64,000 bases of DNA from Jiella marina (lineage in GTDB: Bacteria > Pseudomonadota > Alphaproteobacteria > Rhizobiales > Rhizobiaceae). The notes beneath the pieces were generated by a model, which was not told the DNA's origin, did no database searches, and worked only from the letters and a program-made list of their open reading frames with translations. Of the stretch, positions 1 to 64,000 are shown in pieces. The position numbers were made by a program, and so were the translations under genes. Every line of letters starts with the position of its first letter. Positions within the stretch are counted from its first letter, which is position 1. The stretch covers positions 124,001 to 188,000 of the forward strand of contig NZ_JAKQZG010000004.1 of assembly GCF_024359545.1 (NCBI RefSeq). Reading direction: 5' to 3'.

Positions 1-1803
1 GCGGAGCCGTCCAGGGCGCCGATGACCGCGCAGCAGGGCGGCGTTTCCGAACTGATCCTTCCCTATTCTCCCTATGTGTTCGACCTCGCCGTGGCGTCAG
101 CGAGAAGCGTCGCCGAGATCACCTATCGCGGCCGACGCTTCGATCCGGTGACACGTGCGCTCGTCGTGACGGGGCTCGAAGTCCGGCGCGGACCGGTGCA
201 TTTCAGAATAGGCCAGATGCGCGTCGGCGCGGAGCGCACGATCCTCGACGACGTGGTCATCGACACGCGCCGGGTGCCGCTCGAGCCCGAGGTGCGGCAG
301 GTTCTTCAGCGTCTCGACCGGGAAATTGTGAACGGGGACGTCGCAATCGGCATCGACGCCAACGGACCTGCGGCCGACTACGTGATTCAGGCGACGGCCA
401 ATCTCGAGGGTATCGGTGCACTCGATCTTGATGCCGATCTCCGCGGCTTTCACATTCTTGTGCCGATCGACGAATTCGACGAGGGCATGCGCGACGAGCC
501 GTTTGCCCGCAGGCGCGGTGACGAGCCGGAGGTCGTCGGCCGGATTGCGTCGGCGAGTCTCGGCTTCACCGACGCCGGACTGACTTCGGCGCTCTACGAG
601 GTCCTCGGCGGGGCCCAGGGCTTGAGCCCCGAGGCCGCACGGAACACGGCGTCGGCCTTGGCCGGGATCGCAGTCGCCAGCATCTTCAAGGATATGCCCG
701 GCGGCAGCACGCCGGAACTGAACGAAGCCGCGCGGCGGTGGTCGGCCGGGATTCAGGCCTTTCTGCGCGAGCCGGGCCGCATCGCGGTCTCCCTGCGTCC
801 GGCCGAGCCCTTCGATATCGCCCGTCTCACCGACGGTATCGTCGAGGCGGCGGATATCGTCGCGCTCAATCCCTCGGTGGTCGAAGGCGTTCCGGCGGGT
901 GTGCGGCTGCTCGATCCGGGCGTTCTGATGCCGAAGCCGGACGCACCGCTTTCGCAGCTGCTCGCCATCGCCGATACGCTGATCGCCGGGCGCGGCACGC
1001 CCCAGAATGTCGAGCGTGCGGTGGCGCTGGTGATGCCGGCCGCGATCGACGGCAACCGCGCGGCCGTCGGCCTGCTTGCCAAGGCGATCGCCATCGACCC
1101 GCATGTCAGCGTGCCGCAGGATCGCCTGCGCGCTGCCTATGTGGCGCTCGATCTCGCCACGGCGGAGGGACTTCCGAATGCCGCCGAAAGCCGCCTGGCG
1201 ATCGGCCGGCGCCTCAGCCCCAGCGAAATCGTCGGTGCCGAAGACGAAGCCGTGGCGATCTGGCGCAAGACACCGATCGGCACACAGCAGCGCCAGGCCG
1301 AAGTGGAGGCGTTTCGCAATCGCGACTGGAAGGTCATCCGGCGTCTCGCCTACGCCTATTATGAAGGCGTGGACATGCCGCGCAACATCATGCGCGCCTA
1401 TGGCTGGGCCTCGATCGCGGCGGCGGGGGGTGACCAGATCGCAGCGGCGTTCCGGGACGAGCTGACGCGGGCGGCCGGTAGCGGCCGCCTCGTGCTGCCG
1501 CTGGACCGGGCGCGGGAGGCCACGAACGATCTCTGGGCGATCATCGTCGAGGAGGGTCCCGACAGGGGGACAGGGAGTTCGGAGGCTCCGGCCGAGGCAG
1601 AGCCGGCTGAAGGGAATGCGGCAACGGATGCGCCGGATGCCGCAGCAGCGGGGCCGGCAGCTGGGGTGCCACCCATTCCGGATGCTCCATCATCGGCGGA
1701 CGCGACCGTGTCGCAACCAGCCGAGGACGAGCGAAGCGCATTGACCGAGGGGCAACCGACCGGCCCGGCGCCGCAGCCCGTTCAGCCGGAGACCGTGCAG
1801 TAG
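1..1803 (+). CDS. Hypothetical protein with Sel1-like C-terminal segment (5' end outside window)
   Basis: The reading frame is open from the first base and the first ATG (position 22) is not followed by a signal peptide, so the true start probably lies before the window. At least 593 residues are visible. Most of the protein is not recognised. Near residues 435-475 there is a Sel1/TPR-like segment (AYAYYEGVDMPRN followed by AYGWASIAAAGG), a helical repeat type used for protein-protein contacts. The last 80 residues are rich in Ala, Pro, Glu and Asp and look disordered. It ends 191 bp before rplU, which has its own promoter. It may be a periplasmic or envelope protein, but that is inference. 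The function is unknown. Confidence 0.6.
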   Translation, partial: AEPSRAPMTAQQGGVSELILPYSPYVFDLAVASARSVAEITYRGRRFDPVTRALVVTGLEVRRGPVHFRIGQMRVGAERTILDDVVIDTRRVPLEPEVRQVLQRLDREIVNGDVAIGIDANGPAADYVIQATANLEGIGALDLDADLRGFHILVPIDEFDEGMRDEPFARRRGDEPEVVGRIASASLGFTDAGLTSALYEVLGGAQGLSPEAARNTASALAGIAVASIFKDMPGGSTPELNEAARRWSAGIQAFLREPGRIAVSLRPAEPFDIARLTDGIVEAADIVALNPSVVEGVPAGVRLLDPGVLMPKPDAPLSQLLAIADTLIAGRGTPQNVERAVALVMPAAIDGNRAAVGLLAKAIAIDPHVSVPQDRLRAAYVALDLATAEGLPNAAESRLAIGRRLSPSEIVGAEDEAVAIWRKTPIGTQQRQAEVEAFRNRDWKVIRRLAYAYYEGVDMPRNIMRAYGWASIAAAGGDQIAAAFRDELTRAAGSGRLVLPLDRAREATNDLWAIIVEEGPDRGTGSSEAPAEAEPAEGNAATDAPDAAAAGPAAGVPPIPDAPSSADATVSQPAEDERSALTEGQPTGPAPQPVQPETVQ

Positions 1804-1846
1804 GCGCCTGACGGGGCGGGCGCGCTTTCGCAATGGCGGGATCGCC

Positions 1847-1875
1847 TTGACCCAACGCCATTCCGGCATTATAGC
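1847..1875 (+). promoter_or_regulatory. Sigma70-type promoter of rplU-rpmA
   Basis: TTGACC (1847-1852) and TATAGC (1870-1875) are separated by exactly 17 bp, a near-consensus housekeeping promoter. Transcription from about 1882 would give a leader of roughly 110 nt before the rplU start at 1995. Confidence 0.6.
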
Positions 1876-1994
1876 GGGCGCTTCATTGGGCGTGGTTTGT
1901 CCGCGCCTCGCGTCGCCCATTCCTGAAACCGACTGAACAAGAAGACGGCCCGCGCCCTCGCGGCACGAGAGCTGGTCTGACGAACGGAGACAAA

Positions 1995-2627
1995 ATGTTC
2001 GCAGTCATCAAGACCGGAGGCAAGCAGTACCGCGTTGCCGCCGATGATCAATTCACGATCGAACGCGTTGCTGGCGAAGCCGGCGATCTGGTCACCTTCA
2101 ACGAAGTGCTGATGGTCGGCTCGACGATCGGCGCGCCCTTCGTCAATGGCGCAAGCGTCGCAGCCGAGATCGTCGAACAGACCCGCGGCAAGAAGGTCAT
2201 TTCCTTCAAGAAGCGCCGCCGCCAGAACTCGAAGCGCACCCGCGGTCATCGCCAGGACCTGACGCTGATCCGCATTTCGGAGATCCTGACCGACGGCAAG
2301 TCGCCTTCCGGCAAGGCGAAGGCCGCCAAGCCGCAGAAGGAAGAGCGCGCCGAGGCGGCGGTTGCTGCGGAATCGGACGCGGACGTGACCGAGGTCGTGG
2401 TGAAGCCGATGTTCGAATCCCCGGAAGGGGCCAAGGACAAGCTGACCACGCTCAAGGGTGTCGGTCCGGTTGCCGAGAAGCAGCTGAACGAGCAGGGTAT
2501 CACCACCTTCGCGCAGATCGCTGCCTTCACCGACGCCGATATCGAGAAGATCGACGCGGCAATGCCGTTCAGCGCCGCCCAGATCACCGACTGGCGCGAA
2601 CAGTGCAAGGCGCTCGCGAGCAACTGA
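1995..2627 (+). CDS. rplU: 50S ribosomal protein L21 with C-terminal extension
   Basis: L21 binds 23S rRNA in the large ribosomal subunit. The first 100 residues are typical L21: it begins [14 protein letters not shown] and has the basic RNA-binding stretch [17 protein letters not shown] near residues 74-90. The protein is 210 residues, about twice the length of E. coli L21. After an Ala/Lys/Glu linker, residues 145-205 carry a helix-hairpin-helix-like module ([20 protein letters not shown]). Extensions of this kind are common in alphaproteobacterial L21. An AACGGAGAC ribosome binding site precedes the ATG. It is cotranscribed with rpmA 65 bp downstream. Confidence 0.97.
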
Positions 2628-2692
2628 GACAGGAATTGACGGGCCGGCCCGGCCGGACCCGATGCCTTCAGGCAAGGCAAGGAGATTGAACG

Positions 2693-2962
2693 ATGGCACA
2701 TAAGAAAGCTGGCGGTTCCTCGCGCAACGGTCGCGATTCGGAGTCGAAACGTCTTGGCGTGAAGAAGTTCGGCGGCGAAGCCGTGATCGCGGGCAACATC
2801 CTTGTGCGCCAGCGCGGTACGCGCTGGCATCCGGGCGCCAATGTCGGCCTCGGCAAGGATCATACGCTTTTCGCCAAGGCCGAAGGCACGGTCGCCTTCC
2901 AGAAGAAGGCCAATGGCCGAACCTACGTGAACATTATGCCGAAAGCCGAAGCCGCCGAATGA
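2693..2962 (+). CDS. rpmA: 50S ribosomal protein L27
   Basis: L27 is a large-subunit protein whose N-terminal tail reaches the peptidyl transferase centre. It has 89 residues, the usual length. The N-terminus [16 protein letters not shown] and the motif [13 protein letters not shown] are diagnostic. An AAGGAGATTG ribosome binding site lies just upstream. The N-terminus is the direct MAHKK type, so no cleaved pre-sequence of the Firmicutes kind is present. It is the second gene of the rplU-rpmA pair and is followed by two hairpins, one of them a T-tailed terminator. Confidence 0.98.
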
Positions 2963-2973
2963 CCGGAGCTTCC

Positions 2974-3003
2974 GAGCGCCGGCGTTCCAAGGACCCGGCG
3001 CTC
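2974..3003 (+). other. Hairpin after rpmA
   Basis: GAGCGCCGG (2974-2982) pairs with CCGGCGCTC (2995-3003) across a 12-nt loop. No T-run follows, so it is more likely a 3'-end-stabilising structure than an independent terminator. Confidence 0.45.
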
Positions 3004-3036
3004 GAAAGTCCAGACGGCATCGCCTGAGGAACGAGC

Positions 3037-3067
3037 AAAGGGGAGATGGATCGCCGTCTCCCCTTTT
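3037..3067 (+). terminator. Rho-independent terminator of rplU-rpmA
   Basis: AAAGGGGAGA (3037-3046) pairs perfectly with TCTCCCCTTT (3057-3066) over a 10-nt loop, and the 3' arm runs into TTTTCGTTT. The GNAT gene downstream would therefore need its own promoter or read-through. Confidence 0.75.
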
Positions 3068-3091
3068 CGTTTGCCAAGAGAGGACGATGCC

Positions 3092-3676
3092 ATGACCGAG
3101 GATATGACCGAACGGCCGGGACTGACCGCGCCGGCCAAGCGGACCATGGTCGGCCCGCGTGTGAGGCTGAGGCCTCCGTCGATCGACGACGCCCCGACCA
3201 TCGCCAAGCTCCTCGGCGACTACGACATCGCCCGCATGCTGTCCCGCGTGCCCTGGCCATACACCCTCGCGGACGCCGAATACTTCATCCGCGAGCATGG
3301 CGACGAGACCGTCTTTGCCATCTGCCTCAAGAAGAGCGATACGCTCGTGGGCCTCTGCGGTCTGCAGACCTGTGACGGCCCGGGCAAGAAGGGCGAGCTC
3401 GGCTTCTGGATCGGCCGGCCCTACTGGGGCAACGGCTATGCGACGGAAGCGGCTCATGCGGCGATCGACTATGGCTTCACCGCGCTCGGACTCGACGAGA
3501 TCGAGGTGAGCTGCCGGGTGATCAATGAAGCCTCGCGCCGGGTCATCTGGAAATGCGGCTTCCACTTCCGCGGCAATGGCATGACCGACACGGTCGCGGC
3601 CGGCCGGGTGGCAAGCGAGCACTTCAGCCTCGACAAGAGCTGCTGGAAGTCGCTGAAGGCCTGGGGTGGGGTATGA
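3092..3676 (+). CDS. GNAT family N-acetyltransferase (RimJ/RimL-type)
   Basis: It is predicted to transfer an acetyl group from acetyl-CoA to a protein N-terminus or small amine; the substrate is unknown. The 194 residues fit the Acetyltransf_3 fold: the beta-strand segment VGLCGLQTC, then GELGFWIGRPYWGNGYATEA with the acetyl-CoA pyrophosphate-binding loop (WGNGYAT), then a C-terminal part with EVSCRVINEASRRVIWK. ATG 3092 was chosen because GAGAGG lies 9 nt upstream; a TTG at 3071 would add seven residues overlapping the terminator. A GNAT gene between rpmA and obg is typical of rhizobial genomes. The stop overlaps an in-frame ATG of the following reading frame. Confidence 0.88.
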   Translation: MTEDMTERPGLTAPAKRTMVGPRVRLRPPSIDDAPTIAKLLGDYDIARMLSRVPWPYTLADAEYFIREHGDETVFAICLKKSDTLVGLCGLQTCDGPGKKGELGFWIGRPYWGNGYATEAAHAAIDYGFTALGLDEIEVSCRVINEASRRVIWKCGFHFRGNGMTDTVAAGRVASEHFSLDKSCWKSLKAWGGV

Positions 3677-3695
3677 GCGACGGCCGAATTGAGCC

Positions 3696-3740
3696 GTTCT
3701 CCCCCCTTGTGGGGGAGATGCCGGCAGGCAGAGGGGGGTG
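3696..3740. repeat. Rhizobial-type intergenic palindromic repeat
   Basis: CTCCCCC and GGGGGAG form a short hairpin (about 3699-3717), followed by the GCCGGCAGGC...GGGGGG part familiar from dispersed rhizobial elements that often read as S-P-L-V-G-E-M-P-A-G-R-G-G when translated. It sits between the GNAT gene and the DUF3833 gene. If the latter started at ATG 3673, the repeat would be translated. Confidence 0.55.
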
Positions 3741-3789
3741 CCGCCGCGGCGCCGGGGGATCGGGGCGAGCGCGGCAGGCGTTTTTTCTG

Positions 3790-4344
3790 ATGGTGTTCCT
3801 CGCAGTTTTTCTCGGCGTCCTCCCCGCAAGGGCCGCAGACATCGCTCAATCCACGCGCGCCGCATCGGTAGAGGCAGCGTTCTCCCTTTTCGATTTTTTC
3901 GACGGCAAAGCGACGTCCACGGGCACGATCACGACGGCGATCTTCTGGACGGAGGAATTCACCGCCATTTTCCGAGGCCGCGTCGACGGGCGTACCCTAT
4001 CTCTCGAAGAACGCTTTCATTTCGACGATGGCGATCGTCTGCAGCGTTGGGCCTTGGAGAGAGTCGCGCCGCAACGCTATCGCGGCACCGTCACCACGGA
4101 ACTCGGTGACGGCCGCATGGCCGGGCCGGTGCCCGTGAAGGGGGAACGCTTTGCACAAGGCGTCGTCCTTGCCTATGACGGTTACGCGCCGGGCGGCGGC
4201 GAGACGTTGCTCGGGTTTCGCCATGTCATGCGGTCGCAGGACGATGGCATGGTCGAAAACCGCGTGACGATCTCCAAATTCGGGCTGCCGATCGCGACGT
4301 CCGATGTGATCTTCCGAAGACCCGGCGCGGCGGGCCCGCGCTGA
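3790..4344 (+). CDS. DUF3833 family exported protein
   Basis: The product (184 residues from ATG 3790) matches the DUF3833 pattern: FFDGKATSTGTI early on, a central LEERFHFDDGDRLQRW, a Gly-rich middle and the terminal KFGLPIATSDVIF. No biochemical role is established for the family. Residues 1-18 (MVFLAVFLGVLPARAA) form a signal peptide, so it should be periplasmic or envelope-associated. The frame is open back to ATG 3673, which overlaps the GNAT stop, but that start would place a palindromic repeat and a poorly conserved 39-residue stretch before the signal peptide. Position 3790 is therefore preferred, although its ribosome binding site is weak. Confidence 0.75.
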   Translation: MVFLAVFLGVLPARAADIAQSTRAASVEAAFSLFDFFDGKATSTGTITTAIFWTEEFTAIFRGRVDGRTLSLEERFHFDDGDRLQRWALERVAPQRYRGTVTTELGDGRMAGPVPVKGERFAQGVVLAYDGYAPGGGETLLGFRHVMRSQDDGMVENRVTISKFGLPIATSDVIFRRPGAAGPR

Positions 4345-6617
<2,273 letters not shown>

Positions 6618-6681
6618 GACATCGCCGATCGCAAGCGCTGCGAAATGCAGGGGCGCGATGGGCAAGGAAATGGAGTTGAAC

Positions 6682-7968
6682 ATGGACACGATGGCCACCG
6701 AAGACACCGGTTCCCTCGTCGAAGTCATGGCGGAGATCGGCAAACGCGCCCGGGCGGCTTCGCGCCAGTTGGCGCTGGCCTCGACCGAGGCGAAGAACGC
6801 TGCGCTGATCGCCATGGCCGATGCGCTGAACGAGGCGATCCCGACGATCCTCGCCGAGAACGAGAAGGACGTGGCGCGAGCCCAGGAACAGGGCATGACC
6901 GCAGCTTTCATCGACCGGCTGACGCTGAATGCAGTGCGCATCGTCGCCATGTCCGAGGGCCTGCGGGCGATCGCCGAACTGCCCGATCCCGTCGGACAAA
7001 CGATCGCCGCCTGGGACCGTCCGAATGGCCTGTCGATCGAGCGCGTGCGCACGCCGCTGGGCGTGATCGGTGTGATCTACGAGAGCCGCCCGAACGTCAC
7101 CGCCGATGCGGGCGCACTGTGCCTCAAGGCCGGCAATGCCGTGATCCTGCGCGGTGGTTCGGATTCCAAGCATTCCTCCGCCGCGATCCATGCCGCGCTG
7201 GTCGAAGGCCTGAAGGCGGCCGGCCTGCCCGAGGATGCGATCCAGATCGTTCCGACGGCCGACCGCGCCGCCGTTGGCGAGATGCTCAAAGGTCTGTCCG
7301 GAAATATCGACGTCATCGTGCCGCGCGGGGGGCGCTCCCTGGTGGGGCGCGTGCAGGACGAGGCGCGCGTACCGGTCTTTGCACATCTGGAAGGGATCTG
7401 CCACATCTATGTCGACCGCTCGGCCGATCTCGAAATGGCGATCCAGGTGGTCGTGAACTCGAAGATGCGGCGCACCGGCATCTGCGGCGCGGCCGAGACT
7501 CTGCTCGTCGATCGAGCGGTGGCCGAGACCCATCTGGTGCCCGTTCTCGAAGCCCTGAAGGCCGCGGGCTGCGCGATCCGGGCGACGGACGAGGTGCGCC
7601 GCCTCTACGCGGAGGCCGAGCCGGCCGAGGACAGCGATTTCGACACGGAATATCTCGACGCGATCATCTCGGTCGCGCTAGTCGATGGTGTCGACGGCGC
7701 TATCGCGCATGTCGAGCGCCATTCCTCCCACCATACCGAGGCGATCGTCGCCGAGGATCCGGCGGCGGTGGAAGCCTTCTTCGCCGGCATCGATTCGGCG
7801 ATCCTGTTGCACAATGCCTCGACCCAGTTCGCCGATGGCGGCGAGTTCGGCATGGGCGCGGAGATCGGCATCGCCACCGGCAAGATGCACGCCCGCGGAC
7901 CGGTCGGCGTCGAGCAGTTGACGAGCTTCAACTATCGTGTCCGCGGCCATGGTCAGACGCGGCCGTGA
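6682..7968 (+). CDS. proA: Gamma-glutamyl phosphate reductase (glutamate-5-semialdehyde dehydrogenase)
   Basis: It reduces gamma-glutamyl phosphate with NADPH to glutamate-5-semialdehyde in proline synthesis. It is an aldehyde dehydrogenase superfamily member with the catalytic Cys in [13 protein letters not shown], the NADP-binding region [16 protein letters not shown] and the C-terminal [13 protein letters not shown]. The 428-residue form starting at ATG 6682 has GGAG 6 nt upstream; ATG 6658 and 6670 are alternatives that add a short Met-rich leader. It follows proB by 64 bp. Confidence 0.96.
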
Positions 7969-7971
7969 GTC

Positions 7972-8052
7972 TCATCCTGACCTGCCGGGCGGGATGAACT
8001 GAGAGGTGCACACCCCGCCCTTCGTCATACCCCCCGGCAATGCCGGGATGAC
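7972..8052. repeat. Two adjacent palindromes in the proA-nadD gap
   Basis: TCATCC (7972-7977) pairs with GGATGA (7992-7997). A second, tighter palindrome has GTCAT at 8024-8028, CCCGGCA at 8033-8039, TGCCGGG at 8041-8047 and ATGAC at 8048-8052. The second resembles the GTCAT-CCCGGC type of dispersed palindromes common in rhizobial genomes. Its right arm contains the proposed nadD start codon. Confidence 0.5.
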
Positions 8053-8620
8053 CGTCGGCCTTTTGGGTGGATCCTTCAATCCGCCCCATGCTGGCCATCG
8101 CCTCGTCGCGGATACGGCGCTGCGGCGGCTCGGCCTTCATCGCGTCTGGTGGGTCGTGACGCCTGGCAATCCGCTCAAGGATCATGGGCCCCTGCGCCCG
8201 CTGGAAGAGCGGATCGCGGCAGTTCGCGAACTTGCGCCGCCGGCGCATTTCGACGTGACGGCCTTCGAGGCCGTGCATCAGATCCGCTATACGGCCGACA
8301 CGCTCGCCCTGGTGCGGCAGCGCCGTCCCGGCTTGAAGATCGTCTGGGTCATGGGCGCGGACAGCATGGCGAGCTTCCACAGATGGCAGCACTGGCGCGA
8401 AATCGCCGACACCGTGCCGATCGCGGTGGTCGATCGGCCTGGTGCGACGCTCAAGGCGTTGGCCTCGCCCTTCGCTCGCCGCTATGCCGCCGCGCGGCTT
8501 CCGGAGGAGCAGGCAGCGAGGATCGCTCACCGGAGGGCGCCGGCCTGGGTGTTCCTTTTCAGCCAGAAGAACCAGCTTTCTTCCAGCTTGCTGCGCGATA
8601 CTTGGCCCGTCCCGTCTTGA
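8048..8620 (+). CDS. nadD: Nicotinate-nucleotide adenylyltransferase
   Basis: NadD adenylates nicotinate mononucleotide with ATP to deamido-NAD, a late step of NAD synthesis. The product (190 residues) starts MTVGLLGGSFNPPHAGH, with the nucleotidyltransferase GSFNPxHxGH signature in its first 17 residues. A C-terminal SSSLLR corresponds to the ISSTxIR motif. ATG 8048 was chosen because it begins exactly at the conserved core. A GTG at 8006 would add 14 residues encoded by palindromic repeat sequence. No good ribosome binding site is visible for either. The order proBA-nadD-rsfS-rlmH is standard for the group. Confidence 0.93.
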   Translation: MTVGLLGGSFNPPHAGHRLVADTALRRLGLHRVWWVVTPGNPLKDHGPLRPLEERIAAVRELAPPAHFDVTAFEAVHQIRYTADTLALVRQRRPGLKIVWVMGADSMASFHRWQHWREIADTVPIAVVDRPGATLKALASPFARRYAAARLPEEQAARIAHRRAPAWVFLFSQKNQLSSSLLRDTWPVPS

Positions 8621-8705
8621 AACGGACACGGAACACTGCCTACATTCATGGAACCGCGATCATCGTGATGCGCGGCTTGTTGCCCCGAAGAAAGGGAAAA
8701 CGACA

Positions 8706-9122
8706 CTGAGACCAGCGGCTGAAGCGAAGGGAGTCCCAGAGACATCGCCTTCTGAAGCGCCTGCAACCGAAGCGACGGCTGGCAGGACCGCACTCGACCT
8801 CGTCATTCGCAGTCTGGAAGACTCCAAGGGCGAGGACATCGTCTCCATCGACATGAGCGGCAAATCCGCGCTTGCGGATTACATGGTCGTCGTATCGGGG
8901 CGGTCGAACCGCCACGTCATGGCGATCTCCGATCACCTGCTGCGTGACCTCAAGGATGTTGGCATCAAGAACGCCAAGGTCGAGGGTCTGACGCATGGCG
9001 ATTGGGTGCTGATCGATACTGGCGACGTCATCGTTCATGTCTTCCGCCCGGAAATCCGCAGCTTCTACAATATCGAGAAGATGTGGACGGTGGGCGATAT
9101 CGGAGACGCGACGGTCCATTGA
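8706..9122 (+). CDS. rsfS: Ribosome silencing factor RsfS (apparent CTG start)
   Basis: RsfS binds L14 on the 50S subunit and blocks subunit joining in starved cells. The conserved body is clear: LEDSKGEDIVSIDM, ADYMVVVSGRSNRHV, HGDWVLIDTGDVIVHVF and the final FYNIEKMW. The start is unusual. No ATG, GTG or TTG occurs in frame between the region deep inside nadD and the conserved core. The best-placed initiator is CTG 8706, about 9 nt after AAAGGGA, giving 138 residues. An ATG at 8669 is in another frame and stops at 8710. Otherwise there is a frameshift or sequencing error near 8700. The function call is firm; the start is not. Confidence 0.9.
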   Translation: MRPAAEAKGVPETSPSEAPATEATAGRTALDLVIRSLEDSKGEDIVSIDMSGKSALADYMVVVSGRSNRHVMAISDHLLRDLKDVGIKNAKVEGLTHGDWVLIDTGDVIVHVFRPEIRSFYNIEKMWTVGDIGDATVH

Positions 9123-9174
9123 CCGGCGGTTTGCAGGGGAAGGCTGACCACCGGCTTCCGCGGGAGGCCGGAGA

Positions 9175-9654
9175 GTGAAGCTTGCTGTCGCCGCGGTCGG
9201 GCGCATGAAGCAGGGCCCGGAGCGGGATCTTGTCGAGCGCTATCTCGACCGGTTGAAAAGAGCCGGCGCCGGGGTCGGGCTCGACTGGCAGGGCCTTCGC
9301 GAGACGGTGGAATCGCGGTTCGATTCGGTGGCTGCACGGCGGCGTGACGAAGCTGGGCGGCTTCTCGACGGGACGCCCGATGGCGCCGTTCGCATCGTCT
9401 TCGACGAGCGCGGCAAGACCATATCATCCGAAGACTTCGCCGGCCTGGTTGGCCGCTATCGCGACGACGGCCGCGACCTCGTCTGTTTCATCGGCGGGCC
9501 CGATGGCCATGATCCCGCCTTCACGGACGCAGCCGATCACGTCCTCTCATTCGGCAAGATGACCTTTCCCCACCAGCTTGCCCGCCTGATCCTCGCCGAA
9601 CAGCTCTATCGTGCCGCGACGATCCTCGCCGGCCATCCCTATCATCGCAGCTGA
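9175..9654 (+). CDS. rlmH: 23S rRNA (pseudouridine(1915)-N3)-methyltransferase
   Basis: RlmH methylates pseudouridine 1915 in helix 69 of 23S rRNA using S-adenosylmethionine. It is 159 residues, as expected for this SPOUT enzyme. Diagnostic segments are FDERGKTISSEDFA, CFIGGPDGHDP with the AdoMet-binding Gly loop, and the C-terminal LAEQLYRAATILAGHPYHRS. Translation begins at GTG 9175, giving MKLAVAAVGRMK, as in homologues. It overlaps the end of the convergent PAP2 gene by 13 nt. Confidence 0.96.
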   Translation: MKLAVAAVGRMKQGPERDLVERYLDRLKRAGAGVGLDWQGLRETVESRFDSVAARRRDEAGRLLDGTPDGAVRIVFDERGKTISSEDFAGLVGRYRDDGRDLVCFIGGPDGHDPAFTDAADHVLSFGKMTFPHQLARLILAEQLYRAATILAGHPYHRS

Positions 9655-10772
9655 AGAACCGTCTCGCCTGTCGGTGAGGCGCCGCACGTTGCGATTTCTG
9701 CGGCCTCGATGCGCCGGCAATCCCAGCGCGCGAGGAAAGCCGCGGCCGCCCAGGCGGCGAGGGTGACGGCCATGCCGAGGAGCGCGTCGGCGAAATAGTG
9801 CCATCCGAGATGAACCGAGCCGATGACGATGACGCCTGCGAAGAAGGCGAGCGCGTGGCCGAGGCGCCGGTCGATGCGGTATCCGGCCAGCATGAAAAGG
9901 AAGGCCGAGGCGACATGCATGCTGGGCATCGCCGAAATTCCGCTGATCGCGCCCGCGCCATTCGAATAGGCGGACCACAGCGCTTCCTGCGTGTCGAGCG
10001 CCCAGATCGGCCAGGTCTCGGCAATGGCGTTGAGCGCCGTCATCTGCGGCTCGAAGTCCGGACCGAGGCCTAGTCTCGCGAAATAGACGGGCCCGGCCGA
10101 GGAGAAGACCGCGGCGAGCAGGTTGCCACCGACGGCCCAGACCAGAAAATAGGCATAGAGAAACTGCAGCCGAAATCGTCTGTCATTGGCGACGAAGGCG
10201 ATCCAGAGCACCAGGATGTAGAGGACGAAGAACCAGGCATTGTAGAAGAGGTTCAGGACGAAGGTCGCAAATCCGCTACCGAAAACGGCGAAGCTGAGCT
10301 TCCAGGGCGGAACGCCGAAGAACATCCAGTTGTCCAGGTCGCGAAAGGCAATGTCCCAGGAAAAGGGATTGAGGCTGGGGATCGCGTCCTTCAATGTGCT
10401 GAAGGACAGCATGAAGACCGTGAAGATCGCGAGGAAGACGAGGCCGCCGGCGAGGCGCCTGGCCTCCGTGACATAGGCGATCGACTGGTTGAGAAGATGC
10501 CGCGTCGGACTTGTCCGGGGTGCGGTTCGCCGTAGCCGGACAAGCTGCAGAGCGACCATGGCCGGCACGAATACGGCCAGGACCATCGTGGCCAGGAGAC
10601 CTGCCTTCGCGGCCATGGTGAAATTCACCGACCGGCCGACGGCCTCTGCGACGATGGCGGCCGTGGCGGCATAAATCGCGACGAAGAGCGCCAGCCCCAG
10701 ATGCTCGCGCAGCGCACCGCCCAGCAAGGCACCAAGCCGCCTCGGCTTCGATCCGTTGGATCGTTCTGCCAT
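9642..10772 (-). CDS. PAP2-family integral membrane phosphatase
   Basis: This is a 376-residue polytopic membrane protein. The C-terminal third carries PAP2 signatures: SAMPSMHVASAF (phosphatase motif 2) and GSVHLGWHYFADAL (motif 3) with the two catalytic His residues. The basic motif 1 is not obvious, so the match may be to the Aur1/inositol-phosphotransferase-like branch. Likely substrates are lipid phosphates, which is inference. At least six hydrophobic segments are visible. The start ATG (10772) has GAGGACC upstream; an earlier in-frame start would add 29 non-conserved residues. It is read against its neighbours, between rlmH and envC. Confidence 0.82.
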   Translation of the reverse strand: MAERSNGSKPRRLGALLGGALREHLGLALFVAIYAATAAIVAEAVGRSVNFTMAAKAGLLATMVLAVFVPAMVALQLVRLRRTAPRTSPTRHLLNQSIAYVTEARRLAGGLVFLAIFTVFMLSFSTLKDAIPSLNPFSWDIAFRDLDNWMFFGVPPWKLSFAVFGSGFATFVLNLFYNAWFFVLYILVLWIAFVANDRRFRLQFLYAYFLVWAVGGNLLAAVFSSAGPVYFARLGLGPDFEPQMTALNAIAETWPIWALDTQEALWSAYSNGAGAISGISAMPSMHVASAFLFMLAGYRIDRRLGHALAFFAGVIVIGSVHLGWHYFADALLGMAVTLAAWAAAAFLARWDCRRIEAAEIATCGASPTGETVLQLR

Positions 10773-10991
10773 CGTGGTCCTCGATGGTTGACTGTCGTGC
10801 GACGATCCTGGTGCAAAAACGTGTGGTTTGTGTTGACGGAAAAGTGGTCTCCTGCCCACCTAGATGGTTCAAGGGGACAAAGCGATCGTCATCGGTGGCG
10901 GCGGGCTCGAATGGTTGATGGATTGTTAACGGGCTGATTCTATCCTGCAGGGAGCCGAGAGCGGACAGAACCAAAACGGGGCAGGGATATC

Positions 10992-12752
10992 GTGGGGCGA
11001 GAGGCCGGCCACATCAGCAGGAAAGAGGCGAGGGCGGAGAGATCCGGTCACTGCTTCGGCTTGCGGGGCATGATGGCGTGGCTCGCGATTTTCTCGATCG
11101 TCTTCGGCGCATGGCCTGCGACCGCCACATCCGAGATCGCGACTGATCCCATGGCCGTCGGTGCCATCGCGCCTCTGTCTTCGAAGAGCCTGGAGAAGGA
11201 GCGCGAGAAGACCTCGCAGGAACTCGCCGATCTGGCCTCCCGCATCGAACTGTCCCAGGAGACCATCCGCGATCTGGAACAGGAGATCGCCGCGATCGCA
11301 GCCGACCGCAACGAACTCGACGAGGCGTTGCGTCAGTCCACTGCCGAGCAGCGCAAGATCAGCGACGAACTTGCCTCGACCGAAGACCGGATCGCGGGGC
11401 TCGCCAGGGAAGAGAGTGGGATCAAAGATTCGCTGGTCGAGCGGCGCGATCTTCTGGCCGAGGTCCTTGCCGCCCTGGAGCGCATGGGCCGCAAACCGCC
11501 ACCGGCCTTGCTCGTGCGTCCACGTGACGCGCTCGGTGCGGTGCGCAGCGCCATCCTGCTCGGCGCGGTGGTTCCGAAGATCCGCGAGGAGACAGAGCGG
11601 CTCGTGGCGGATCTCGAGCGATTGTCCACGGTTCGCGAGACGATCCTCGCCGAGAAGGAGCGCTTTGCCGAGCAGCTCATGCGCCACCGCCGGGAGGAAG
11701 CGCGTCTTGCCCGGCTCTTCGACGAGAAGCAGCGCCTTCAGGCCGAGCGCAGCGAAAGGCGACAGGCGGAGATCGCGCGTGCCGCTGATCTCGCCAAACA
11801 GGCGGACGATCTCCAGGAACTGATCGACACGCTGCAGGCCGATGCCGACGCCGCCCGCGAACGCGAGGAGGCCGCGCGACGCGAAGCCGAAAGGCGGGCT
11901 GCCGAAGCCCGCGAAGCGGCGGCGAAGCGCCTCGCCGAACAGGCAGCGGCGCGGGAGCGCCTGGCTTTGCGGCGTCTTGAGGAAGGCGAGAGCCGAACGG
12001 CGACCGGCCGCTCGGGACGCGTTACACCCGACGCGGCACCGGGCACGGAGGACGGGGAGGCCACCCCGCAGGACGACGGCGACACCCGCATCGCCGAGGT
12101 GCCGGAGGAGGCGCCTGACGCAACCGTGCCGAGCGCGCCCGACGCAGCGCCGGCGGTGGCGGAGAGCGAGCCGCAGGGCGGGGCGCCGGCAGCGGATGAG
12201 GAGACGGTCGAAATGGCCTCGCTCGAGCCGGATAATTCGCCCGAACCCAGCTACGACATTGCCGCGCTCAGGAACAAGACCGCGTTACTGGCACCTGCTG
12301 CCCCATTTTCGACACTCAAGGGACGTTTGTCGAAACCCGTGCTGGGACGACAAATCATTGGATTCGGAGAGACCGACGACATCGGGCGGGTGACGACAGG
12401 ATCCTCCTTCGCCACGCGCGCCGGGGACGTTGTGGTGGCTCCGGCGGATGGTCGTGTGCTCTATGCGGGGGCATTCCGCTCATATGGTCAACTCTTGATC
12501 CTGGACGCCGGGGATGGCTATCATGTCGTATTGGCCGGCATGGAGCGGATCGACGTTGAGAGTGGCCAGTTCGTTTCGGCAGGAGAGCCCGTAGCTCTCA
12601 TGGGAGCGCGACGTCTGGCGAGCGTTCAGATGGCGGAATTCGGCGCCAGCGAACCTGCTCTCTACGTCGAGTTCCGCAAGGATGGAAAACCGGTTGATCC
12701 TCAGCCATGGTGGATGGCCGAACCCTCTGGAAGGACGAGGAATGATTCGTAA
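10992..12752 (+). CDS. envC: EnvC-like murein hydrolase activator (M23/LytM domain)
   Basis: EnvC-type proteins activate periplasmic amidases at the septum. After a signal peptide (MAWLAIFSIVFGAWPATA, from about residue 28) comes a long coiled coil (about residues 65-360, rich in Glu, Arg and Ala heptads), an acidic low-complexity linker, then a C-terminal LytM domain (about 455-575: VVAPADGRVLYAG, YGQLLILDAGDGYHVVLAG). The LytM zinc ligands are incomplete, which is usual for EnvC activators and argues against peptidase activity. GTG 10992 is the outer start; ATG 11070, right before the signal peptide, is equally possible. It overlaps ctpA by 11 nt. Confidence 0.9.
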   Translation: MGREAGHISRKEARAERSGHCFGLRGMMAWLAIFSIVFGAWPATATSEIATDPMAVGAIAPLSSKSLEKEREKTSQELADLASRIELSQETIRDLEQEIAAIAADRNELDEALRQSTAEQRKISDELASTEDRIAGLAREESGIKDSLVERRDLLAEVLAALERMGRKPPPALLVRPRDALGAVRSAILLGAVVPKIREETERLVADLERLSTVRETILAEKERFAEQLMRHRREEARLARLFDEKQRLQAERSERRQAEIARAADLAKQADDLQELIDTLQADADAAREREEAARREAERRAAEAREAAAKRLAEQAAARERLALRRLEEGESRTATGRSGRVTPDAAPGTEDGEATPQDDGDTRIAEVPEEAPDATVPSAPDAAPAVAESEPQGGAPAADEETVEMASLEPDNSPEPSYDIAALRNKTALLAPAAPFSTLKGRLSKPVLGRQIIGFGETDDIGRVTTGSSFATRAGDVVVAPADGRVLYAGAFRSYGQLLILDAGDGYHVVLAGMERIDVESGQFVSAGEPVALMGARRLASVQMAEFGASEPALYVEFRKDGKPVDPQPWWMAEPSGRTRNDS

Positions 12753-14082
12753 GCTTTCGATACTGTTCGCCGGCGCGCTGATGGGGGCCACGGCGATGAC
12801 CGTGGTCAGTCAGAACCCCGGCGTGGCAAACGCGGCCGGCTCGGAAACCTATCGACAGCTTGCGATCTTTGGCGATGTGTTCGAGCGCGTGCGCGCTCAG
12901 TATGTCGAGGAGCCCGACGATCAGCAGCTGGTCGAGACGGCGATCAACGGCATGCTGACTTCGCTCGATCCGCATTCGAGCTACATGAATGCCAAGGAAG
13001 CGGCAGACATGCGGACGGAGACCCGCGGTCAGTTCGGCGGCCTCGGCATCGAAGTCACGATGGAAGACGAACTCGTCAAGGTGGTCTCGCCTTTCGAAGG
13101 CACCCCGGCCGACAAGGCGGGCGTCTTGGCCGGTGACCTGATCGCCGAAATCGATGGCGAGCAGGTTCGCGGCTTGACCCTCGGCGAAGCGGTCGAGCGC
13201 ATGAAGGGCGACATCGGCACCGATGTGGAGCTGACGATCATCCGCGAAGGCGCCAAGAAGCCGATCCGGCTGACGCTGACGCGTGACGAGATCCGCGTGC
13301 CGTCCGTGCGCCATACGGTCGAGGAAGACGTCGGCTATCTCAAGGTGCTCAAGTTCAACGAGCAGACGACGGTCGGCCTCGAGGACGCGATCGAGGACAT
13401 CAAGGAACAGGTCGGCGAAGAGAATCTGAAGGGCTACGTCCTGGATCTGCGCCGCAACCCTGGCGGTCTCCTCGACGAGGCGGTGTCGGTTTCCGACGCC
13501 TTCCTCGAGAGCGGCGAGATCGTTTCGACGCGCGGTCGCAACTCCGACGAGACCCGGCGCTACAACGCCCGCGCCGGCGACGACATCGACGGCAAGCCGC
13601 TGGTGGTCCTCGTCAATGGCGGCTCGGCCTCGGCTTCCGAGATCGTGGCCGGTGCGCTGCAGGATCAGCGCCGCGCCACGGTGGTCGGATCTCGGTCCTT
13701 CGGCAAGGGTTCGGTGCAGACCATCATCCCGCTCGGCCAGAACGGCGCGCTTCGCCTCACCACGGCGCTCTACTACACGCCGTCGGGCCGCTCGATCCAG
13801 GGCCGTGGCATCGATCCGGACATCGCGGTCGAGCAGCCGCTGCCGCAGGAAATCCGCGAGCAGATGGGCCTCGACGAGGATGACGATCTGGTGCGCGGCG
13901 AGTCGTCACTGCGCGGCCATATCACCGGCCAGGAAGAGACCGACGAGGGCTCCGGCTCGCTGGACTACGTGCCGTCGGAGAAGGCGGAGGATCTGCAGCT
14001 CCAGTACGCTCTCGATCTCCTGCGCGGCGTGAAGACCAACGCCATGTTCCCGCCGAAGCGCGAGGCGAACGCCGCGAACTGA
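12742..14082 (+). CDS. ctpA: Carboxyl-terminal processing peptidase CtpA (S41)
   Basis: CtpA is a periplasmic serine protease that trims the C-termini of envelope proteins. Its 446 residues contain an N-terminal signal or anchor segment (MIRKLSILFAGALMGATAM), a PDZ domain at about residues 90-180 (GQFGGLGIEVTM, GVLAGDLIAEIDG), and the S41 catalytic core with the nucleophile Ser in NGGSASASEIVAG and the general-base Lys in RSFGKGSVQTI. ATG 12742, after GAGGA, was chosen; it overlaps envC. A strong terminator follows. Confidence 0.96.
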   Translation: MIRKLSILFAGALMGATAMTVVSQNPGVANAAGSETYRQLAIFGDVFERVRAQYVEEPDDQQLVETAINGMLTSLDPHSSYMNAKEAADMRTETRGQFGGLGIEVTMEDELVKVVSPFEGTPADKAGVLAGDLIAEIDGEQVRGLTLGEAVERMKGDIGTDVELTIIREGAKKPIRLTLTRDEIRVPSVRHTVEEDVGYLKVLKFNEQTTVGLEDAIEDIKEQVGEENLKGYVLDLRRNPGGLLDEAVSVSDAFLESGEIVSTRGRNSDETRRYNARAGDDIDGKPLVVLVNGGSASASEIVAGALQDQRRATVVGSRSFGKGSVQTIIPLGQNGALRLTTALYYTPSGRSIQGRGIDPDIAVEQPLPQEIREQMGLDEDDDLVRGESSLRGHITGQEETDEGSGSLDYVPSEKAEDLQLQYALDLLRGVKTNAMFPPKREANAAN

Positions 14083-14121
14083 TCGATCGGCCGGCCTATC
14101 CGGTCGCTCAAACCGAAATCG

Positions 14122-14154
14122 AAGCCCGGTCGCATCGCGCGGCCGGGCTTTTTT
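14122..14154 (+). terminator. Rho-independent terminator of envC-ctpA
   Basis: AAGCCCGG (14122-14129) pairs perfectly with CCGGGCTT (14143-14150), followed by a run of six T. The downstream deacetylase gene starts only about 57 bp later, so it may have its own promoter or depend on read-through. Confidence 0.85.
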
Positions 14155-14210
14155 GCTGGGAGCCGCCATCTGGCGAGCCACAGGAAAGCTTGTCCGGCTA
14201 ACTCTGAGGC

Positions 14211-15368
14211 ATGTCACTCCAAGGCGAACTCCACCGTCCCCTCGGGCTCGATCTCCCCGCCCGGCCCAGGCGCCGCCCGAAACCGCGGCTCTCCGCGATC
14301 GCGCTTGTTGCGGCGGCTGGCGTCGCCGTGAGCGGTTCCCTCGCGCTCTCGCTCTATGGGGAGCCGGAGCGACGCTTTGTCGACATGCTTGCCGCTCCCC
14401 CGGAGAAGGTGGAGCCGACGGTCTTCACGACCGCCGCGTCGCCGCACGTCGAGACCAGAGCGCCCGCCAAGGCGCCGGCGCCCACCATCATCACCCCGGG
14501 CACGATGTCGTCCGGTCCGGTGACCTTCCGGGTCGAAGAGCCCGTCTCCTTCCGTCAGTCGCCAATGGTCGCCCATCTTCCCGAGAGCGATCTGATCGAA
14601 GAGACGGAATACGGACCGCTGCCGGTGCGCGCCGCCGACGGCCGCCGGCCATTCGACGTCTATGCCGGGGCCTGGAGCGGTCGGCCGGCGACGCGCGTCG
14701 CCATCGTCGTTGGCGGAATGGGCATCAGCCAGACGAGCAGCATGGAGGCGGTGGAACGGCTTCCGGCGGGTGTCACGCTCGGTTTCTCGCCACAGGGCAA
14801 CAGTCTGTCACGATGGATGGAGGCGGCTCGCCGCGGCGGCCACGAACTGCTGCTGCAGGTTCCGCTGGAGCCAACCGGCTATCCCTCGGTCGATCCCGGC
14901 GAGAATACGGTGACGGTCGCGGAAGCCGCTGCCGGTGATTTCTCGAAGCTCTATGCCTCGCTCAGCGCGATCACCAACTATGTCGGTGTCATGAACTATA
15001 TGGGCGGCCGGTTCACCGGCGACGCCGCCGCGATGGAGCGCCTGATCGCAGAGCTCTCGCAGCGCGGGCTGATGTATCTCGACGACGGTTCCTCGGCGCG
15101 CTCCGTCGCCAACGACGCAGCGACGCTCGGCGGCGTTCCGGGCGCCAAGGCGGATGTCATGCTGGACATGAACCGCGACGCAGCTTCGATCGCCAGCGCG
15201 CTCGACACGTTGGAGAAGGTCGCCCGAGCACAGGGCTCGGCGATCGGCGTCGCCTCGGCCTTCGACCAGTCCATCGAATCGATTGCCGCCTGGATTCCGG
15301 AGGCGGAACGGCGTGGCATCGAGATCGTGCCGGTTTCGGCCGTCGCCTATGATCCGGAGGCCCGCTGA
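14211..15368 (+). CDS. Divergent polysaccharide deacetylase family protein (YibQ-like)
   Basis: The 385-residue protein has a single membrane segment near residues 25-45 (LSAIALVAAAGVAVSGSLAL), a Pro-rich periplasmic linker, and a C-terminal NodB-like barrel of the divergent polysaccharide deacetylase family (RVAIVVGGMGISQTSS, LLLQVPLEPTGYPS, NYVGVMNYMGGRFT, RGLMYLDDGSSARS). The family accompanies envC and ctpA in many proteobacteria and is presumed to act in envelope or peptidoglycan metabolism; its activity is not defined. In related genomes an RNA pyrophosphohydrolase gene usually follows; here pobA follows in the opposite orientation. Confidence 0.88.
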   Translation: MSLQGELHRPLGLDLPARPRRRPKPRLSAIALVAAAGVAVSGSLALSLYGEPERRFVDMLAAPPEKVEPTVFTTAASPHVETRAPAKAPAPTIITPGTMSSGPVTFRVEEPVSFRQSPMVAHLPESDLIEETEYGPLPVRAADGRRPFDVYAGAWSGRPATRVAIVVGGMGISQTSSMEAVERLPAGVTLGFSPQGNSLSRWMEAARRGGHELLLQVPLEPTGYPSVDPGENTVTVAEAAAGDFSKLYASLSAITNYVGVMNYMGGRFTGDAAAMERLIAELSQRGLMYLDDGSSARSVANDAATLGGVPGAKADVMLDMNRDAASIASALDTLEKVARAQGSAIGVASAFDQSIESIAAWIPEAERRGIEIVPVSAVAYDPEAR

Positions 15369-15407
15369 GGGCTTCAGGGGAGAGGGTCAGATGCTGGACG
15401 GCGATGC

Positions 15408-16598
15408 TCAGAAGGGCAGGCCGACATAGTTCTCGGCCAGTGCCGTCTGGGCCGCGCGGGAACTTGCCAGGAAATCGAACTCCGCTTCCTGGATCCGCTG
15501 GCCGAAACCGCCGTCATCCTCGAAGCGGTGGATCATCGACGTAAACCACCAGGAAAAGCGCTCCGCTTTCCACACCCTGGCGAGCGCGTCCTCGGAATAG
15601 CGGTCGAGCAGCCCGGAATCGCGCTCCTGATAGTGGGCGACAAGGCCTCGCGACAGATAGTGGATGTCGGAGACCGCAAGGTTCAGACCCTTGGCTCCCG
15701 TGGGCGGTACGATATGCGCGGCATCGCCGGCAAGGAACAGGCGGCCGTAGCGCATTGGCTCGGCGACGAAGGAACGCAACGGTGCGATCGATTTCTCGAT
15801 GGAGGGGCCGCGCTGGAGATTGGCCGCGATCGAATCGGGCAGACGGGTCTGGAGTTCGTCGAAGAAGGCCTCGTCCGTCCAGTTCTTCACATCATCGCCG
15901 TTGCGGCACTGGATGTAGTAACGCGAGAGCTGCGGACTGCGCAGGGAGCACAGGGCGAAGCCGCGGGCATGATGCGCGTAGACGAGTTCCTCCTGGATCG
16001 GCGGCTTGCGCACCAGGACGCCCAGCCAGCCGAACGGATATTCCCGTTCGAAGGTCTCGATCCTGTCCTTCGGGATCGTCTGCCGGCAGACCCCGTGGTA
16101 GCCATCGCAACCGGCGATGAAGTCGCATTCGATCCGCTGTTCGCCGCCCGATCGGGTGCGAAAGCTCACCGACGGGGTGTCGCTCTCAATGGCCTCGGGC
16201 GTGGCGTCTTCGGCCTCGTGGATGACGGGCACTCCGGCGGCATCCAGCGCGTCGTAGAGATCGTGGGTCACCTCGGTCTGGCCATAGACCATGACGGTCT
16301 TGCCGCCCGAGAGCTCCCGAAGATCGATGTGCAGCACCTCGCCGCGCCAAGCAATGTCGAAGCCGTCATGGATGAGGCCTTCGCGGTCCATCCGCGCGCC
16401 GACGCCGGCGAGTCTCAGAAGATCGGTCGTTCCTTGTTCGAGCACGCCCGCACGAATGCGCGAGAGCACGTATTCGCGGCTGCGACGTTCCAGAACCACA
16501 CAGTCGACGCCAGCGCGATTGAGGATGAGCGCAAGCAACAGGCCGGCAGGACCGCCTCCGATAATGGCGACCTGGGTGCGCCGTGGTGTCTCGCTCAT
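15408..16598 (-). CDS. pobA: 4-hydroxybenzoate 3-monooxygenase
   Basis: PobA hydroxylates 4-hydroxybenzoate to protocatechuate using FAD, NAD(P)H and O2. Its 396 residues have the N-terminal FAD-binding GGGPAGLLLALIL, the DG-type motif DFIAGCDGYHGVCR, and the second FAD motif GDAAHIVPPTGAKGLN. Length and spacing match the class A flavoprotein hydroxylases. It is the last gene of a leftward pcaC-pcaH-pcaG-pobA cluster, 34 bp after pcaG, so substrate entry and ring cleavage are genetically linked. There is no pobR next to it, so it is probably under PcaQ control (inference). Confidence 0.95.
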   Translation of the reverse strand: MSETPRRTQVAIIGGGPAGLLLALILNRAGVDCVVLERRSREYVLSRIRAGVLEQGTTDLLRLAGVGARMDREGLIHDGFDIAWRGEVLHIDLRELSGGKTVMVYGQTEVTHDLYDALDAAGVPVIHEAEDATPEAIESDTPSVSFRTRSGGEQRIECDFIAGCDGYHGVCRQTIPKDRIETFEREYPFGWLGVLVRKPPIQEELVYAHHARGFALCSLRSPQLSRYYIQCRNGDDVKNWTDEAFFDELQTRLPDSIAANLQRGPSIEKSIAPLRSFVAEPMRYGRLFLAGDAAHIVPPTGAKGLNLAVSDIHYLSRGLVAHYQERDSGLLDRYSEDALARVWKAERFSWWFTSMIHRFEDDGGFGQRIQEAEFDFLASSRAAQTALAENYVGLPF

Positions 16599-16632
16599 GA
16601 TCGCTTCGTCATTGTCGCACGCCGCCTCGAAC

Positions 16633-17258
16633 TCAGATGTCGAAGAAGATTGTCTCCCGGTCGCCCTGGAGGTAGATGTCGTGGCGGTAGGTCGGGCGGC
16701 CGTCCTCCGTTGTCATCGGCGCGATCAGAGTCGGCGCGCGGCTGCGGTGTTCGATGCGCGAGAGAATCGGGTCGGCCTCGTTGGCTTCTGTCTCGTCGCC
16801 GAAATACAGCCGCGTATGCAGGCCGAGATTGATCCCGCGCGCCACGATCCAGAGGGTCAGATGCGGCGCCTGCAGACGCCCGTCCTTGAACGGCACAGGA
16901 CCGGGCTTGATCGTATCGAAGACGAACTCGCCGGTTTCCATGTCGCCAGGCGAGCGGCCGAAACCGCTGAAATGCGGGTCGGCTTGACCGCGGGTCTCCT
17001 GGGGCGAGGGGTAGAGGCCGGCGGCATCCGCCTGCCAGACCTCGACCAGCGCATCCTTCAAAGGGGTGCCGACGCCGTCGAAAACGCGGCCGATCACACG
17101 GATGCGCTCGCCCTTCGTCTCGGGCGACAGCATGCGGTTGCCGAGGTCTTCCTCATAGACGCCGGTGATACCGCTGAAATTTGGCGTGCAGCCGATATGG
17201 ACGTAAGGGCCGGCGGTTTGGGAGGCGCTTTCCTTGAGCCGATCGAGCGACTGCACCA

Positions 17259-17259
<1 letters not shown>
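16633..17259 (-). CDS. pcaG: Protocatechuate 3,4-dioxygenase alpha subunit
   Basis: This is the non-catalytic partner of PcaH in the intradiol ring-cleaving dioxygenase that converts protocatechuate to 3-carboxy-cis,cis-muconate. It has 208 residues, starting MVQSLDRLKESASQTAGPYV. The intradiol dioxygenase fold is seen in GRVFDGVGTPLKDALVEVW and the terminal RPTYRHDIYLQG. It lacks the full set of iron ligands, as expected for alpha subunits. The start overlaps the pcaH stop by one base (TGATG), which coordinates translation of the two subunits. Confidence 0.95.
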
Positions 17260-18388
<1,129 letters not shown>

Positions 18389-18412
18389 GGTCTGCTGTCC
18401 TCCCGGCCGAGA

Positions 18413-18441
18413 AGTATGAAAGGGGGGAAAATTCATGTAAA
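18413..18441 (-). promoter_or_regulatory. Candidate promoter of pcaC-pcaH-pcaG-pobA
   Basis: On the minus strand, TTTACA (18441-18436) and CATACT (18418-18413) are spaced by 17 bp, placing the start about 20 bp upstream of the pcaC ATG. The repeated ATAACC sites lie just upstream of the -35 hexamer, where an activator would bind. Confidence 0.5.
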
Positions 18442-18454
18442 GTGAAATCGGGCG

Positions 18455-18479
18455 CCGGTTATCATGCAAATCCGGTTAT
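18455..18479. promoter_or_regulatory. Candidate PcaQ operator (direct repeat)
   Basis: CCGGTTAT occurs at 18455-18462 and again at 18472-18479, a 17-bp period; the second copy overlaps the pcaQ start codon. Read on the other strand these are ATAACC half-sites, and ATAACC is part of the PcaQ-binding motif described in Sinorhizobium meliloti. There the partner half-site is inverted, so this match is partial. Confidence 0.45.
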
Positions 18480-19401
18480 GGAAATCGATCAGCGTATCAA
18501 GTTTCGCCACCTGCGAACCTTCGTCGAGGTGGCGCGTCTCGGCAGCGTCGGGCGAGCGGGCGAGGCATTGCACATTTCGCAGCCGGCGGTGTCCAAGACG
18601 CTGGCCGAACTGGAAGCCGTTCTGGGCGCGCGGCTGATGGACCGCAGCCGCTCCGGCGTCGCGCTCACCCCTGTCGGCCAGATGTTTCACGCCTATGCGA
18701 ATGCCAGCCTGGCAGCGCTTCGCCAAGGGATTGACGGCATTGCGGAGACCCTTGCCGCCGGCGACCTCCGGCTGTCGATCGGGGCCTTGCCGTCGGTTGC
18801 CGCCCGTATCGTGCCCGACGCGGCGATCGAGATGGGCCAGGTGGCGCCAGAGGCGGGGCTCGCTATCGTGACCGGCCCGAACGGTTATCTTTTGTCGGAG
18901 CTTGCAAGCGGCGCGCTCGATCTGGTCATCGGCCGGTTGGGCAATCCCGAGGCGATGGCGGGGCTGAGCTTTTCGCAGCTTTATTCGGAGCGCGTCAGCC
19001 TGGTGGTCAGACCGGGACATCCTCTGGTCGGGAGCGCCGACATTGCGGCGATCGCCGGCTATCCGATCATCTTTCCAAACCGCGACGCGGCCATCCGGAC
19101 GATCGCCGAACAATACTTCATCGCCTATGGCATTGGTCGTGGCAGGCACCGCATCGAGACGGTCGCGGAGACCTTTGGACGCGCTTACGTTCGCAAGACC
19201 GATGCGGTCTGGGTCATTTCGTCCGGCGTCGTCGCCGTCGATGTCGCGGAGGGGATGCTGGTGGAGCTTCCCTTGCCGATGCGCGAGACGCTGGGGCCGG
19301 TGGGCCTGACCATGCGCGGCGAGGGCGACCCGTCGCCGGCGCTGCGCCTGTTCATCGAGGCGGTGCGACGCACCGTGGCGCGGCTCGGCCTGTCGAACTG
19401 A
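18478..19401 (+). CDS. pcaQ: LysR-type regulator PcaQ
   Basis: PcaQ activates protocatechuate catabolism genes in rhizobia in response to pathway intermediates. The product (307 residues) has the N-terminal LysR helix-turn-helix (FRHLRTFVEVARLGSVGRAGEALHIS region, residues 7-33) with SQPAVSKTLAELEAVLG as recognition segment, then the two-lobed effector domain. The N-terminus MEIDQRIKFRHLRTFVEVAR is characteristic of PcaQ. Divergent placement from pcaC with an 89-bp shared regulatory region supports the assignment. A candidate operator overlaps the start codon and could give autoregulation. Confidence 0.92.
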   Translation: MEIDQRIKFRHLRTFVEVARLGSVGRAGEALHISQPAVSKTLAELEAVLGARLMDRSRSGVALTPVGQMFHAYANASLAALRQGIDGIAETLAAGDLRLSIGALPSVAARIVPDAAIEMGQVAPEAGLAIVTGPNGYLLSELASGALDLVIGRLGNPEAMAGLSFSQLYSERVSLVVRPGHPLVGSADIAAIAGYPIIFPNRDAAIRTIAEQYFIAYGIGRGRHRIETVAETFGRAYVRKTDAVWVISSGVVAVDVAEGMLVELPLPMRETLGPVGLTMRGEGDPSPALRLFIEAVRRTVARLGLSN

Positions 19402-19499
19402 CGCGAGGCTGGCCTGGAGGCTGCCATAGGGCGCGAGTTCGCCCATGATTAACCACGGATTAACCATGACAGCAGATCGTCGCCGCGAGGAGGCCCTCG

Positions 19500-20174
19500 A
19501 TGGCGGCACGTTCAATCTTTCTTCAGCTCCTGGTGCTGGGCGGACTCGGATTTGCGGGGTGCGCCACCAAGCCGTCGACCTGCTACGTCACATTGAGCCC
19601 GATCGGTGCGCCAACGGCCGAGGCCTGCGAGAGCGGTTCCGTGCTGATGGTGCGCCCGATCACCGAAACGAACGCGGCCTATTACGTGCCCCCCTATGTC
19701 ATCGGCGCCCTGTCCTACGAAGGCTTTCTCGAGCCATACAACGCGGCTGAGGACGGCGGGCTGGGCGAAGAAGACAATACATCATATCAGGCGGCGGAGG
19801 ATCTGAGCACGGTGCCCATGACTGGCGAGAGCTTGGATGATCGCTTCGATGTCACGAGCAAGCTTCCGGGCGCGGTGATGACCGGCAAGGTTTCGACGAA
19901 TCCTCAGTCGGCAATGACCGAACAGTATCTGCAGCAAAGCCCGGAAACGCGAGAGAACGAGGCCACATCCGCCTTCACGGCAGTGATGACGCAGCCGACG
20001 CCTCCGGACAGCAGCAATATCGCTGAACCGGCTGCGGTTGCTCCGCTCGTCCGCGGACCGGCGCCGGCCAACCGGCTCGTCTCACCGCATCCCACGATCG
20101 ACGGCGAGGTTCGCTATCTCCGGCCGTTCGAGGGCTATGAGAGCTTTCCTATCGCGCCCGACTTGCTTCTATGA
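19500..20174 (+). CDS. Hypothetical lipoprotein
   Basis: This 224-residue protein is not recognised. Residues 1-21 are a lipoprotein signal peptide with lipobox-like GFAGC, the Cys at residue 21 being the predicted lipidation site. The mature part contains a short conserved-looking segment (NAAYYVPPYVIGALSYEGFL), then a low-complexity, probably disordered region, and a C-terminal RYLRPFEGYESFP. It converges with the next gene, overlapping its 3' end by 26 nt. No function can be assigned. Confidence 0.65.
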   Translation: MAARSIFLQLLVLGGLGFAGCATKPSTCYVTLSPIGAPTAEACESGSVLMVRPITETNAAYYVPPYVIGALSYEGFLEPYNAAEDGGLGEEDNTSYQAAEDLSTVPMTGESLDDRFDVTSKLPGAVMTGKVSTNPQSAMTEQYLQQSPETRENEATSAFTAVMTQPTPPDSSNIAEPAAVAPLVRGPAPANRLVSPHPTIDGEVRYLRPFEGYESFPIAPDLLL

Positions 20175-20565
20175 GCAACGGCATGCCGTTGATCATGGCG
20201 TGGCCCGCTTCCAGTTTCTGGATGATGGCAGGGCGGCCGCCGGTGCTCGCATCGACGACGATTTCTCCCTGGCGGACATCGAAGCTGTAGTCGACGCCGT
20301 TGCAGACGACCGGCGTACCGAACAGGCCTTCCTCGAAGGAATTGATGTTGATGGTGCGGCAGTCGCCGATGGCGACGGAACGATGGTTGCCCGTGGCCAG
20401 ATCGACGACGACGGCATTCAGGCGATAACCACCATCCGATTCCGCGAATTCGAACATGGTCTCGTAACGGGCGATGTCAGCCGGTGCGCTGTTGCCGCCG
20501 GGCGCGGGGGCGTCGGAGAACGGGATTGCGATCGCTCCGGCCAGAAGAATGCTGGAAAGCAACAT
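20149..20565 (-). CDS. Hypothetical exported protein
   Basis: This 138-residue protein begins with a probable signal peptide (MLLSSILLAGAIAIPFSDA). The rest is a small domain with two Cys (GDCRTI and TPVVCNG) that could form a disulfide. The start at 20565 follows GGAGAGGAGACC, a strong ribosome binding site; the frame is open 62 codons further upstream but those residues look non-coding. The protein family is not recognised. It may be an exported protein of unknown role, cotranscribed with nothing obvious. Confidence 0.6.
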   Translation of the reverse strand: MLLSSILLAGAIAIPFSDAPAPGGNSAPADIARYETMFEFAESDGGYRLNAVVVDLATGNHRSVAIGDCRTININSFEEGLFGTPVVCNGVDYSFDVRQGEIVVDASTGGRPAIIQKLEAGHAMINGMPLLIEASRAR

Positions 20566-20950
20566 GGCGCCTGGTCTCCTCTCCGTCGTTTCGTCCGGCC
20601 GATGGTTCGGCCCGATCCTTGGCGGGACAGACCGGCCGGTCTCGCCAAGTCTCGCTGGGGCAGGCAGGTCTTCTTCGCCTGTCATTCGAGAGCTGCACCA
20701 CCTCCCTTGGAAGCCGTCCCGCTCCACAAGAGGCCCGCCACCCGATTGCACACACCAGGCTCTCGCGCTGGTGGTATTCTTTAGTCGAGGGTCTTAAGGA
20801 CGCCTTAACGGCAGCTGCGGTGCGTCCCTGTCTTCCACGCGAAGTCGGCTGTCACCATCGCCATCGATGGCAGTCCTTCAACGCATCCTTGCAAGGGGCA
20901 GAACGGGCGGGGAGAGATCGCTGTTCTCTCCCCGATCGACAATACTCGGC

Positions 20951-21250
20951 TTAGCAGGGCACGAGAGTATAGTGGTCTTTCTCGACCAGCTTCTTGGTCG
21001 TGATATAGACGGCCGGATTGCGACGATGGTAGATCTTGCCTCCGTCGACGATGTCGCCATCCCACGACGTGCTTTCATGCGTGACGAGCTTGCCCCGCGT
21101 GTTGTATTTGTACGTGGATGGAACGTATTCGACGAGGTAGCATTTGCCGCCCCGTTCATCGACATGCTTCTTGTACCATTTCGCGTCTGCAGTCGCCGAG
21201 AAGGAGACTGCGCCGGCAGTGGCGATCAGCGTGAGCAGCACTTTGCGCAT
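20951..21250 (-). CDS. Small exported hypothetical protein
   Basis: The product has 99 residues with a clean signal peptide (MRKVLLTLIATAGAVSFSATADA). The mature part of about 76 residues is rich in Tyr, Lys and His, with two Cys (KCYLVE and the final VPC). The start codon follows GGAGGCG at about 9 nt. The upstream frame is open further but the sequence there is AT-rich and not protein-like. No family is recognised. The low GC content around its 5' side differs from the neighbourhood. Confidence 0.6.
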   Translation of the reverse strand: MRKVLLTLIATAGAVSFSATADAKWYKKHVDERGGKCYLVEYVPSTYKYNTRGKLVTHESTSWDGDIVDGGKIYHRRNPAVYITTKKLVEKDHYTLVPC

Positions 21251-21929
21251 GAGAAAAAACGCCTCCGTGTTTGATGTTGCGCAAGGGAAGCATGAATTGG
21301 GTCTTTTCAAATAGCAATAGAAGAAAACAGCGGCCTTACGAAAAAGCCAACATTTTCCGGAAGTTGTTCCATTTTGAGACATAATCTGTGCGGAAATGAT
21401 GCATTGGGCTGTCCAGTTTTGGCTCGATCGCAGAAAGCTGAAGAATTTTGCAATGCAACAAAAGAATGTTGCCGAGCAGACCAGCAAGACTGGATAAATG
21501 TACTACAGACGTATCAAATCCGCTGGGGAAGGCCTTGTTCGAGGCCCGAAGATCGGCGCCGGCGGCATCCGGCCAATGCGATCCAGACGACTGAGCCTCA
21601 GGGTTGTGGGCGTCTCAAGCGGCTTGTTTTATGAAGCTGAGCGCAGCGCACGTGCGCCCTGCAACCCATGGAGGCGGCCGCGCTCGCAGTCCCGTGGGGC
21701 CTGACCCGGTATCGTCGGGCTCGCGGAGGCGGGCATGTCTGCTTGACGCCTTTGCCGTCACTTCTCAGGAGAACACAACGCGTGCTTCGAGAGCGATCCC
21801 GAGGGGACCGCGGCGATGGCGTCCCGCGTCCCTCATGCGGGTCCGGACAGGCGTGGGCGCACGTCTGAGTGCCGGCGCCTTGCAGACGCCGGGGTGGATC
21901 CTGGGCAAATTCCTGTTGCGTGCTTGCGC
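21251..21929. other. Gene-free stretch with an AT-richer patch
   Basis: No convincing coding frame, RNA gene or repeat was found between the small exported protein and ribBX. Roughly 21270-21500 is visibly richer in A and T than the surroundings, which is unusual in this window. No FMN riboswitch is expected here because it lies downstream of ribBX. Confidence 0.4.
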
Positions 21930-23057
21930 TCAGCCCTCGACGAGGATCGTCTCGCGAACCTTGATGCCGAAGCCCGTCAAGCCGACATAGGCCCGCTCAT
22001 GGGTGGCAATGACGGAGATGGAGTTGACCGCGATATCGCGCAGGATCTGCGCGCCGATGCCGACTTCGCGCCAGCGCTGGCGGCGGATCCGGGCGCTGCC
22101 GTGATATTCGCCCTCGCCAGCTTCCGTGTGCGGCTCGTCTGGCTCGAAATCGTCGACCTGTGCCGTGCGCAGGAGGACGATCACGCCGTGGCCCGCCTCC
22201 TTGAGCTTCTCGGCGGCGATTTCCACCCAGCCGCGGCTGGTGCCGCCGCGGCCCTTGAGTTCCTGAACCGGTTGTTCCCGGTGGATGCGCGTGGGGACGT
22301 TCTCGCGGCCGTGGACGTCGCCATAGATGAAGACCACGTGCTGGATCTCGTCGAACGGGGTCTCGTAGATCTGGATCTGCCCCCTGAGCCCGGCCAGCGT
22401 GAAGGGCTCCTCGCGGATGCAGCGAACGAAGGATTCCCGGCGGATGCGATAGGAGATCAGGTCTTCGATCGAGACGATCTTCAGTCCGTGCTCGCGTGCG
22501 AAGGGGACGAGTTCGGGAAGCCGCTTGACGGTTCCGTCGTCATTGACAACCTCGGCCAGGATGCCGGCGGATTCGAGGCCTGCGAGCCGGGCAAGATCGG
22601 TGCCGGCTTCGGTGTGGCCCGAGCGCGTCAGGACGCCGCCCGGCCGCGAGATCAGCGGAAAGATGTGGCCGGGGCGCAGAAAATCGCCGGCGGCGCAATT
22701 GGGATTGGCCAGCGCGCGGGCGGTGTTCGCCCGTTCCTCGGCGGCGATGCCGGTGGTCATGCCGACGCGGTAGTCGACGGAGACGGTGAAGGCGGTGCGC
22801 ATCGGGTCGAGATTGTTCGCCACCATTGGCGGCAGGTTCAGGGCATCGGCCCTCTCGCTGGTCATCGGCACGCAGATGATGCCGCTGGTATGGCGGATCA
22901 TGAAGGCCATCTTTTCCGGCGTCGCCTTCGAGGCGGCCATGATCAGGTCGCCCTCGTTCTCCCGGTCGGTGTCGTCGACCACGACCACGAGTTCTCCCTC
23001 GGCAATGGCCGCGATGGCGTCTTCGATCTTGTCGAGGGTGAGGTCGGGGCTGGTCAT
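21930..23057 (-). CDS. ribB: RibBX: 3,4-dihydroxy-2-butanone-4-phosphate synthase with degenerate GTP cyclohydrolase II domain
   Basis: The N-terminal domain (residues 1-205) converts ribulose 5-phosphate to 3,4-dihydroxy-2-butanone 4-phosphate for riboflavin synthesis. It has the acidic metal-binding loop VVDDTDRENEGDL and HTEAGTDLARLAG. The C-terminal domain (about 210-375) has the GTP cyclohydrolase II fold, but the zinc-binding Cys cluster of the active enzyme (usually SECLTGD...CDCG) is replaced by HREQPVQELKGRGGTSRGW. This is the RibBX arrangement described in Proteobacteria, so cyclohydrolase activity is not expected and another ribA should exist. ATG 23057 starts exactly at the conserved domain. 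Confidence 0.9.
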   Translation of the reverse strand: MTSPDLTLDKIEDAIAAIAEGELVVVVDDTDRENEGDLIMAASKATPEKMAFMIRHTSGIICVPMTSERADALNLPPMVANNLDPMRTAFTVSVDYRVGMTTGIAAEERANTARALANPNCAAGDFLRPGHIFPLISRPGGVLTRSGHTEAGTDLARLAGLESAGILAEVVNDDGTVKRLPELVPFAREHGLKIVSIEDLISYRIRRESFVRCIREEPFTLAGLRGQIQIYETPFDEIQHVVFIYGDVHGRENVPTRIHREQPVQELKGRGGTSRGWVEIAAEKLKEAGHGVIVLLRTAQVDDFEPDEPHTEAGEGEYHGSARIRRQRWREVGIGAQILRDIAVNSISVIATHERAYVGLTGFGIKVRETILVEG

Positions 23058-23207
23058 GGTCGGTCCTGTTCGTGGCGGGCGACGCGCTCTGGGCGGTGAC
23101 CGCCCCATGCGCTCGAAAAAATCGCGTCGCACGGCTTTTAAGAGGAGAAGGCCCGCGCAATCAATCATGATCGTCGGGCATGGCCTGCGATGCGCGCCGA
23201 GCTTTTC

Positions 23208-23666
23208 TCAGCCGCGCCCGCGATAGGGAGGGACACCCTGATCGGGCAGGAACACGCCCTCCGGCGGCGACCCGCTTTGCCAGAACACGTCGATGGGGAT
23301 GCCGCCGCGCGGATACCAGTAACCGCCGATCCGAAGCCAGAGAGGCTTCGTCGCCTCCATGACGCGCCGGGCGATCATCACCGTGCAGTCCTCGTGGAAG
23401 GCGCCATGATTGCGAAAGCTCGTGAGAAACAGCTTCAGCGACTTCGATTCCACCAGGCGTGCATCGGGCGCATAGTCGATCACGATGTGGGCGAAGTCCG
23501 GCTGGCCGGTGACCGGGCAGAGCGAAGTGAATTCCGGGCAGGTGAAGCGCACGATCGCAGGCGGACCGTCGCTCCTTGTATAGGGAACGGTCTCGAGCAT
23601 CGCCTCGCCGGGGGAGGCCGGTGCGCTGCTCGCCCGACCGAGTTGCGAAAGTTCGTCATATGACAT
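23208..23666 (-). CDS. queF: NADPH-dependent 7-cyano-7-deazaguanine reductase
   Basis: QueF reduces preQ0 to preQ1 in queuosine synthesis. The 152-residue product is the short, single-domain form. The catalytic Cys lies in [15 protein letters not shown], followed by the QueF motif [20 protein letters not shown], whose Glu and His contact the substrate. ATG 23666 ([10 protein letters not shown]) is the conserved start; the open frame upstream encodes an unrelated Arg-rich stretch. It is 150 bp from ribBX on the same strand. Confidence 0.95.
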
Positions 23667-23848
23667 CGAATGAAGCCTCGGTCGGTCCCTGATCTGCTTG
23701 CCGTTCTCGCATCGGCCCGGGAAACGGCGTATCCCGACACGAACTCTACGCCGCGGACTCGATCGAGTCGGCGCCATTGCACTGCGAGTGTGACGGGAGC
23801 AAGTCTTGGCCGCGCTGGCATCAAGAAGAACAAGGTTGGCCAGAGGGA

Positions 23849-24733
23849 ATGATCGACAAGCTGGAATATCTCATCGCGCTTGCAAGCGAGAAGCATTTTG
23901 GCCGCGCGGCCGAGCGTTTGGGCATCACCCAGCCGACGCTGTCGGCCGGCATCCGGCAGTTGGAGGAGCGGCTCGGGACCACGCTGGTCAATCGCGGCTC
24001 GCGCTTTCGCGGGCTCACGGAAGAGGGCGAGCGGGCGCTTGCCTGGGCCCGGCGCATTACCGACGATGTTCGCACCATGCGCGAAGAGGTCCAGACCGTG
24101 AAGCGCGGCCTGTCCGGCCATCTTCGCATCGGCGCGATCCCGACGAGCCTTGCCATCGTCGCCCGTCTGACGACGCCCTTTCACGACCGGCACGACAATG
24201 TCACGTTCGACGTGTCCTCGCACACGGCATCCGAGATCCTGGCGGGCATCGAGAATTTCGAACTCGATGTCGGCCTCACCTATCTCGACGACGACCGCCT
24301 GAAACGGCTCGACAGCTATCCGCTCTATGACGAGCGCTATTGTCTCGTGACCCGAAAGGGGGAGACCTTCTCTGGCCAGGCGGAGGTGAGTTGGGAGGAG
24401 GTGGCGTCGCTGAAACTCGGCCTTCTCAGTCCCACCATGCAGAACCGGCAGATCCTCAACCGCCATCTCGGCCATGGCGGGCGGCATGTGGAGACGGTGA
24501 CCGAATCGAACTCCATGATCGCGCTTTTGTCCCAGACTCGGCTGGCCGGCATCGCCACGGTGATGCCTTACCGTTCGGCGGCCGTGCTCGGACTGGCCGA
24601 CCCGCTGGTGGCCATTCCGATCACCGGTCCCGACGTGAGCTACAAGATCGGGCTCGTCACCGCCCGCCGCGAACTGCGTCCGCCCATCGTCGCGGCCTTC
24701 TGGGAGGAAAGCCGGCTCGTTCGCGATCTCTGA
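23849..24733 (+). CDS. fdsR: LysR-type regulator of the formate dehydrogenase operon (FdsR-like)
   Basis: The product has 294 residues, a typical LysR length. The helix-turn-helix is at residues 1-60 ([20 protein letters not shown]), and the effector-binding domain follows from about residue 88. It lies directly upstream of and in the same direction as fdsG, matching the known fdsR-fdsGBACD arrangement. A perfect inverted repeat with LysR spacing lies in the gap before fdsG. ATG 23849 follows AGAGGGA. The regulator assignment rests on position; the ligand would be formate (inference). Confidence 0.8.
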
Positions 24734-24774
24734 GGCCGACGCGACTCTGCCCGAACCGTCCATCACCGGCTCGA

Positions 24775-24793
24775 CGATAGAAGCGCTCTATCG
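24775..24793. promoter_or_regulatory. Candidate LysR-type operator upstream of fdsG
   Basis: CGATAGA (24775-24781) and TCTATCG (24787-24793) form a perfect inverted repeat with a 5-bp spacer, containing T (24778)-N11-A (24790), the classic LysR box. It lies between fdsR and fdsG. Confidence 0.55.
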
Positions 24794-24879
24794 CAAGACG
24801 GGGATGTTCTCTTGATTATCAGCGCTTTAGCGTGTTGGCTCCCTGGAAAGATTCAAACTTTGCTGTGGGAGGCGATCGC

Positions 24880-25353
24880 TTGGCGGCTCACGCGATCTAT
24901 GATGCCGATGAAGCGGCTGAGATCATTGGAAGTCTGAAGGGGCTGGAAGGGCCTCTCCTTCCCATCCTGCACGCCCTGCAGGAACGTTTCGGGCATATCA
25001 GCGACGAGGCGGTTCGCCAGATTGCCGGAGAACTCAATCTCACGCGCGCCGAAGTTTACGGCGTGGTCACCTTCTATCACGATTTTCACAAGGAGCCGCA
25101 TGGCCGGCACGTGCTGAAGGTCTGTCGAGCCGAGGCCTGCCAGGCGGCCGGCAGCGACGCCGTGGCAGACGCCCTGGAGAAGGCTCTGGGCATCAAGTTC
25201 GGCGAGACGACCGGCGACGGCCAGGTGACCCTCGAGGCGGTCTACTGCCTCGGGCTCTGCGCCACGGCGCCGTCCGCCATGCTGGACCGCCGGATCGTCG
25301 GGCGCCTGAACGAGGCGAAGATCGGCAAGCTGGTCGAGGAGACGCGGCTGTGA
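24880..25353 (+). CDS. fdsG: NAD-dependent formate dehydrogenase gamma subunit
   Basis: FdsG is the NuoE-like [2Fe-2S] subunit of soluble formate dehydrogenase. The product has 157 residues from TTG 24880 (MAAHAIYDADEAAEI). The four Cys ligands appear as CRAEAC and, about 40 residues on, YCLGLC. TTG 24880 was chosen because TGGGAGG lies 7-8 nt upstream; GTG 24832 would add 16 non-conserved residues. It overlaps fdsB (GTGA), indicating coupled synthesis of the diaphorase part of the enzyme. Confidence 0.93.
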   Translation: MAAHAIYDADEAAEIIGSLKGLEGPLLPILHALQERFGHISDEAVRQIAGELNLTRAEVYGVVTFYHDFHKEPHGRHVLKVCRAEACQAAGSDAVADALEKALGIKFGETTGDGQVTLEAVYCLGLCATAPSAMLDRRIVGRLNEAKIGKLVEETRL

Positions 25354-26903
25354 CGCGAGTTTTCATCCCTCTCGATTCCTTTGCCGTTGCCTGCGGCGCG
25401 GATGAGATCGCCGAAGAGTTCGAACTCCTGAACACCGAGCGCGGCCTCTCGCTCGACATCGTGCGCAACGGCTCGCGCGGCATGGCTTGGCTCGAACCTT
25501 TGATCGAGGTCGAAACCAACGATGGACGGATCGCCTACGGACCGATCGAGCCGGGGGAGGTCGCTTCGCTGATCGATGCCGGCATCCTGTCCGGCGGCGA
25601 ACATGCAAAGCGCATCGGCAGGGTCGAGGAGCATCCCTTCTTCGCCCGCCAGATCCGCATGACCTTCAAGCGCTGCGGCGTCATCGACCCCCTGTCGCTC
25701 GACGACTACAAGGCCCATGGCGGACTGAAGGGGCTCGAACGCGCCATCGCCATCGGCCCGGAAGCCGTCATCGCAGAAGTGACCGAATCCGGCCTTCGCG
25801 GTCGCGGCGGTGCGGGCTTCCCGACTGGCATCAAGTGGAAGACGGTGGCAGGCGCCGATGGCGCGCGCAAATACATCGTCGCCAATGCCGACGAGGGCGA
25901 TTCCGGCACCTTCGCCGACCGGATGATCATGGAGGGCGATCCCTACTGCCTGATCGAGGGCATGGCGATCGCCGGTGTCGCCACTGGGGCGACCAAGGGA
26001 TACATCTATCTGCGCTCGGAATACCCGGTCGCCATCGATGTGATGAACGAGGCGATCCGGCGCGCTCGCGAGGCCGGCGTTCTCGGGGCCGCGATGCTCG
26101 GCTCCGCCCATGCCTTCGACATCGAAGTCCGCGTCGGGGCCGGCGCCTATGTCTGCGGCGAAGAGACCTCGCTGCTCGACAGCCTCGAAGGCAAGCGCGG
26201 CCAGGTGCGCTTCAAGCCGCCGCTGCCGGCGATCCAGGGCCTGTTCGGCATGCCGACGGTGATCAACAACGTGATCTCGCTGGCCTCGACGCCGGAAATC
26301 CTCGCCCAGGGCGCCCAGGCCTACAAGGAACTCGGCATGGGCCGGTCGCGGGGCACGATCCCGATCCAGATCGGCGGCAACGTGAAGCATGGCGGCCTGC
26401 TGGAGGTTCCTTTCGGGCTGACGCTGGGCGAGATCGTCGAGGATCTGTGCGGCGGCACGGCTTCGGGCCGTCCGGTGCGGGCGGTGCAGGTCGGAGGGCC
26501 GCTGGGTGCATATTTCCCGGTCTCCTTGTTCGACACGCCGTTCGACTACGAAGCCTTTGCCGCCAAGGACGGGCTGATCGGCCATGCCGGCGTGGTCATC
26601 TTCGACGACACGGTCGACATGATGAGCCAGGCCCGCTTCGCCTTCGAGTTCTGCGCCATCGAATCCTGCGGCAAGTGCACGCCGTGCCGCGTCGGCGCCG
26701 TGCGCGGCTACGAGACGATGAAGAAGATCATGGATGGCGAGCGGCCGGCGGAAAACCTCGCCGTCATTGAGGATCTCTGCAACACGATGAAGTTCGGCTC
26801 GCTTTGCGCGCTGGGTGGGTTCACGCCCTATCCGGTGGTCAGCGCAATGCGCCACTTCCCCGAAGATTTTCACGGAACGCCGATGAGCGTGGCGGCGGAA
26901 TGA
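25350..26903 (+). CDS. fdsB: NAD-dependent formate dehydrogenase beta subunit
   Basis: FdsB is the NuoF-like diaphorase subunit that passes electrons from the Fe-S chain through FMN to NAD+. The 517 residues contain an N-terminal thioredoxin-like region (about 1-100), then the FMN/NADH-binding core with GRGGAGFPTGIKWK and GAYVCGEETSLLDSLEG, then the [4Fe-4S] ligands CGKCTPCRVG and a distant Cys in FGSLCALGG. It starts at GTG 25350 within the fdsG stop. FdsA follows after 46 bp. Confidence 0.95.
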   Translation: MTRVFIPLDSFAVACGADEIAEEFELLNTERGLSLDIVRNGSRGMAWLEPLIEVETNDGRIAYGPIEPGEVASLIDAGILSGGEHAKRIGRVEEHPFFARQIRMTFKRCGVIDPLSLDDYKAHGGLKGLERAIAIGPEAVIAEVTESGLRGRGGAGFPTGIKWKTVAGADGARKYIVANADEGDSGTFADRMIMEGDPYCLIEGMAIAGVATGATKGYIYLRSEYPVAIDVMNEAIRRAREAGVLGAAMLGSAHAFDIEVRVGAGAYVCGEETSLLDSLEGKRGQVRFKPPLPAIQGLFGMPTVINNVISLASTPEILAQGAQAYKELGMGRSRGTIPIQIGGNVKHGGLLEVPFGLTLGEIVEDLCGGTASGRPVRAVQVGGPLGAYFPVSLFDTPFDYEAFAAKDGLIGHAGVVIFDDTVDMMSQARFAFEFCAIESCGKCTPCRVGAVRGYETMKKIMDGERPAENLAVIEDLCNTMKFGSLCALGGFTPYPVVSAMRHFPEDFHGTPMSVAAE

Positions 26904-26949
26904 CGCCGCTCGCCTGCTCGGCTCAATCTGTTCCAGGGAGGACCATCCC

Positions 26950-29811
26950 ATGAGCCTCATTCAAGAAATCGACTACGGCACGCCGGCCTCGACGGCCGAA
27001 AAGACGGTGACGCTCACCATCGACGGCAACGAGGTGACGGTGCCCGAAGGCACCTCGCTGATGCGCGCCGCGATGGACGCCGGCATTCAGGTGCCGAAGC
27101 TCTGCGCCACGGACATGATGGACGCCTTCGGCTCCTGCCGCCTCTGCGTGGTCGAGATCGAAGGCCGCAACGGCACGCCGGCCTCCTGCACGACGCCGGT
27201 GGCCGAAGGCATGAAGGTCTCGACCCAGAACGAGCGCCTGAAGAAGATCCGAAAAGGGGTGATGGAGCTCTACATCTCCGACCACCCGCTCGACTGCCTG
27301 ACCTGTGCGGCGAACGGCGACTGCGAGCTGCAGGACATGGCGGGTGCCGTGGGCCTGCGCGAAGTGCGTTACGGCTATGAGGGCGAGAACCATCTCGGCA
27401 AGGAGAAGGATCTCTCCAACCCCTATTTCCAGTTCGATCCGTCGAAATGCATCGTCTGCTCGCGCTGCGTGCGCGCCTGTAACGAGGTGCAGGGCACCTT
27501 CGCTCTCACGGTCTCGGGCCGCGGCTTCGATTCCCTGATTTCGGCCGGCACCGACTACGACAATTTCTTCTCTTCCGAATGCGTCTCCTGCGGCGCCTGC
27601 GTGCAGGCTTGCCCGACGGCGACGCTGGAGGAAAAGGCTGTCGTGGAGATCGGCACGCCGGAACATTCGGTGGTCACCACCTGCGCCTATTGCGGCGTCG
27701 GCTGCTCCTTCAAGGCCGAGATGCGCGGCGAGGAACTCGTGCGCATGGTGCCCTACAAGGACGGCAAGGCCAATCGCGGCCATAGCTGCGTCAAGGGCCG
27801 CTTCGCACTCGGCTACGCGACCCACAAGGATCGCATCCTCAACCCGATGATCCGCGATCACTATTCGCAGCCCTGGCGCGAAGTGTCCTGGGACGAGGCG
27901 ATCGGTTTCGCCGCCAAGAAGATCAAGGACATCCAGGCGAAATACGGCCGGGGTTCGGTCGGCGGCATCTCCTCCTCGCGCTGCACCAACGAGGAAGTCT
28001 ACGTCGTCCAGAAGATGGTCCGCGCCGGCTTCGGCAACAACAATATCGACACCTGCGCCCGCGTCTGCCATTCGCCGACGGGTTATGGTCTCAACTCGAC
28101 CTATGGAACGTCGGCCGGCACCCAGGATTTCGACTCGGTCGAAGACACGGACGTCATCCTCGTCATCGGCGCCAACCCCACCGATGGTCATCCGGTCTTC
28201 GCCTCGCGCATGAAGAAGCGCCTGCGCGGCAAGCCGGGCGAAGAGGGCGCCAAGCTGATCGTCATCGATCCGCGCCGGATCGACCTGGTCAAGACGCCGC
28301 ATATCGAGGCCGACCACCATCTGGCGCTGAAGCCCGGCACCAACGTCGCGATGCTGACGGCGCTCGCCCATGTCATCGTGACCGAAGGCCTCGTCAACGA
28401 GGAATTCGTGCGCGAGCGCTGCGAATGGGACGAGTTCCAGGACTGGGCGGCCTTTGTCGCTGACGAGCGTCATTCGCCGGAAGCCGTCGAAAGCGTCACC
28501 GGCGTTCCGGCCGAAGAGGTGCGCAAGGCCGCGCGTCTCTACGCCACCGGCGGCAACGCCGCGATCTACTACGGTCTCGGCGTCACGGAGCACAGCCAGG
28601 GCTCGACCTCGGTCATCGCCATCGCCAACCTCGCCATGGCGACCGGCAATATCGGCCGCAGGGGCGTCGGCGTGAATCCTCTGCGCGGGCAGAACAACGT
28701 CCAGGGCTCCTGTGACATGGGCTCGTTCCCGCACGAGCTGCCGGGCTATCGCCACATCTCCAACGATGCCGTCCGCGAGACCTTCGAGGAACTGTGGGGC
28801 GTCAAGCTCGACAACGAGCCGGGGCTGCGCATTCCGAACATGTTCGACGCCGCCGTCGAAGGCACCTTCAAGGGGCTCTACTGCCAAGGCGAGGACATCC
28901 TGCAGTCCGATCCCGACACCAAGCACGTCTCGGCCGGTCTGGAAGCGCTTGAACTCCTCATCGTTCACGATCTCTTCCTGAACGAGACGGCGAACTACGC
29001 CAATGTCTTCCTGCCGGGATCGAGCTTCCTCGAGAAGAACGGCACCTTCACCAATGCCGAGCGGCGCATCAACCGCGTGCGCAAGGTGATGGCCCCGAAG
29101 AACGGCTATGAGGACTGGGAAGTCACCCAGTTGCTCGCCCAAGCGATCGGGATGGACATGAACTATGCCCATCCGTCCGAGATCATGGCCGAGATCGCCG
29201 CGACGACGCCGTCCTTCGCCAACGTCACCTACGACCTCCTCGACGAGAAGGGTTCGGTGCAGTGGCCGTGCAACGATCAGTTCCCGGAAGGGGCGCCGAT
29301 CATGCATGTCGATGGCTTCATGCGCGGCCGGGGCAAGTTCATCCGGACCGAATACGTCGCCACCGACGAGCGCACCGGCCCGCGCTTCCCGCTCCTGCTC
29401 ACCACGGGTCGCATCCTCTCCCAGTACAATGTCGGCGCCCAGACCCGGCGTACCGGCAATGTGGTGTGGCACGATCAGGATCTTCTGGAGATCCATCCGC
29501 ATGACGCCGAACAGCGCGGTGTCCGCGACGGCGACTGGGTGAAGCTGCAGAGCCGCGCCGGTGAGACGTCGATCAAGGCGAAGATCACCGATCGCGTGGC
29601 GCCGGGCGTCGTCTACACGACGTTCCACCATCCGATGACCCAGGCGAATGTCATCACCACCGACTTCTCCGACTGGGCGACGAACTGCCCGGAATACAAG
29701 GTGACGGCGGTGCAGATCTCGCCCTCCAACGGTCCGACGGACTGGCAGGAGGATTATCGCGAACTCACCATGGAAAGCCGGCGCATCATGCCGGCCGAAG
29801 CGGCGGAGTAA
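26950..29811 (+). CDS. fdsA: NAD-dependent formate dehydrogenase alpha subunit (Mo-bis-MGD, Cys type)
   Basis: FdsA is the catalytic subunit that oxidises formate to CO2. Its 953 residues start with a [2Fe-2S] ferredoxin domain (about 15-95, GSCRLCVVEI), a His/Cys Fe-S segment (HPLDCLTCAANGDCELQ), two [4Fe-4S] motifs (CIVCSRCVRAC and CVSCGACVQACP), then the molybdopterin domain with CAYCGVGC. The active-site ligand is Cys in ARVCHSPTGYGL, not selenocysteine, since TGC is used. The C-terminal MGD-binding region includes TGRILSQYNVGAQTRR. The gene belongs to an oxygen-tolerant, soluble complex. Confidence 0.97.
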   Translation: MSLIQEIDYGTPASTAEKTVTLTIDGNEVTVPEGTSLMRAAMDAGIQVPKLCATDMMDAFGSCRLCVVEIEGRNGTPASCTTPVAEGMKVSTQNERLKKIRKGVMELYISDHPLDCLTCAANGDCELQDMAGAVGLREVRYGYEGENHLGKEKDLSNPYFQFDPSKCIVCSRCVRACNEVQGTFALTVSGRGFDSLISAGTDYDNFFSSECVSCGACVQACPTATLEEKAVVEIGTPEHSVVTTCAYCGVGCSFKAEMRGEELVRMVPYKDGKANRGHSCVKGRFALGYATHKDRILNPMIRDHYSQPWREVSWDEAIGFAAKKIKDIQAKYGRGSVGGISSSRCTNEEVYVVQKMVRAGFGNNNIDTCARVCHSPTGYGLNSTYGTSAGTQDFDSVEDTDVILVIGANPTDGHPVFASRMKKRLRGKPGEEGAKLIVIDPRRIDLVKTPHIEADHHLALKPGTNVAMLTALAHVIVTEGLVNEEFVRERCEWDEFQDWAAFVADERHSPEAVESVTGVPAEEVRKAARLYATGGNAAIYYGLGVTEHSQGSTSVIAIANLAMATGNIGRRGVGVNPLRGQNNVQGSCDMGSFPHELPGYRHISNDAVRETFEELWGVKLDNEPGLRIPNMFDAAVEGTFKGLYCQGEDILQSDPDTKHVSAGLEALELLIVHDLFLNETANYANVFLPGSSFLEKNGTFTNAERRINRVRKVMAPKNGYEDWEVTQLLAQAIGMDMNYAHPSEIMAEIAATTPSFANVTYDLLDEKGSVQWPCNDQFPEGAPIMHVDGFMRGRGKFIRTEYVATDERTGPRFPLLLTTGRILSQYNVGAQTRRTGNVVWHDQDLLEIHPHDAEQRGVRDGDWVKLQSRAGETSIKAKITDRVAPGVVYTTFHHPMTQANVITTDFSDWATNCPEYKVTAVQISPSNGPTDWQEDYRELTMESRRIMPAEAAE

Positions 29812-29850
29812 CTTGGACGAGATTCCGCCAACGGTCGGCAGGTTGGTCTT

Positions 29851-30729
29851 GTGACGGACGAAACCTCGATAAGCAGAGAAAGCCTCGTCTTCCGCGACGG
29901 GGCTTTTTCGCCTGGTTGTCGCGTAGTGCCCGCCGAGACGGCCGTCGCAATTTCCGTCGGCGGCTCGACCCATGCAGTCATGATGGCGACCCCGGACGAT
30001 CTGGAAGACATGGCCATCGGCCTCGTCCTCAACGAGCGGATCGTCGATCGGCTGGACGAAATCGAATCGGTCGAGATTGTCGACACCGAAGCCGGTATCG
30101 ATTGCCAGATACGGCTGGTCGACGAACGGGCGCGTACCTATGTGGCGCGGCGCCGTCAGATGACAGGCCCGGTCGGTTGCGGCCTCTGTGGCGTCGAGTC
30201 TCTGGAACTTGCAACTCCGAAGCTGCCGAGTGTTGCCGGATCCGGGGGAATCTGCATCACGCCGCAAGCGCTGACGGATGCCGTCGCGGCGATGGCCCGC
30301 GAGCAGAGGCTCAGTCGTCTGACCCGCGCCGTGCACGCCGCCGCCTTCCATCAGCCGGGGAGGGGACCGCTCGTCACCCGCGAGGATGTCGGCCGGCATA
30401 ACGCCCTCGACAAGGTCGCAGGGCATCTGGCGCGGCACGGCATCGATCCGGCGACAGGTTTCCTGACGATCACCAGCCGCGTCTCCGTCGAACTGATCCA
30501 GAAGGCCGCCGTCATGGGCTGCGGGCTGATCGCGGCGGTGTCCGCGCCGACGGCGTTGGCGATCGCCGAGGCCGAAGCGGCGGGTGTGACCCTCGTGGCC
30601 GTGGTTCGAGGCACCGAATTCGAAGTGTTTACGCATCCGCAGCGAATTGCCGGAGCCGAGCGCGCCCGGGCATCGCATGAAGCGGATGATCATCAGACAG
30701 CTCAGGGGAGAACCGTCCATGGAGCGTGA
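29851..30729 (+). CDS. fdhD: Formate dehydrogenase sulfurtransferase FdhD (FdsC)
   Basis: FdhD transfers sulfur from a cysteine desulfurase to the molybdenum cofactor so that formate dehydrogenase becomes active. The 292-residue product has the conserved HAVMMATPDDLEDMAIG near residue 40-55, the Cys pair in VGCGLCG that carries the persulfide, and the C-terminal GRHNALDKVAGHL. It begins at GTG 29851 with a weak ribosome binding site. A terminator-like hairpin lies within its first 20 codons, so GTG 29926 (after the hairpin) is an alternative start. It overlaps fdsD by 11 nt. Confidence 0.92.
   Translation: MTDETSISRESLVFRDGAFSPGCRVVPAETAVAISVGGSTHAVMMATPDDLEDMAIGLVLNERIVDRLDEIESVEIVDTEAGIDCQIRLVDERARTYVARRRQMTGPVGCGLCGVESLELATPKLPSVAGSGGICITPQALTDAVAAMAREQRLSRLTRAVHAAAFHQPGRGPLVTREDVGRHNALDKVAGHLARHGIDPATGFLTITSRVSVELIQKAAVMGCGLIAAVSAPTALAIAEAEAAGVTLVAVVRGTEFEVFTHPQRIAGAERARASHEADDHQTAQGRTVHGA
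29879..29907 (+). terminator. Terminator-like hairpin inside the 5' part of fdhD
   Basis: AAAGCC-T-CGTC (29879-29889) pairs with GACG-G-GGCTTT (29896-29906) with one T-G pair and a 6-nt loop, followed by a short T-run (29904-29908). The stem and T-tail have the form of an intrinsic terminator for fdsA, yet lie after the proposed fdhD start. Confidence 0.55.
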
Positions 30730-30985
30730 CAAGCTCGTCTACATGGCGAACCAGATCGCCAAGTTCTTCGAATCCGCGCCCGAGGGCGCGCGCTCGCAGG
30801 GCGTCGCCGATCACATCAACAAGTTCTGGGAACCGCGCATGCGCACCCAGCTCTTCGAGCGGGTCGACAGCGGCCGGACGGAGGATCTCAGCCCCATCGT
30901 GCTCGGCGCAATGCCCTCGATCCGGCGGCCCGCCGCACCGTTGGAAGAGCGGGCGTCCAAACAGGCGGACGAGCACGCTTCCTGA
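30719..30985 (+). CDS. fdsD: NAD-dependent formate dehydrogenase delta subunit
   Basis: FdsD is a small protein (88 residues) found at the end of fds operons; it is needed for the assembled enzyme in some species. The signature MANQIAKFFES followed by GVADHINKFWEPRMRTQL is diagnostic. ATG 30719 (MERDKLVYMANQ) has GGGGAG upstream and overlaps the fdhD stop by 11 nt, so it is translationally coupled. The order fdsG-B-A-fdhD-fdsD matches the fdsGBACD operon known from Cupriavidus. Confidence 0.93.
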   Translation: MERDKLVYMANQIAKFFESAPEGARSQGVADHINKFWEPRMRTQLFERVDSGRTEDLSPIVLGAMPSIRRPAAPLEERASKQADEHAS

Positions 30986-31109
30986 GGGTACGGACGGGAG
31001 GGTCACGGTGCGTGCCCCGCTCGCGGCTCTGCGCCTGTAGCCGGCAACCGAACATTAACCCTAACGCTTTACCAACGACCGGGTCAGCAATCGATCCGGA
31101 CCCGGTCCC

Positions 31110-31973
31110 ATGCTTGGAAAGCGCGTGTTCTTCGCCGTGATGGCGGTCTCTCTTCTCGCCGGCTGCGCCAAGAACGACCGGTTCAGCATGGTCCAGTCGC
31201 CGGCGACCAATATCGCGGCGGCTGATGGAGCCAATTCGGCCCTCGGCTATCAACCCGCCGAAGACGATCAGCGATTTCCTCACTTCCAGTCCTTCGATCC
31301 GGTCCTGCCTTCCGGTCTCGCCGGGCGGACGATCGCGGTATCGCGCTACACTGACATTGCCCTGCAGCCGAAGGAAGTTGTGCTGACCTTCGACGACGGC
31401 CCCATGCCAGGCAAGACCCACAAGATCCTGAAGGCGCTGCGCCAGTATGGGGTCAGCGCGACCTTCCTGATGGTGGGGCAGATGGCACGTGCCTATCCGC
31501 AGATTGCGCGAGACGTGGCGGCCGCGGGACACGCGGTCGGCACCCATACCGAACGCCACGCCAATCTGAGGACGATGAGCGACGCAGCCGCGATGGCTGA
31601 AATCCGAAAGGGTGCGATGAGCGTCGCCGACGCCCTGCGCCCGATTGGCATGCGCCCGGCTCCCTTCTTCCGCTTTCCCTACCTTGCCGACACCTCCAGC
31701 CTGCGCACCCGCCTGTCGCATGAGGGGATCGTCGCCATCGACGTCGACATCGATTCCAAGGACTATTTCCGCGACGCCCCGTCGACCGTTCGCGCCCGCA
31801 CCATGCGCACGCTGGAGAAGCATGGCCGCGGCATCGTCCTCTTCCACGATATCCAGGCGCGAACGGCTGCGATGCTCCCCGGCTTCCTGGCCGATCTGAA
31901 GGCGCGCGGCTTCAAGGTGGTTCGGCTCGCCCCGGCCAATCAGCCGGCACCGCTGGTGGCAAGCGCGAACTGA
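31110..31973 (+). CDS. Polysaccharide deacetylase lipoprotein
   Basis: This is a 287-residue NodB-fold carbohydrate esterase. Residues 1-18 form a lipoprotein signal (LLAGCAKND, lipidated Cys near residue 18). The catalytic motifs are LTFDDGPMP (base and metal Asp), the metal-binding HTERH (H-x3-H), and RFPY. It is likely to remove acetyl or formyl groups from an N-acetylated glycan or peptidoglycan at the envelope; the substrate is not known. It stands alone between the fds operon and the mscS gene. Confidence 0.88.
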   Translation: MLGKRVFFAVMAVSLLAGCAKNDRFSMVQSPATNIAAADGANSALGYQPAEDDQRFPHFQSFDPVLPSGLAGRTIAVSRYTDIALQPKEVVLTFDDGPMPGKTHKILKALRQYGVSATFLMVGQMARAYPQIARDVAAAGHAVGTHTERHANLRTMSDAAAMAEIRKGAMSVADALRPIGMRPAPFFRFPYLADTSSLRTRLSHEGIVAIDVDIDSKDYFRDAPSTVRARTMRTLEKHGRGIVLFHDIQARTAAMLPGFLADLKARGFKVVRLAPANQPAPLVASAN

Positions 31974-32021
31974 GCGGGCGAGTTGTTCGCTCCCGGCAAG
32001 ATCAGTGATGATCCTGCCGAA

Positions 32022-32081
32022 CCAATCGGCACGACGTGAGTTCCGTTCAAGACCCCACGTCGTGATCTTCGCCGATTGGAG
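32022..32081 (+). promoter_or_regulatory. Long inverted repeat reaching the mscS ribosome binding site
   Basis: CCAATCGGCACGACGTG (32022-32038) is matched by CACGTCGTG (32056-32064) and, after a 7-nt bulge, CCGATTGG (32072-32079). All 17 left-arm bases can pair. The GGAG at 32078-32081 that precedes the TTG start at 32087 begins inside the right arm, so folding would partly hide it. Confidence 0.55.
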
Positions 32082-32086
32082 CCGTC

Positions 32087-33784
32087 TTGCGCCTGTTTCG
32101 TCTTATTTACTTACTTGTTTTAGTCCTTCCCATTTCGAGCGTCTCCACTTTCGCTCAGGATTCGTCCGCGGCCGGCAAGTTCTATCAGGCCGAGTCGGTC
32201 CATTCCGGTCTGCCGGATCCTGAAGGGTTTGTCTCCCTGGACACGCCGCAGGCGACGATGGAGACCTTCATCTTCGCATCCCGCGGGGAGGACTGGCTGA
32301 CGGCCGCCTATGCCCTCGACCTGTCCGGTATCGATCCTGCCATGCAGGAAACCATGGGGCCGATCCTCGCCAAAAGGCTCTATGAGGTCACGGAGCGGGC
32401 GATGTGGCTCGACTGGACCGAATTGCCCGATCGTCCCGATGCACTTCTCGCCAGCGCCTCGAGCAAGAATCCGCTGGCCGGCGAAGCGCGGCGCAACCTG
32501 CGACTCTCGATCCTCGAACTGGGCGATCGTCCGGTCTCGATCCGCATGGCGCGGGTGAAACCGGGAGACGACGACCCGGTCTGGGTCTTCTCCCGCCAGA
32601 CGGTGGGCAACATCATGGCCATGCACCAGGTCTTCGGCCCCACGGCGTTCGAGCGCGCCTTGCCGGAATTCCTGCAGAAGCGGGCCTTCTGGACCCTTGC
32701 CTATTGGGAAGTGATCGCCCTGCCTCTCATTCTCATCGGCGCGCTGGTTGCGGCGCTGTTGGCCTATCGCGGCCTGGAGCAGGTGGAGAAGCGCCAGCCG
32801 ACGCGCATCGGCTCGCGGATCATCGACATGATCAAGATGCCGGTCGCGCTGTTGATCTGTGTCGGTACCTTTTCGCTGGTGAAAACACTGCTCTTCACCT
32901 TCTCCGGGGCCGTCAACGCTTTTTTGACGCCGCTGCAATCGACGCTCTTCGTGATCGCCCTGGCCCTGATCGCGGTCCGGATTGTCGATGCGATCCTCGA
33001 TCGCGTGGTCCGACGGAACATGGACGAGCTGATCGAATCGGGGGCGGCCACCGAGCGCGACATGTACACCAACATTTCCGCCGCCCGGCGCATTGCCATC
33101 ACGCTCGCCTTCGTCCTGGGCGCAGCGTTGATCCTCATCCAGATCAACGCCTTTCAGACACTTGGCTTCTCGCTTCTGGCCTCGGCGGGCGTGATCGGTC
33201 TGATCTTCGCCTTCGCCGCCCGGTCCATGCTCGCGAACATCATGGCGAGCCTGCAGATCGCGTTGGCGAAGACCGCGCGTATCGGCGACGCGGTGCTGTA
33301 CAAGGGCAGCTGGTGCTACGTCGAAAAGATCAATTTCACCTACGTCCAGCTCCAGAGTTGGGACAATCGCCGTCTGATCGTGCCCGTCATCGACCTCGTC
33401 TCGAACACGTTCGAAAACTGGACGAAGCAGGATTCGAACCTGATGAAGCCCGTGACGCTGCGGCTCGACCACCGGGCCGATGTCGATCGCCTTCGCGAAG
33501 CGTTCCAACGGTTCGTCGAAGAGGCGGATGACGTGATCGACAAGGATTCCGCCAAGGTCGAGGTGATCGATCACGATGCGGCCGGGATGAGCGTCTGGTT
33601 CCTGGTGACGGCCGAGGACCCCGGCGCGGCGTGGTCGATGCATTGCCGCCTGCGCGAGGCGATGCTGAAGGAGGCGGCGCGTCTCGATGCCGAGTTCGGC
33701 GAACAGGACCCCGACAAGCCCTCATATCTCCCGCGCGAGCGCGAGGTGCTTCTGGGGGAATTCGGCACGCGGCAGCAGGCTTGA
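32087..33784 (+). CDS. Mechanosensitive ion channel protein (MscS family)
   Basis: The product has 565 residues with a signal peptide (MRLFRLIYLLVLVLPISSVSTFA), a periplasmic domain to about residue 200, then several transmembrane helices: WEVIALPLILIGALVAALLA, then VALLICVGTFSLVKTLL, then LFVIALALIAVRIVDAIL, then ITLAFVLGAALILIQINAF. The MscS pore-lining segment FSLLASAGVIGLIFAFAA is followed by the beta domain (IGDAVLYKGSWCYVEKINFTY). It likely opens under membrane tension to release solutes. The start is TTG 32087 with GGAG 5 nt upstream; no ATG exists before the mature region. Confidence 0.88.
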   Translation: MRLFRLIYLLVLVLPISSVSTFAQDSSAAGKFYQAESVHSGLPDPEGFVSLDTPQATMETFIFASRGEDWLTAAYALDLSGIDPAMQETMGPILAKRLYEVTERAMWLDWTELPDRPDALLASASSKNPLAGEARRNLRLSILELGDRPVSIRMARVKPGDDDPVWVFSRQTVGNIMAMHQVFGPTAFERALPEFLQKRAFWTLAYWEVIALPLILIGALVAALLAYRGLEQVEKRQPTRIGSRIIDMIKMPVALLICVGTFSLVKTLLFTFSGAVNAFLTPLQSTLFVIALALIAVRIVDAILDRVVRRNMDELIESGAATERDMYTNISAARRIAITLAFVLGAALILIQINAFQTLGFSLLASAGVIGLIFAFAARSMLANIMASLQIALAKTARIGDAVLYKGSWCYVEKINFTYVQLQSWDNRRLIVPVIDLVSNTFENWTKQDSNLMKPVTLRLDHRADVDRLREAFQRFVEEADDVIDKDSAKVEVIDHDAAGMSVWFLVTAEDPGAAWSMHCRLREAMLKEAARLDAEFGEQDPDKPSYLPREREVLLGEFGTRQQA

Positions 33785-33796
33785 GACGCAGCAGCG

Positions 33797-34492
33797 CTAT
33801 TTCGCGATATAGCGGTCCGTCCGGTGGTTGATGGCGAGAAAGCCATTCAGCACGACGGCGCCTGCAAGGGAGTAGAGGACCGCGACCCCGTCAACGACCG
33901 TGAAAGCTAGACCCAGGATTGTCAGGTCGATCGCCAATTGGGTGAGCCCCGCGCGCCAGCCGAACTTGTCCTGCAGATAGATCGCAAGAATGCCGGCCCC
34001 GCCGAGGCTGGCACGATGGCGAAACAGCGCCAGCAGGGCAAAGCCGATCAGAAGCCCCGCCACAACTGCGCCGATCAGCGGATGGATGTCGCCGAATGTG
34101 AAGACCTGCGGCTGGACGGCGGTCATCACCGACAGCATCGCAATCGCGGTAAAGGTCTTGAGCGTGAAGGCCGCGCCCATGCGGGTCGCGGCGAGCGCGT
34201 AGAAGGGCAGGTTGATCAGGAAAAAGGCGAGGCCGACATTGATCCCGAAGGCGTAGGAGACGATGAGGGCGAGGCCGGCGACGCCGCTGGTCAGGAAGCC
34301 GAGATGCGACAGGATCGCGATACCGAGCGTGGCGAGGACCGTCCCGGTCACGATCGCCTGAGCGTCTTCGAGCGGCGTGTGATGGGTGGCAGTCGCCTCC
34401 CAGTCGCCAAAGCGCCAGCGAATGGGCTTCAGCTTTTCGAGCGCCTCGACCGCATGGGTTGCGGTTCCATCCTTCGGCTCGCCTGTCCCCAT
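33797..34492 (-). CDS. YitT family membrane protein
   Basis: The product (231 residues) has five to six hydrophobic segments and the YitT/DUF161 signatures: AILSHLGFLTSGVAGLALI, INVGLAFFLINLPFYALA and GAVVAGLLIGFALLALFRHRASLGG. The family consists of inner membrane proteins of undefined transport function. ATG 34492 follows GAGGGCG; an upstream in-frame start would add 42 residues antisense to the divergent exonuclease gene. It converges on mscS, with 12 bp between stops. Confidence 0.85.
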   Translation of the reverse strand: MGTGEPKDGTATHAVEALEKLKPIRWRFGDWEATATHHTPLEDAQAIVTGTVLATLGIAILSHLGFLTSGVAGLALIVSYAFGINVGLAFFLINLPFYALAATRMGAAFTLKTFTAIAMLSVMTAVQPQVFTFGDIHPLIGAVVAGLLIGFALLALFRHRASLGGAGILAIYLQDKFGWRAGLTQLAIDLTILGLAFTVVDGVAVLYSLAGAVVLNGFLAINHRTDRYIAK

Positions 34493-34616
34493 CGCCCTCG
34501 ATCCGGATGTTGCATCGCAAAAGAGCAAGTTAGACCGGACGTCCGACTTTGCCAATTGGGGCTCTGCGAAGACTGGCCGTATGCGGTGGAATGGCTTGCG
34601 CCCTATCTGGATCGCC

Positions 34617-35630
34617 ATGGTGAGACCCGAAGACCTCCTCCGCCCAACGCCTCAGGGGCTGTATTGCCCGCCAGGTGACTTCTTCATCGATCCGGTCAGA
34701 CCCGTCGACCGGGCGCTGGTGACCCATGGCCATGCCGACCATGCCCGGCCGGGCAATGCGAGGGTCATGGCGACGCGTCAGACGCTCGACATCATGGCGC
34801 TGCGCTATGGCGAAGATTTCGCCGGCGAGCGCCAGACGGCCCGCTTTGGTGAGGCGACCCGCATCGGCGATGTTGCCGTGAGCTTTCATCCGGCGGGCCA
34901 CGTCCTGGGCTCCGCCCAGATCAAGGTCGAGTGGCAGGGACTCCGGATCGTGGCCTCGGGCGACTACAAGCGCCGCCACGACCCGACCTGCGAGGGCTTC
35001 GAACCGGTCCCCTGCGACGTCTTCATCACCGAGGCCACCTTTGCCCTGCCGGTCTTTCGCCATCCCGACACGGCCGGCGAGATCGACAAGCTGCTGCAAT
35101 CGGTGCGCCGTTTTCCCGAGCGGGCGCATCTGGTCGGGGCCTATGCGCTCGGGAAGGCGCAACGGGTGATCCGCCATCTGCGCGAGGCGGGCTACGACCG
35201 TCCGATCTACATTCACGGCGCGCTCAAGAAGCTCTGCGACTTCTATCAGGAGGAGGAGATCGATCTCGGCGAATTGCGTCCCGCCACCGTGGAGGGCGGC
35301 AAGAAAGGCGATTTCGCCGGCGCGATCATCATCGGCACGCCCTCGGCCTTCGCCGACAAATGGGCGCGGCGCTTTCCGGATCCGGTGGCGAGTTTCGCTT
35401 CGGGCTGGATGCGTGTGCGTCAACGCGCCCGCCAGCGCGGCGTCGAACTGCCGCTGATCCTGTCCGACCACGCCGATTGGGACGAGCTGACGCAGACGAT
35501 TACCGAAATCGCGCCGCAGGAAGTCTGGGTGACCCATGGGCGTGAGGAGGCGCTGGTGCGCTGGTGCGAACTGCGCCAGCTCCGTGCCCGGCCGTTGCAT
35601 CTCGTCGGCTACGAGGACGAGGCGGAGTAG
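34617..35630 (+). CDS. Ligase-associated DNA exonuclease (metallo-beta-lactamase fold)
   Basis: This is a 337-residue member of the ligase-associated DNA damage response exonuclease group (Artemis/SNM1-like metallo-beta-lactamase). It has the metal-binding motif THGHADHARPG (HxHxDH) near residue 37, HPAGHVLGSAQI, a SGDYKRRHDPTC segment with the Asp ligand, and late SDHADWDEL and THGREEAL. It presumably processes DNA ends during repair. Homologues often neighbour genes for an ATP-dependent DNA ligase, an Lhr-type helicase and PdeM; none of those is here. ATG 34617 starts MVRPEDLLRPTPQGLYC. Confidence 0.9.
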   Translation: MVRPEDLLRPTPQGLYCPPGDFFIDPVRPVDRALVTHGHADHARPGNARVMATRQTLDIMALRYGEDFAGERQTARFGEATRIGDVAVSFHPAGHVLGSAQIKVEWQGLRIVASGDYKRRHDPTCEGFEPVPCDVFITEATFALPVFRHPDTAGEIDKLLQSVRRFPERAHLVGAYALGKAQRVIRHLREAGYDRPIYIHGALKKLCDFYQEEEIDLGELRPATVEGGKKGDFAGAIIIGTPSAFADKWARRFPDPVASFASGWMRVRQRARQRGVELPLILSDHADWDELTQTITEIAPQEVWVTHGREEALVRWCELRQLRARPLHLVGYEDEAE

Positions 35631-35798
35631 GGCGGTGGCTGCGGCCATCCCGCTGCTGCGGTGGATGGGTCATCGGTTTGGTAGCCGGCCAAATACACTG
35701 GAACGCCGGCTACGGATCGCACGTTTTTGTCCCGAAACAGAAACCGAACGAGCGGACGGGAAGCCGGCTGGGCGCCCGTTCTGCGGAAAGGACATCCG

Positions 35799-36005
35799 AT
35801 GAATTGGGACCAGATCGAAGGTCAGTGGAAGCAGTTCAAGGGCAATGCCCGCATGCAGTGGGGCAAGCTCACCGACGACGACATGGACCGCATTCAGGGC
35901 AACCGTGAAATCCTCGCCGGCCGCATTCAGGAAGAGTACGGCGTGACCAAGGAAGAGGCGCACCGCCAGATCGAGGAATGGGCGAAGGGCCAGCAGAGCA
36001 TGTAA
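35799..36005 (+). CDS. CsbD family stress protein
   Basis: This small acidic protein (68 residues) has the CsbD pattern MNWDQIEGQWKQFKGNARMQ and GKLTDDDMDRIQGNREILAG. CsbD-like proteins are abundant, unstructured or helical general-stress proteins of unknown mechanism. The ATG follows GGAAAGGA. It is a single-gene unit ended by a clear terminator. Confidence 0.93.
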   Translation: MNWDQIEGQWKQFKGNARMQWGKLTDDDMDRIQGNREILAGRIQEEYGVTKEEAHRQIEEWAKGQQSM

Positions 36006-36031
36006 GTGGCCTGACAACGCCGAAGCCAACG

Positions 36032-36065
36032 AAAAGCCTCGCGGGCGCGACCCGCGGGGCTTTTT
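36032..36065 (+). terminator. Rho-independent terminator of csbD
   Basis: AAAAGCCTCGCGGG (36032-36045) pairs with CCCGCGGGGCTTTT (36051-36064), with a 5-nt loop and a run of five T. Because the stem also begins with A residues, it could stop transcription from the opposite strand as well. Confidence 0.85.
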
Positions 36066-36142
36066 CATGTCGGCAGGGGCTCTCGAGCATGGCTGAGGCT
36101 GCTGTGCAATCCTGACTCGATGCCAGGATGAAGCGCAGCTCT

Positions 36143-37663
36143 CTATTCCTTCAGTTCGCTCAGGCTTTGCGCCGGGACCCATTCGGGCGTTCCGCCCTTC
36201 CAGATCAGGGTGTCCGATGCGATCTGGCCATCGTCGAGGGCTCGTCTGAGAGCATCGAGAGCCATCGGGCCGACCGGGGTCTTGCCGTCGGCATACCAGT
36301 ACTGCGCCGCGGGATCGGAAGGCTCGGCGGAGGCCGTCTCCGTCCTGGTCTCGGAGGCCTGGTCGTTCGATTGCGCTGTAAGCTTCTCCAGATCGTCGGA
36401 GGCCGCATCGCTCCCCAGCGCCGCGGCCTTTTCGAGAAGCTTGCGCGCCTTCTCGACGTTCTTTTCCACACCGCCGCCGTTCAGATAGCGGATGGCGAGA
36501 TTGCGGGTGGCCAGCGGGTGTTCGCGCTCGACGCCGAGTTCGAAATAGCGGATGGCTTCGGCCATGTCCTTCGCCACGCCCAGCCCGTCGAGATGCATCA
36601 CGCCGAGATAGTTGGCGGCGTTGCCATTGCCGGCCGCTGCGGCCAGCTTGAACCAGCGCGCCGCCGCGTCGTAATCCTGCGCAATGCTTTCGCCTTCAAA
36701 GCGGATTTCGCCCAGATGCTGGATGGCGGCGACATAGCCGCCCTCCGCCGCCTTGCGGAACCAGTCGATCGCGGCGTTGCGGTCCTGCGCGACCCCCGTG
36801 CCGTACCAAAGGTCGAAGCCGTAGTTCGACTGGGCGACGGGAAGTCCCTGTTCGGCGGCGAGCCTGTGGAGTTCGGCCGCGCGCTCGGGATCCGCCTTCA
36901 CGCCGTGCCCACGCTTGTAGAGATTGGCGAGGTTGTTGCGCGCAATCGCATCCTCGTTGCTCGCGGCCGCCTCATACCAGCGCAAGGCCGCGCGCTGGTC
37001 GCGCGCCACTCCACGTCCGATCTCGTAAGAGATCGCGAGCATGCGCTGGGCGACGGCGTCCTCCTGTTCGGCCGCCTTCCGGAACCACGCGGCTGCTGCG
37101 GCTTCGTCCTGTGCGACGCCTTCGCCGTAGAGAAGCCGGAAGCCGTAATTGCGCTGGCCGACGGGCAGACCCGCTTCTGCAGCCACACGATATAGTTCGG
37201 CGGCCCGGCCCATGTCGGGTTCGACCCCGTTGCCGGTGGCGTAGCGCACGGCGAGATTGTTCTTCGCGACCGAATTCCCCTTGGCGGCGGCCTTCTTCAA
37301 CCCCTCGATTTCGCTGATCTCGGCGACGGGCCGGTCGTCGACGAAGATTGTCAGACCCCAGCCGGAATTGTCGATGACGACCTCGGAGGCGTGGCCTCGG
37401 ATCGGGTGCGCCTCGCCGTTCAGCGACACCGTTCTTTGGGTCACGACGATCTTGTCGTCGCCGGCCGTGATCAAGGCCGCCTCATCGGTGGAACTGATGC
37501 TCTGCCGGCCACCGCCAATTGTCGTGATTGTCAGCCCGTTGAGGGTGATCGACGAGCGCGTCTGTGCAGAGGCCAACTCCGCGGCAATCCCCAGCGAAAG
37601 AAGCGCCGCGATCAGCGCTGCGGCCGGGCGAGACCATCCGGCAAAGCGAGACGACATGGACAT
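36143..37663 (-). CDS. Sel1-repeat protein with C-terminal GYF_2 domain
   Basis: The product (506 residues) has a signal peptide (AALIAALLSLGIAAELASAQ), a small N-terminal domain (about 35-115), then seven to eight Sel1 repeats of about 36 residues (residues 115-405) with the pattern NxAxxYxxGxGVxxDxxxAxxWxxxAA. A linker leads to a C-terminal GYF_2 domain (about 450-505: AQYWYADGKTPVGPMALDAL and WKGGTPEWVPAQSL). Sel1 repeats mediate protein-protein contacts; GYF_2 is found in exported bacterial proteins. A role in envelope signalling is plausible, but no substrate can be named. Confidence 0.85.
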   Translation of the reverse strand: MSMSSRFAGWSRPAAALIAALLSLGIAAELASAQTRSSITLNGLTITTIGGGRQSISSTDEAALITAGDDKIVVTQRTVSLNGEAHPIRGHASEVVIDNSGWGLTIFVDDRPVAEISEIEGLKKAAAKGNSVAKNNLAVRYATGNGVEPDMGRAAELYRVAAEAGLPVGQRNYGFRLLYGEGVAQDEAAAAAWFRKAAEQEDAVAQRMLAISYEIGRGVARDQRAALRWYEAAASNEDAIARNNLANLYKRGHGVKADPERAAELHRLAAEQGLPVAQSNYGFDLWYGTGVAQDRNAAIDWFRKAAEGGYVAAIQHLGEIRFEGESIAQDYDAAARWFKLAAAAGNGNAANYLGVMHLDGLGVAKDMAEAIRYFELGVEREHPLATRNLAIRYLNGGGVEKNVEKARKLLEKAAALGSDAASDDLEKLTAQSNDQASETRTETASAEPSDPAAQYWYADGKTPVGPMALDALRRALDDGQIASDTLIWKGGTPEWVPAQSLSELKE

Positions 37664-37819
37664 CGACCGTTCCTCCCCGAACTTCGCCCGACCCGTCTCG
37701 CGATCGAAGCGGGAGACGGATCGGAACGCAAATCAAATCGAACGGCGAAAGAATGGGCAGACGGCGGCGCAGATTGCGTTAATATCGCCCACGGCACCGC
37801 AATTCGGAGAAGAGCAGCA

Positions 37820-38776
37820 ATGACCAAGATCGTCTTCCTCGACCGCGAGACCTTCGGGCCCGAGGTCGAGCTCACGCGGCCCGATCATCCCCATGACTGG
37901 GTCGAGCATCAGGCGACGCGGCCGGAAGACGTGGTGGAGCGGCTGGCCGGAGCGACGATCGCGGTGACCAACAAGGTGCCGATCCGCCGCGAATCCCTCG
38001 ACCAGTTGCCGGATCTGAAATTCGTCACCGTCGCCGCCACCGGCTACGACGTCATCGACATCGAGGCTTGCAAGGAGCGCGGCATCCATGTCTCGAACGT
38101 GCGCGGCTACGCGGTCAACACGGTGCCGGACCACGCCATGGCGATGATCCTGGCGCTCAGCCGCTCGCTGCCCGGCTACCGCCAGGACGTGATCGACGGG
38201 AAATGGCAGGAGGCCGGCCAGTTCTGCTTCTTCACCCATCCGATCTTCGATCTCGCCGATCGCAAGCTCGGGATCATCGGCGAGGGTGTCATCGGCCAGG
38301 GCGTCGCGCGCCGGGCCGAAGCCTTCGGCATGAAGGTGATGTACGCCGCGCACAAGGGCGTCGAGGGGCTGGGGCCGCTCTACACGCCCTTCGACGAGGT
38401 GATCGAGACCGCCGACGTCATCACGCTCCACGCCCCGCTGACCCCGAAGACGCGCGACGTGATCGCCATGCCGGAATTTCGGCGCATGAAGAAGAAGCCG
38501 CTGATCGTCAACACCTCGCGCGGCGGTCTGGTGAACGAGGCCGATCTCGTGACTGCGCTCGATGAAGGTCTGATCGCGGGCATCGGCTTCGACGTCCTCA
38601 CCAAGGAGCCGCCGGCCCCCGACAACCCGCTCCTGAAAGTGCTCGGCCGGCCCAACGTCATCGTGACCCCGCACGTCGCCTGGGCGAGCAACGAGGCCCA
38701 GGGCGAAGTCTGGCGCCAGGTGATCGAGAGCATCGACGCGTTCATGGATGGGAAGCCGGTGCGAACGGTGGTGTAG
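37820..38776 (+). CDS. D-2-hydroxyacid dehydrogenase, hydroxypyruvate/glycerate reductase (HprA-like)
   Basis: This 318-residue NAD(P)H-dependent enzyme is predicted to reduce hydroxypyruvate to D-glycerate, a serine-cycle step. The Rossmann motif is GEGVIGQGVARRAEAFGMKV; the catalytic triad is Arg in NTSRGGLV, Glu in LTKEPP and His in VTPHVAWAS. The overall sequence, beginning MTKIVFLDRETF and with FCFFTHPIFDLADRKLGIIG, closely follows HprA of methylotrophs by eye. ATG 37820 follows GGAGAAGAG. Substrate range cannot be told from sequence alone. Confidence 0.85.
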   Translation: MTKIVFLDRETFGPEVELTRPDHPHDWVEHQATRPEDVVERLAGATIAVTNKVPIRRESLDQLPDLKFVTVAATGYDVIDIEACKERGIHVSNVRGYAVNTVPDHAMAMILALSRSLPGYRQDVIDGKWQEAGQFCFFTHPIFDLADRKLGIIGEGVIGQGVARRAEAFGMKVMYAAHKGVEGLGPLYTPFDEVIETADVITLHAPLTPKTRDVIAMPEFRRMKKKPLIVNTSRGGLVNEADLVTALDEGLIAGIGFDVLTKEPPAPDNPLLKVLGRPNVIVTPHVAWASNEAQGEVWRQVIESIDAFMDGKPVRTVV

Positions 38777-38790
38777 AGCCAAAATGAGTG

Positions 38791-38813
38791 GCCGCGGGGG
38801 TGAGCTCCGCGGC
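38791..38813 (+). other. Hairpin after the hydroxypyruvate reductase gene
   Basis: GCCGCGG (38791-38797) pairs with CCGCGGC (38807-38813) 15 bp after the stop codon. There is no T-run, so terminator function is uncertain. Confidence 0.35.
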
Positions 38814-38923
38814 TACACCGCGCCAATGCGTGTTTCTCCCGCGCCAGAGCGTCACACGCACCACGACACTTCGTAGGTCAAATATACCTGGGTGGCCAAT
38901 GAAGACGGCGCCATCTCACGCTT

Positions 38924-39021
38924 CGTCATCCTCGGGCGCCGTCCCGAGGATCCAGAAAGCCTTTAAACTCAGATGCTTGCGAGGCATCCCTGGATGCTCG
39001 GGACGGAGCCTGAGCATGACG
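38924..39021. repeat. 98-bp inverted repeat between convergent genes
   Basis: The 32-nt arms are 38924-38955 and 38990-39021, pairing at 28 of 32 positions. The arms begin CGTCATCCTCGGGC and end GAGCATGACG. The element lies between the 3' ends of the hydroxypyruvate reductase gene and pqqE, and resembles dispersed rhizobial GTCATCC palindromes. Confidence 0.65.
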
Positions 39022-39066
39022 GCCATTTCTGTTTCGCTGCCATTTTCTGCGTTCCGTGAACTTGAC

Positions 39067-40203
39067 CTACCCCGCCCGAAACCCGCGATAGGTCGCCGGA
39101 CCCGGCTCGGCCACCGCCGACTCCATCGTCGCCATCTCGCCGACCTTGTCGTGCAGCGGTGACTTGATGCAGACGGGGTCGGTGTTGGCGGCGTCGCCGG
39201 TGAGCGCCAGGGCCTGGCAGCGGCAGCCGCCATAGTCGATGTGCTTGCGCTCGCAGGAGCGGCAGGGCTCCTTCATCCAGTCGGTGCCGCGATAGGCCTC
39301 GAAGGCGGGGCCCTCGTACCAGGTCTCCGAGAGGGAGTGGTCGCGCACGTTCCAGAATTCCAGATGCTCGATCGTCTCGGCGGCGTGGCAGGGCAGGACC
39401 TTGCCGGCCGGCGTGACGCTTAAGGTCCGCGTGCCCCAGCCACCATTGCAGAGCTTCGGATAGCGGGCGTAATAGTCCGGGAAGACCGCGTCGATGACGA
39501 GCGTGCCCTTGAGCTTCTCGCGGGCGGTCTCGACCTCCTCGATGGTCCGGTCGACATCCTCGCGGTTGGGCATGAGTTGCGCCCTGTTCTTCAACGCCCA
39601 GCCGTAATATTGGGTGTGGGCGATCTCCAGCCGCTTGGCGCCGAATTCGACCGCCTTTTCGATCATGTCCGGCACCTGATGGATGTTCATCCGGTGGATG
39701 ACCGCGTTGAGCGTCAGCGGCACGCCGCGTGTCACGACGGCGCGGGCGAAGGCCTGCTTCTTGTCGAAGGCACCCCTGGTGCCGCCCACGAGTTCGGTGA
39801 TGCCGGAGTCGGCACCCTGCATGGAAAGCTGGATATGGTCGCAGCCCGCCTCGATCAGCGCGTCGAGCTTCTCTTCATTGACGCCGAGGCCCGAGGTGAT
39901 GAGGTTGGTGTAGAGCCCGACCTCGGCCGCATGGCGCATCAGCTCGACGATGTCGCGGCGTGCCGTCGGTTCGCCGCCCGACATGTGCAGATGGATGACG
40001 CCGAGTTCGGCGGCTTCGGTGAACACCCGCTTCCACGTCTCGGTGTCGAGTTCGACGGATTTCGGGTCGAGCTGCAGCGGGTTCGAGCAATAGGTGCAGC
40101 GCAAGGGGCAGCGATGCGTCACCTCGGCGAGAAGGCCGAGGGGCGGCTGGGGAACCGGCTTGGCCTGGGCGGCCGGACGATCTTCGAGAAGGGTCTCGCT
40201 CAT
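39067..40203 (-). CDS. pqqE: PQQ biosynthesis radical SAM protein PqqE
   Basis: PqqE is a radical SAM enzyme that cross-links Glu and Tyr of the PqqA peptide on the PqqD chaperone. The 378 residues carry the SAM cluster motif CPLRCTYC near residue 32, the [10 protein letters not shown] glycine motif, and a C-terminal SPASM-like auxiliary cluster region ([18 protein letters not shown]). ATG 40203 starts [10 protein letters not shown]. It is separated from pqqD by 150 bp, in contrast to the 4-nt overlaps joining pqqB, pqqC and pqqD. Confidence 0.97.
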
Positions 40204-40353
40204 AGTGATCCGACTCCGAAATTGATGCCCGGGACCGCCGCTGCTCCATCAAAGGGAGCACGGTCGGCCGCGGGCCCCGTGTTTTCCTGTTCGGCGGAGT
40301 CGTCTGCGCTAGCATTCGGGCGCCTGGGCGCTGCCTGGCCCGAAATGTCGCGA

Positions 40354-40638
40354 TCACTCCGCGATGGTCATCATCTGCTTGTCGCTGAGATCCAGGAGGA
40401 AGCTTTCCACATCCGGCCGGATCGTCGCTTCGTCAGCAGTGAAGATCTCGGTCAGTTGACCGAGTACGTCCTTGAACGTCGTCTTGCCGTCGACGCGCTT
40501 CAAGATCTCCGTCGAGACCTGATCGGCTTCGAAGATCCGTTCGGGCCCCAGAAGCACGAAGCGGCCGCGGGCCTTGTCCTCGCGAAACTTCACGCCGCGC
40601 GGCAGGCTCGGAACCGCATCGTCGGCGATCCGGCTCAT
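40354..40638 (-). CDS. pqqD: PQQ biosynthesis peptide chaperone PqqD
   Basis: PqqD binds PqqA and presents it to PqqE. The product (94 residues) is stand-alone, unlike the PqqCD fusion of Methylobacterium. The family segment MSRIADDAVPSLPRGVKFRE, VLLGPERIFEADQVSTEIL and the C-terminal FLLDLSDKQMM are conserved. The start overlaps the pqqC stop by 4 nt; an upstream in-frame ATG would add 38 residues from inside pqqC. Confidence 0.95.
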   Translation of the reverse strand: MSRIADDAVPSLPRGVKFREDKARGRFVLLGPERIFEADQVSTEILKRVDGKTTFKDVLGQLTEIFTADEATIRPDVESFLLDLSDKQMMTIAE

Positions 40639-41390
40639 GCCGCCTCGCGACCGGTTTCCGCGACGCCGGGCCGCCAGACATCCGGCGGCGTCAGCGCCGG
40701 GTCGACGTAGGAAAAGTGCAGCGCGTCGAGCTGTGCCCAGAGCACCTGACACTTGAACCGCAGCGCGTTCAGGACGGCCTGCTGCTGTTCGGGCGTGCGG
40801 GCGTTCTCGAGGCAGTATTCCAGGGCGAAGTCGCTGTCGCGCTTGGCCTGCACCGGTCGCTTGTCGAAATAGGCGAGCGTCTCCTTCGAGATGAAGGGAT
40901 AGTGCTCCAGCATGCCCTTGGTGCGGATGCCGATGACGTTCGGCGAGAACAGTTCCGTCAGCGAGGAGGCCACGGCCTCGAGCAGCGTGCGCTCGCGCAC
41001 GAAGTGGACATAAGCGTCCACGGCAAAGCGCGTGCCGGGCAGGATGCCCTCACCGGATTCCACATAGGCGCGATCGAGCCCGACGCCGTCCGTCAGCGCG
41101 ATCCACTTCTCGATGCCGCCGCGCTCGGTCTCCGAGCCGTCATGGTCGATGATGCGCTGGCGCCATTCGCGGCGAAGCTCGACCGTGCCGAGACGGGCGA
41201 GGATGAAGGAATCCTTCACCGGGATGTTGGCCTGATAGTAGTAGCGGTTCAGCGCCCAGGCCTGGACCTGTGCCTTGTTCAGCTTGCCGTCCTGCAGGAG
41301 CTTCTGGAACGGATGCAAATGGTGATAGCGCTCCGCGCCGATCTTCCTCAGACCCGCTTCCAGTTCCTCTTTCGTCATCATCTCCGTCAT
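40635..41390 (-). CDS. pqqC: Pyrroloquinoline-quinone synthase PqqC
   Basis: PqqC is the cofactor-free oxidase that performs the last oxidation and ring closure to PQQ. The 251 residues are all-helical, with ERYHHLHPFQKLLQDGKL, then ALNRYYYQANIPVKDSF, then WIALTDGVGLDRAYVESGEG and HYPFISKETLAYFDKR, all characteristic of the family. It overlaps pqqB and pqqD by 4 nt each. Confidence 0.97.
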   Translation of the reverse strand: MTEMMTKEELEAGLRKIGAERYHHLHPFQKLLQDGKLNKAQVQAWALNRYYYQANIPVKDSFILARLGTVELRREWRQRIIDHDGSETERGGIEKWIALTDGVGLDRAYVESGEGILPGTRFAVDAYVHFVRERTLLEAVASSLTELFSPNVIGIRTKGMLEHYPFISKETLAYFDKRPVQAKRDSDFALEYCLENARTPEQQQAVLNALRFKCQVLWAQLDALHFSYVDPALTPPDVWRPGVAETGREAA

Positions 41391-42334
41391 AGCGCAATTT
41401 CCATCCCGTCATGGGTCACCGCCCAGCCGGCGGCTTCCACCGTTTTTCGTTCATCCGAACCCTCGATGAGAATGGGGTTCGTGTTGTTGATGTGGATATA
41501 GGCACGCTGGCCGATATCCAGGCCGTCGAAGGCGTCGAGACTGCCGCCTTCTCCGGAAATCGGCATGTGTCCCATGCGCCGCCCTGTCTTCGCCCCGACA
41601 CCGGCTCGGCTCATCTCGTCATCCTCGAATACGGTGCCGTCGAAGAGGAGGGCATCGGCGCCGCGGACGCGTTCCTTCAGAGGGGCCGGAACATGGGCGC
41701 AGCCGGGAATGTAATAGGCGGTCTTGCCGTGGGCCGAGAGCCGGACCCCCACAGTCATTTCGCTCTCTTCTCCGACATCGACCTCGCCCTTTTCCATGAA
41801 GAGCGGGACCTTGCCGGGAACGGAGAAGATCTCGACGTCGAGACCCGGCAGCGGCGAAAAGGATGTGCCGATCGCGACCGGTTTCTTTTCCACGAACTCG
41901 GGGTCGAGCACCTGAAAGACCGGGCTTTCGGAGATCATGCCGAGCACGCCGGCTGTCCCGTAGAGCGGAAAGGCCTGCTTCTCGCGAAGCGTCAGGAGGC
42001 CGGCGATATGATCGACATCGCCATTGGTGACCAGCACGGCCGAGATCGGAGAAGCGCGACGGGTGTCGTCGGCGGCAACGGCGCCGGGCGAAAGGCGAGG
42101 CGAGCGCAGGATCTGGTCACGCAGATCGGGCGAGGCATTGAGAAGCAGCCAGTTGCGGCCATCGGCCGAAGCCGCGATCGAGGATTGCGAGCGTGCCTGG
42201 ACCCGGTCGTCGCCGGACCAGTAGAGCCGGCAAACATCGCACAAGCAATTCCACTGAGGATAACCGCCGCCGGCGGCAGAGCCCAAAACAAAAAGCCGCA
42301 GGCGGTTGTCCCGCCCGCGGCCATTTTCATGCAT
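41387..42334 (-). CDS. pqqB: PQQ biosynthesis protein PqqB
   Basis: PqqB is a metallo-beta-lactamase-fold Fe-dependent hydroxylase acting on the cross-linked di-amino acid. The product has 315 residues from ATG 42334 (MHENGRGRDN); a TTG at 42340 is the only earlier start and touches the pqqA stop. Diagnostic segments are LGSAAGGGYPQWNCLCDVC, then VTNGDVDHIAGLLTLRE with metal ligands, then GCAHVPAPLKERVRGADALLFDGT. The Cys pair near the N-terminus is conserved. Confidence 0.97.
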   Translation of the reverse strand: MHENGRGRDNRLRLFVLGSAAGGGYPQWNCLCDVCRLYWSGDDRVQARSQSSIAASADGRNWLLLNASPDLRDQILRSPRLSPGAVAADDTRRASPISAVLVTNGDVDHIAGLLTLREKQAFPLYGTAGVLGMISESPVFQVLDPEFVEKKPVAIGTSFSPLPGLDVEIFSVPGKVPLFMEKGEVDVGEESEMTVGVRLSAHGKTAYYIPGCAHVPAPLKERVRGADALLFDGTVFEDDEMSRAGVGAKTGRRMGHMPISGEGGSLDAFDGLDIGQRAYIHINNTNPILIEGSDERKTVEAAGWAVTHDGMEIAL

Positions 42335-42340
42335 CGTCAA

Positions 42341-42418
42341 TTAGAACTCGACGGGCATGTAGCCGTTGATTTCCATCGCGACGCAAACTTCCGTAACAAC
42401 CGGCTTGTTCCAGGCCAT
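42341..42418 (-). CDS. pqqA: PQQ precursor peptide PqqA
   Basis: PqqA is the ribosomal precursor whose Glu and Tyr become PQQ. The gene encodes 25 residues: it starts MAWNKPVVTEVCVAMEI and ends NGYMPVEF. The reacting residues are Glu16 and Tyr20 (spacing E-x3-Y), as in known PqqA. The ATG (42418) follows AAGGAGAAAC, a strong ribosome binding site, which suits a peptide made in excess. The stop is separated from the pqqB start by 6 nt. Confidence 0.97.
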   Translation of the reverse strand: MAWNKPVVTEVCVAMEINGYMPVEF

Positions 42419-42778
42419 AGTGTTTCTCCTTGGTGCGTGCCGAGCGTAGAATCGACCTCATGTCGATGTTTTTCTCGGCTCTTACGATTTTCACTAGATA
42501 GCAGATCAACCCGGTCGCGAAAACCGAAGAACGCCCAGATCGGGAAGATCGGGAAGACTTCCCATCCCTATGGAAAAAGTTCCCGGTTCACTGCGGCGGA
42601 AGTCCCGCAGCGGCGCCTTCCTTCAGGGCGAAACGTGCACCGAGGCCGCCGATATCTGCGCGTCGGCTAGCAAAAAAAGCCTCGATCCCCGCTTTGGTTT
42701 CGACTGATTTCATTTCCGGCCATTATTCCGCCGCGGATATTCGTGTATAACCGTCAGGCCATCAAGGAGGACGAGGAC
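42419..42778. other. Intergenic region upstream of pqqA
   Basis: This 360-bp divergent gap must hold the pqq promoter, but no convincing -35/-10 pair was found. It contains an inverted repeat ATCGAC (42451-42456) / GTCGAT (42462-42467) in the pqqA leader, and near 42542-42563 a repeated GATCGGGAA with the palindrome GGGAAGACTTCCC. Either could be an operator. Confidence 0.4.
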
Positions 42779-42994
42779 ATGATGGAATTTCCTGCGATCA
42801 GAATGCACCTGCCGCAGTCGCTCGGCGTGCTTGCGGCTTCGAAGCCCCGGCAGCCGCGGCTGACGGACGATTGCATGACCGGCGAGCCGAGCCTGGAGGA
42901 GTTGCTCGAGGAGCCGATCGTGCAGATGCTCATGGCGCGCGACCGCGTCGATCCCACAGTCCTTGAAGAGCTTCTGACCGAGCGGTTCGCCTAG
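42779..42994 (+). CDS. Small hypothetical protein divergent from pqqA
   Basis: The product has 71 residues (MMEFPAIRMHLPQSLG at the N-terminus, EELLTERFA at the end). AAGGAGG lies 8 nt before ATG 42779, supporting real translation. The C-terminal half is acidic and helical, with LEELLEEP and VLEELLTERF. No signal peptide or known domain is visible. Its place beside pqqA hints at a link with PQQ metabolism but does not show one. Confidence 0.6.
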   Translation: MMEFPAIRMHLPQSLGVLAASKPRQPRLTDDCMTGEPSLEELLEEPIVQMLMARDRVDPTVLEELLTERFA

Positions 42995-43550
42995 GCATCG
43001 TCGACGAACCGGCTTCACAAATCGGGCGGACCTGATTCAGGGCCGCCTTTCAAGGCCGTTCGGACACCGGGCGATCCGACCGATCAAAGATGCCCGGTGT
43101 GAGACGCGCCAACCGAGCCGCTGGTCGGGCCGGGTCTCTGCAGACCACTGGCAGTACATGATCGCCTCGCCAACCGTTCCAGCCGTCTCCGACTGAATGC
43201 TCTGATGCGGTAGCTAGCCGCAAAAGCTCGGTCAAAGGCGCGGCAACTTTCCTATCAAGGTCTACCCCCGACCGGACCATTGATCCCCTCCGGCTATAGC
43301 CTGGCAAGGGGCGCTTGCGGCACCGCAAATACGCCGCAAAAAATCAGCCGATCTGAGGGGCCAACCCTCCAAACGAGCACGTCGACGAATATGTCAGATG
43401 CCTTGGAGACGGGCAGGGAGGTCGGGCGTTGCGGTCGCCATCTCCACAAGCCGGGCGAATTCGTACAATTCGTCGGACCGCTTTCGGTGACGGTCTCGCA
43501 CTGACAAAGGACGTCTCAGGTTCGAAACCAAGCTCGAGGTGCAGAACTTC
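42995..43550. other. Gene-free stretch before the lactate cassette
   Basis: No convincing gene was found in 556 bp. It contains a perfect inverted repeat ACACCGGGC (43064-43072) / GCCCGGTGT (43092-43100) that may be a terminator-like structure for the upstream small gene. Reading frames here show no recognisable domain. Confidence 0.4.
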
Positions 43551-44552
43551 ATGAAGGTCGCAGTATTCAGCTCCAAGCCATACGACAGACGCTATCTTCT
43601 GGCTGCGAATGAGGGCGCTCACGAACTGGTCTTCTTCGAAATGCGTCTTTCCTTGGAAACCGCTGCGCTCGCGAAGGACTGCGAAGGGGTGTGCTCCTTC
43701 GTCAACGACGACCTCAACGCGGATGTGGTGGCAGAGCTGTCGCGTCAGGGCGTGCGGTTTATCGCACTCCGTTCGGCCGGCTTCAACCACGTCGACCTTC
43801 GGGCGGCCGCCTCCGCCGGCATTGCCGTCGCACGGGTCCCGGCCTACTCGCCCCACGCCGTGGCCGAGCACACGGTCGCCCTGATCCTGACGCTCAACAG
43901 GAAATTGCATCGGGCCTATAATCGCGTGCGTGAGGGAAACTTCGCGCTCGACGGGCTGCTGGGGTTCGATCTCAACGGAAAGACGATCGGAATCGTCGGC
44001 ACCGGCAAGATCGGTGAGATCGTGGCGCGCATCCTGCACGGCTTCGGCTGCACGTTGCTGGCGTTCGATCCGAACGAGAACCCCACCTGCAGGGAACTGG
44101 GCGTGCGCTATGTGGAACTCGACACGCTGCTGGGCGAAAGCGACGTGATCACGCTGCAATGTCCGTTGACGCCGCGGACCCACCATCTGATCGACCGGGC
44201 GGCCATCGGCAGGATGAAGCCGGGTGTCATGCTGATCAACACCAGCCGTGGTGCCGTCGTCGACACGTCTGCGCTGATCGCCGGGCTCAAGTCCGGTACG
44301 ATCGGCAGCGTCGGGCTCGATGTCTACACGGAAGAAGCGGATCTGTTCTTCGAGGATCTGTCGCAGACCTTCATCCAGGACGACGTCTTTGCCCGGCTCC
44401 TGACCTTTCCAAACGTGCTCATCACCGGTCACCAGGCATTCTTCACGCATGAGGCACTGACGGCGATCGCCAGGACCACCCTTGCCAATATCTCGGCCTT
44501 CGAGCGTGACGGCGCTCCGGTCCATTCCGTACCGATGCCCGGCGGGAGCTGA
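43551..44552 (+). CDS. D-2-hydroxyacid dehydrogenase, D-lactate dehydrogenase-like
   Basis: This 333-residue NAD-dependent enzyme is predicted to interconvert D-lactate and pyruvate. It starts [16 protein letters not shown]. The [15 protein letters not shown] segment, the Rossmann motif [16 protein letters not shown], the catalytic Arg in [10 protein letters not shown], Glu in [13 protein letters not shown] and His in ITGHQAFFT match the D-LDH (LdhA) branch. ATG 43551 was preferred because it begins the conserved core, with GAGG about 11 nt upstream. It lies 3 bp before a lactate permease gene, which supports the lactate assignment. Confidence 0.9.
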
Positions 44553-44555
44553 GCC

Positions 44556-46031
44556 GTGACCGCTCTGTTGGCGTCCGCGCCGCTGGGTGCCATCCTGCTT
44601 GGCATGGTCGTCCTGCGGCGCTCGGCCGTGGTGTCGGGAACCGTCGGCCTCGCGCTCGCACTCGTTCTGGCGTTGACCGTATTCCGGCCCACGAACAGCG
44701 CCGTCGCCTCCCTGCTTGGCGGTGTGGGCGCCGAGGCGGTGCACGCGACCGCGACCATTCTTTGGATCATCTTCCCCGCCCTGGCTCTCTACGAGTTCCA
44801 GAAGGCCTCCGGAGCGATCCTGCGCATCCGCGACATGCTCGCCTCGTTGACGGACAATCGCCGTCTTCAGGCGATCCTGATTGCCTGGTTCTTCGGACTT
44901 TTCATGGAAGGGGCGGCAGGTTTCGGAACGCCAGTGGCCTTGGCGGCGCCGCTTCTCGTCGGGTTGGGATACACGCCCGTCCGCGCGGTGGTGCTGGCGC
45001 TGCTCGGCCATGCGGCGGGCGTATCCTTCGGCGCGGTCGGGACACCGGCGCTGGCGCAGGTGGAGTTGTCCGGGCTGGACGGGCAGGCGATCGCTCTCAG
45101 GACCGCGGCGCTTCATGCCGTTTGCGGCCCCGTCTTGCTGTTTTCCATGGTGCGGCTGGCAGCCGATGCGCCGTTTACCAGGGGCGATGTCGTCTGGACG
45201 CTATCTGCGGCCGCTTGCTTTCTGCTTCCCTCGCTGCTGTTGGCAGGCTTCATCGGTCCGGAATTGCCAACGCTCGGCGGGGCGCTCATTGGCGCGGCGC
45301 TCTTCATCGCCCTCCTGCGCCCGGGAAAGCGCTTTGCGGGAGGCGCCTGGGACAAGCTGCTGGCGGATCTCGCGCCCTACATCCTGATCCTGGCTTTCGT
45401 TCTTGTGACACGCCTGGTCCCGCCCGTTCAGGACGCCCTGCAAGGCGTGAGGGTGGGCTGGGAAATGGACGGCGGCTTCTCGGGCTGGTTTCAGCCGCTG
45501 TATCACCCGGGAACGCTGCTCCTTCTCGGCCTTGTCTTGGGATCCGTCTTGACCGGCCGCGCTGCGCTGCTGCGGGAGGCGATCGGGGCCGCGTTGCGTC
45601 GTCTGTCTCCGGTCGCGTTGGCTCTTCTCGTCATGCTGGCGCTGTCCCGGCTCATGGTCCATGCCGGCATGATCAACCTCCTCGCCACGGCCGCCTCCGG
45701 GGCGGGCACCGCATGGCCCTTCGTCGCCCCGCTGGTGGGTGTTCTGGGAACGTTCATCACCGGATCCGCAACCGCGTCGAACATCTTGTTCACCCAGCTA
45801 CAGACAACCACGGCCAGCAGCCTCGCTCTGCCGCCAACCCTTTTAGTCGCTGCGCAGGGCTTCGGCGCGGCCATCGGCAACGTCGTGGCCCCGCACAACA
45901 TCATCGCCGGAAGCGCCACTGTCGGTCTTTCGGGACGGGAGGGGGAGATCCTGACACGCACCGTGTTGCCGTGCCTGATCTATACGGTTTGCGGAGGGGC
46001 TGCCGTATTTCTCGCCCTTCGCCTCATCTAG
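44556..46031 (+). CDS. L-lactate permease family transporter
   Basis: This is a polytopic inner-membrane protein of 491 residues with about 12-14 hydrophobic segments. LctP/LldP-family signatures include GLFMEGAAGFGTPVALAAPL, GHAAGVSFGAVGTPALAQ and GTFITGSATASNILFTQLQ. It is somewhat shorter than the usual 540-560 residues, mainly in the loops, without sign of truncation. It starts at GTG 44556. It should import lactate or glycolate in symport with protons; the adjacent dehydrogenase suggests lactate. Its stop overlaps the end of the DUF779 gene by 4 nt (convergent). Confidence 0.9.
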   Translation: MTALLASAPLGAILLGMVVLRRSAVVSGTVGLALALVLALTVFRPTNSAVASLLGGVGAEAVHATATILWIIFPALALYEFQKASGAILRIRDMLASLTDNRRLQAILIAWFFGLFMEGAAGFGTPVALAAPLLVGLGYTPVRAVVLALLGHAAGVSFGAVGTPALAQVELSGLDGQAIALRTAALHAVCGPVLLFSMVRLAADAPFTRGDVVWTLSAAACFLLPSLLLAGFIGPELPTLGGALIGAALFIALLRPGKRFAGGAWDKLLADLAPYILILAFVLVTRLVPPVQDALQGVRVGWEMDGGFSGWFQPLYHPGTLLLLGLVLGSVLTGRAALLREAIGAALRRLSPVALALLVMLALSRLMVHAGMINLLATAASGAGTAWPFVAPLVGVLGTFITGSATASNILFTQLQTTTASSLALPPTLLVAAQGFGAAIGNVVAPHNIIAGSATVGLSGREGEILTRTVLPCLIYTVCGGAAVFLALRLI

Positions 46032-46384
46032 TCCGCCTGGACCGCGCAGACCCTTGATCGGGTCAGGAAGCGCCTCTCCCGCCCGTTGTCGAGGGAGAAC
46101 ATCCCGCCGCGGCCGGGCACCACGTCGATGATGAGATCGGTGTGCTTCCAGGCTTCGAATTGCGACGCGCCGATATAGACGGGCGTGTCGCCCAGACGGC
46201 CAAGCAGGACGTCGCTGTCGCCGACGAGGAAATCCCCGCGCGGATAGCACATGGGCGAGGAGCCGTCGCAACAGCCGCCGGACTGGTGGAAGAGGACGGG
46301 GCCATGGTCGGCGATGATTTCGTCCAGGAGCTTCAGCGCTTCGGCGGTTGCCGAGACCTTTCCGAGACCCGGATTATCACTCAT
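46028..46384 (-). CDS. DUF779 domain protein
   Basis: This 118-residue protein belongs to DUF779, which is commonly encoded next to aldehyde dehydrogenases. Conserved features are the Cys-rich QSGGCCDGSSPMCYPRG, IGASQFEAWKHTDLIIDVVPGRGGMFSLD and the final RRFLTRSRVC. The Cys residues suggest metal or cofactor binding, but no activity is established. It lies downstream of the aldehyde dehydrogenase on the same strand, with a perfect hairpin between them. Confidence 0.9.
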   Translation of the reverse strand: MSDNPGLGKVSATAEALKLLDEIIADHGPVLFHQSGGCCDGSSPMCYPRGDFLVGDSDVLLGRLGDTPVYIGASQFEAWKHTDLIIDVVPGRGGMFSLDNGRERRFLTRSRVCAVQAD

Positions 46385-46473
46385 GGCGCTCCCTCTGCCA
46401 TCAGATACCCCGAGGGGCGCGACGGGGGCCGCCGCGCCGCTCTTGAGACCCGATCAGGTCAATTGATGGGCCA

Positions 46474-46495
46474 CGGCGATCGGGGCCGATCGCCG
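46474..46495 (-). other. Perfect hairpin between aldehyde dehydrogenase and DUF779 genes
   Basis: CGGCGATCGG (46474-46483) pairs completely with CCGATCGCCG (46486-46495) over a 2-nt spacer, 17 bp after the aldehyde dehydrogenase stop. With no T-run it may act as a transcript-end or processing structure that sets the ratio of the two products. Confidence 0.5.
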
Positions 46496-46511
46496 CAATC
46501 CGTTCGTCCGA

Positions 46512-48029
<1,518 letters not shown>

Positions 48030-48048
48030 GACTGCCTCCCGAGATCAC

Positions 48049-48065
48049 CACCGCGTCATGCGGTG
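48049..48065 (-). promoter_or_regulatory. Inverted repeat just upstream of the aldehyde dehydrogenase gene
   Basis: CACCGC (48049-48054) and GCGGTG (48060-48065) form an inverted repeat with a 5-bp spacer, 20 bp before the start codon at 48029. It is a candidate operator or leader hairpin. Confidence 0.35.
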
Positions 48066-48116
48066 TGTCGATCCTTGATGGCGATCGGGACCGGGCGTGT
48101 CATCGGGGGGCGGGGG

Positions 48117-48132
48117 AGGGCGGTTCCGCCCT
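48117..48132 (-). promoter_or_regulatory. 16-bp palindrome between the regulator and aldehyde dehydrogenase genes
   Basis: AGGGCGG (48117-48123) and CCGCCCT (48126-48132) form a perfect inverted repeat separated by 2 bp. It lies 35 bp after the regulator gene's stop and could be either a 3' hairpin or a binding site. Confidence 0.4.
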
Positions 48133-48167
48133 GTCTCAGAACTGCGACGTTCGCGGCGATGAAACCG

Positions 48168-49136
48168 TCATCGCGCCGCCTTGATGCCGTATCGGGCGAG
48201 CTTGCGATAGAGCGTCGCGCGGGAGACACCGAGGTCGCGGGCGGCGGCGGTGACGTTGCCGTCGGCCCTGACCAGGGCGCGTTCGAGGACCGAGCGTTCG
48301 GCCTCCTTGAGGTCGAGGGAGGGGTCGGAATGCTGGCCGAAGAGATCGGCGGCCGGCAGCGGCCGCGTGAAGGGCTCGGCCCCCAGGCCGAAGATCTGCC
48401 GGGCCGAGCGGGTGGCGCCGATCACGAGGTCGTCCTTGTCGATGGCAAACAGGGCGCAGGGCGCCTTGTTGTTCGTCGGTGCGACGACGATGCGGGCCTT
48501 GGGATAAGCGAGACGGAAATGCTCGGCCTCGATCTTGCGGGCCGCGTCACCGACGGCCATGGCGATCAGATTGACGAAGCCTTCGGTCAGGTCGGCGCGG
48601 CAGGAGGAGACGTCGAGCGCCGCGGCGAGCCGGCCCTCATGGTCGAAAATCGGCGCGGTCGTGCAGGAAAGCGCCGTGTTGCGGGTGTGGAAATGCTGGT
48701 CGCGATGGATGGTCAGCGAGCGCCGTTCGACGAGACACGTCCCGATGCCGTTCGTGCCTTCGCTCTCCTCGCTCCAGACCGTCCCGAGCCACAGCCCCCA
48801 GTCCCGGAACGTTTCGTCGTCGGCGTCGGCCCCGCGGCGCTCGACGGGAACGCCATCGCGATCGGCCAGCAGGACGCAGCAGCCGATGCCGCCGACCGCC
48901 AGATAGAGCCTGTCGAGGCTCGCCTGGGCGGCGTGGATCAGCGCGCCAGAGCGCTCGCGCGCCAGACTGAGCTCCATGTCGCTCAGACGATGTGGCGGCT
49001 TGTGTTCGGCCGGGTCGAGATGGTGCAGGGCCGCCGACCGCTGCCAAGAGGCCACGAGGGCGGATTTCGCCGCGCCATGCGATTCGATGGCCGACTGAAT
49101 CCTGTCGGCATGCTCGGCCACGACATTTGTGCTCAA
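48168..49136 (-). CDS. AcoR-like regulator: GAF domain plus Fis-type HTH, without AAA+ domain
   Basis: The product (322 residues) begins at TTG 49136, which has GGGAGGCGG 6 nt upstream. It carries an N-terminal SxWxRS segment (SALVASWQRSAALHHLDP) typical of AcoR-type regulators, a GAF sensor domain (about 65-200, IGCCVLLADRDGVPVERR, EESEGTNGIGTCLVERR), a possible PAS-like segment, and a C-terminal Fis-type helix-turn-helix (GNVTAAARDLGVSRATLYRK). The sigma54-activating AAA+ domain (GAFTGA) of full AcoR is absent, so it likely regulates through sigma70 promoters. It is probably the regulator of the adjacent aldehyde dehydrogenase. Confidence 0.85.
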   Translation of the reverse strand: MSTNVVAEHADRIQSAIESHGAAKSALVASWQRSAALHHLDPAEHKPPHRLSDMELSLARERSGALIHAAQASLDRLYLAVGGIGCCVLLADRDGVPVERRGADADDETFRDWGLWLGTVWSEESEGTNGIGTCLVERRSLTIHRDQHFHTRNTALSCTTAPIFDHEGRLAAALDVSSCRADLTEGFVNLIAMAVGDAARKIEAEHFRLAYPKARIVVAPTNNKAPCALFAIDKDDLVIGATRSARQIFGLGAEPFTRPLPAADLFGQHSDPSLDLKEAERSVLERALVRADGNVTAAARDLGVSRATLYRKLARYGIKAAR

Positions 49137-49561
49137 TTTCCGCCTCCCGAACCATCGACCGCACGCTCCCGAGGCGTCTTCTGCGCCTTCCGTGCGGTTG
49201 GGGATGGCCGGGGCCGGCATCGATCGCGGGGCGGCTGGAAGCCGCACGTGACGGATCGCATATGGACTGCGACCACCCGACGCTACGATAGCGCAACTTC
49301 GCAGCCGGGAAAATGATCGAGATCATGCCATATAAGAAGACCTCGGGCGATCGGCAGACAGGCCCGCTCTCGAAATGCCGGGGAGGGCATGCACGGCGTT
49401 GCCGCAGGCCGTTGCCGATCTCTCAACCGTGATGGCGGAATCGATCCGACAGTCCGAAGTCATTTTGACGTTTACGTAAAAGTCCGATATTATTTCGGAC
49501 AAATGGCAACCGGCAGGGCGGCGTCCTCATTGCCCCCATGCCAGCGCGAGACGGAGCTCCC
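49137..49561. other. Divergent regulatory gap between the AcoR-like regulator and fadE
   Basis: This 425-bp gap has no gene. It holds the fadE promoter and its palindromes (49465-49500) and a further perfect inverted repeat ATGATC (49313-49318) / GATCAT (49321-49326) of TGAT-N4-ATCA form, reminiscent of CRP/FNR-family sites. Confidence 0.5.
49465..49500 (+). promoter_or_regulatory. Promoter of the fad operon with two palindromes
   Basis: TTGACG (49465-49470) and TATTAT (49488-49493) are spaced by exactly 17 bp. The spacer begins with the palindrome TTTACGTAAA (49471-49480), and an inverted repeat GTCCGA (49482-49487) / TCGGAC (49495-49500) brackets the -10 hexamer. The layout suggests control by one or two regulators. 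Confidence 0.65.
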
Positions 49562-51838
49562 ATGTCTTTCCGCAAGAACAAGCTCACCCGCCCGATCTTC
49601 AAATGGGCCAAGGGCGTCATGCCCGCGATCTCGAAGACGGAAGAAGAGGCGATCAGCGCCGGCACCGTCTGGTGGGACGGCGAATTGTTCTCCGGCGACC
49701 CGGACTGGAACAAGCTGCTGGCGACGCCCCCGGCGCGGCTCTCTCCGGAAGAGCAGGCCTTCATGGACGGGCCGGTCAACGAATTGTGCGGCATGATCGA
49801 CGAATGGAAGATCATGTCCCAGGATCGCGACCTGCCGCCGGAAGTCTGGCAGTTCCTGCGCGAGAAGAAGTTCTTCGGCATGATCATCCCGAAGGAGTTC
49901 GGCGGGCTCGGCTTCTCCAACACGGCCCATTCGGAAATCGTGCGCAAGGTCTCGTCGACCTCGGTCGTGGCGGGCGTGACCGTCATGGTGCCGAACTCGC
50001 TCGGGCCGGGCGAACTCATGCTGCATTTCGGCACGAAGGAGCAGCAGGACTACTGGCTGCCGCGCCTCGCCGACGGGCGCGAAATTCCCTGCTTCGGCCT
50101 GACCTCGCCGGATGCGGGCTCGGACGCCGCTGCAATGACCGATACCGGTGTCGTCGAGTATGGCGAGCATGAGGGCAAGCGCGTTCTCGGCATCAGACTG
50201 AACTTCCACAAGCGCTACATCACGCTCGGCCCGGTCGCGACCGTCATGGGCCTCGCTTTCAAGATGTTCGATCCCGAGAACCATCTCGGCAAGGGCGAGA
50301 ATCTCGGCATCACCGTTGCGCTCCTGCCGACCTCGACGCCGGGCGTGAGCCACGGGGAGCGGCACATCCCGCTCAACACCTATTTCATGAACGGTCCGCT
50401 GACCGGCGAGGACGTCTTCATCCCGCTCGAATGGATTCTCGGCGGGCCCGAGCAGATCGGCCAGGGCTGGACCATGCTGATGACGGCGCTAGCCGCGGGC
50501 CGTTCCATCTCGCTGCCGTCCCAGTCGGCCGCGGCTGCGGCCTACTGTGCCCGCACCACCGGCGCCTATGCTCGGGTCCGCACGCAGTTCGGCGTGCCGA
50601 TCGGCATGTTCGAGGGCATCCAGCAGCCGCTCGCGGACATCGCGGCCAACGCCTATCTGATCGACGCCGCGCGACGGCTGACCGTGGCGGCCCTTGATCA
50701 GGGTCACAAGCCCTCCGTCCTCTCCGCCATCATGAAGGCGCACGCCACCTACCGGATGCGTGAAAGCGTCGAGCGCGCCATGGACATCCACGGCGGCAAG
50801 GCGATCATCGAGGGCGAGAAGAACTACATGGCGCATATGTACCGCTCGGTGCCGATCGGCATCACGGTGGAAGGCGCCAATATCCTGACCCGCAATCTGA
50901 TGATCTTCGGCCAGGGCGCGATCCGGGCCCATCCCTTCATGCTGAAGGAGATGCTGGCCCTGTCCGACGAGGACAAGGAGCGCGGACTGGCCGATTTCGA
51001 CAAGCACTTCTGGGCCCATGTCGGCCATTCCATGAAGAATGCCTGGCGCACCTTCGCGCGCGGCTGGACAGGTGGTCTTGCGGCGCCCGCGCCGAAGGAT
51101 GCCGCCTTTACCGGTCACTGGCGCCAGCTGTCGCGCTATGCGGCCGCCTTCGCGCTGCTTGCCGACCTGTCGCTCCTGACGCTCGGCGGTGCGCTGAAGC
51201 GCAAGGAGATGCTCTCGGCGCGTCTCGGCGACATCCTGTCCGAGCTCTATCTTCTCGGCGCTGTCCTCAAGCGCTTCGAAGTGGAAGGTCGGCCCGAGGC
51301 CGATCGGCCGCTGATCGAGTTCATCATGGAGAAGGGCTATTGCCGGCTCGGCATCGCTTTCAACGGCGTGCTCGACAATCTGCCGGCCCGCTGGGCGGCG
51401 GTGCTGGTGCGCTTCCTCGCCTTCCCGCTCGGCGTGCCCTATGAGGAGCCGTCGGACGAACTGACCAGCGAAGTCGCGGCGATCATGATGCGCCCGTCCT
51501 CGCAGCGCGACCGGATCACGCCGGACATCTATCTGGGCGACCGTCACGCCGAGCATCCGGTCAAGGATCTGGAGCACGCGTTCGAACTCGTCTGCGACGC
51601 GGCGCCCATCGAGAAGAAGATGCGCGAGGCGAAAATCAAGGACCCTATCGCCGCCCGCGAGAAGGGCGTGATTTCCGAAGCCGAGTTCGATCGCCTCGAA
51701 AAGGTGAAGGCGGCCGTCGCCAAGGTGGTTGCCGTCGACGCCTATGCGGCCGATATCGTCTCCCCGATCGCCGGGCAGCATGACCAGCCCTATGAGCCCG
51801 GCGGACAACCCATGCATTCGCGCGAGGCTGCCGAGTGA
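49562..51838 (+). CDS. fadE: Acyl-CoA dehydrogenase FadE
   Basis: FadE catalyses the first step of fatty acid beta-oxidation, alpha,beta-desaturation of acyl-CoA with FAD. The product (758 residues from ATG 49562) is of the long proteobacterial FadE type. It has the acyl-CoA dehydrogenase core (about 75-460: PKEFGGLGFSNTAHS, FGLTSPDAGSD, YMAHMYRSVPIGITVEGAN with the probable catalytic Glu near residue 437), followed by a C-terminal DUF1974 region. A GGAG ribosome binding site lies just before the ATG; the frame is open eight codons further. It overlaps the thiolase gene by 4 nt. Confidence 0.95.
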   Translation: MSFRKNKLTRPIFKWAKGVMPAISKTEEEAISAGTVWWDGELFSGDPDWNKLLATPPARLSPEEQAFMDGPVNELCGMIDEWKIMSQDRDLPPEVWQFLREKKFFGMIIPKEFGGLGFSNTAHSEIVRKVSSTSVVAGVTVMVPNSLGPGELMLHFGTKEQQDYWLPRLADGREIPCFGLTSPDAGSDAAAMTDTGVVEYGEHEGKRVLGIRLNFHKRYITLGPVATVMGLAFKMFDPENHLGKGENLGITVALLPTSTPGVSHGERHIPLNTYFMNGPLTGEDVFIPLEWILGGPEQIGQGWTMLMTALAAGRSISLPSQSAAAAAYCARTTGAYARVRTQFGVPIGMFEGIQQPLADIAANAYLIDAARRLTVAALDQGHKPSVLSAIMKAHATYRMRESVERAMDIHGGKAIIEGEKNYMAHMYRSVPIGITVEGANILTRNLMIFGQGAIRAHPFMLKEMLALSDEDKERGLADFDKHFWAHVGHSMKNAWRTFARGWTGGLAAPAPKDAAFTGHWRQLSRYAAAFALLADLSLLTLGGALKRKEMLSARLGDILSELYLLGAVLKRFEVEGRPEADRPLIEFIMEKGYCRLGIAFNGVLDNLPARWAAVLVRFLAFPLGVPYEEPSDELTSEVAAIMMRPSSQRDRITPDIYLGDRHAEHPVKDLEHAFELVCDAAPIEKKMREAKIKDPIAAREKGVISEAEFDRLEKVKAAVAKVVAVDAYAADIVSPIAGQHDQPYEPGGQPMHSREAAE

Positions 51839-53124
51839 CTTCAGCAAGACCCGTCTATCTCGTCGACGGCGCCCGCACGCCTTTCATCAAGGCGCGCGGG
51901 CGGCCCGGACCTTTCACACCAGTGGATCTGGCGGTCCAGTGCGGGCGTCCGCTGCTTCTGCGGCAGGACTTCCCGACCGAGGCGATCGATCTCGTCGTGC
52001 TTGGCTGCGTCAACGTCATCGCCGACGAGATGAACCCCGCCCGGGTCGCAGCGCTGCGGCTTGGGATCTCCGATGAGGTTCCGGCCTTTACGGTGCAGAT
52101 CAATTGCGGCTCCGGCATGCAGTCTCTCGATACAGCGTTCCGCTACATCGAGCGCGGCACGCATGAGATCGTTCTTGCCGGCGGGGCCGAGGCGCTCAGC
52201 CACTCGCCGCTGGTGCTGCGGCGGGGCGCCGTCGAATGGTTCGCGCGCCTGGCGCGGGCCAAGACGGCGGGTGACCGGGCCAAGGCCTTCACCCAGCTGA
52301 AGCCGAACTACTTCAAGCCAGTGATCGGCCTGGAACGTGGTCTCACCGACCCGATCACCGACCTCAACATGGGCCAGACGGCGGAAATCCTCGCCCATCT
52401 CTTCGACGTCTCCCGGCGCGACGCTGATGCCTACGCCGTCGAGAGCCATCGACGCCTCGGCGAGGCGACCGAGAAGGGCTGGCTGAAGAACGAGATGCCG
52501 CCGGCAGTCGCCCGCGACGGTCGCGCCTATGATCACGACGACGGCATCCGGCCGGGCACCACGGTCAAGGATCTCGCCAAGCTGAGGCCCGTCTTCGAAC
52601 GGCCCTATGGCAAGGTGACGCCCGGCAACGCTTCGCAGATCACCGACGGCGCCTGCTGGAACGTTCTCGCTTCGGAAGAGGCGGTCGAGAAATACGGCCT
52701 GAAGCCGCTCGCACGCATCGTCGATTCCGACTGGGGCGGTCTTGACCCGTCGATCATGGGTCTCGGACCCGTGGCGTCGGTCGCGCCGATCCTGAAGCGC
52801 CAGGACATGGCGGTGGCGGATGTCGATCTCTGGGAGCTGAACGAGGCCTTTGCCGCGCAGGTGCTTTCCTGCGTCGCCGCGCTCGACCAGCCCGACGTCG
52901 CAGACGGTGTGCTCGGCCTTGAAGGCCGCGGCGGGCGGATCGACCACGACAAGCTGAACGTCGATGGCGGGGCGATCGCGCTCGGTCATCCGGTCGGCAC
53001 ATCCGGCAACCGCATCACGCTGCATCTCGCCAATACGCTGAAGCGTCTCGGCAAGACGCGTGGCATCGCCACTCAGTGTATCGGCGGCGGTCAGGGCGGC
53101 GCGATGCTGCTGGAAGCGGCCTGA
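51835..53124 (+). CDS. fadI: Acetyl-CoA C-acetyltransferase (FadA/FadI-like thiolase)
   Basis: This thiolase cleaves 3-ketoacyl-CoA, releasing acetyl-CoA. Its 429 residues have the nucleophilic Cys near residue 91 (QINCGSGMQSLD), the His of GGAIALGHPVGTSGNR and the second Cys in ATQCIGGGQGG. The PVYLVDGARTPFIKARG N-terminus is typical. It starts at GTG 51835 inside the fadE stop and is followed 58 bp later by fadJ. The FadI label is chosen because the partner is a FadJ-type multifunctional protein; FadA cannot be excluded. Confidence 0.94.
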   Translation: MTSARPVYLVDGARTPFIKARGRPGPFTPVDLAVQCGRPLLLRQDFPTEAIDLVVLGCVNVIADEMNPARVAALRLGISDEVPAFTVQINCGSGMQSLDTAFRYIERGTHEIVLAGGAEALSHSPLVLRRGAVEWFARLARAKTAGDRAKAFTQLKPNYFKPVIGLERGLTDPITDLNMGQTAEILAHLFDVSRRDADAYAVESHRRLGEATEKGWLKNEMPPAVARDGRAYDHDDGIRPGTTVKDLAKLRPVFERPYGKVTPGNASQITDGACWNVLASEEAVEKYGLKPLARIVDSDWGGLDPSIMGLGPVASVAPILKRQDMAVADVDLWELNEAFAAQVLSCVAALDQPDVADGVLGLEGRGGRIDHDKLNVDGGAIALGHPVGTSGNRITLHLANTLKRLGKTRGIATQCIGGGQGGAMLLEAA

Positions 53125-53182
53125 GGCGCGGCCACTTTCGACGAACAAAACCACGGAACGCGAAAAGCGACGGACCAAGAAC

Positions 53183-55285
53183 ATGGGCAGGATGCTGAAC
53201 GCGCTCTCCTCGCGCGCTCTCGAACTGGGGCCGGCACGCTCCGCCGAGACGACGGGCCATTTTCGGTCCGCGACCGACGACAACAACGTCGCTTGGCTGA
53301 TCCTCGATCGGCAGGACAAATCGGTGAATACCGTCGATCGCAGCGTGCTGGAGGAACTCGCCAGCCATATCGAGCGTCTGGAGCGCGAGAAGCCGGCGGC
53401 GATCGTCATCCGCTCCGGCAAGAAGGCGGGGTTCGCGGCCGGCGCGGACATCAACCAGTTCGTCGGTGCCTCGAAGGAGGAGATCCGCTCGTCCCTTAAG
53501 GACGCACACCAGGTTCTTGACCGGCTCGCGGCGCTGAAGACGCGGACCGTTGCCGTCATCCACGGTCACTGCCTTGGCGCAGGACTGGAACTCGCACTCG
53601 CCTGTGATCGCCGGATTGCGGTCTCCGACGCGACGCTCGGCTTTCCCGAGGTCATGCTTGGCCTTCATCCAGGTCTTGGCGGCACGTTCCGCGCGCCCGC
53701 CGTCGCCGATCCGATCGAGGCGATGACGATGATGCTGACCGGCCGTTCGATGCCGGCAAAGCGTGCGAAGTCCATCGGTCTCGTCGACGCGGTTGTCGAG
53801 GAGCGGCATGTGGCGTCCGCCGTCGAAGCGGCGTTCTATGGCGACATCCGCCCGAAGTCCCATTCCATGGCCGGCAAGGCCATGGGGTTCAAGCCGGCGA
53901 GGCAGGTTGCCGCGCGCACCATGCGCAAAAAGACCGCCGAGAAGGCCGCGCCTGAAAACTACCCGGCTCCCTACAAGCTGATCGACCTCTGGGAAGCCCA
54001 TGGCGGCGACGAAAAGGCGATGCAGGCGGCCGAGATCGACAGTTTCGCCGAACTGATCGAGACGCCCACCTCGAAGAATCTGGTCCGGGTCTTCTTCCTG
54101 CGCGAGAAGATGAAGGGCCTGAAGGACGGTTCGTCCGGCGTGAAGCACCTGCATGTGGTCGGTGCCGGCGCCATGGGCGGTGAAATCGCCGCCTGGGCGG
54201 CCGGCCAGGGCTTCCGGGTAACCCTCGGCGATATCCAGCTTGCGCCGATCGGCAAGGCGATTGCGAGCGCCTCTAAGATGTTGGAACGGGCCTTGAAGGA
54301 CCCCTTGAAGGTTCGCGACGCTCTCGACCGCCTGATCCCTGACCCGGACGGGAACGGCATTGCCCACGCCGACCTCGTCATCGAGGCCGCGCCTGAGAAG
54401 ATCGACCTCAAGCACAAGATCTATGCGGACATCGAGCCGAAGCTGAAGGAAGGGGCGCTGCTGGCGACGAACACGTCGGCCCTGCCGCTCGCTGATCTGG
54501 CGTCCGGGTTGAAGGACCCGTCGCGCTTCGTCGGGCTGCACTTCTTCAATCCCGTCTCGCGCATGCAGCTCGTCGAGATCGTCCGGCACGACCGGATCAG
54601 TTCCGAGACCGAGCGCCGTGCCACGGCGTTTGCGGCCGAAATCTCCCGGCTTCCCGCGCCGCTCAATTCCGCGCCCGGCTTCCTCGTCAATCGCGCTTTG
54701 ACGCCGTACATGGCCGAGGCGCTGAAGCTCGTCGACGAGGGCATTCCGAAGGAGCGGATCGACAAGCGGGCCGAGGATTTTGGCATGCCCATGGGCCCGA
54801 TCGAGCTTTCCGATCAGGTCGGGCTCGACATCGCCCTCGACGTCGCAACCTCGCTACGAGAGCGGCTGGGAACCGACACACTGCCCGAGGCGCCGGCCTG
54901 GCTGACGCGCATGGTCGAGGAGAAGCGTCTGGGTCGCAAGACCGGGGCGGGGCTCTACGATTATGACGACGACGGCAAGCCGAAGAAGCGGGACGTCAAG
55001 GCGCTGCCGGACGATTCCAAGGACGATCCGGACCTGCTCGACCGGCTGATCCTGCCCATGCTCAATGCCGTCGTTGCCTGCCTCGCCGAAGGCGTGATCG
55101 AGGACCAAGAGGTCACCGACGGCGCGATGATCTTCGGCACCGGCTTCGCGCCCTTCCGCGGCGGCCCGGTGCACTATGCTCGCGAGCGCGGTGTGGACGG
55201 CATCGTCGCGCGCATGAACGAGCTCGCCAAGAAGCATGGGCCCCGCTTCCGGCCCCACGAAGGCTGGTCGCGGCTCAAGGGTTGA
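53183..55285 (+). CDS. fadJ: 3-hydroxyacyl-CoA dehydrogenase / enoyl-CoA hydratase (FadJ-type)
   Basis: The 700-residue bifunctional alpha subunit hydrates enoyl-CoA and oxidises the 3-hydroxyacyl-CoA. The hydratase domain (about 25-200) has SGKKAGFAAGADINQF, HGHCLGAGLELALACD and PEVMLGLHPGLGGTF. The NAD-binding domain begins near residue 320 (HVVGAGAMGGEIAAWAAGQG), and the dehydrogenase signature LHFFNPVSRMQLVEIV follows. Two C-terminal helical domains complete the family layout. ATG 53183 has a weak ribosome binding site; translation may depend on coupling. The stop overlaps the next start (TGATG). Confidence 0.95.
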   Translation: MGRMLNALSSRALELGPARSAETTGHFRSATDDNNVAWLILDRQDKSVNTVDRSVLEELASHIERLEREKPAAIVIRSGKKAGFAAGADINQFVGASKEEIRSSLKDAHQVLDRLAALKTRTVAVIHGHCLGAGLELALACDRRIAVSDATLGFPEVMLGLHPGLGGTFRAPAVADPIEAMTMMLTGRSMPAKRAKSIGLVDAVVEERHVASAVEAAFYGDIRPKSHSMAGKAMGFKPARQVAARTMRKKTAEKAAPENYPAPYKLIDLWEAHGGDEKAMQAAEIDSFAELIETPTSKNLVRVFFLREKMKGLKDGSSGVKHLHVVGAGAMGGEIAAWAAGQGFRVTLGDIQLAPIGKAIASASKMLERALKDPLKVRDALDRLIPDPDGNGIAHADLVIEAAPEKIDLKHKIYADIEPKLKEGALLATNTSALPLADLASGLKDPSRFVGLHFFNPVSRMQLVEIVRHDRISSETERRATAFAAEISRLPAPLNSAPGFLVNRALTPYMAEALKLVDEGIPKERIDKRAEDFGMPMGPIELSDQVGLDIALDVATSLRERLGTDTLPEAPAWLTRMVEEKRLGRKTGAGLYDYDDDGKPKKRDVKALPDDSKDDPDLLDRLILPMLNAVVACLAEGVIEDQEVTDGAMIFGTGFAPFRGGPVHYARERGVDGIVARMNELAKKHGPRFRPHEGWSRLKG

Positions 55286-57129
55286 TGACGCGCCGTTTCG
55301 AGGATGCCGACGCGGTCGCACAGGCGATCGTCGAGCGAGTGGGGCACAAGATCGTCCTTGCTCTGCCGTTGGGGCTGGGCAAGGGCAATCACGTCGCCAA
55401 CGCGCTGTTCCGCCTTGCGAAGGCGAACACCGACATCGACCTCAAGATCTTCACCGCCCTGTCGCTCGATCCGCCCTCGGGCGGCGACAATCTGGCCGGG
55501 CGCTTCGCCGGGCCGCTTGCCGAACGCCTCTATGACGGCGTCACCCGGCTCGACTATGTCGAGGCTCGCAAGCGCAATGCCCTGCCGCCCAATGTTCGGG
55601 TCGTAGAGTTCTTCCTGCAGGCCGGCGCGCTGATCGGCAATCGCACGGCGCAAATGGATTACATCTCGGCGAACTATACCCACGCTGCCCGCTATCTTCT
55701 GGAGAGCGGGGTCAACGTGATCGCCCAGATGGTCTCGCCTTCGTCCGATCGCTCTGAGTTCTCGCTCGCCTCCAACACCGACATGACGCTGGATCTGTTG
55801 TCCGAAATCGCGGCGCGGCGGCAGACGGCGGAGCCGGCTCTCCTCGTCGGTGAAGCCAACGTCAATCTGCCCTTCATGACCGGCGCTGCGGCACTGCCCG
55901 CCGACCATTTCGATATGATCCTGGAAGGGGAGAGCGTCGAGCATTCCCGGCTGTTCTCGATTCCCAAGCAGCCGATTTCCACCACCGAACATGCGATCGG
56001 CCTCCATTGCGCCGGCCTGGTCAAGGATGGCGGAACCATCCAGATCGGCATCGGCGGACTGGGCAATGCGATCGCCAATGCGCTCATCCTGCGCCACCGT
56101 GATCCGGAGACGTTTCGCGCGTGCCTCGGGGCGCTTGGCAACTGGCCGGGGACGATCGCGCCGCAGACCGGGTCCTTCGAGGAAGGCCTCTACGGCCTGT
56201 CGGAAATGTTCGTCGACCCGCTTTTGCAGCTCTTCGAGGCCGGCATCCTGAAGCGCCCCGCCTCCGACGGGAAGATCCTGCATGGCGGTTTCTTCATCGG
56301 GCCGGAATCCTTCTATGAGCGGCTGCGGGAGATGGACGAGGCCGAGCGCGATCGCTTGTCCATGCGCGAGATATCCTTCATCAACGATCTGCCCAAGGCC
56401 GATGCGCTGCGCCATGCCGCCGACCGGCGCGACGCCCGCTTCTTCAATTCCGCGATGATCGCCACCGCGCTCGGCACCATCTGCTCCGATCAACTCGACA
56501 GCGGCCAGGTCGTCTCCGGCGTCGGCGGTCAGTACAATTTCGTGGCCCAGGCTTTCGAACTCGACGGCGCGCGCTCGGTCCTGTCGCTCCCGGCGACGCG
56601 CAATGGCGGCGCGCAGTCGAACATTCGCTGGTCCTACGGCCACACGACGGTGCCACGCCATCTGAAGGACCTCGTCGTCACCGAATATGGCATCGCCGAT
56701 CTGCGGGGACGCACGGATCGCGACACGGTGGCCGCAATGATCGGCATTGCCGACCGCTCCGCCCAGGGCGGTCTGATCGACAAGGCGGTCGCCGCTGGTA
56801 AGCTCGAGAAGGGTTTCGCGCCGCAAGGAGACAATCGCCCCGAACGGCTCAAGCAAGCGCTCGCGCCCTTCGCCGAACGGCTTCCCGCCTATCCGTTCGG
56901 GACTGATCTGACCGAGGAGGAACAGATCCTCGCGCCGGCGCTCGGAAAGCTGAAAACGGTCCGGAACGACCGCTTGGCGCTGGCGAAGCTCGCCGCGAAG
57001 GGACTGTTTGCCACACCGACGGATCGTGAAGAGCGCGCCCTGCGCCGCATGCGCCTGATGGAGCCGAAATCGCTGAAGGAGCGGGGATTGCGGGCGATCC
57101 TGCTCCAGGCACTGCGGGCGACGGGATGA
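55285..57129 (+). CDS. Acetyl-CoA hydrolase/CoA-transferase family protein
   Basis: This 614-residue protein belongs to the acetyl-CoA hydrolase/4-hydroxybutyrate CoA-transferase family. It shows the N-terminal LPLGLGKGNHVANAL, then QIGIGGLGNAIANALILRH and the C-terminal GGQYNFVAQAFELDGARSV and NIRWSYGHTTVPRHLKD. Such enzymes move CoA between short-chain acids or release it through a glutamyl-CoA intermediate. It starts at ATG 55285, overlapping the fadJ stop by one base, so it is the fourth gene of the beta-oxidation operon. It might recycle CoA when acetyl-CoA accumulates (inference). Confidence 0.88.
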   Translation: MTRRFEDADAVAQAIVERVGHKIVLALPLGLGKGNHVANALFRLAKANTDIDLKIFTALSLDPPSGGDNLAGRFAGPLAERLYDGVTRLDYVEARKRNALPPNVRVVEFFLQAGALIGNRTAQMDYISANYTHAARYLLESGVNVIAQMVSPSSDRSEFSLASNTDMTLDLLSEIAARRQTAEPALLVGEANVNLPFMTGAAALPADHFDMILEGESVEHSRLFSIPKQPISTTEHAIGLHCAGLVKDGGTIQIGIGGLGNAIANALILRHRDPETFRACLGALGNWPGTIAPQTGSFEEGLYGLSEMFVDPLLQLFEAGILKRPASDGKILHGGFFIGPESFYERLREMDEAERDRLSMREISFINDLPKADALRHAADRRDARFFNSAMIATALGTICSDQLDSGQVVSGVGGQYNFVAQAFELDGARSVLSLPATRNGGAQSNIRWSYGHTTVPRHLKDLVVTEYGIADLRGRTDRDTVAAMIGIADRSAQGGLIDKAVAAGKLEKGFAPQGDNRPERLKQALAPFAERLPAYPFGTDLTEEEQILAPALGKLKTVRNDRLALAKLAAKGLFATPTDREERALRRMRLMEPKSLKERGLRAILLQALRATG

Positions 57130-57188
57130 AAGCGATGCCGGGCCCCGTCATCATCACTGCCGATACGATCTCACGAACCGACCGCCGG

Positions 57189-58031
57189 TCAGAGCGAAAC
57201 GCAGGTGCTTTCCTGCTCGCCGAGCATGGTGCCGCCCAGGCGGATACGATCGCCGGGTTTCAGGAAGCGCGGCGGATCGTAGGAGAGGCCGACACCGGCG
57301 GGCGTGCCGGTGAGGATCACGTCGCCGGGCTCGAGCCGCATGAAGCGCGAGATGTAGGAGATCAGATAGGGCACCTTGAAGATCATGTCCCTTGTGGTCC
57401 CGATCTGCTGGCGCGTGCGGTTGACGTCGAGCCACAACTCGATGGAGTCGAGGTCGGGCAATTCGTCCGGCGTGACCAGATAGGGGCCGAGCGGACAGAA
57501 GGTGTCGTGGGACTTGCCCTTGGTCCACTGGCCGCCACGCTGAAGCTGGAAGCTGCGCTCGGAGATGTCGTTGGCGAGGCAGTAGCCAGCGACGGACCGC
57601 TCAGCCTCCTCGATGCTGATATATTTTGCGACGCGACCGATGACGACGGCGAGTTCCACGCCCCAGTCGACGCGCCCGGCAAGCCTCGGGATCTCGATCG
57701 GGTCGTTCGGCCCACAGACGGCGGTGGATGCCTTCAGGAAGATGGTGGGCTCGGGATTGACGCGGAAGCCGGCGAGCTTGGCGCTGTCATGGTAGTTGGG
57801 GCCGACGCCGACCACCTTGCCGATGCGGTCGACCGGTTTGCACAGGCGCGTCCCTTCGGCCACCACGGGCAGGCCCGCGGGGTCGATCGCGGCCAACGCG
57901 GCCAGACGGTCCGGGTCGAGTGCGGCGCCTTCGAGGGCCGTTACGTGGTCGGAGAGATCCCTTATCCTACCCTCGGCATCGACGAGCCCGGGTTTCTCCC
58001 TGCCCCGATCGCCGTACCGAACAAGCCGCAT
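57189..58031 (-). CDS. Fumarylacetoacetate hydrolase family protein with altered active site
   Basis: The product (280 residues) has the FAH C-terminal fold: RVDWGVELAVVIG, then GYCLANDISERSFQ, then LILTGTPAGVGL-type sequence and PGDRIRLGGTMLGEQ. FAHD1-type enzymes carry an E-x-E metal motif and a His-Glu dyad (NYxDHxxE). Here the first Glu is Gly (WGVEL) and the dyad region reads NYHDSAKL, so both dyad positions are changed. The later Asp ligand (NDIS) is kept. It may be a different hydrolase or isomerase, or an inactive paralogue. The ATG (58031) follows AAGGAGA. It is convergent with the fad operon. Confidence 0.85.
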   Translation of the reverse strand: MRLVRYGDRGREKPGLVDAEGRIRDLSDHVTALEGAALDPDRLAALAAIDPAGLPVVAEGTRLCKPVDRIGKVVGVGPNYHDSAKLAGFRVNPEPTIFLKASTAVCGPNDPIEIPRLAGRVDWGVELAVVIGRVAKYISIEEAERSVAGYCLANDISERSFQLQRGGQWTKGKSHDTFCPLGPYLVTPDELPDLDSIELWLDVNRTRQQIGTTRDMIFKVPYLISYISRFMRLEPGDVILTGTPAGVGLSYDPPRFLKPGDRIRLGGTMLGEQESTCVSL

Positions 58032-58162
58032 CGAAATCTCCTTCAGCGTTTTGGGCTGGAATGGCGAAACGGCCCGCCCGGTTCCTCGCCTTTGCCCGAC
58101 TATCGGATAAAGCTCGGCCAAAACGCGCCGCCAAGAACGTTCCCATCCATGGAGGAAACCCC

Positions 58163-59977
58163 ATGCCGCAACCGCCGGTGAAGGACATTGCATTCACCCT
58201 GAAGACGATAGCCGGTCTGGACGCGGCGATCGACGAGGGCTTGTTTCCCGAACTGACACCCGACCTCGTGGATGCCGTCCTCGAGGAGGCGGCGCGCTTT
58301 GCGAGCGAGCGCATGGCGCCACTCGACGCGATCGGTGATGCAGAGGGCGCGCGGATCGAAAACGGCGTGGTCACGACGCCCACGGGCTGGCGGGACCTCT
58401 ACCAGGACTGGATCGCTGGCGGCTGGAACGCCCTCGCCGGCCCGGCGGACCACGGAGGTCAGGAACTGCCGACGGCGTTGTCCGCTGCCGTCTTCGAGAT
58501 GTGGAACCACGCCTCCATCGCCTTCACCCTGGCGCCGCTGCTGACGGTGGGTGCCGTCGAGGCGCTGACGGTGCACGGATCCGAGCAACTGAAGGCAGCC
58601 TATCTCGAAAAGCTTGTGACCGGCGAGTGGACGGGCACGATGAATCTGACCGAGCCGCAGGCCGGATCCGACCTCGCGGCACTTCGCACCCGCGCCGAAC
58701 GAGCCGGTGACGGCAGCTACCGCATCTTCGGCCAGAAGATCTACATCACTTATGGCGAGCACGACATGGCCGATAACATCGTCCATCTCGTCCTCGCCAG
58801 GCTTCCCGATGCGCCGGCCGGGGTGAAGGGGATCTCGCTCTTCCTCGTGCCGAAATTCCTGCCCGAGGAGAGCGGCGCGCCCGGCCGCCGCAACGACGTC
58901 GTTTGCCATTCGATCGAACACAAGCTCGGCATTCACGGCTCTCCCACCTGCACGATGCTTTTCGGCGAGGGAGTGGGCGAGACCGGCGAGGCCGGCGCTG
59001 TCGGCTATCTGGTGGGCGAGGAAAACCGCGGTCTCGCCTGCATGTTCACGATGATGAACAATGCCCGCCTTCTGGTCGGTATCGAAGGCGTCGGCGTTGC
59101 CGATGCGGCCTATGAGAAGGCGCTCGCCTATGCCCGTGAGCGCCGCCAGGGCCGCGCGACGCGGCTCGCACCATCCGCCGAGAAGTCGGGGAGCATGAGC
59201 CCGATCGTCGCGCATCCGGACGTGGCGCGCATGCTCTTGACGATGAAGGGCATGACTGACGCCGCCCGTGCCATCGCCTATAGCTGCGCCATCGCCATCG
59301 ATCGGGCGAAGGCCTATGCCGGCAGGGATGCGGACAAGGCTCGGACGTGGCAGGAGCGGGCGAACCTCCTGACGCCCGTCGCCAAGGCGTTTTCGAGCGA
59401 TATGGCGGTGGAGGTCGCGTCCATCGGAATCCAGGTCCATGGCGGCATGGGCTTCGTCGAGGAGACCGGGGCGGCGAAGCTGCTGCGCGATGCGCGCATC
59501 ACGCCGATCTACGAAGGCACCAACGGCATCCAGGCGATCGATCTCGTGGTCCGAAAGATCACCCAGTCTGGCGGCGAAACGACCCGCGCGCTGTTCGCGG
59601 AATGGGATGAGACGGTCGCGGAACTTTCCCGCCGCAACGCTCCGGAATTTGGCGATGCAGCCCCGCAATTGCAGGCCGCCATGGCCGATCTGCGCGAGGC
59701 GACCGAGCATCTGCTGTCGGAACTGCGGGAGGGCCGGAACGAAGCGGCCCTTTCGGGCGCGACGCCCTATCTCAAGCTCTTTGGCCTCGCTGCCGGAGGT
59801 GCGCTCCTTGCCAAGGGCGCGTTGGCGGATGGCGCCGGCCACGAGCGGATCGCGCTGATGCGGTATTTCGCAGAGAACCTTACCGTCGAGACCGGCGGTT
59901 TGAAGCGCAAGGTGATGTCGGGCGCGGCGAGCCTTGCCGCTGCTCACGACATCCTGCTGTCGGAGATGGCGCGATGA
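58163..59977 (+). CDS. Acyl-CoA dehydrogenase (DmdC-like)
   Basis: This 604-residue flavoenzyme has the architecture of 3-methylmercaptopropionyl-CoA dehydrogenase (DmdC) and related long acyl-CoA dehydrogenases. It has an N-terminal extension (MPQPPVKDIAFTLKTIAGLD), the FAD-binding MNLTEPQAGSDLAALRT, the GIHGSPTCTM loop, the catalytic Glu in ITPIYEGTNGIQAIDLV, and a C-terminal alpha domain. GGAGGAAA lies 7 nt before ATG 58163. It overlaps the enoyl-CoA hydratase by 4 nt. The natural substrate cannot be fixed; paralogues act on medium-chain acyl-CoAs as well as on dimethylsulfoniopropionate products. Confidence 0.9.
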   Translation: MPQPPVKDIAFTLKTIAGLDAAIDEGLFPELTPDLVDAVLEEAARFASERMAPLDAIGDAEGARIENGVVTTPTGWRDLYQDWIAGGWNALAGPADHGGQELPTALSAAVFEMWNHASIAFTLAPLLTVGAVEALTVHGSEQLKAAYLEKLVTGEWTGTMNLTEPQAGSDLAALRTRAERAGDGSYRIFGQKIYITYGEHDMADNIVHLVLARLPDAPAGVKGISLFLVPKFLPEESGAPGRRNDVVCHSIEHKLGIHGSPTCTMLFGEGVGETGEAGAVGYLVGEENRGLACMFTMMNNARLLVGIEGVGVADAAYEKALAYARERRQGRATRLAPSAEKSGSMSPIVAHPDVARMLLTMKGMTDAARAIAYSCAIAIDRAKAYAGRDADKARTWQERANLLTPVAKAFSSDMAVEVASIGIQVHGGMGFVEETGAAKLLRDARITPIYEGTNGIQAIDLVVRKITQSGGETTRALFAEWDETVAELSRRNAPEFGDAAPQLQAAMADLREATEHLLSELREGRNEAALSGATPYLKLFGLAAGGALLAKGALADGAGHERIALMRYFAENLTVETGGLKRKVMSGAASLAAAHDILLSEMAR

Positions 59978-60711
59978 GTGGCCTGGTTGCGGTGACCGCC
60001 GAGGGCGGTGTCGTCACGATCCGGATGAACCGTCCCGAGAAGAAGAACGCGATCAATCGGGCGATGTATCGCGAGATGAAGGAAGCGCTCGAAGCCGCGG
60101 CGCAGGATGACGCAGTCCGCGCCATCGTGTTCGCGGGCGTTCCGGGCGCGTTCTGTGCCGGCAACGACATCGCCGATTTCATGGCGATCGCCGAGGGTGG
60201 TTCGCTGCCTGGCGAGGTGCGCGACTTTCTCCTCCTCGTGGCGCAATATCCCAAGCCACTCGTCGCGGCGCTGGACGGGCTTGCGATCGGCATCGGCACG
60301 ACCCTCCTCATGCATTGCGATCTGGCTTATGCCACCCCGAATTCGGTGTTTCGCACGCCTTTCCTTGATCTCGGCGTGACGCCTGAGGCTGCTTCCAGCC
60401 TGATCGCGCCGCGGATGATGGGCGACCAGCGCGCCTTCGCGCTGCTGGTTCTGGGCGAGGCTTTCGACGCGCAGAGCGCGCGCGAAGCCGGACTGATCTA
60501 CAAGGTGAGCGAGGATTGCGAGGCGGCGGCAATGGAGGCGGCGCGCGCCCTTGCCAAGAAGCCGCCCGAGGCCCTGAGCATTGCTCGCGAACTGGTTCGT
60601 GGACCGCGTACCGACGTTGTGGCGACGATCGACCGGGAGCTCGAGATCTTCTCAGAGCGTCTGCGCTCGAAAGAGGCACGCGCCGCATTCGCGGCTTTTC
60701 TCTCCCGGTAG
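59974..60711 (+). CDS. Enoyl-CoA hydratase/isomerase family protein
   Basis: This crotonase-fold protein has 245 residues. It has the oxyanion-hole segments GVPGAFCAGNDIADF and ALDGLAIGIGTTLLMHCD. The helix RTPFLDLGVTPEAASSLIAP (PF-x-LGVTPE-x-x-SS) resembles Delta3-Delta2-enoyl-CoA isomerases rather than classical hydratases, which have the Glu pair. It overlaps the DmdC-like dehydrogenase, so the two form a second small acyl-CoA operon, perhaps for unsaturated fatty acids (inference). Confidence 0.9.
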   Translation: MSGLVAVTAEGGVVTIRMNRPEKKNAINRAMYREMKEALEAAAQDDAVRAIVFAGVPGAFCAGNDIADFMAIAEGGSLPGEVRDFLLLVAQYPKPLVAALDGLAIGIGTTLLMHCDLAYATPNSVFRTPFLDLGVTPEAASSLIAPRMMGDQRAFALLVLGEAFDAQSAREAGLIYKVSEDCEAAAMEAARALAKKPPEALSIARELVRGPRTDVVATIDRELEIFSERLRSKEARAAFAAFLSR

Positions 60712-60801
60712 ACGTCTCGTCATCACCGTTGAAAAGGGCAGGACGTCCGCTGGAGCGGACGCCCGCGGGATCGGCCGGACGGGAGGAGCCTTGGACCGAT
60801 C

Positions 60802-62004
60802 CTATTCGGCAGCAAGGCGGCCGTCCGCCTCGTGCGCTTCGCGATAATAGGTCTGAGCCGCCGCGACACCCGCGCCCGGAGTGATCTTCGCGCCGGCGTC
60901 GAGGAGCGAAATCTCCGCCGATGCGAGCGCTCCGAGGCACATCACTTCGTTGAGATCGCCGAGATGGCCGATCCGGAACACCCTGCCGCCGAGCCTTGCC
61001 AGGCCGCCGCCGAAAGAGGTGTTGTAGCGGTGATAGGCGATCTTCATCACCTGATTGGCGTCGATGCCATCGGGCACGGTGATCGCGGAAACCGTGTCGG
61101 AATACCATTTCCGCTCGACCGCCACGAGGTTTAGCCCCAGTCCCGCAATGCCGCGTCGAACGCCCTCGGCGAGCCTGTAGTGCCGCGCGAAGACGTTCTC
61201 CAGCCCTTCCTCGAACAAGAGATCGAGCGAGGCCCGCAGCCCGTGGAAAAACTGCGTCGGCGGCGTGTAGGGAAAATAGCCCTGATCGTTCATGGCGATC
61301 ATGTCGGTGAAGCCGAAATAGCTGCGCGGCAGCTTCTCGCGATTGTCGCGGTTTGCCGCGAGGGCCTTCTCCGACACCGACAGGAAGGACATGCCGGCTG
61401 GCAGCATGAAGCCCTTCTGCGACCCGGCGACGGCGAGATCGACACCCCATTCCTCCTGGCGGAAGTCGATCGAGGCAATCGAGGAGACGCCGTCGACGAA
61501 GAGGAGGGCTGGGTGCGAATGGCTGTCGAGCAGCTTGCGCACGCCCGCGACGTCCGAGGTGACGCCGGTGGCCGTCTCGTTGTGGGTGACGAAGACGGCG
61601 CGGATCTCGTGGCTCGTATCGGCGGCGATCGCCGCCTCATAAGCGTCGAGCGGCACGCCGGCGCCCCATTCGACATCGATGGCGTTGACGTCGAGCCCGA
61701 GCCGTTTCGCCATTTCCACCCAGAGATGGGAGAACTGGCCGAAGCGCGACATCAGGACCTTGTCGCCCGGCGCCAGCGTGTTCTGGATCGCGGCCTCCCA
61801 GGCGCCGGTGCCGGAGGAAGGGAACATGAAGACCCGGCCGGTCTCGTTCTTGAAGGCGCGCTTCAAGTCCCGAAACAGCGAGAGCGTGAGGTCCGGCATG
61901 TCCGGCGCGCGCTGGTCCTCCATCGGGACGTTCATCGCCCGACGGACCTTGTCCGGCACGTTGGTCGGGCCGGGTATGAATAGCTGTCTGATTCCGTGTT
62001 TCAA
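60802..62004 (-). CDS. sgaA: Serine-glyoxylate aminotransferase
   Basis: It transfers the amino group of serine to glyoxylate, giving hydroxypyruvate and glycine, a key serine-cycle step. Its 400 residues show class V aminotransferase features: FIPGPTNVPDKVRRAMN at the N-terminus, FPSSGTGAWEAAIQNTL, LLFVDGVSSIASIDFR with the PLP-binding Asp, and GSQKGFMLPAGMSF with the PLP Lys. The likely start is TTG 62004 (MKHGIRQLFIPGP) with GGAGG 5 nt upstream; no ATG is in register. It is divergent from a PH-domain gene and convergent with the enoyl-CoA hydratase gene. Confidence 0.92.
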   Translation of the reverse strand: MKHGIRQLFIPGPTNVPDKVRRAMNVPMEDQRAPDMPDLTLSLFRDLKRAFKNETGRVFMFPSSGTGAWEAAIQNTLAPGDKVLMSRFGQFSHLWVEMAKRLGLDVNAIDVEWGAGVPLDAYEAAIAADTSHEIRAVFVTHNETATGVTSDVAGVRKLLDSHSHPALLFVDGVSSIASIDFRQEEWGVDLAVAGSQKGFMLPAGMSFLSVSEKALAANRDNREKLPRSYFGFTDMIAMNDQGYFPYTPPTQFFHGLRASLDLLFEEGLENVFARHYRLAEGVRRGIAGLGLNLVAVERKWYSDTVSAITVPDGIDANQVMKIAYHRYNTSFGGGLARLGGRVFRIGHLGDLNEVMCLGALASAEISLLDAGAKITPGAGVAAAQTYYREAHEADGRLAAE

Positions 62005-62152
62005 AACGACCTCCGCAGCGGGCCGGCGCAGCGCCGATCCGCCGGGGCGCATGACAGCGCCCCCTATTAACGACCACGATACCCATCCGCGAAAGCCAAA
62101 TGGAACTTTCATTTTCTGATCAAGCGGCGCAGGAAAATTAAGCGGAGGCGGA

Positions 62153-62180
62153 ATTCGGCGCGCCGAATAACCATTTATTC
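62153..62180. promoter_or_regulatory. Two overlapping palindromes between sgaA and the PH-domain gene
   Basis: ATTCGGCG|CGCCGAAT (62153-62168) is a perfect 16-bp palindrome. It overlaps GAATAA (62165-62170) / TTATTC (62175-62180), a second perfect inverted repeat with a 4-bp spacer. The position in a divergent intergenic region suggests an operator. Confidence 0.5.
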
Positions 62181-62227
62181 TGCAGGAAGCGGTCGCGGCC
62201 GTGACCGAGGGAAGAGCGGAGGAAGCA

Positions 62228-62608
62228 ATGGGCCTCTTGTCGGGACTGATGGGGCTGACGAGTGACGTGGACGTCGAGAGCGTGCGCGACGATCTGGAAC
62301 CGATCCTCATCGAGAACGAGACGATCGTTCTCGCCTTCATGGTCGTGCGCGACATGCTGGTGTTCACCGATCTTCGGCTGATCCTCGTGGACAAGCAGGG
62401 CATGACCGGGCGCAAGCGCACGATCCAGTCGATCCCCTACCGCGCCATCACCACCTTCTCGGTCGAGACGGCAGGCAGCTTCGACGCGGACTCGGAGATG
62501 ACGATCTGGGTCAGCGGCCAGCCGCCGCTCAAACGCGAGCTGTCACGGCGCTCCAATATCGCGGGAATCCAGAAGTCCCTGGCAGAGGGGGTGCTGGGAC
62601 GACGGTAG
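62228..62608 (+). CDS. Bacterial PH-domain protein
   Basis: The product (126 residues) fits the bacterial pleckstrin-homology (bPH, YokE/DUF1696-like) pattern: MGLLSGLMGLTSDVDVE, VVRDMLVFTDLRLILVDKQG and KRTIQSIPYRAITTFSVETAG, with a C-terminal helix (QKSLAEGVLGRR). No catalytic residues or signal peptide are present; it is cytosolic. Function is unknown. ATG 62228 follows GGAGGAAGC; a GTG at 62201 is in frame upstream. It is a single-gene unit. Confidence 0.9.
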   Translation: MGLLSGLMGLTSDVDVESVRDDLEPILIENETIVLAFMVVRDMLVFTDLRLILVDKQGMTGRKRTIQSIPYRAITTFSVETAGSFDADSEMTIWVSGQPPLKRELSRRSNIAGIQKSLAEGVLGRR

Positions 62609-62701
62609 CGCGAAAGAGCGAAACCTTTCGTAAACCTTGCCCACGACCGAATAATTTTTCATTTCGATGGATCGATTTGCGGCGTCGCGAGTTAACGGGC
62701 G

Positions 62702-63217
62702 ATGCCTACGATCACCGCCGAGATCCGATTTGCCGACCCGAAAGACGCGAGCGCGCTTGCCAGCGTGCACGAGTCGGCCTGGCGGGGCGCCTATTCCGGC
62801 ATCATCCCCCATCGCTGTCTCAACGGCATGATCGAGCGCCGTCATTCGTCGTGGTGGACGCGCGCGGTGAACAGCGGGGCAGGGATCCTCGTTGTCGACT
62901 ATGGCGGCGAGATCGTCGGCTACGCGACGATGGGGCGCAATCGCACCAACGCTTTGGCGGTCCGTGGCGAGATCTACGAGCTTTACCTCAAGCCTGCTTA
63001 TCAGGGCGTCGGTTTCGGCCGGCGCCTTTTCAATGCGTCGCAACGGCTCCTGAAGGAGCGGGGCTTTTCGAGCGTGGCCGTCTGGGCGCTGGTGGACAAC
63101 GCGATGGCTACCCAGTTCTACGAAGGCATGGGCGGTGTCGCGGTGGCCGACGGCGAAGAATGCTTCGACGGCAAGAAACTCCGCAAGGTCGCCTATGTCT
63201 GGCCGAAGGCCGAGTAG
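62702..63217 (+). CDS. GNAT family N-acetyltransferase
   Basis: This 171-residue acetyl-CoA-dependent acetyltransferase of the Acetyltransf_1 type begins with MPTITAEIRFADPKDASALA. The core IYELYLKPAYQGVGFGRRLF contains the Q/R-x-x-G-x-G/A acetyl-CoA motif (QGVGFG), and the C-terminal SVAVWALVDNAMATQFYEGMGG is typical of the group. Substrate unknown. It lies between the PH-domain gene and the convergent purD gene. Confidence 0.88.
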   Translation: MPTITAEIRFADPKDASALASVHESAWRGAYSGIIPHRCLNGMIERRHSSWWTRAVNSGAGILVVDYGGEIVGYATMGRNRTNALAVRGEIYELYLKPAYQGVGFGRRLFNASQRLLKERGFSSVAVWALVDNAMATQFYEGMGGVAVADGEECFDGKKLRKVAYVWPKAE

Positions 63218-63305
63218 CGGCGCGCGATGTCGGCAAAGGGAGGCGATCTTTTTGATCCCGTAGCCGCCGCATTGCTCATGCAGTCCGCTCCGTCGGCGGC
63301 CGAAG

Positions 63306-64000
63306 TCATTCCTGCTCGACCATGATCGCCCGGTGGCCGATATCGGAGCGGAAGAAGCCCTGATCCCATTCCACGTCCGAGACGGCGTCATAGGCGCGCT
63401 TGGCGGCTTCCCGGACACTGTCGCCTGTGGCCGTGACGTTCAGAACCCGGCCGCCCGTGGCGAGAAGCTTCTCGCCGTCGAGGCTGGTTCCAGCGTGAAA
63501 GACACGCATGGTCTCGCTGGAGGCGGGCAGTCGGGCGATCTCGGTGCCCTTGCGATATGATCCGGGATAGCCGTCGGCGGCAATGACGACCGTCAGCGCG
63601 CGCCGCGCAGACCACTTCACCTCGACGTCGGAAATGTCGCCCCTCGCCGCGGCCAGGAAAGCCGGGAGGATGTCGCTGTCGAGGCGCATCATCAGAACCT
63701 GGCATTCCGGATCGCCGAAGCGGACATTGTATTCGATCAGCTTGGGGCCGGTTTCCGTCAGCATAAGACCGGCATAGAGGATGCCGCGGAAGGGCGAACC
63801 GATTTCGCGCATGCCTTCGAGCGTCGGGCGGATGATCTCGCGCATCGTGCGCTCCACCATGCGCTCGCTCATGCAAAGTGCCGGCGAATAGGCGCCCATG
63901 CCGCCGGTGTTCGGACCGCGGTCGCGGTCGAAGGCACGTTTATGGTCCTGGGCGGTGCCGAAGACGAGGGCGCGTTCGCCGTCGCAAAGGCAGAACAGGC
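63306..64000 (-). CDS. purD: Phosphoribosylamine-glycine ligase, C-terminal part (5' end outside window)
   Basis: PurD joins phosphoribosylamine and glycine in purine synthesis. Only the C-terminal part (about 231 residues) is in the window; the frame runs out of the right edge. Visible features are the ATP-grasp segment with DHKRAFDRDRGPNTGGMGAYSP, the metal-binding GPKLIEYNVRFGDPECQ, and the C-terminal AIR-synthase-like domain ending YDAVSDVEWDQGFFRSDIG. The gene looks intact as far as seen. Confidence 0.96.
   Translation of the reverse strand, partial: LFCLCDGERALVFGTAQDHKRAFDRDRGPNTGGMGAYSPALCMSERMVERTMREIIRPTLEGMREIGSPFRGILYAGLMLTETGPKLIEYNVRFGDPECQVLMMRLDSDILPAFLAAARGDISDVEVKWSARRALTVVIAADGYPGSYRKGTEIARLPASSETMRVFHAGTSLDGEKLLATGGRVLNVTATGDSVREAAKRAYDAVSDVEWDQGFFRSDIGHRAIMVEQE

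Follow-up and report, generated by a model that had tools for sequence, protein, structure and literature searches.

Operators of MerR proteins are 16-bp dyads with a 6-4-6 geometry, and the promoters that these proteins activate have spacers of 19-20 bp; the sites of LiuR are ACGT-based dyads. In 2009, Kazakov et al. reportedly predicted that, in 22 species of alphaproteobacteria, fatty-acid degradation is governed by LiuR orthologues. As far as the available text of PMC5343134 goes, LiuR regulons are found in 103 genomes of 15 groups (its Table 1), and the regulators of fatty-acid degradation that it names are FadR, PsrA and FadP. Among the matches listed from the open-licence literature, no title dealt with fad genes of this group under a MerR regulator, and absence there does not mean absence from print.

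The window (the whole stretch of Jiella marina DNA that was analysed, 64,000 nucleotides) contains a fadE operon whose promoter, judged from sequence comparison, quite likely carries one MerR-type operator, with the LiuR-like protein MerR-B as its likely controller, acting by repression within a fatty-acid degradation regulon. The promoter elements and the genes around them are as follows (coordinates of the window).

49465-49470, + strand: -35 hexamer TTGACG
49488-49493, + strand: -10 hexamer TATTAT, after a spacer of 17 bp; genus-invariant in its first two bases (TA) only
49465-49480, + strand: predicted LiuR-like 16-bp dyad operator TTGACG-TTTA-CGTAAA (6-4-6), left arm identical with the -35 hexamer, invariant in 10/10 genus promoters
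49471-49480, no strand assigned: palindrome TTTACGTAAA, contained in the 16-bp dyad
49482-49500, no strand assigned: inverted repeat GTCCGA-TATTATT-TCGGAC (spacer N7) around the -10 box, in this genome only, probably a chance occurrence
49562-51838, + strand: fadE-type acyl-CoA dehydrogenase, 758 aa (ACDH_C, 4.6e-93; NF007000, 1074.5 bits against a cut-off of 600)
51835-53124, + strand: acetyl-CoA acyltransferase (thiolase)
53060-55285, + strand: FadJ/FadB-like bifunctional hydratase/3-hydroxyacyl-CoA dehydrogenase (ORF limits; below the equivalog cut-offs)
55282-57129, + strand: acetyl-CoA hydrolase/transferase-like protein
48168-49247, - strand: regulator with GAF and Fis-type HTH domains, divergent from fadE (ORF limits; the true start may be a TTG near 49136)
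57189-58193, - strand: FAA-hydrolase gene, next after the operon and convergent with it

An earlier note on this DNA had described a near-consensus promoter (TTGACG, 17 bp, TATTAT), the palindrome TTTACGTAAA adjoining its -35 box and the repeat GTCCGA-N7-TCGGAC around its -10 box, and all three are present as described, the promoter on the + strand. The promoter has 10/12 consensus matches with its 17-bp spacer; promoter-like sites in 49140-49600 numbered one, shuffled sequences averaging 0.2, and a sample of 235,780 bases of the genome, both strands included, held a single match to the pattern TTGACN-16..18-TANNAT, which the fadE site fits. A scan of 48900-49700 against Rfam gave no family at or above its gathering score. 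Both the promoter and the longer ACGT dyad stand above the chance level; for the second inverted repeat this is not clear. The view that a beta-oxidation operon stands here behind a strong sigma70-type promoter was borne out. The dyad ends 81 bp upstream of fadE; the true start of the FadJ/FadB-like ORF is probably further in, and the acetyl-CoA hydrolase/transferase-like gene is probably the last of the operon.

That no fatty-acid regulator gene adjoins the operon is correct, but the divergent GAF-Fis regulator gene does; no homologue of this regulator was found at E<=1e-50 in the other nine genus genomes. Together with a gene for an ExaC-type acetaldehyde dehydrogenase, it occupies 46512-49247 (- strand) directly upstream of fadE, and because of this lack of homologues the pair may be an acquired cassette. 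Beyond the FAA-hydrolase gene, a second acyl-CoA dehydrogenase gene and an enoyl-CoA hydratase gene were observed (57920-60711, + strand), and this second beta-oxidation pair is without the dyad operator at <=2 mismatches. A terminator-like call on the minus strand (49500-49482; 1 versus 0.3 per shuffle) lies upstream of the divergent gene and was given no weight.

Genome-wide searches were performed on the 5.08-Mb genome of 41 contigs (labelled G000). Read together with its left flank, TTTACGTAAA becomes the dyad TTGACG-TTTA-CGTAAA, which contains one internal mismatch. Three exact matches to the 16-bp form TTKACGTNNACGTMAA were found in the genome, where base composition predicts 0.013, and these precede fadE, fadA and a gene for a short-chain dehydrogenase/reductase (SDR). 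The 10-mer TTTACGTAAA alone occurs in 3 copies, against 1.7 expected in the same way; as a motif by itself it was rejected, the copy at C1:237255 being without the left dyad half. The predicted operator is larger than the 10-mer that had been proposed, namely the 16-bp dyad including the -35 box. TTGACGTTTACGTAAA stands before fadE in 10/10 Jiella genomes. When the ten promoters were aligned without gaps, a block of 19 columns (49464-49482) was invariant, followed by five variable columns and then by the invariant TA of the -10 box at the same spacing; the other invariant columns over the 100 aligned were just three, scattered ones, the DNA flanking the dyad being scrambled. The absence of both palindromes upstream of fadE in close relatives had been named as a refutation; this one is present throughout the genus and in some genomes beyond.

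For the comparison outside the genus, relatives were grouped by the tool's own kinship, in which the family group f1 comprised 37 genomes and probably extends beyond Aurantimonadaceae. Scoring of the region upstream of fadE covered 22 of 26 loci (G001 was read from locus L074 instead, and G045, G052 and G054, at contig edges, were left out). Of the 13 regions outside the genus, five had the dyad with 0-1 mismatches, one with 2, and seven had 4-6 mismatches (L026-L029, L033, L034 and L036), where the dyad is absent. One mismatch was found in G031 and G035, and two in G030. The remaining three sites come from other families: that of G060 is a perfect TTGACGTTAACGTCAA, followed 17 bp later by TATTTT, that of G038 shows one mismatch with TATTTA, and that of G041 shows one mismatch with no -10 box at that distance.

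Within the genome, 0-1 mismatches were found at five places, which lie before the fadE, fadA, SDR, alpha/beta hydrolase and DUF2147 genes. At <=2 mismatches there were 42 forward places against 24 for a reversed control. Among the 37 places with exactly 2 mismatches, C5:61049 (beside merR-A, see below) and C23:242744 (fadL) were followed up, and C2:64179, C13:9191 and C1:675182 were viewed briefly. The order merR-B, exact operator, fadA was kept in 10/10 genus genomes. The SDR gene has the exact operator in all nine genus genomes looked at (G000 and eight others; G001 was left out), ending 15-23 bp before the start codon. The operator of fadD, with one mismatch in 9/10 genus genomes, ends 16-19 bp before the start codon; the exception is the fadD of the window's own genome, which lacks the operator (best match, 5 mismatches). 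The protein of this gene (C2:167098-168759, locus L256) also shows the lowest similarity to the query among the ten (76%). For fadL, the operator was found with 1-2 mismatches in 10/10 genus genomes at a distance to the gene that differs between species; these sites are weak and looser, <=2 mismatches being found in 3.1% of random 530-bp windows of the genome, a control in which some true sites are included. The alpha/beta hydrolase gene has the operator in G000 and three other genomes fetched, and the DUF2147 gene in G000 and four others. The name FadL comes from Pfam (38.8 bits against 29.7) and the name FadD from an NCBIfam match, whose score of 861.3 bits falls slightly short of the subfamily cut-off (869).

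The genome has seven matches to MerR_1 (Pfam), and two of them lie beside such operators.

C6:20282-20749: MerR-B, LiuR-like MerR protein (MerR_1), next to fadA and fadB, on a contig other than that of fadE
C5:60599-60997 (locus L117): MerR-A, a second LiuR-like paralogue, with a similar site before its own gene

The expectation that the controller is encoded elsewhere is supported by the MerR gene which adjoins fadA on a different contig. The proposed resemblance of the ACGT palindrome to the sites of LiuR regulators of the MerR family also gained support. From these sequence relationships, the reader of the fadE operator is probably MerR-B. Within the genus its sites read TTGACGTNNACGTCAA; at four loci of Aurantimonas (L157, L158, L159 and L210) the operator beside merR-B is TTGACGTTTACGTAAAAG, identical with the fadE operator. 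The operator (<=1 mismatch) is present at 48 of 80 named MerR-B-like loci, 42 of them with fadA; the other 32 lack it at that threshold, and fadA is present in 10 of these. MerR-B relatives of >=65% identity occur in 13/37 f1 genomes, the same 13 that have the fadE operator (<=2 mismatches), and the operator was not found in the other three f1 genomes that have fadE; this match inside f1 is weakened because common descent confounds it. The three genomes outside f1 with a fadE site have LiuR-like MerR genes of just 39-45% identity, and the fadE of G019, G022 and G029 has no site despite LiuR-like MerR genes in these genomes. A third LiuR-like MerR protein (45-53% identity to MerR-B) is present in nine genus members.

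The surroundings of merR-B differ between groups. At 24 loci outside the genus (L100, L101, L106, L108, L110, L114, L192, L194-L199, L201, L203, L205-L209, L214, L215, L217 and L225), the operator that goes with the merR-B-like gene is 22 bp long and close to TTGACGTTTACG(G/C)AAACGTCAA, with 0-2 mismatches; this form consists of two overlapping 16-mers with three ACG units and replaces the 16-bp form of Jiella and Aurantimonas. In Aureimonas (L178, L179, L181-L189 and L213), the merR-B genes are without fadA in the fetched locus, and no operator was found near them, the best matches having 4-5 mismatches; the regulator would thus have moved or changed its job there.

The site class of MerR-A bears on the identity of the reader. 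MerR-A sites form a class of their own, TTGACTTTTACGTAA, in 28 of 31 rows (L117 and its orthologues L118-L146; two of the three misses belong to one genome), which differs from the fadE core by one letter, so that MerR-A could bind there as well or instead. The right half of the fadE site, ACGTAAAAG, resembles MerR-A's own site and is kept in 10/10 genus promoters, against ACGTCAA in the fadA operator; the left half (TTGACGT) resembles that of MerR-B. That the operator is read mainly by MerR-A, or by the two proteins in competition, is nevertheless unlikely: MerR-A matches (E<=1e-20; best identity 43-100%) occur in 35/37 f1 genomes, including those without the fadE site, ACTT, which MerR-A sites carry on their left side, is absent from all ten genus fadE sites, and the operators next to merR-B in the four Aurantimonas loci equal that of fadE exactly. 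A composite operator, with one half-site for each of the two LiuR-like paralogues and dual control through the single 16-bp dyad fused to the -35 box, appears rather unlikely as well; it would accord with fast operator change in this family, in which merR-B-like loci of other Rhizobiales often have the 22-bp triple-unit form in place of the 16-bp form of Jiella and Aurantimonas. As for the mode of action, membership in the MerR family would fit a classical activator that untwists the promoter. The layout of promoters activated in this way, with a 19-20 bp spacer and the dyad between the -35 and -10 boxes, was not found at fadE, where the spacer is 17 bp and the left arm of the dyad is the -35 box, so that the promoter needs no untwisting. 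A dyad that covers the -35 box, or that stands 15-23 bp before the start codon as at fadD and the SDR gene, points to repression. LiuR is also described as a repressor in the text available from PMC3223726, and activation by MerR-B seems very unlikely.

The earlier note had also read the two palindromes as stacked operators for dual control. The second palindrome is neither conserved nor recurrent: it was not found in the other nine genus fadE promoters (1/10 including its own) or in any of the 13 fadE upstream regions outside the genus, and the motif search of the genome gave one exact copy, near the 0.59 expected from base composition. Perfect inverted repeats with arms of 6 and spacers of 0-12 occur in 10.6%, 21% and 36% of random 36-, 60- and 100-bp windows of this genome (1,500 windows per length), and in 1.2%, 2.2% and 4.4%, respectively, when the spacer is exactly 7. 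GTCCGA-N7-TCGGAC is probably due to chance and without a regulatory part. It could have been a recent, species-specific second operator, for instance for the GAF-Fis regulator: the repeat brackets the -10 box exactly, repeat and GAF-Fis gene are both private to this genome among the ten of the genus, and a genome search at <=1 mismatch gave 22 places, the reversed pattern giving 13. In the surroundings (about 1.5 kb) of 11 GAF-Fis homologues, however, no exact copy was found, the best match having 2 mismatches at the edge of locus L272 and the others 3-4, and with the single exact genome copy and the frequency of such repeats in random windows we regard dual control of this kind as highly improbable. 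Among the one-mismatch places, the two with AT-rich spacers (C16:17922 and 19947) were viewed and the other 19 left out; as operators the two were rejected, lying inside ORFs that flank a gene which by eye looks like a DNA cytosine methyltransferase. Should transcription begin about 7 bases downstream of the -10 box, the repeat would form no hairpin in the fadE RNA. Taken alone, a perfect inverted repeat of 6 bp close to a promoter is poor evidence, because roughly one in three random 100-bp windows of the genome contains such a repeat.

Under repression by MerR-B, a dimer of this protein on the dyad would cover the -35 element and block RNA polymerase, and a fatty-acid-derived acyl-CoA would release it from the operator. 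Binding and repression are inferred here, and acyl-CoA is suggested as the signal by analogy with fatty-acid repressors in general. The same operator before fadA, fadL, the SDR gene and, in relatives, fadD would join these genes with the fadE operon in one fatty-acid degradation regulon. What had been described as a dual-palindrome promoter thereby becomes a testable regulon of one small MerR protein and one 16-bp site, with fadE, fadA, fadL, the SDR gene and (in relatives) fadD as its members across the genus. It also suggests a route of fatty-acid degradation control in this genome, for which the search for a gamma-type FadR was negative.

Compared with known systems, FadR (GntR family) and PsrA and FadP (TetR family) do the same job, the control of fatty-acid degradation, according to the part of PMC5343134 used here, and belong to protein families unrelated to MerR. 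No FadR of the GntR type scored above the family cut-off in the genome (best, 33.8 bits against 249.2). The classical MerR and CueR activators are related to MerR-B by the sequence of the DNA-binding region and share the 16-bp dyad of 6-4-6 geometry; the present sites differ in the 17-bp spacer and in the position of the dyad over the -35 box or beside the start codon, and repression is the likelier mode here. The LiuR regulons of Proteobacteria in RegPrecise are alike in the small MerR-family protein, the ACGT-based dyad and the catabolic acyl-CoA genes as targets. LiuR differs in its task, since it regulates the use of branched-chain amino acids in the accessible portions of PMC3223726 and PMC5343134, and the targets here are fadE, fadA, fadL and (in relatives) fadD. 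Two traits of LiuR-type control were found at the present sites, namely an ACGT-based 16-bp dyad before acyl-CoA catabolic genes and a MerR-family gene linked to the same operator. If the 2009 prediction stands, the regulon of the fadE dyad would be a new case of known LiuR-type control.
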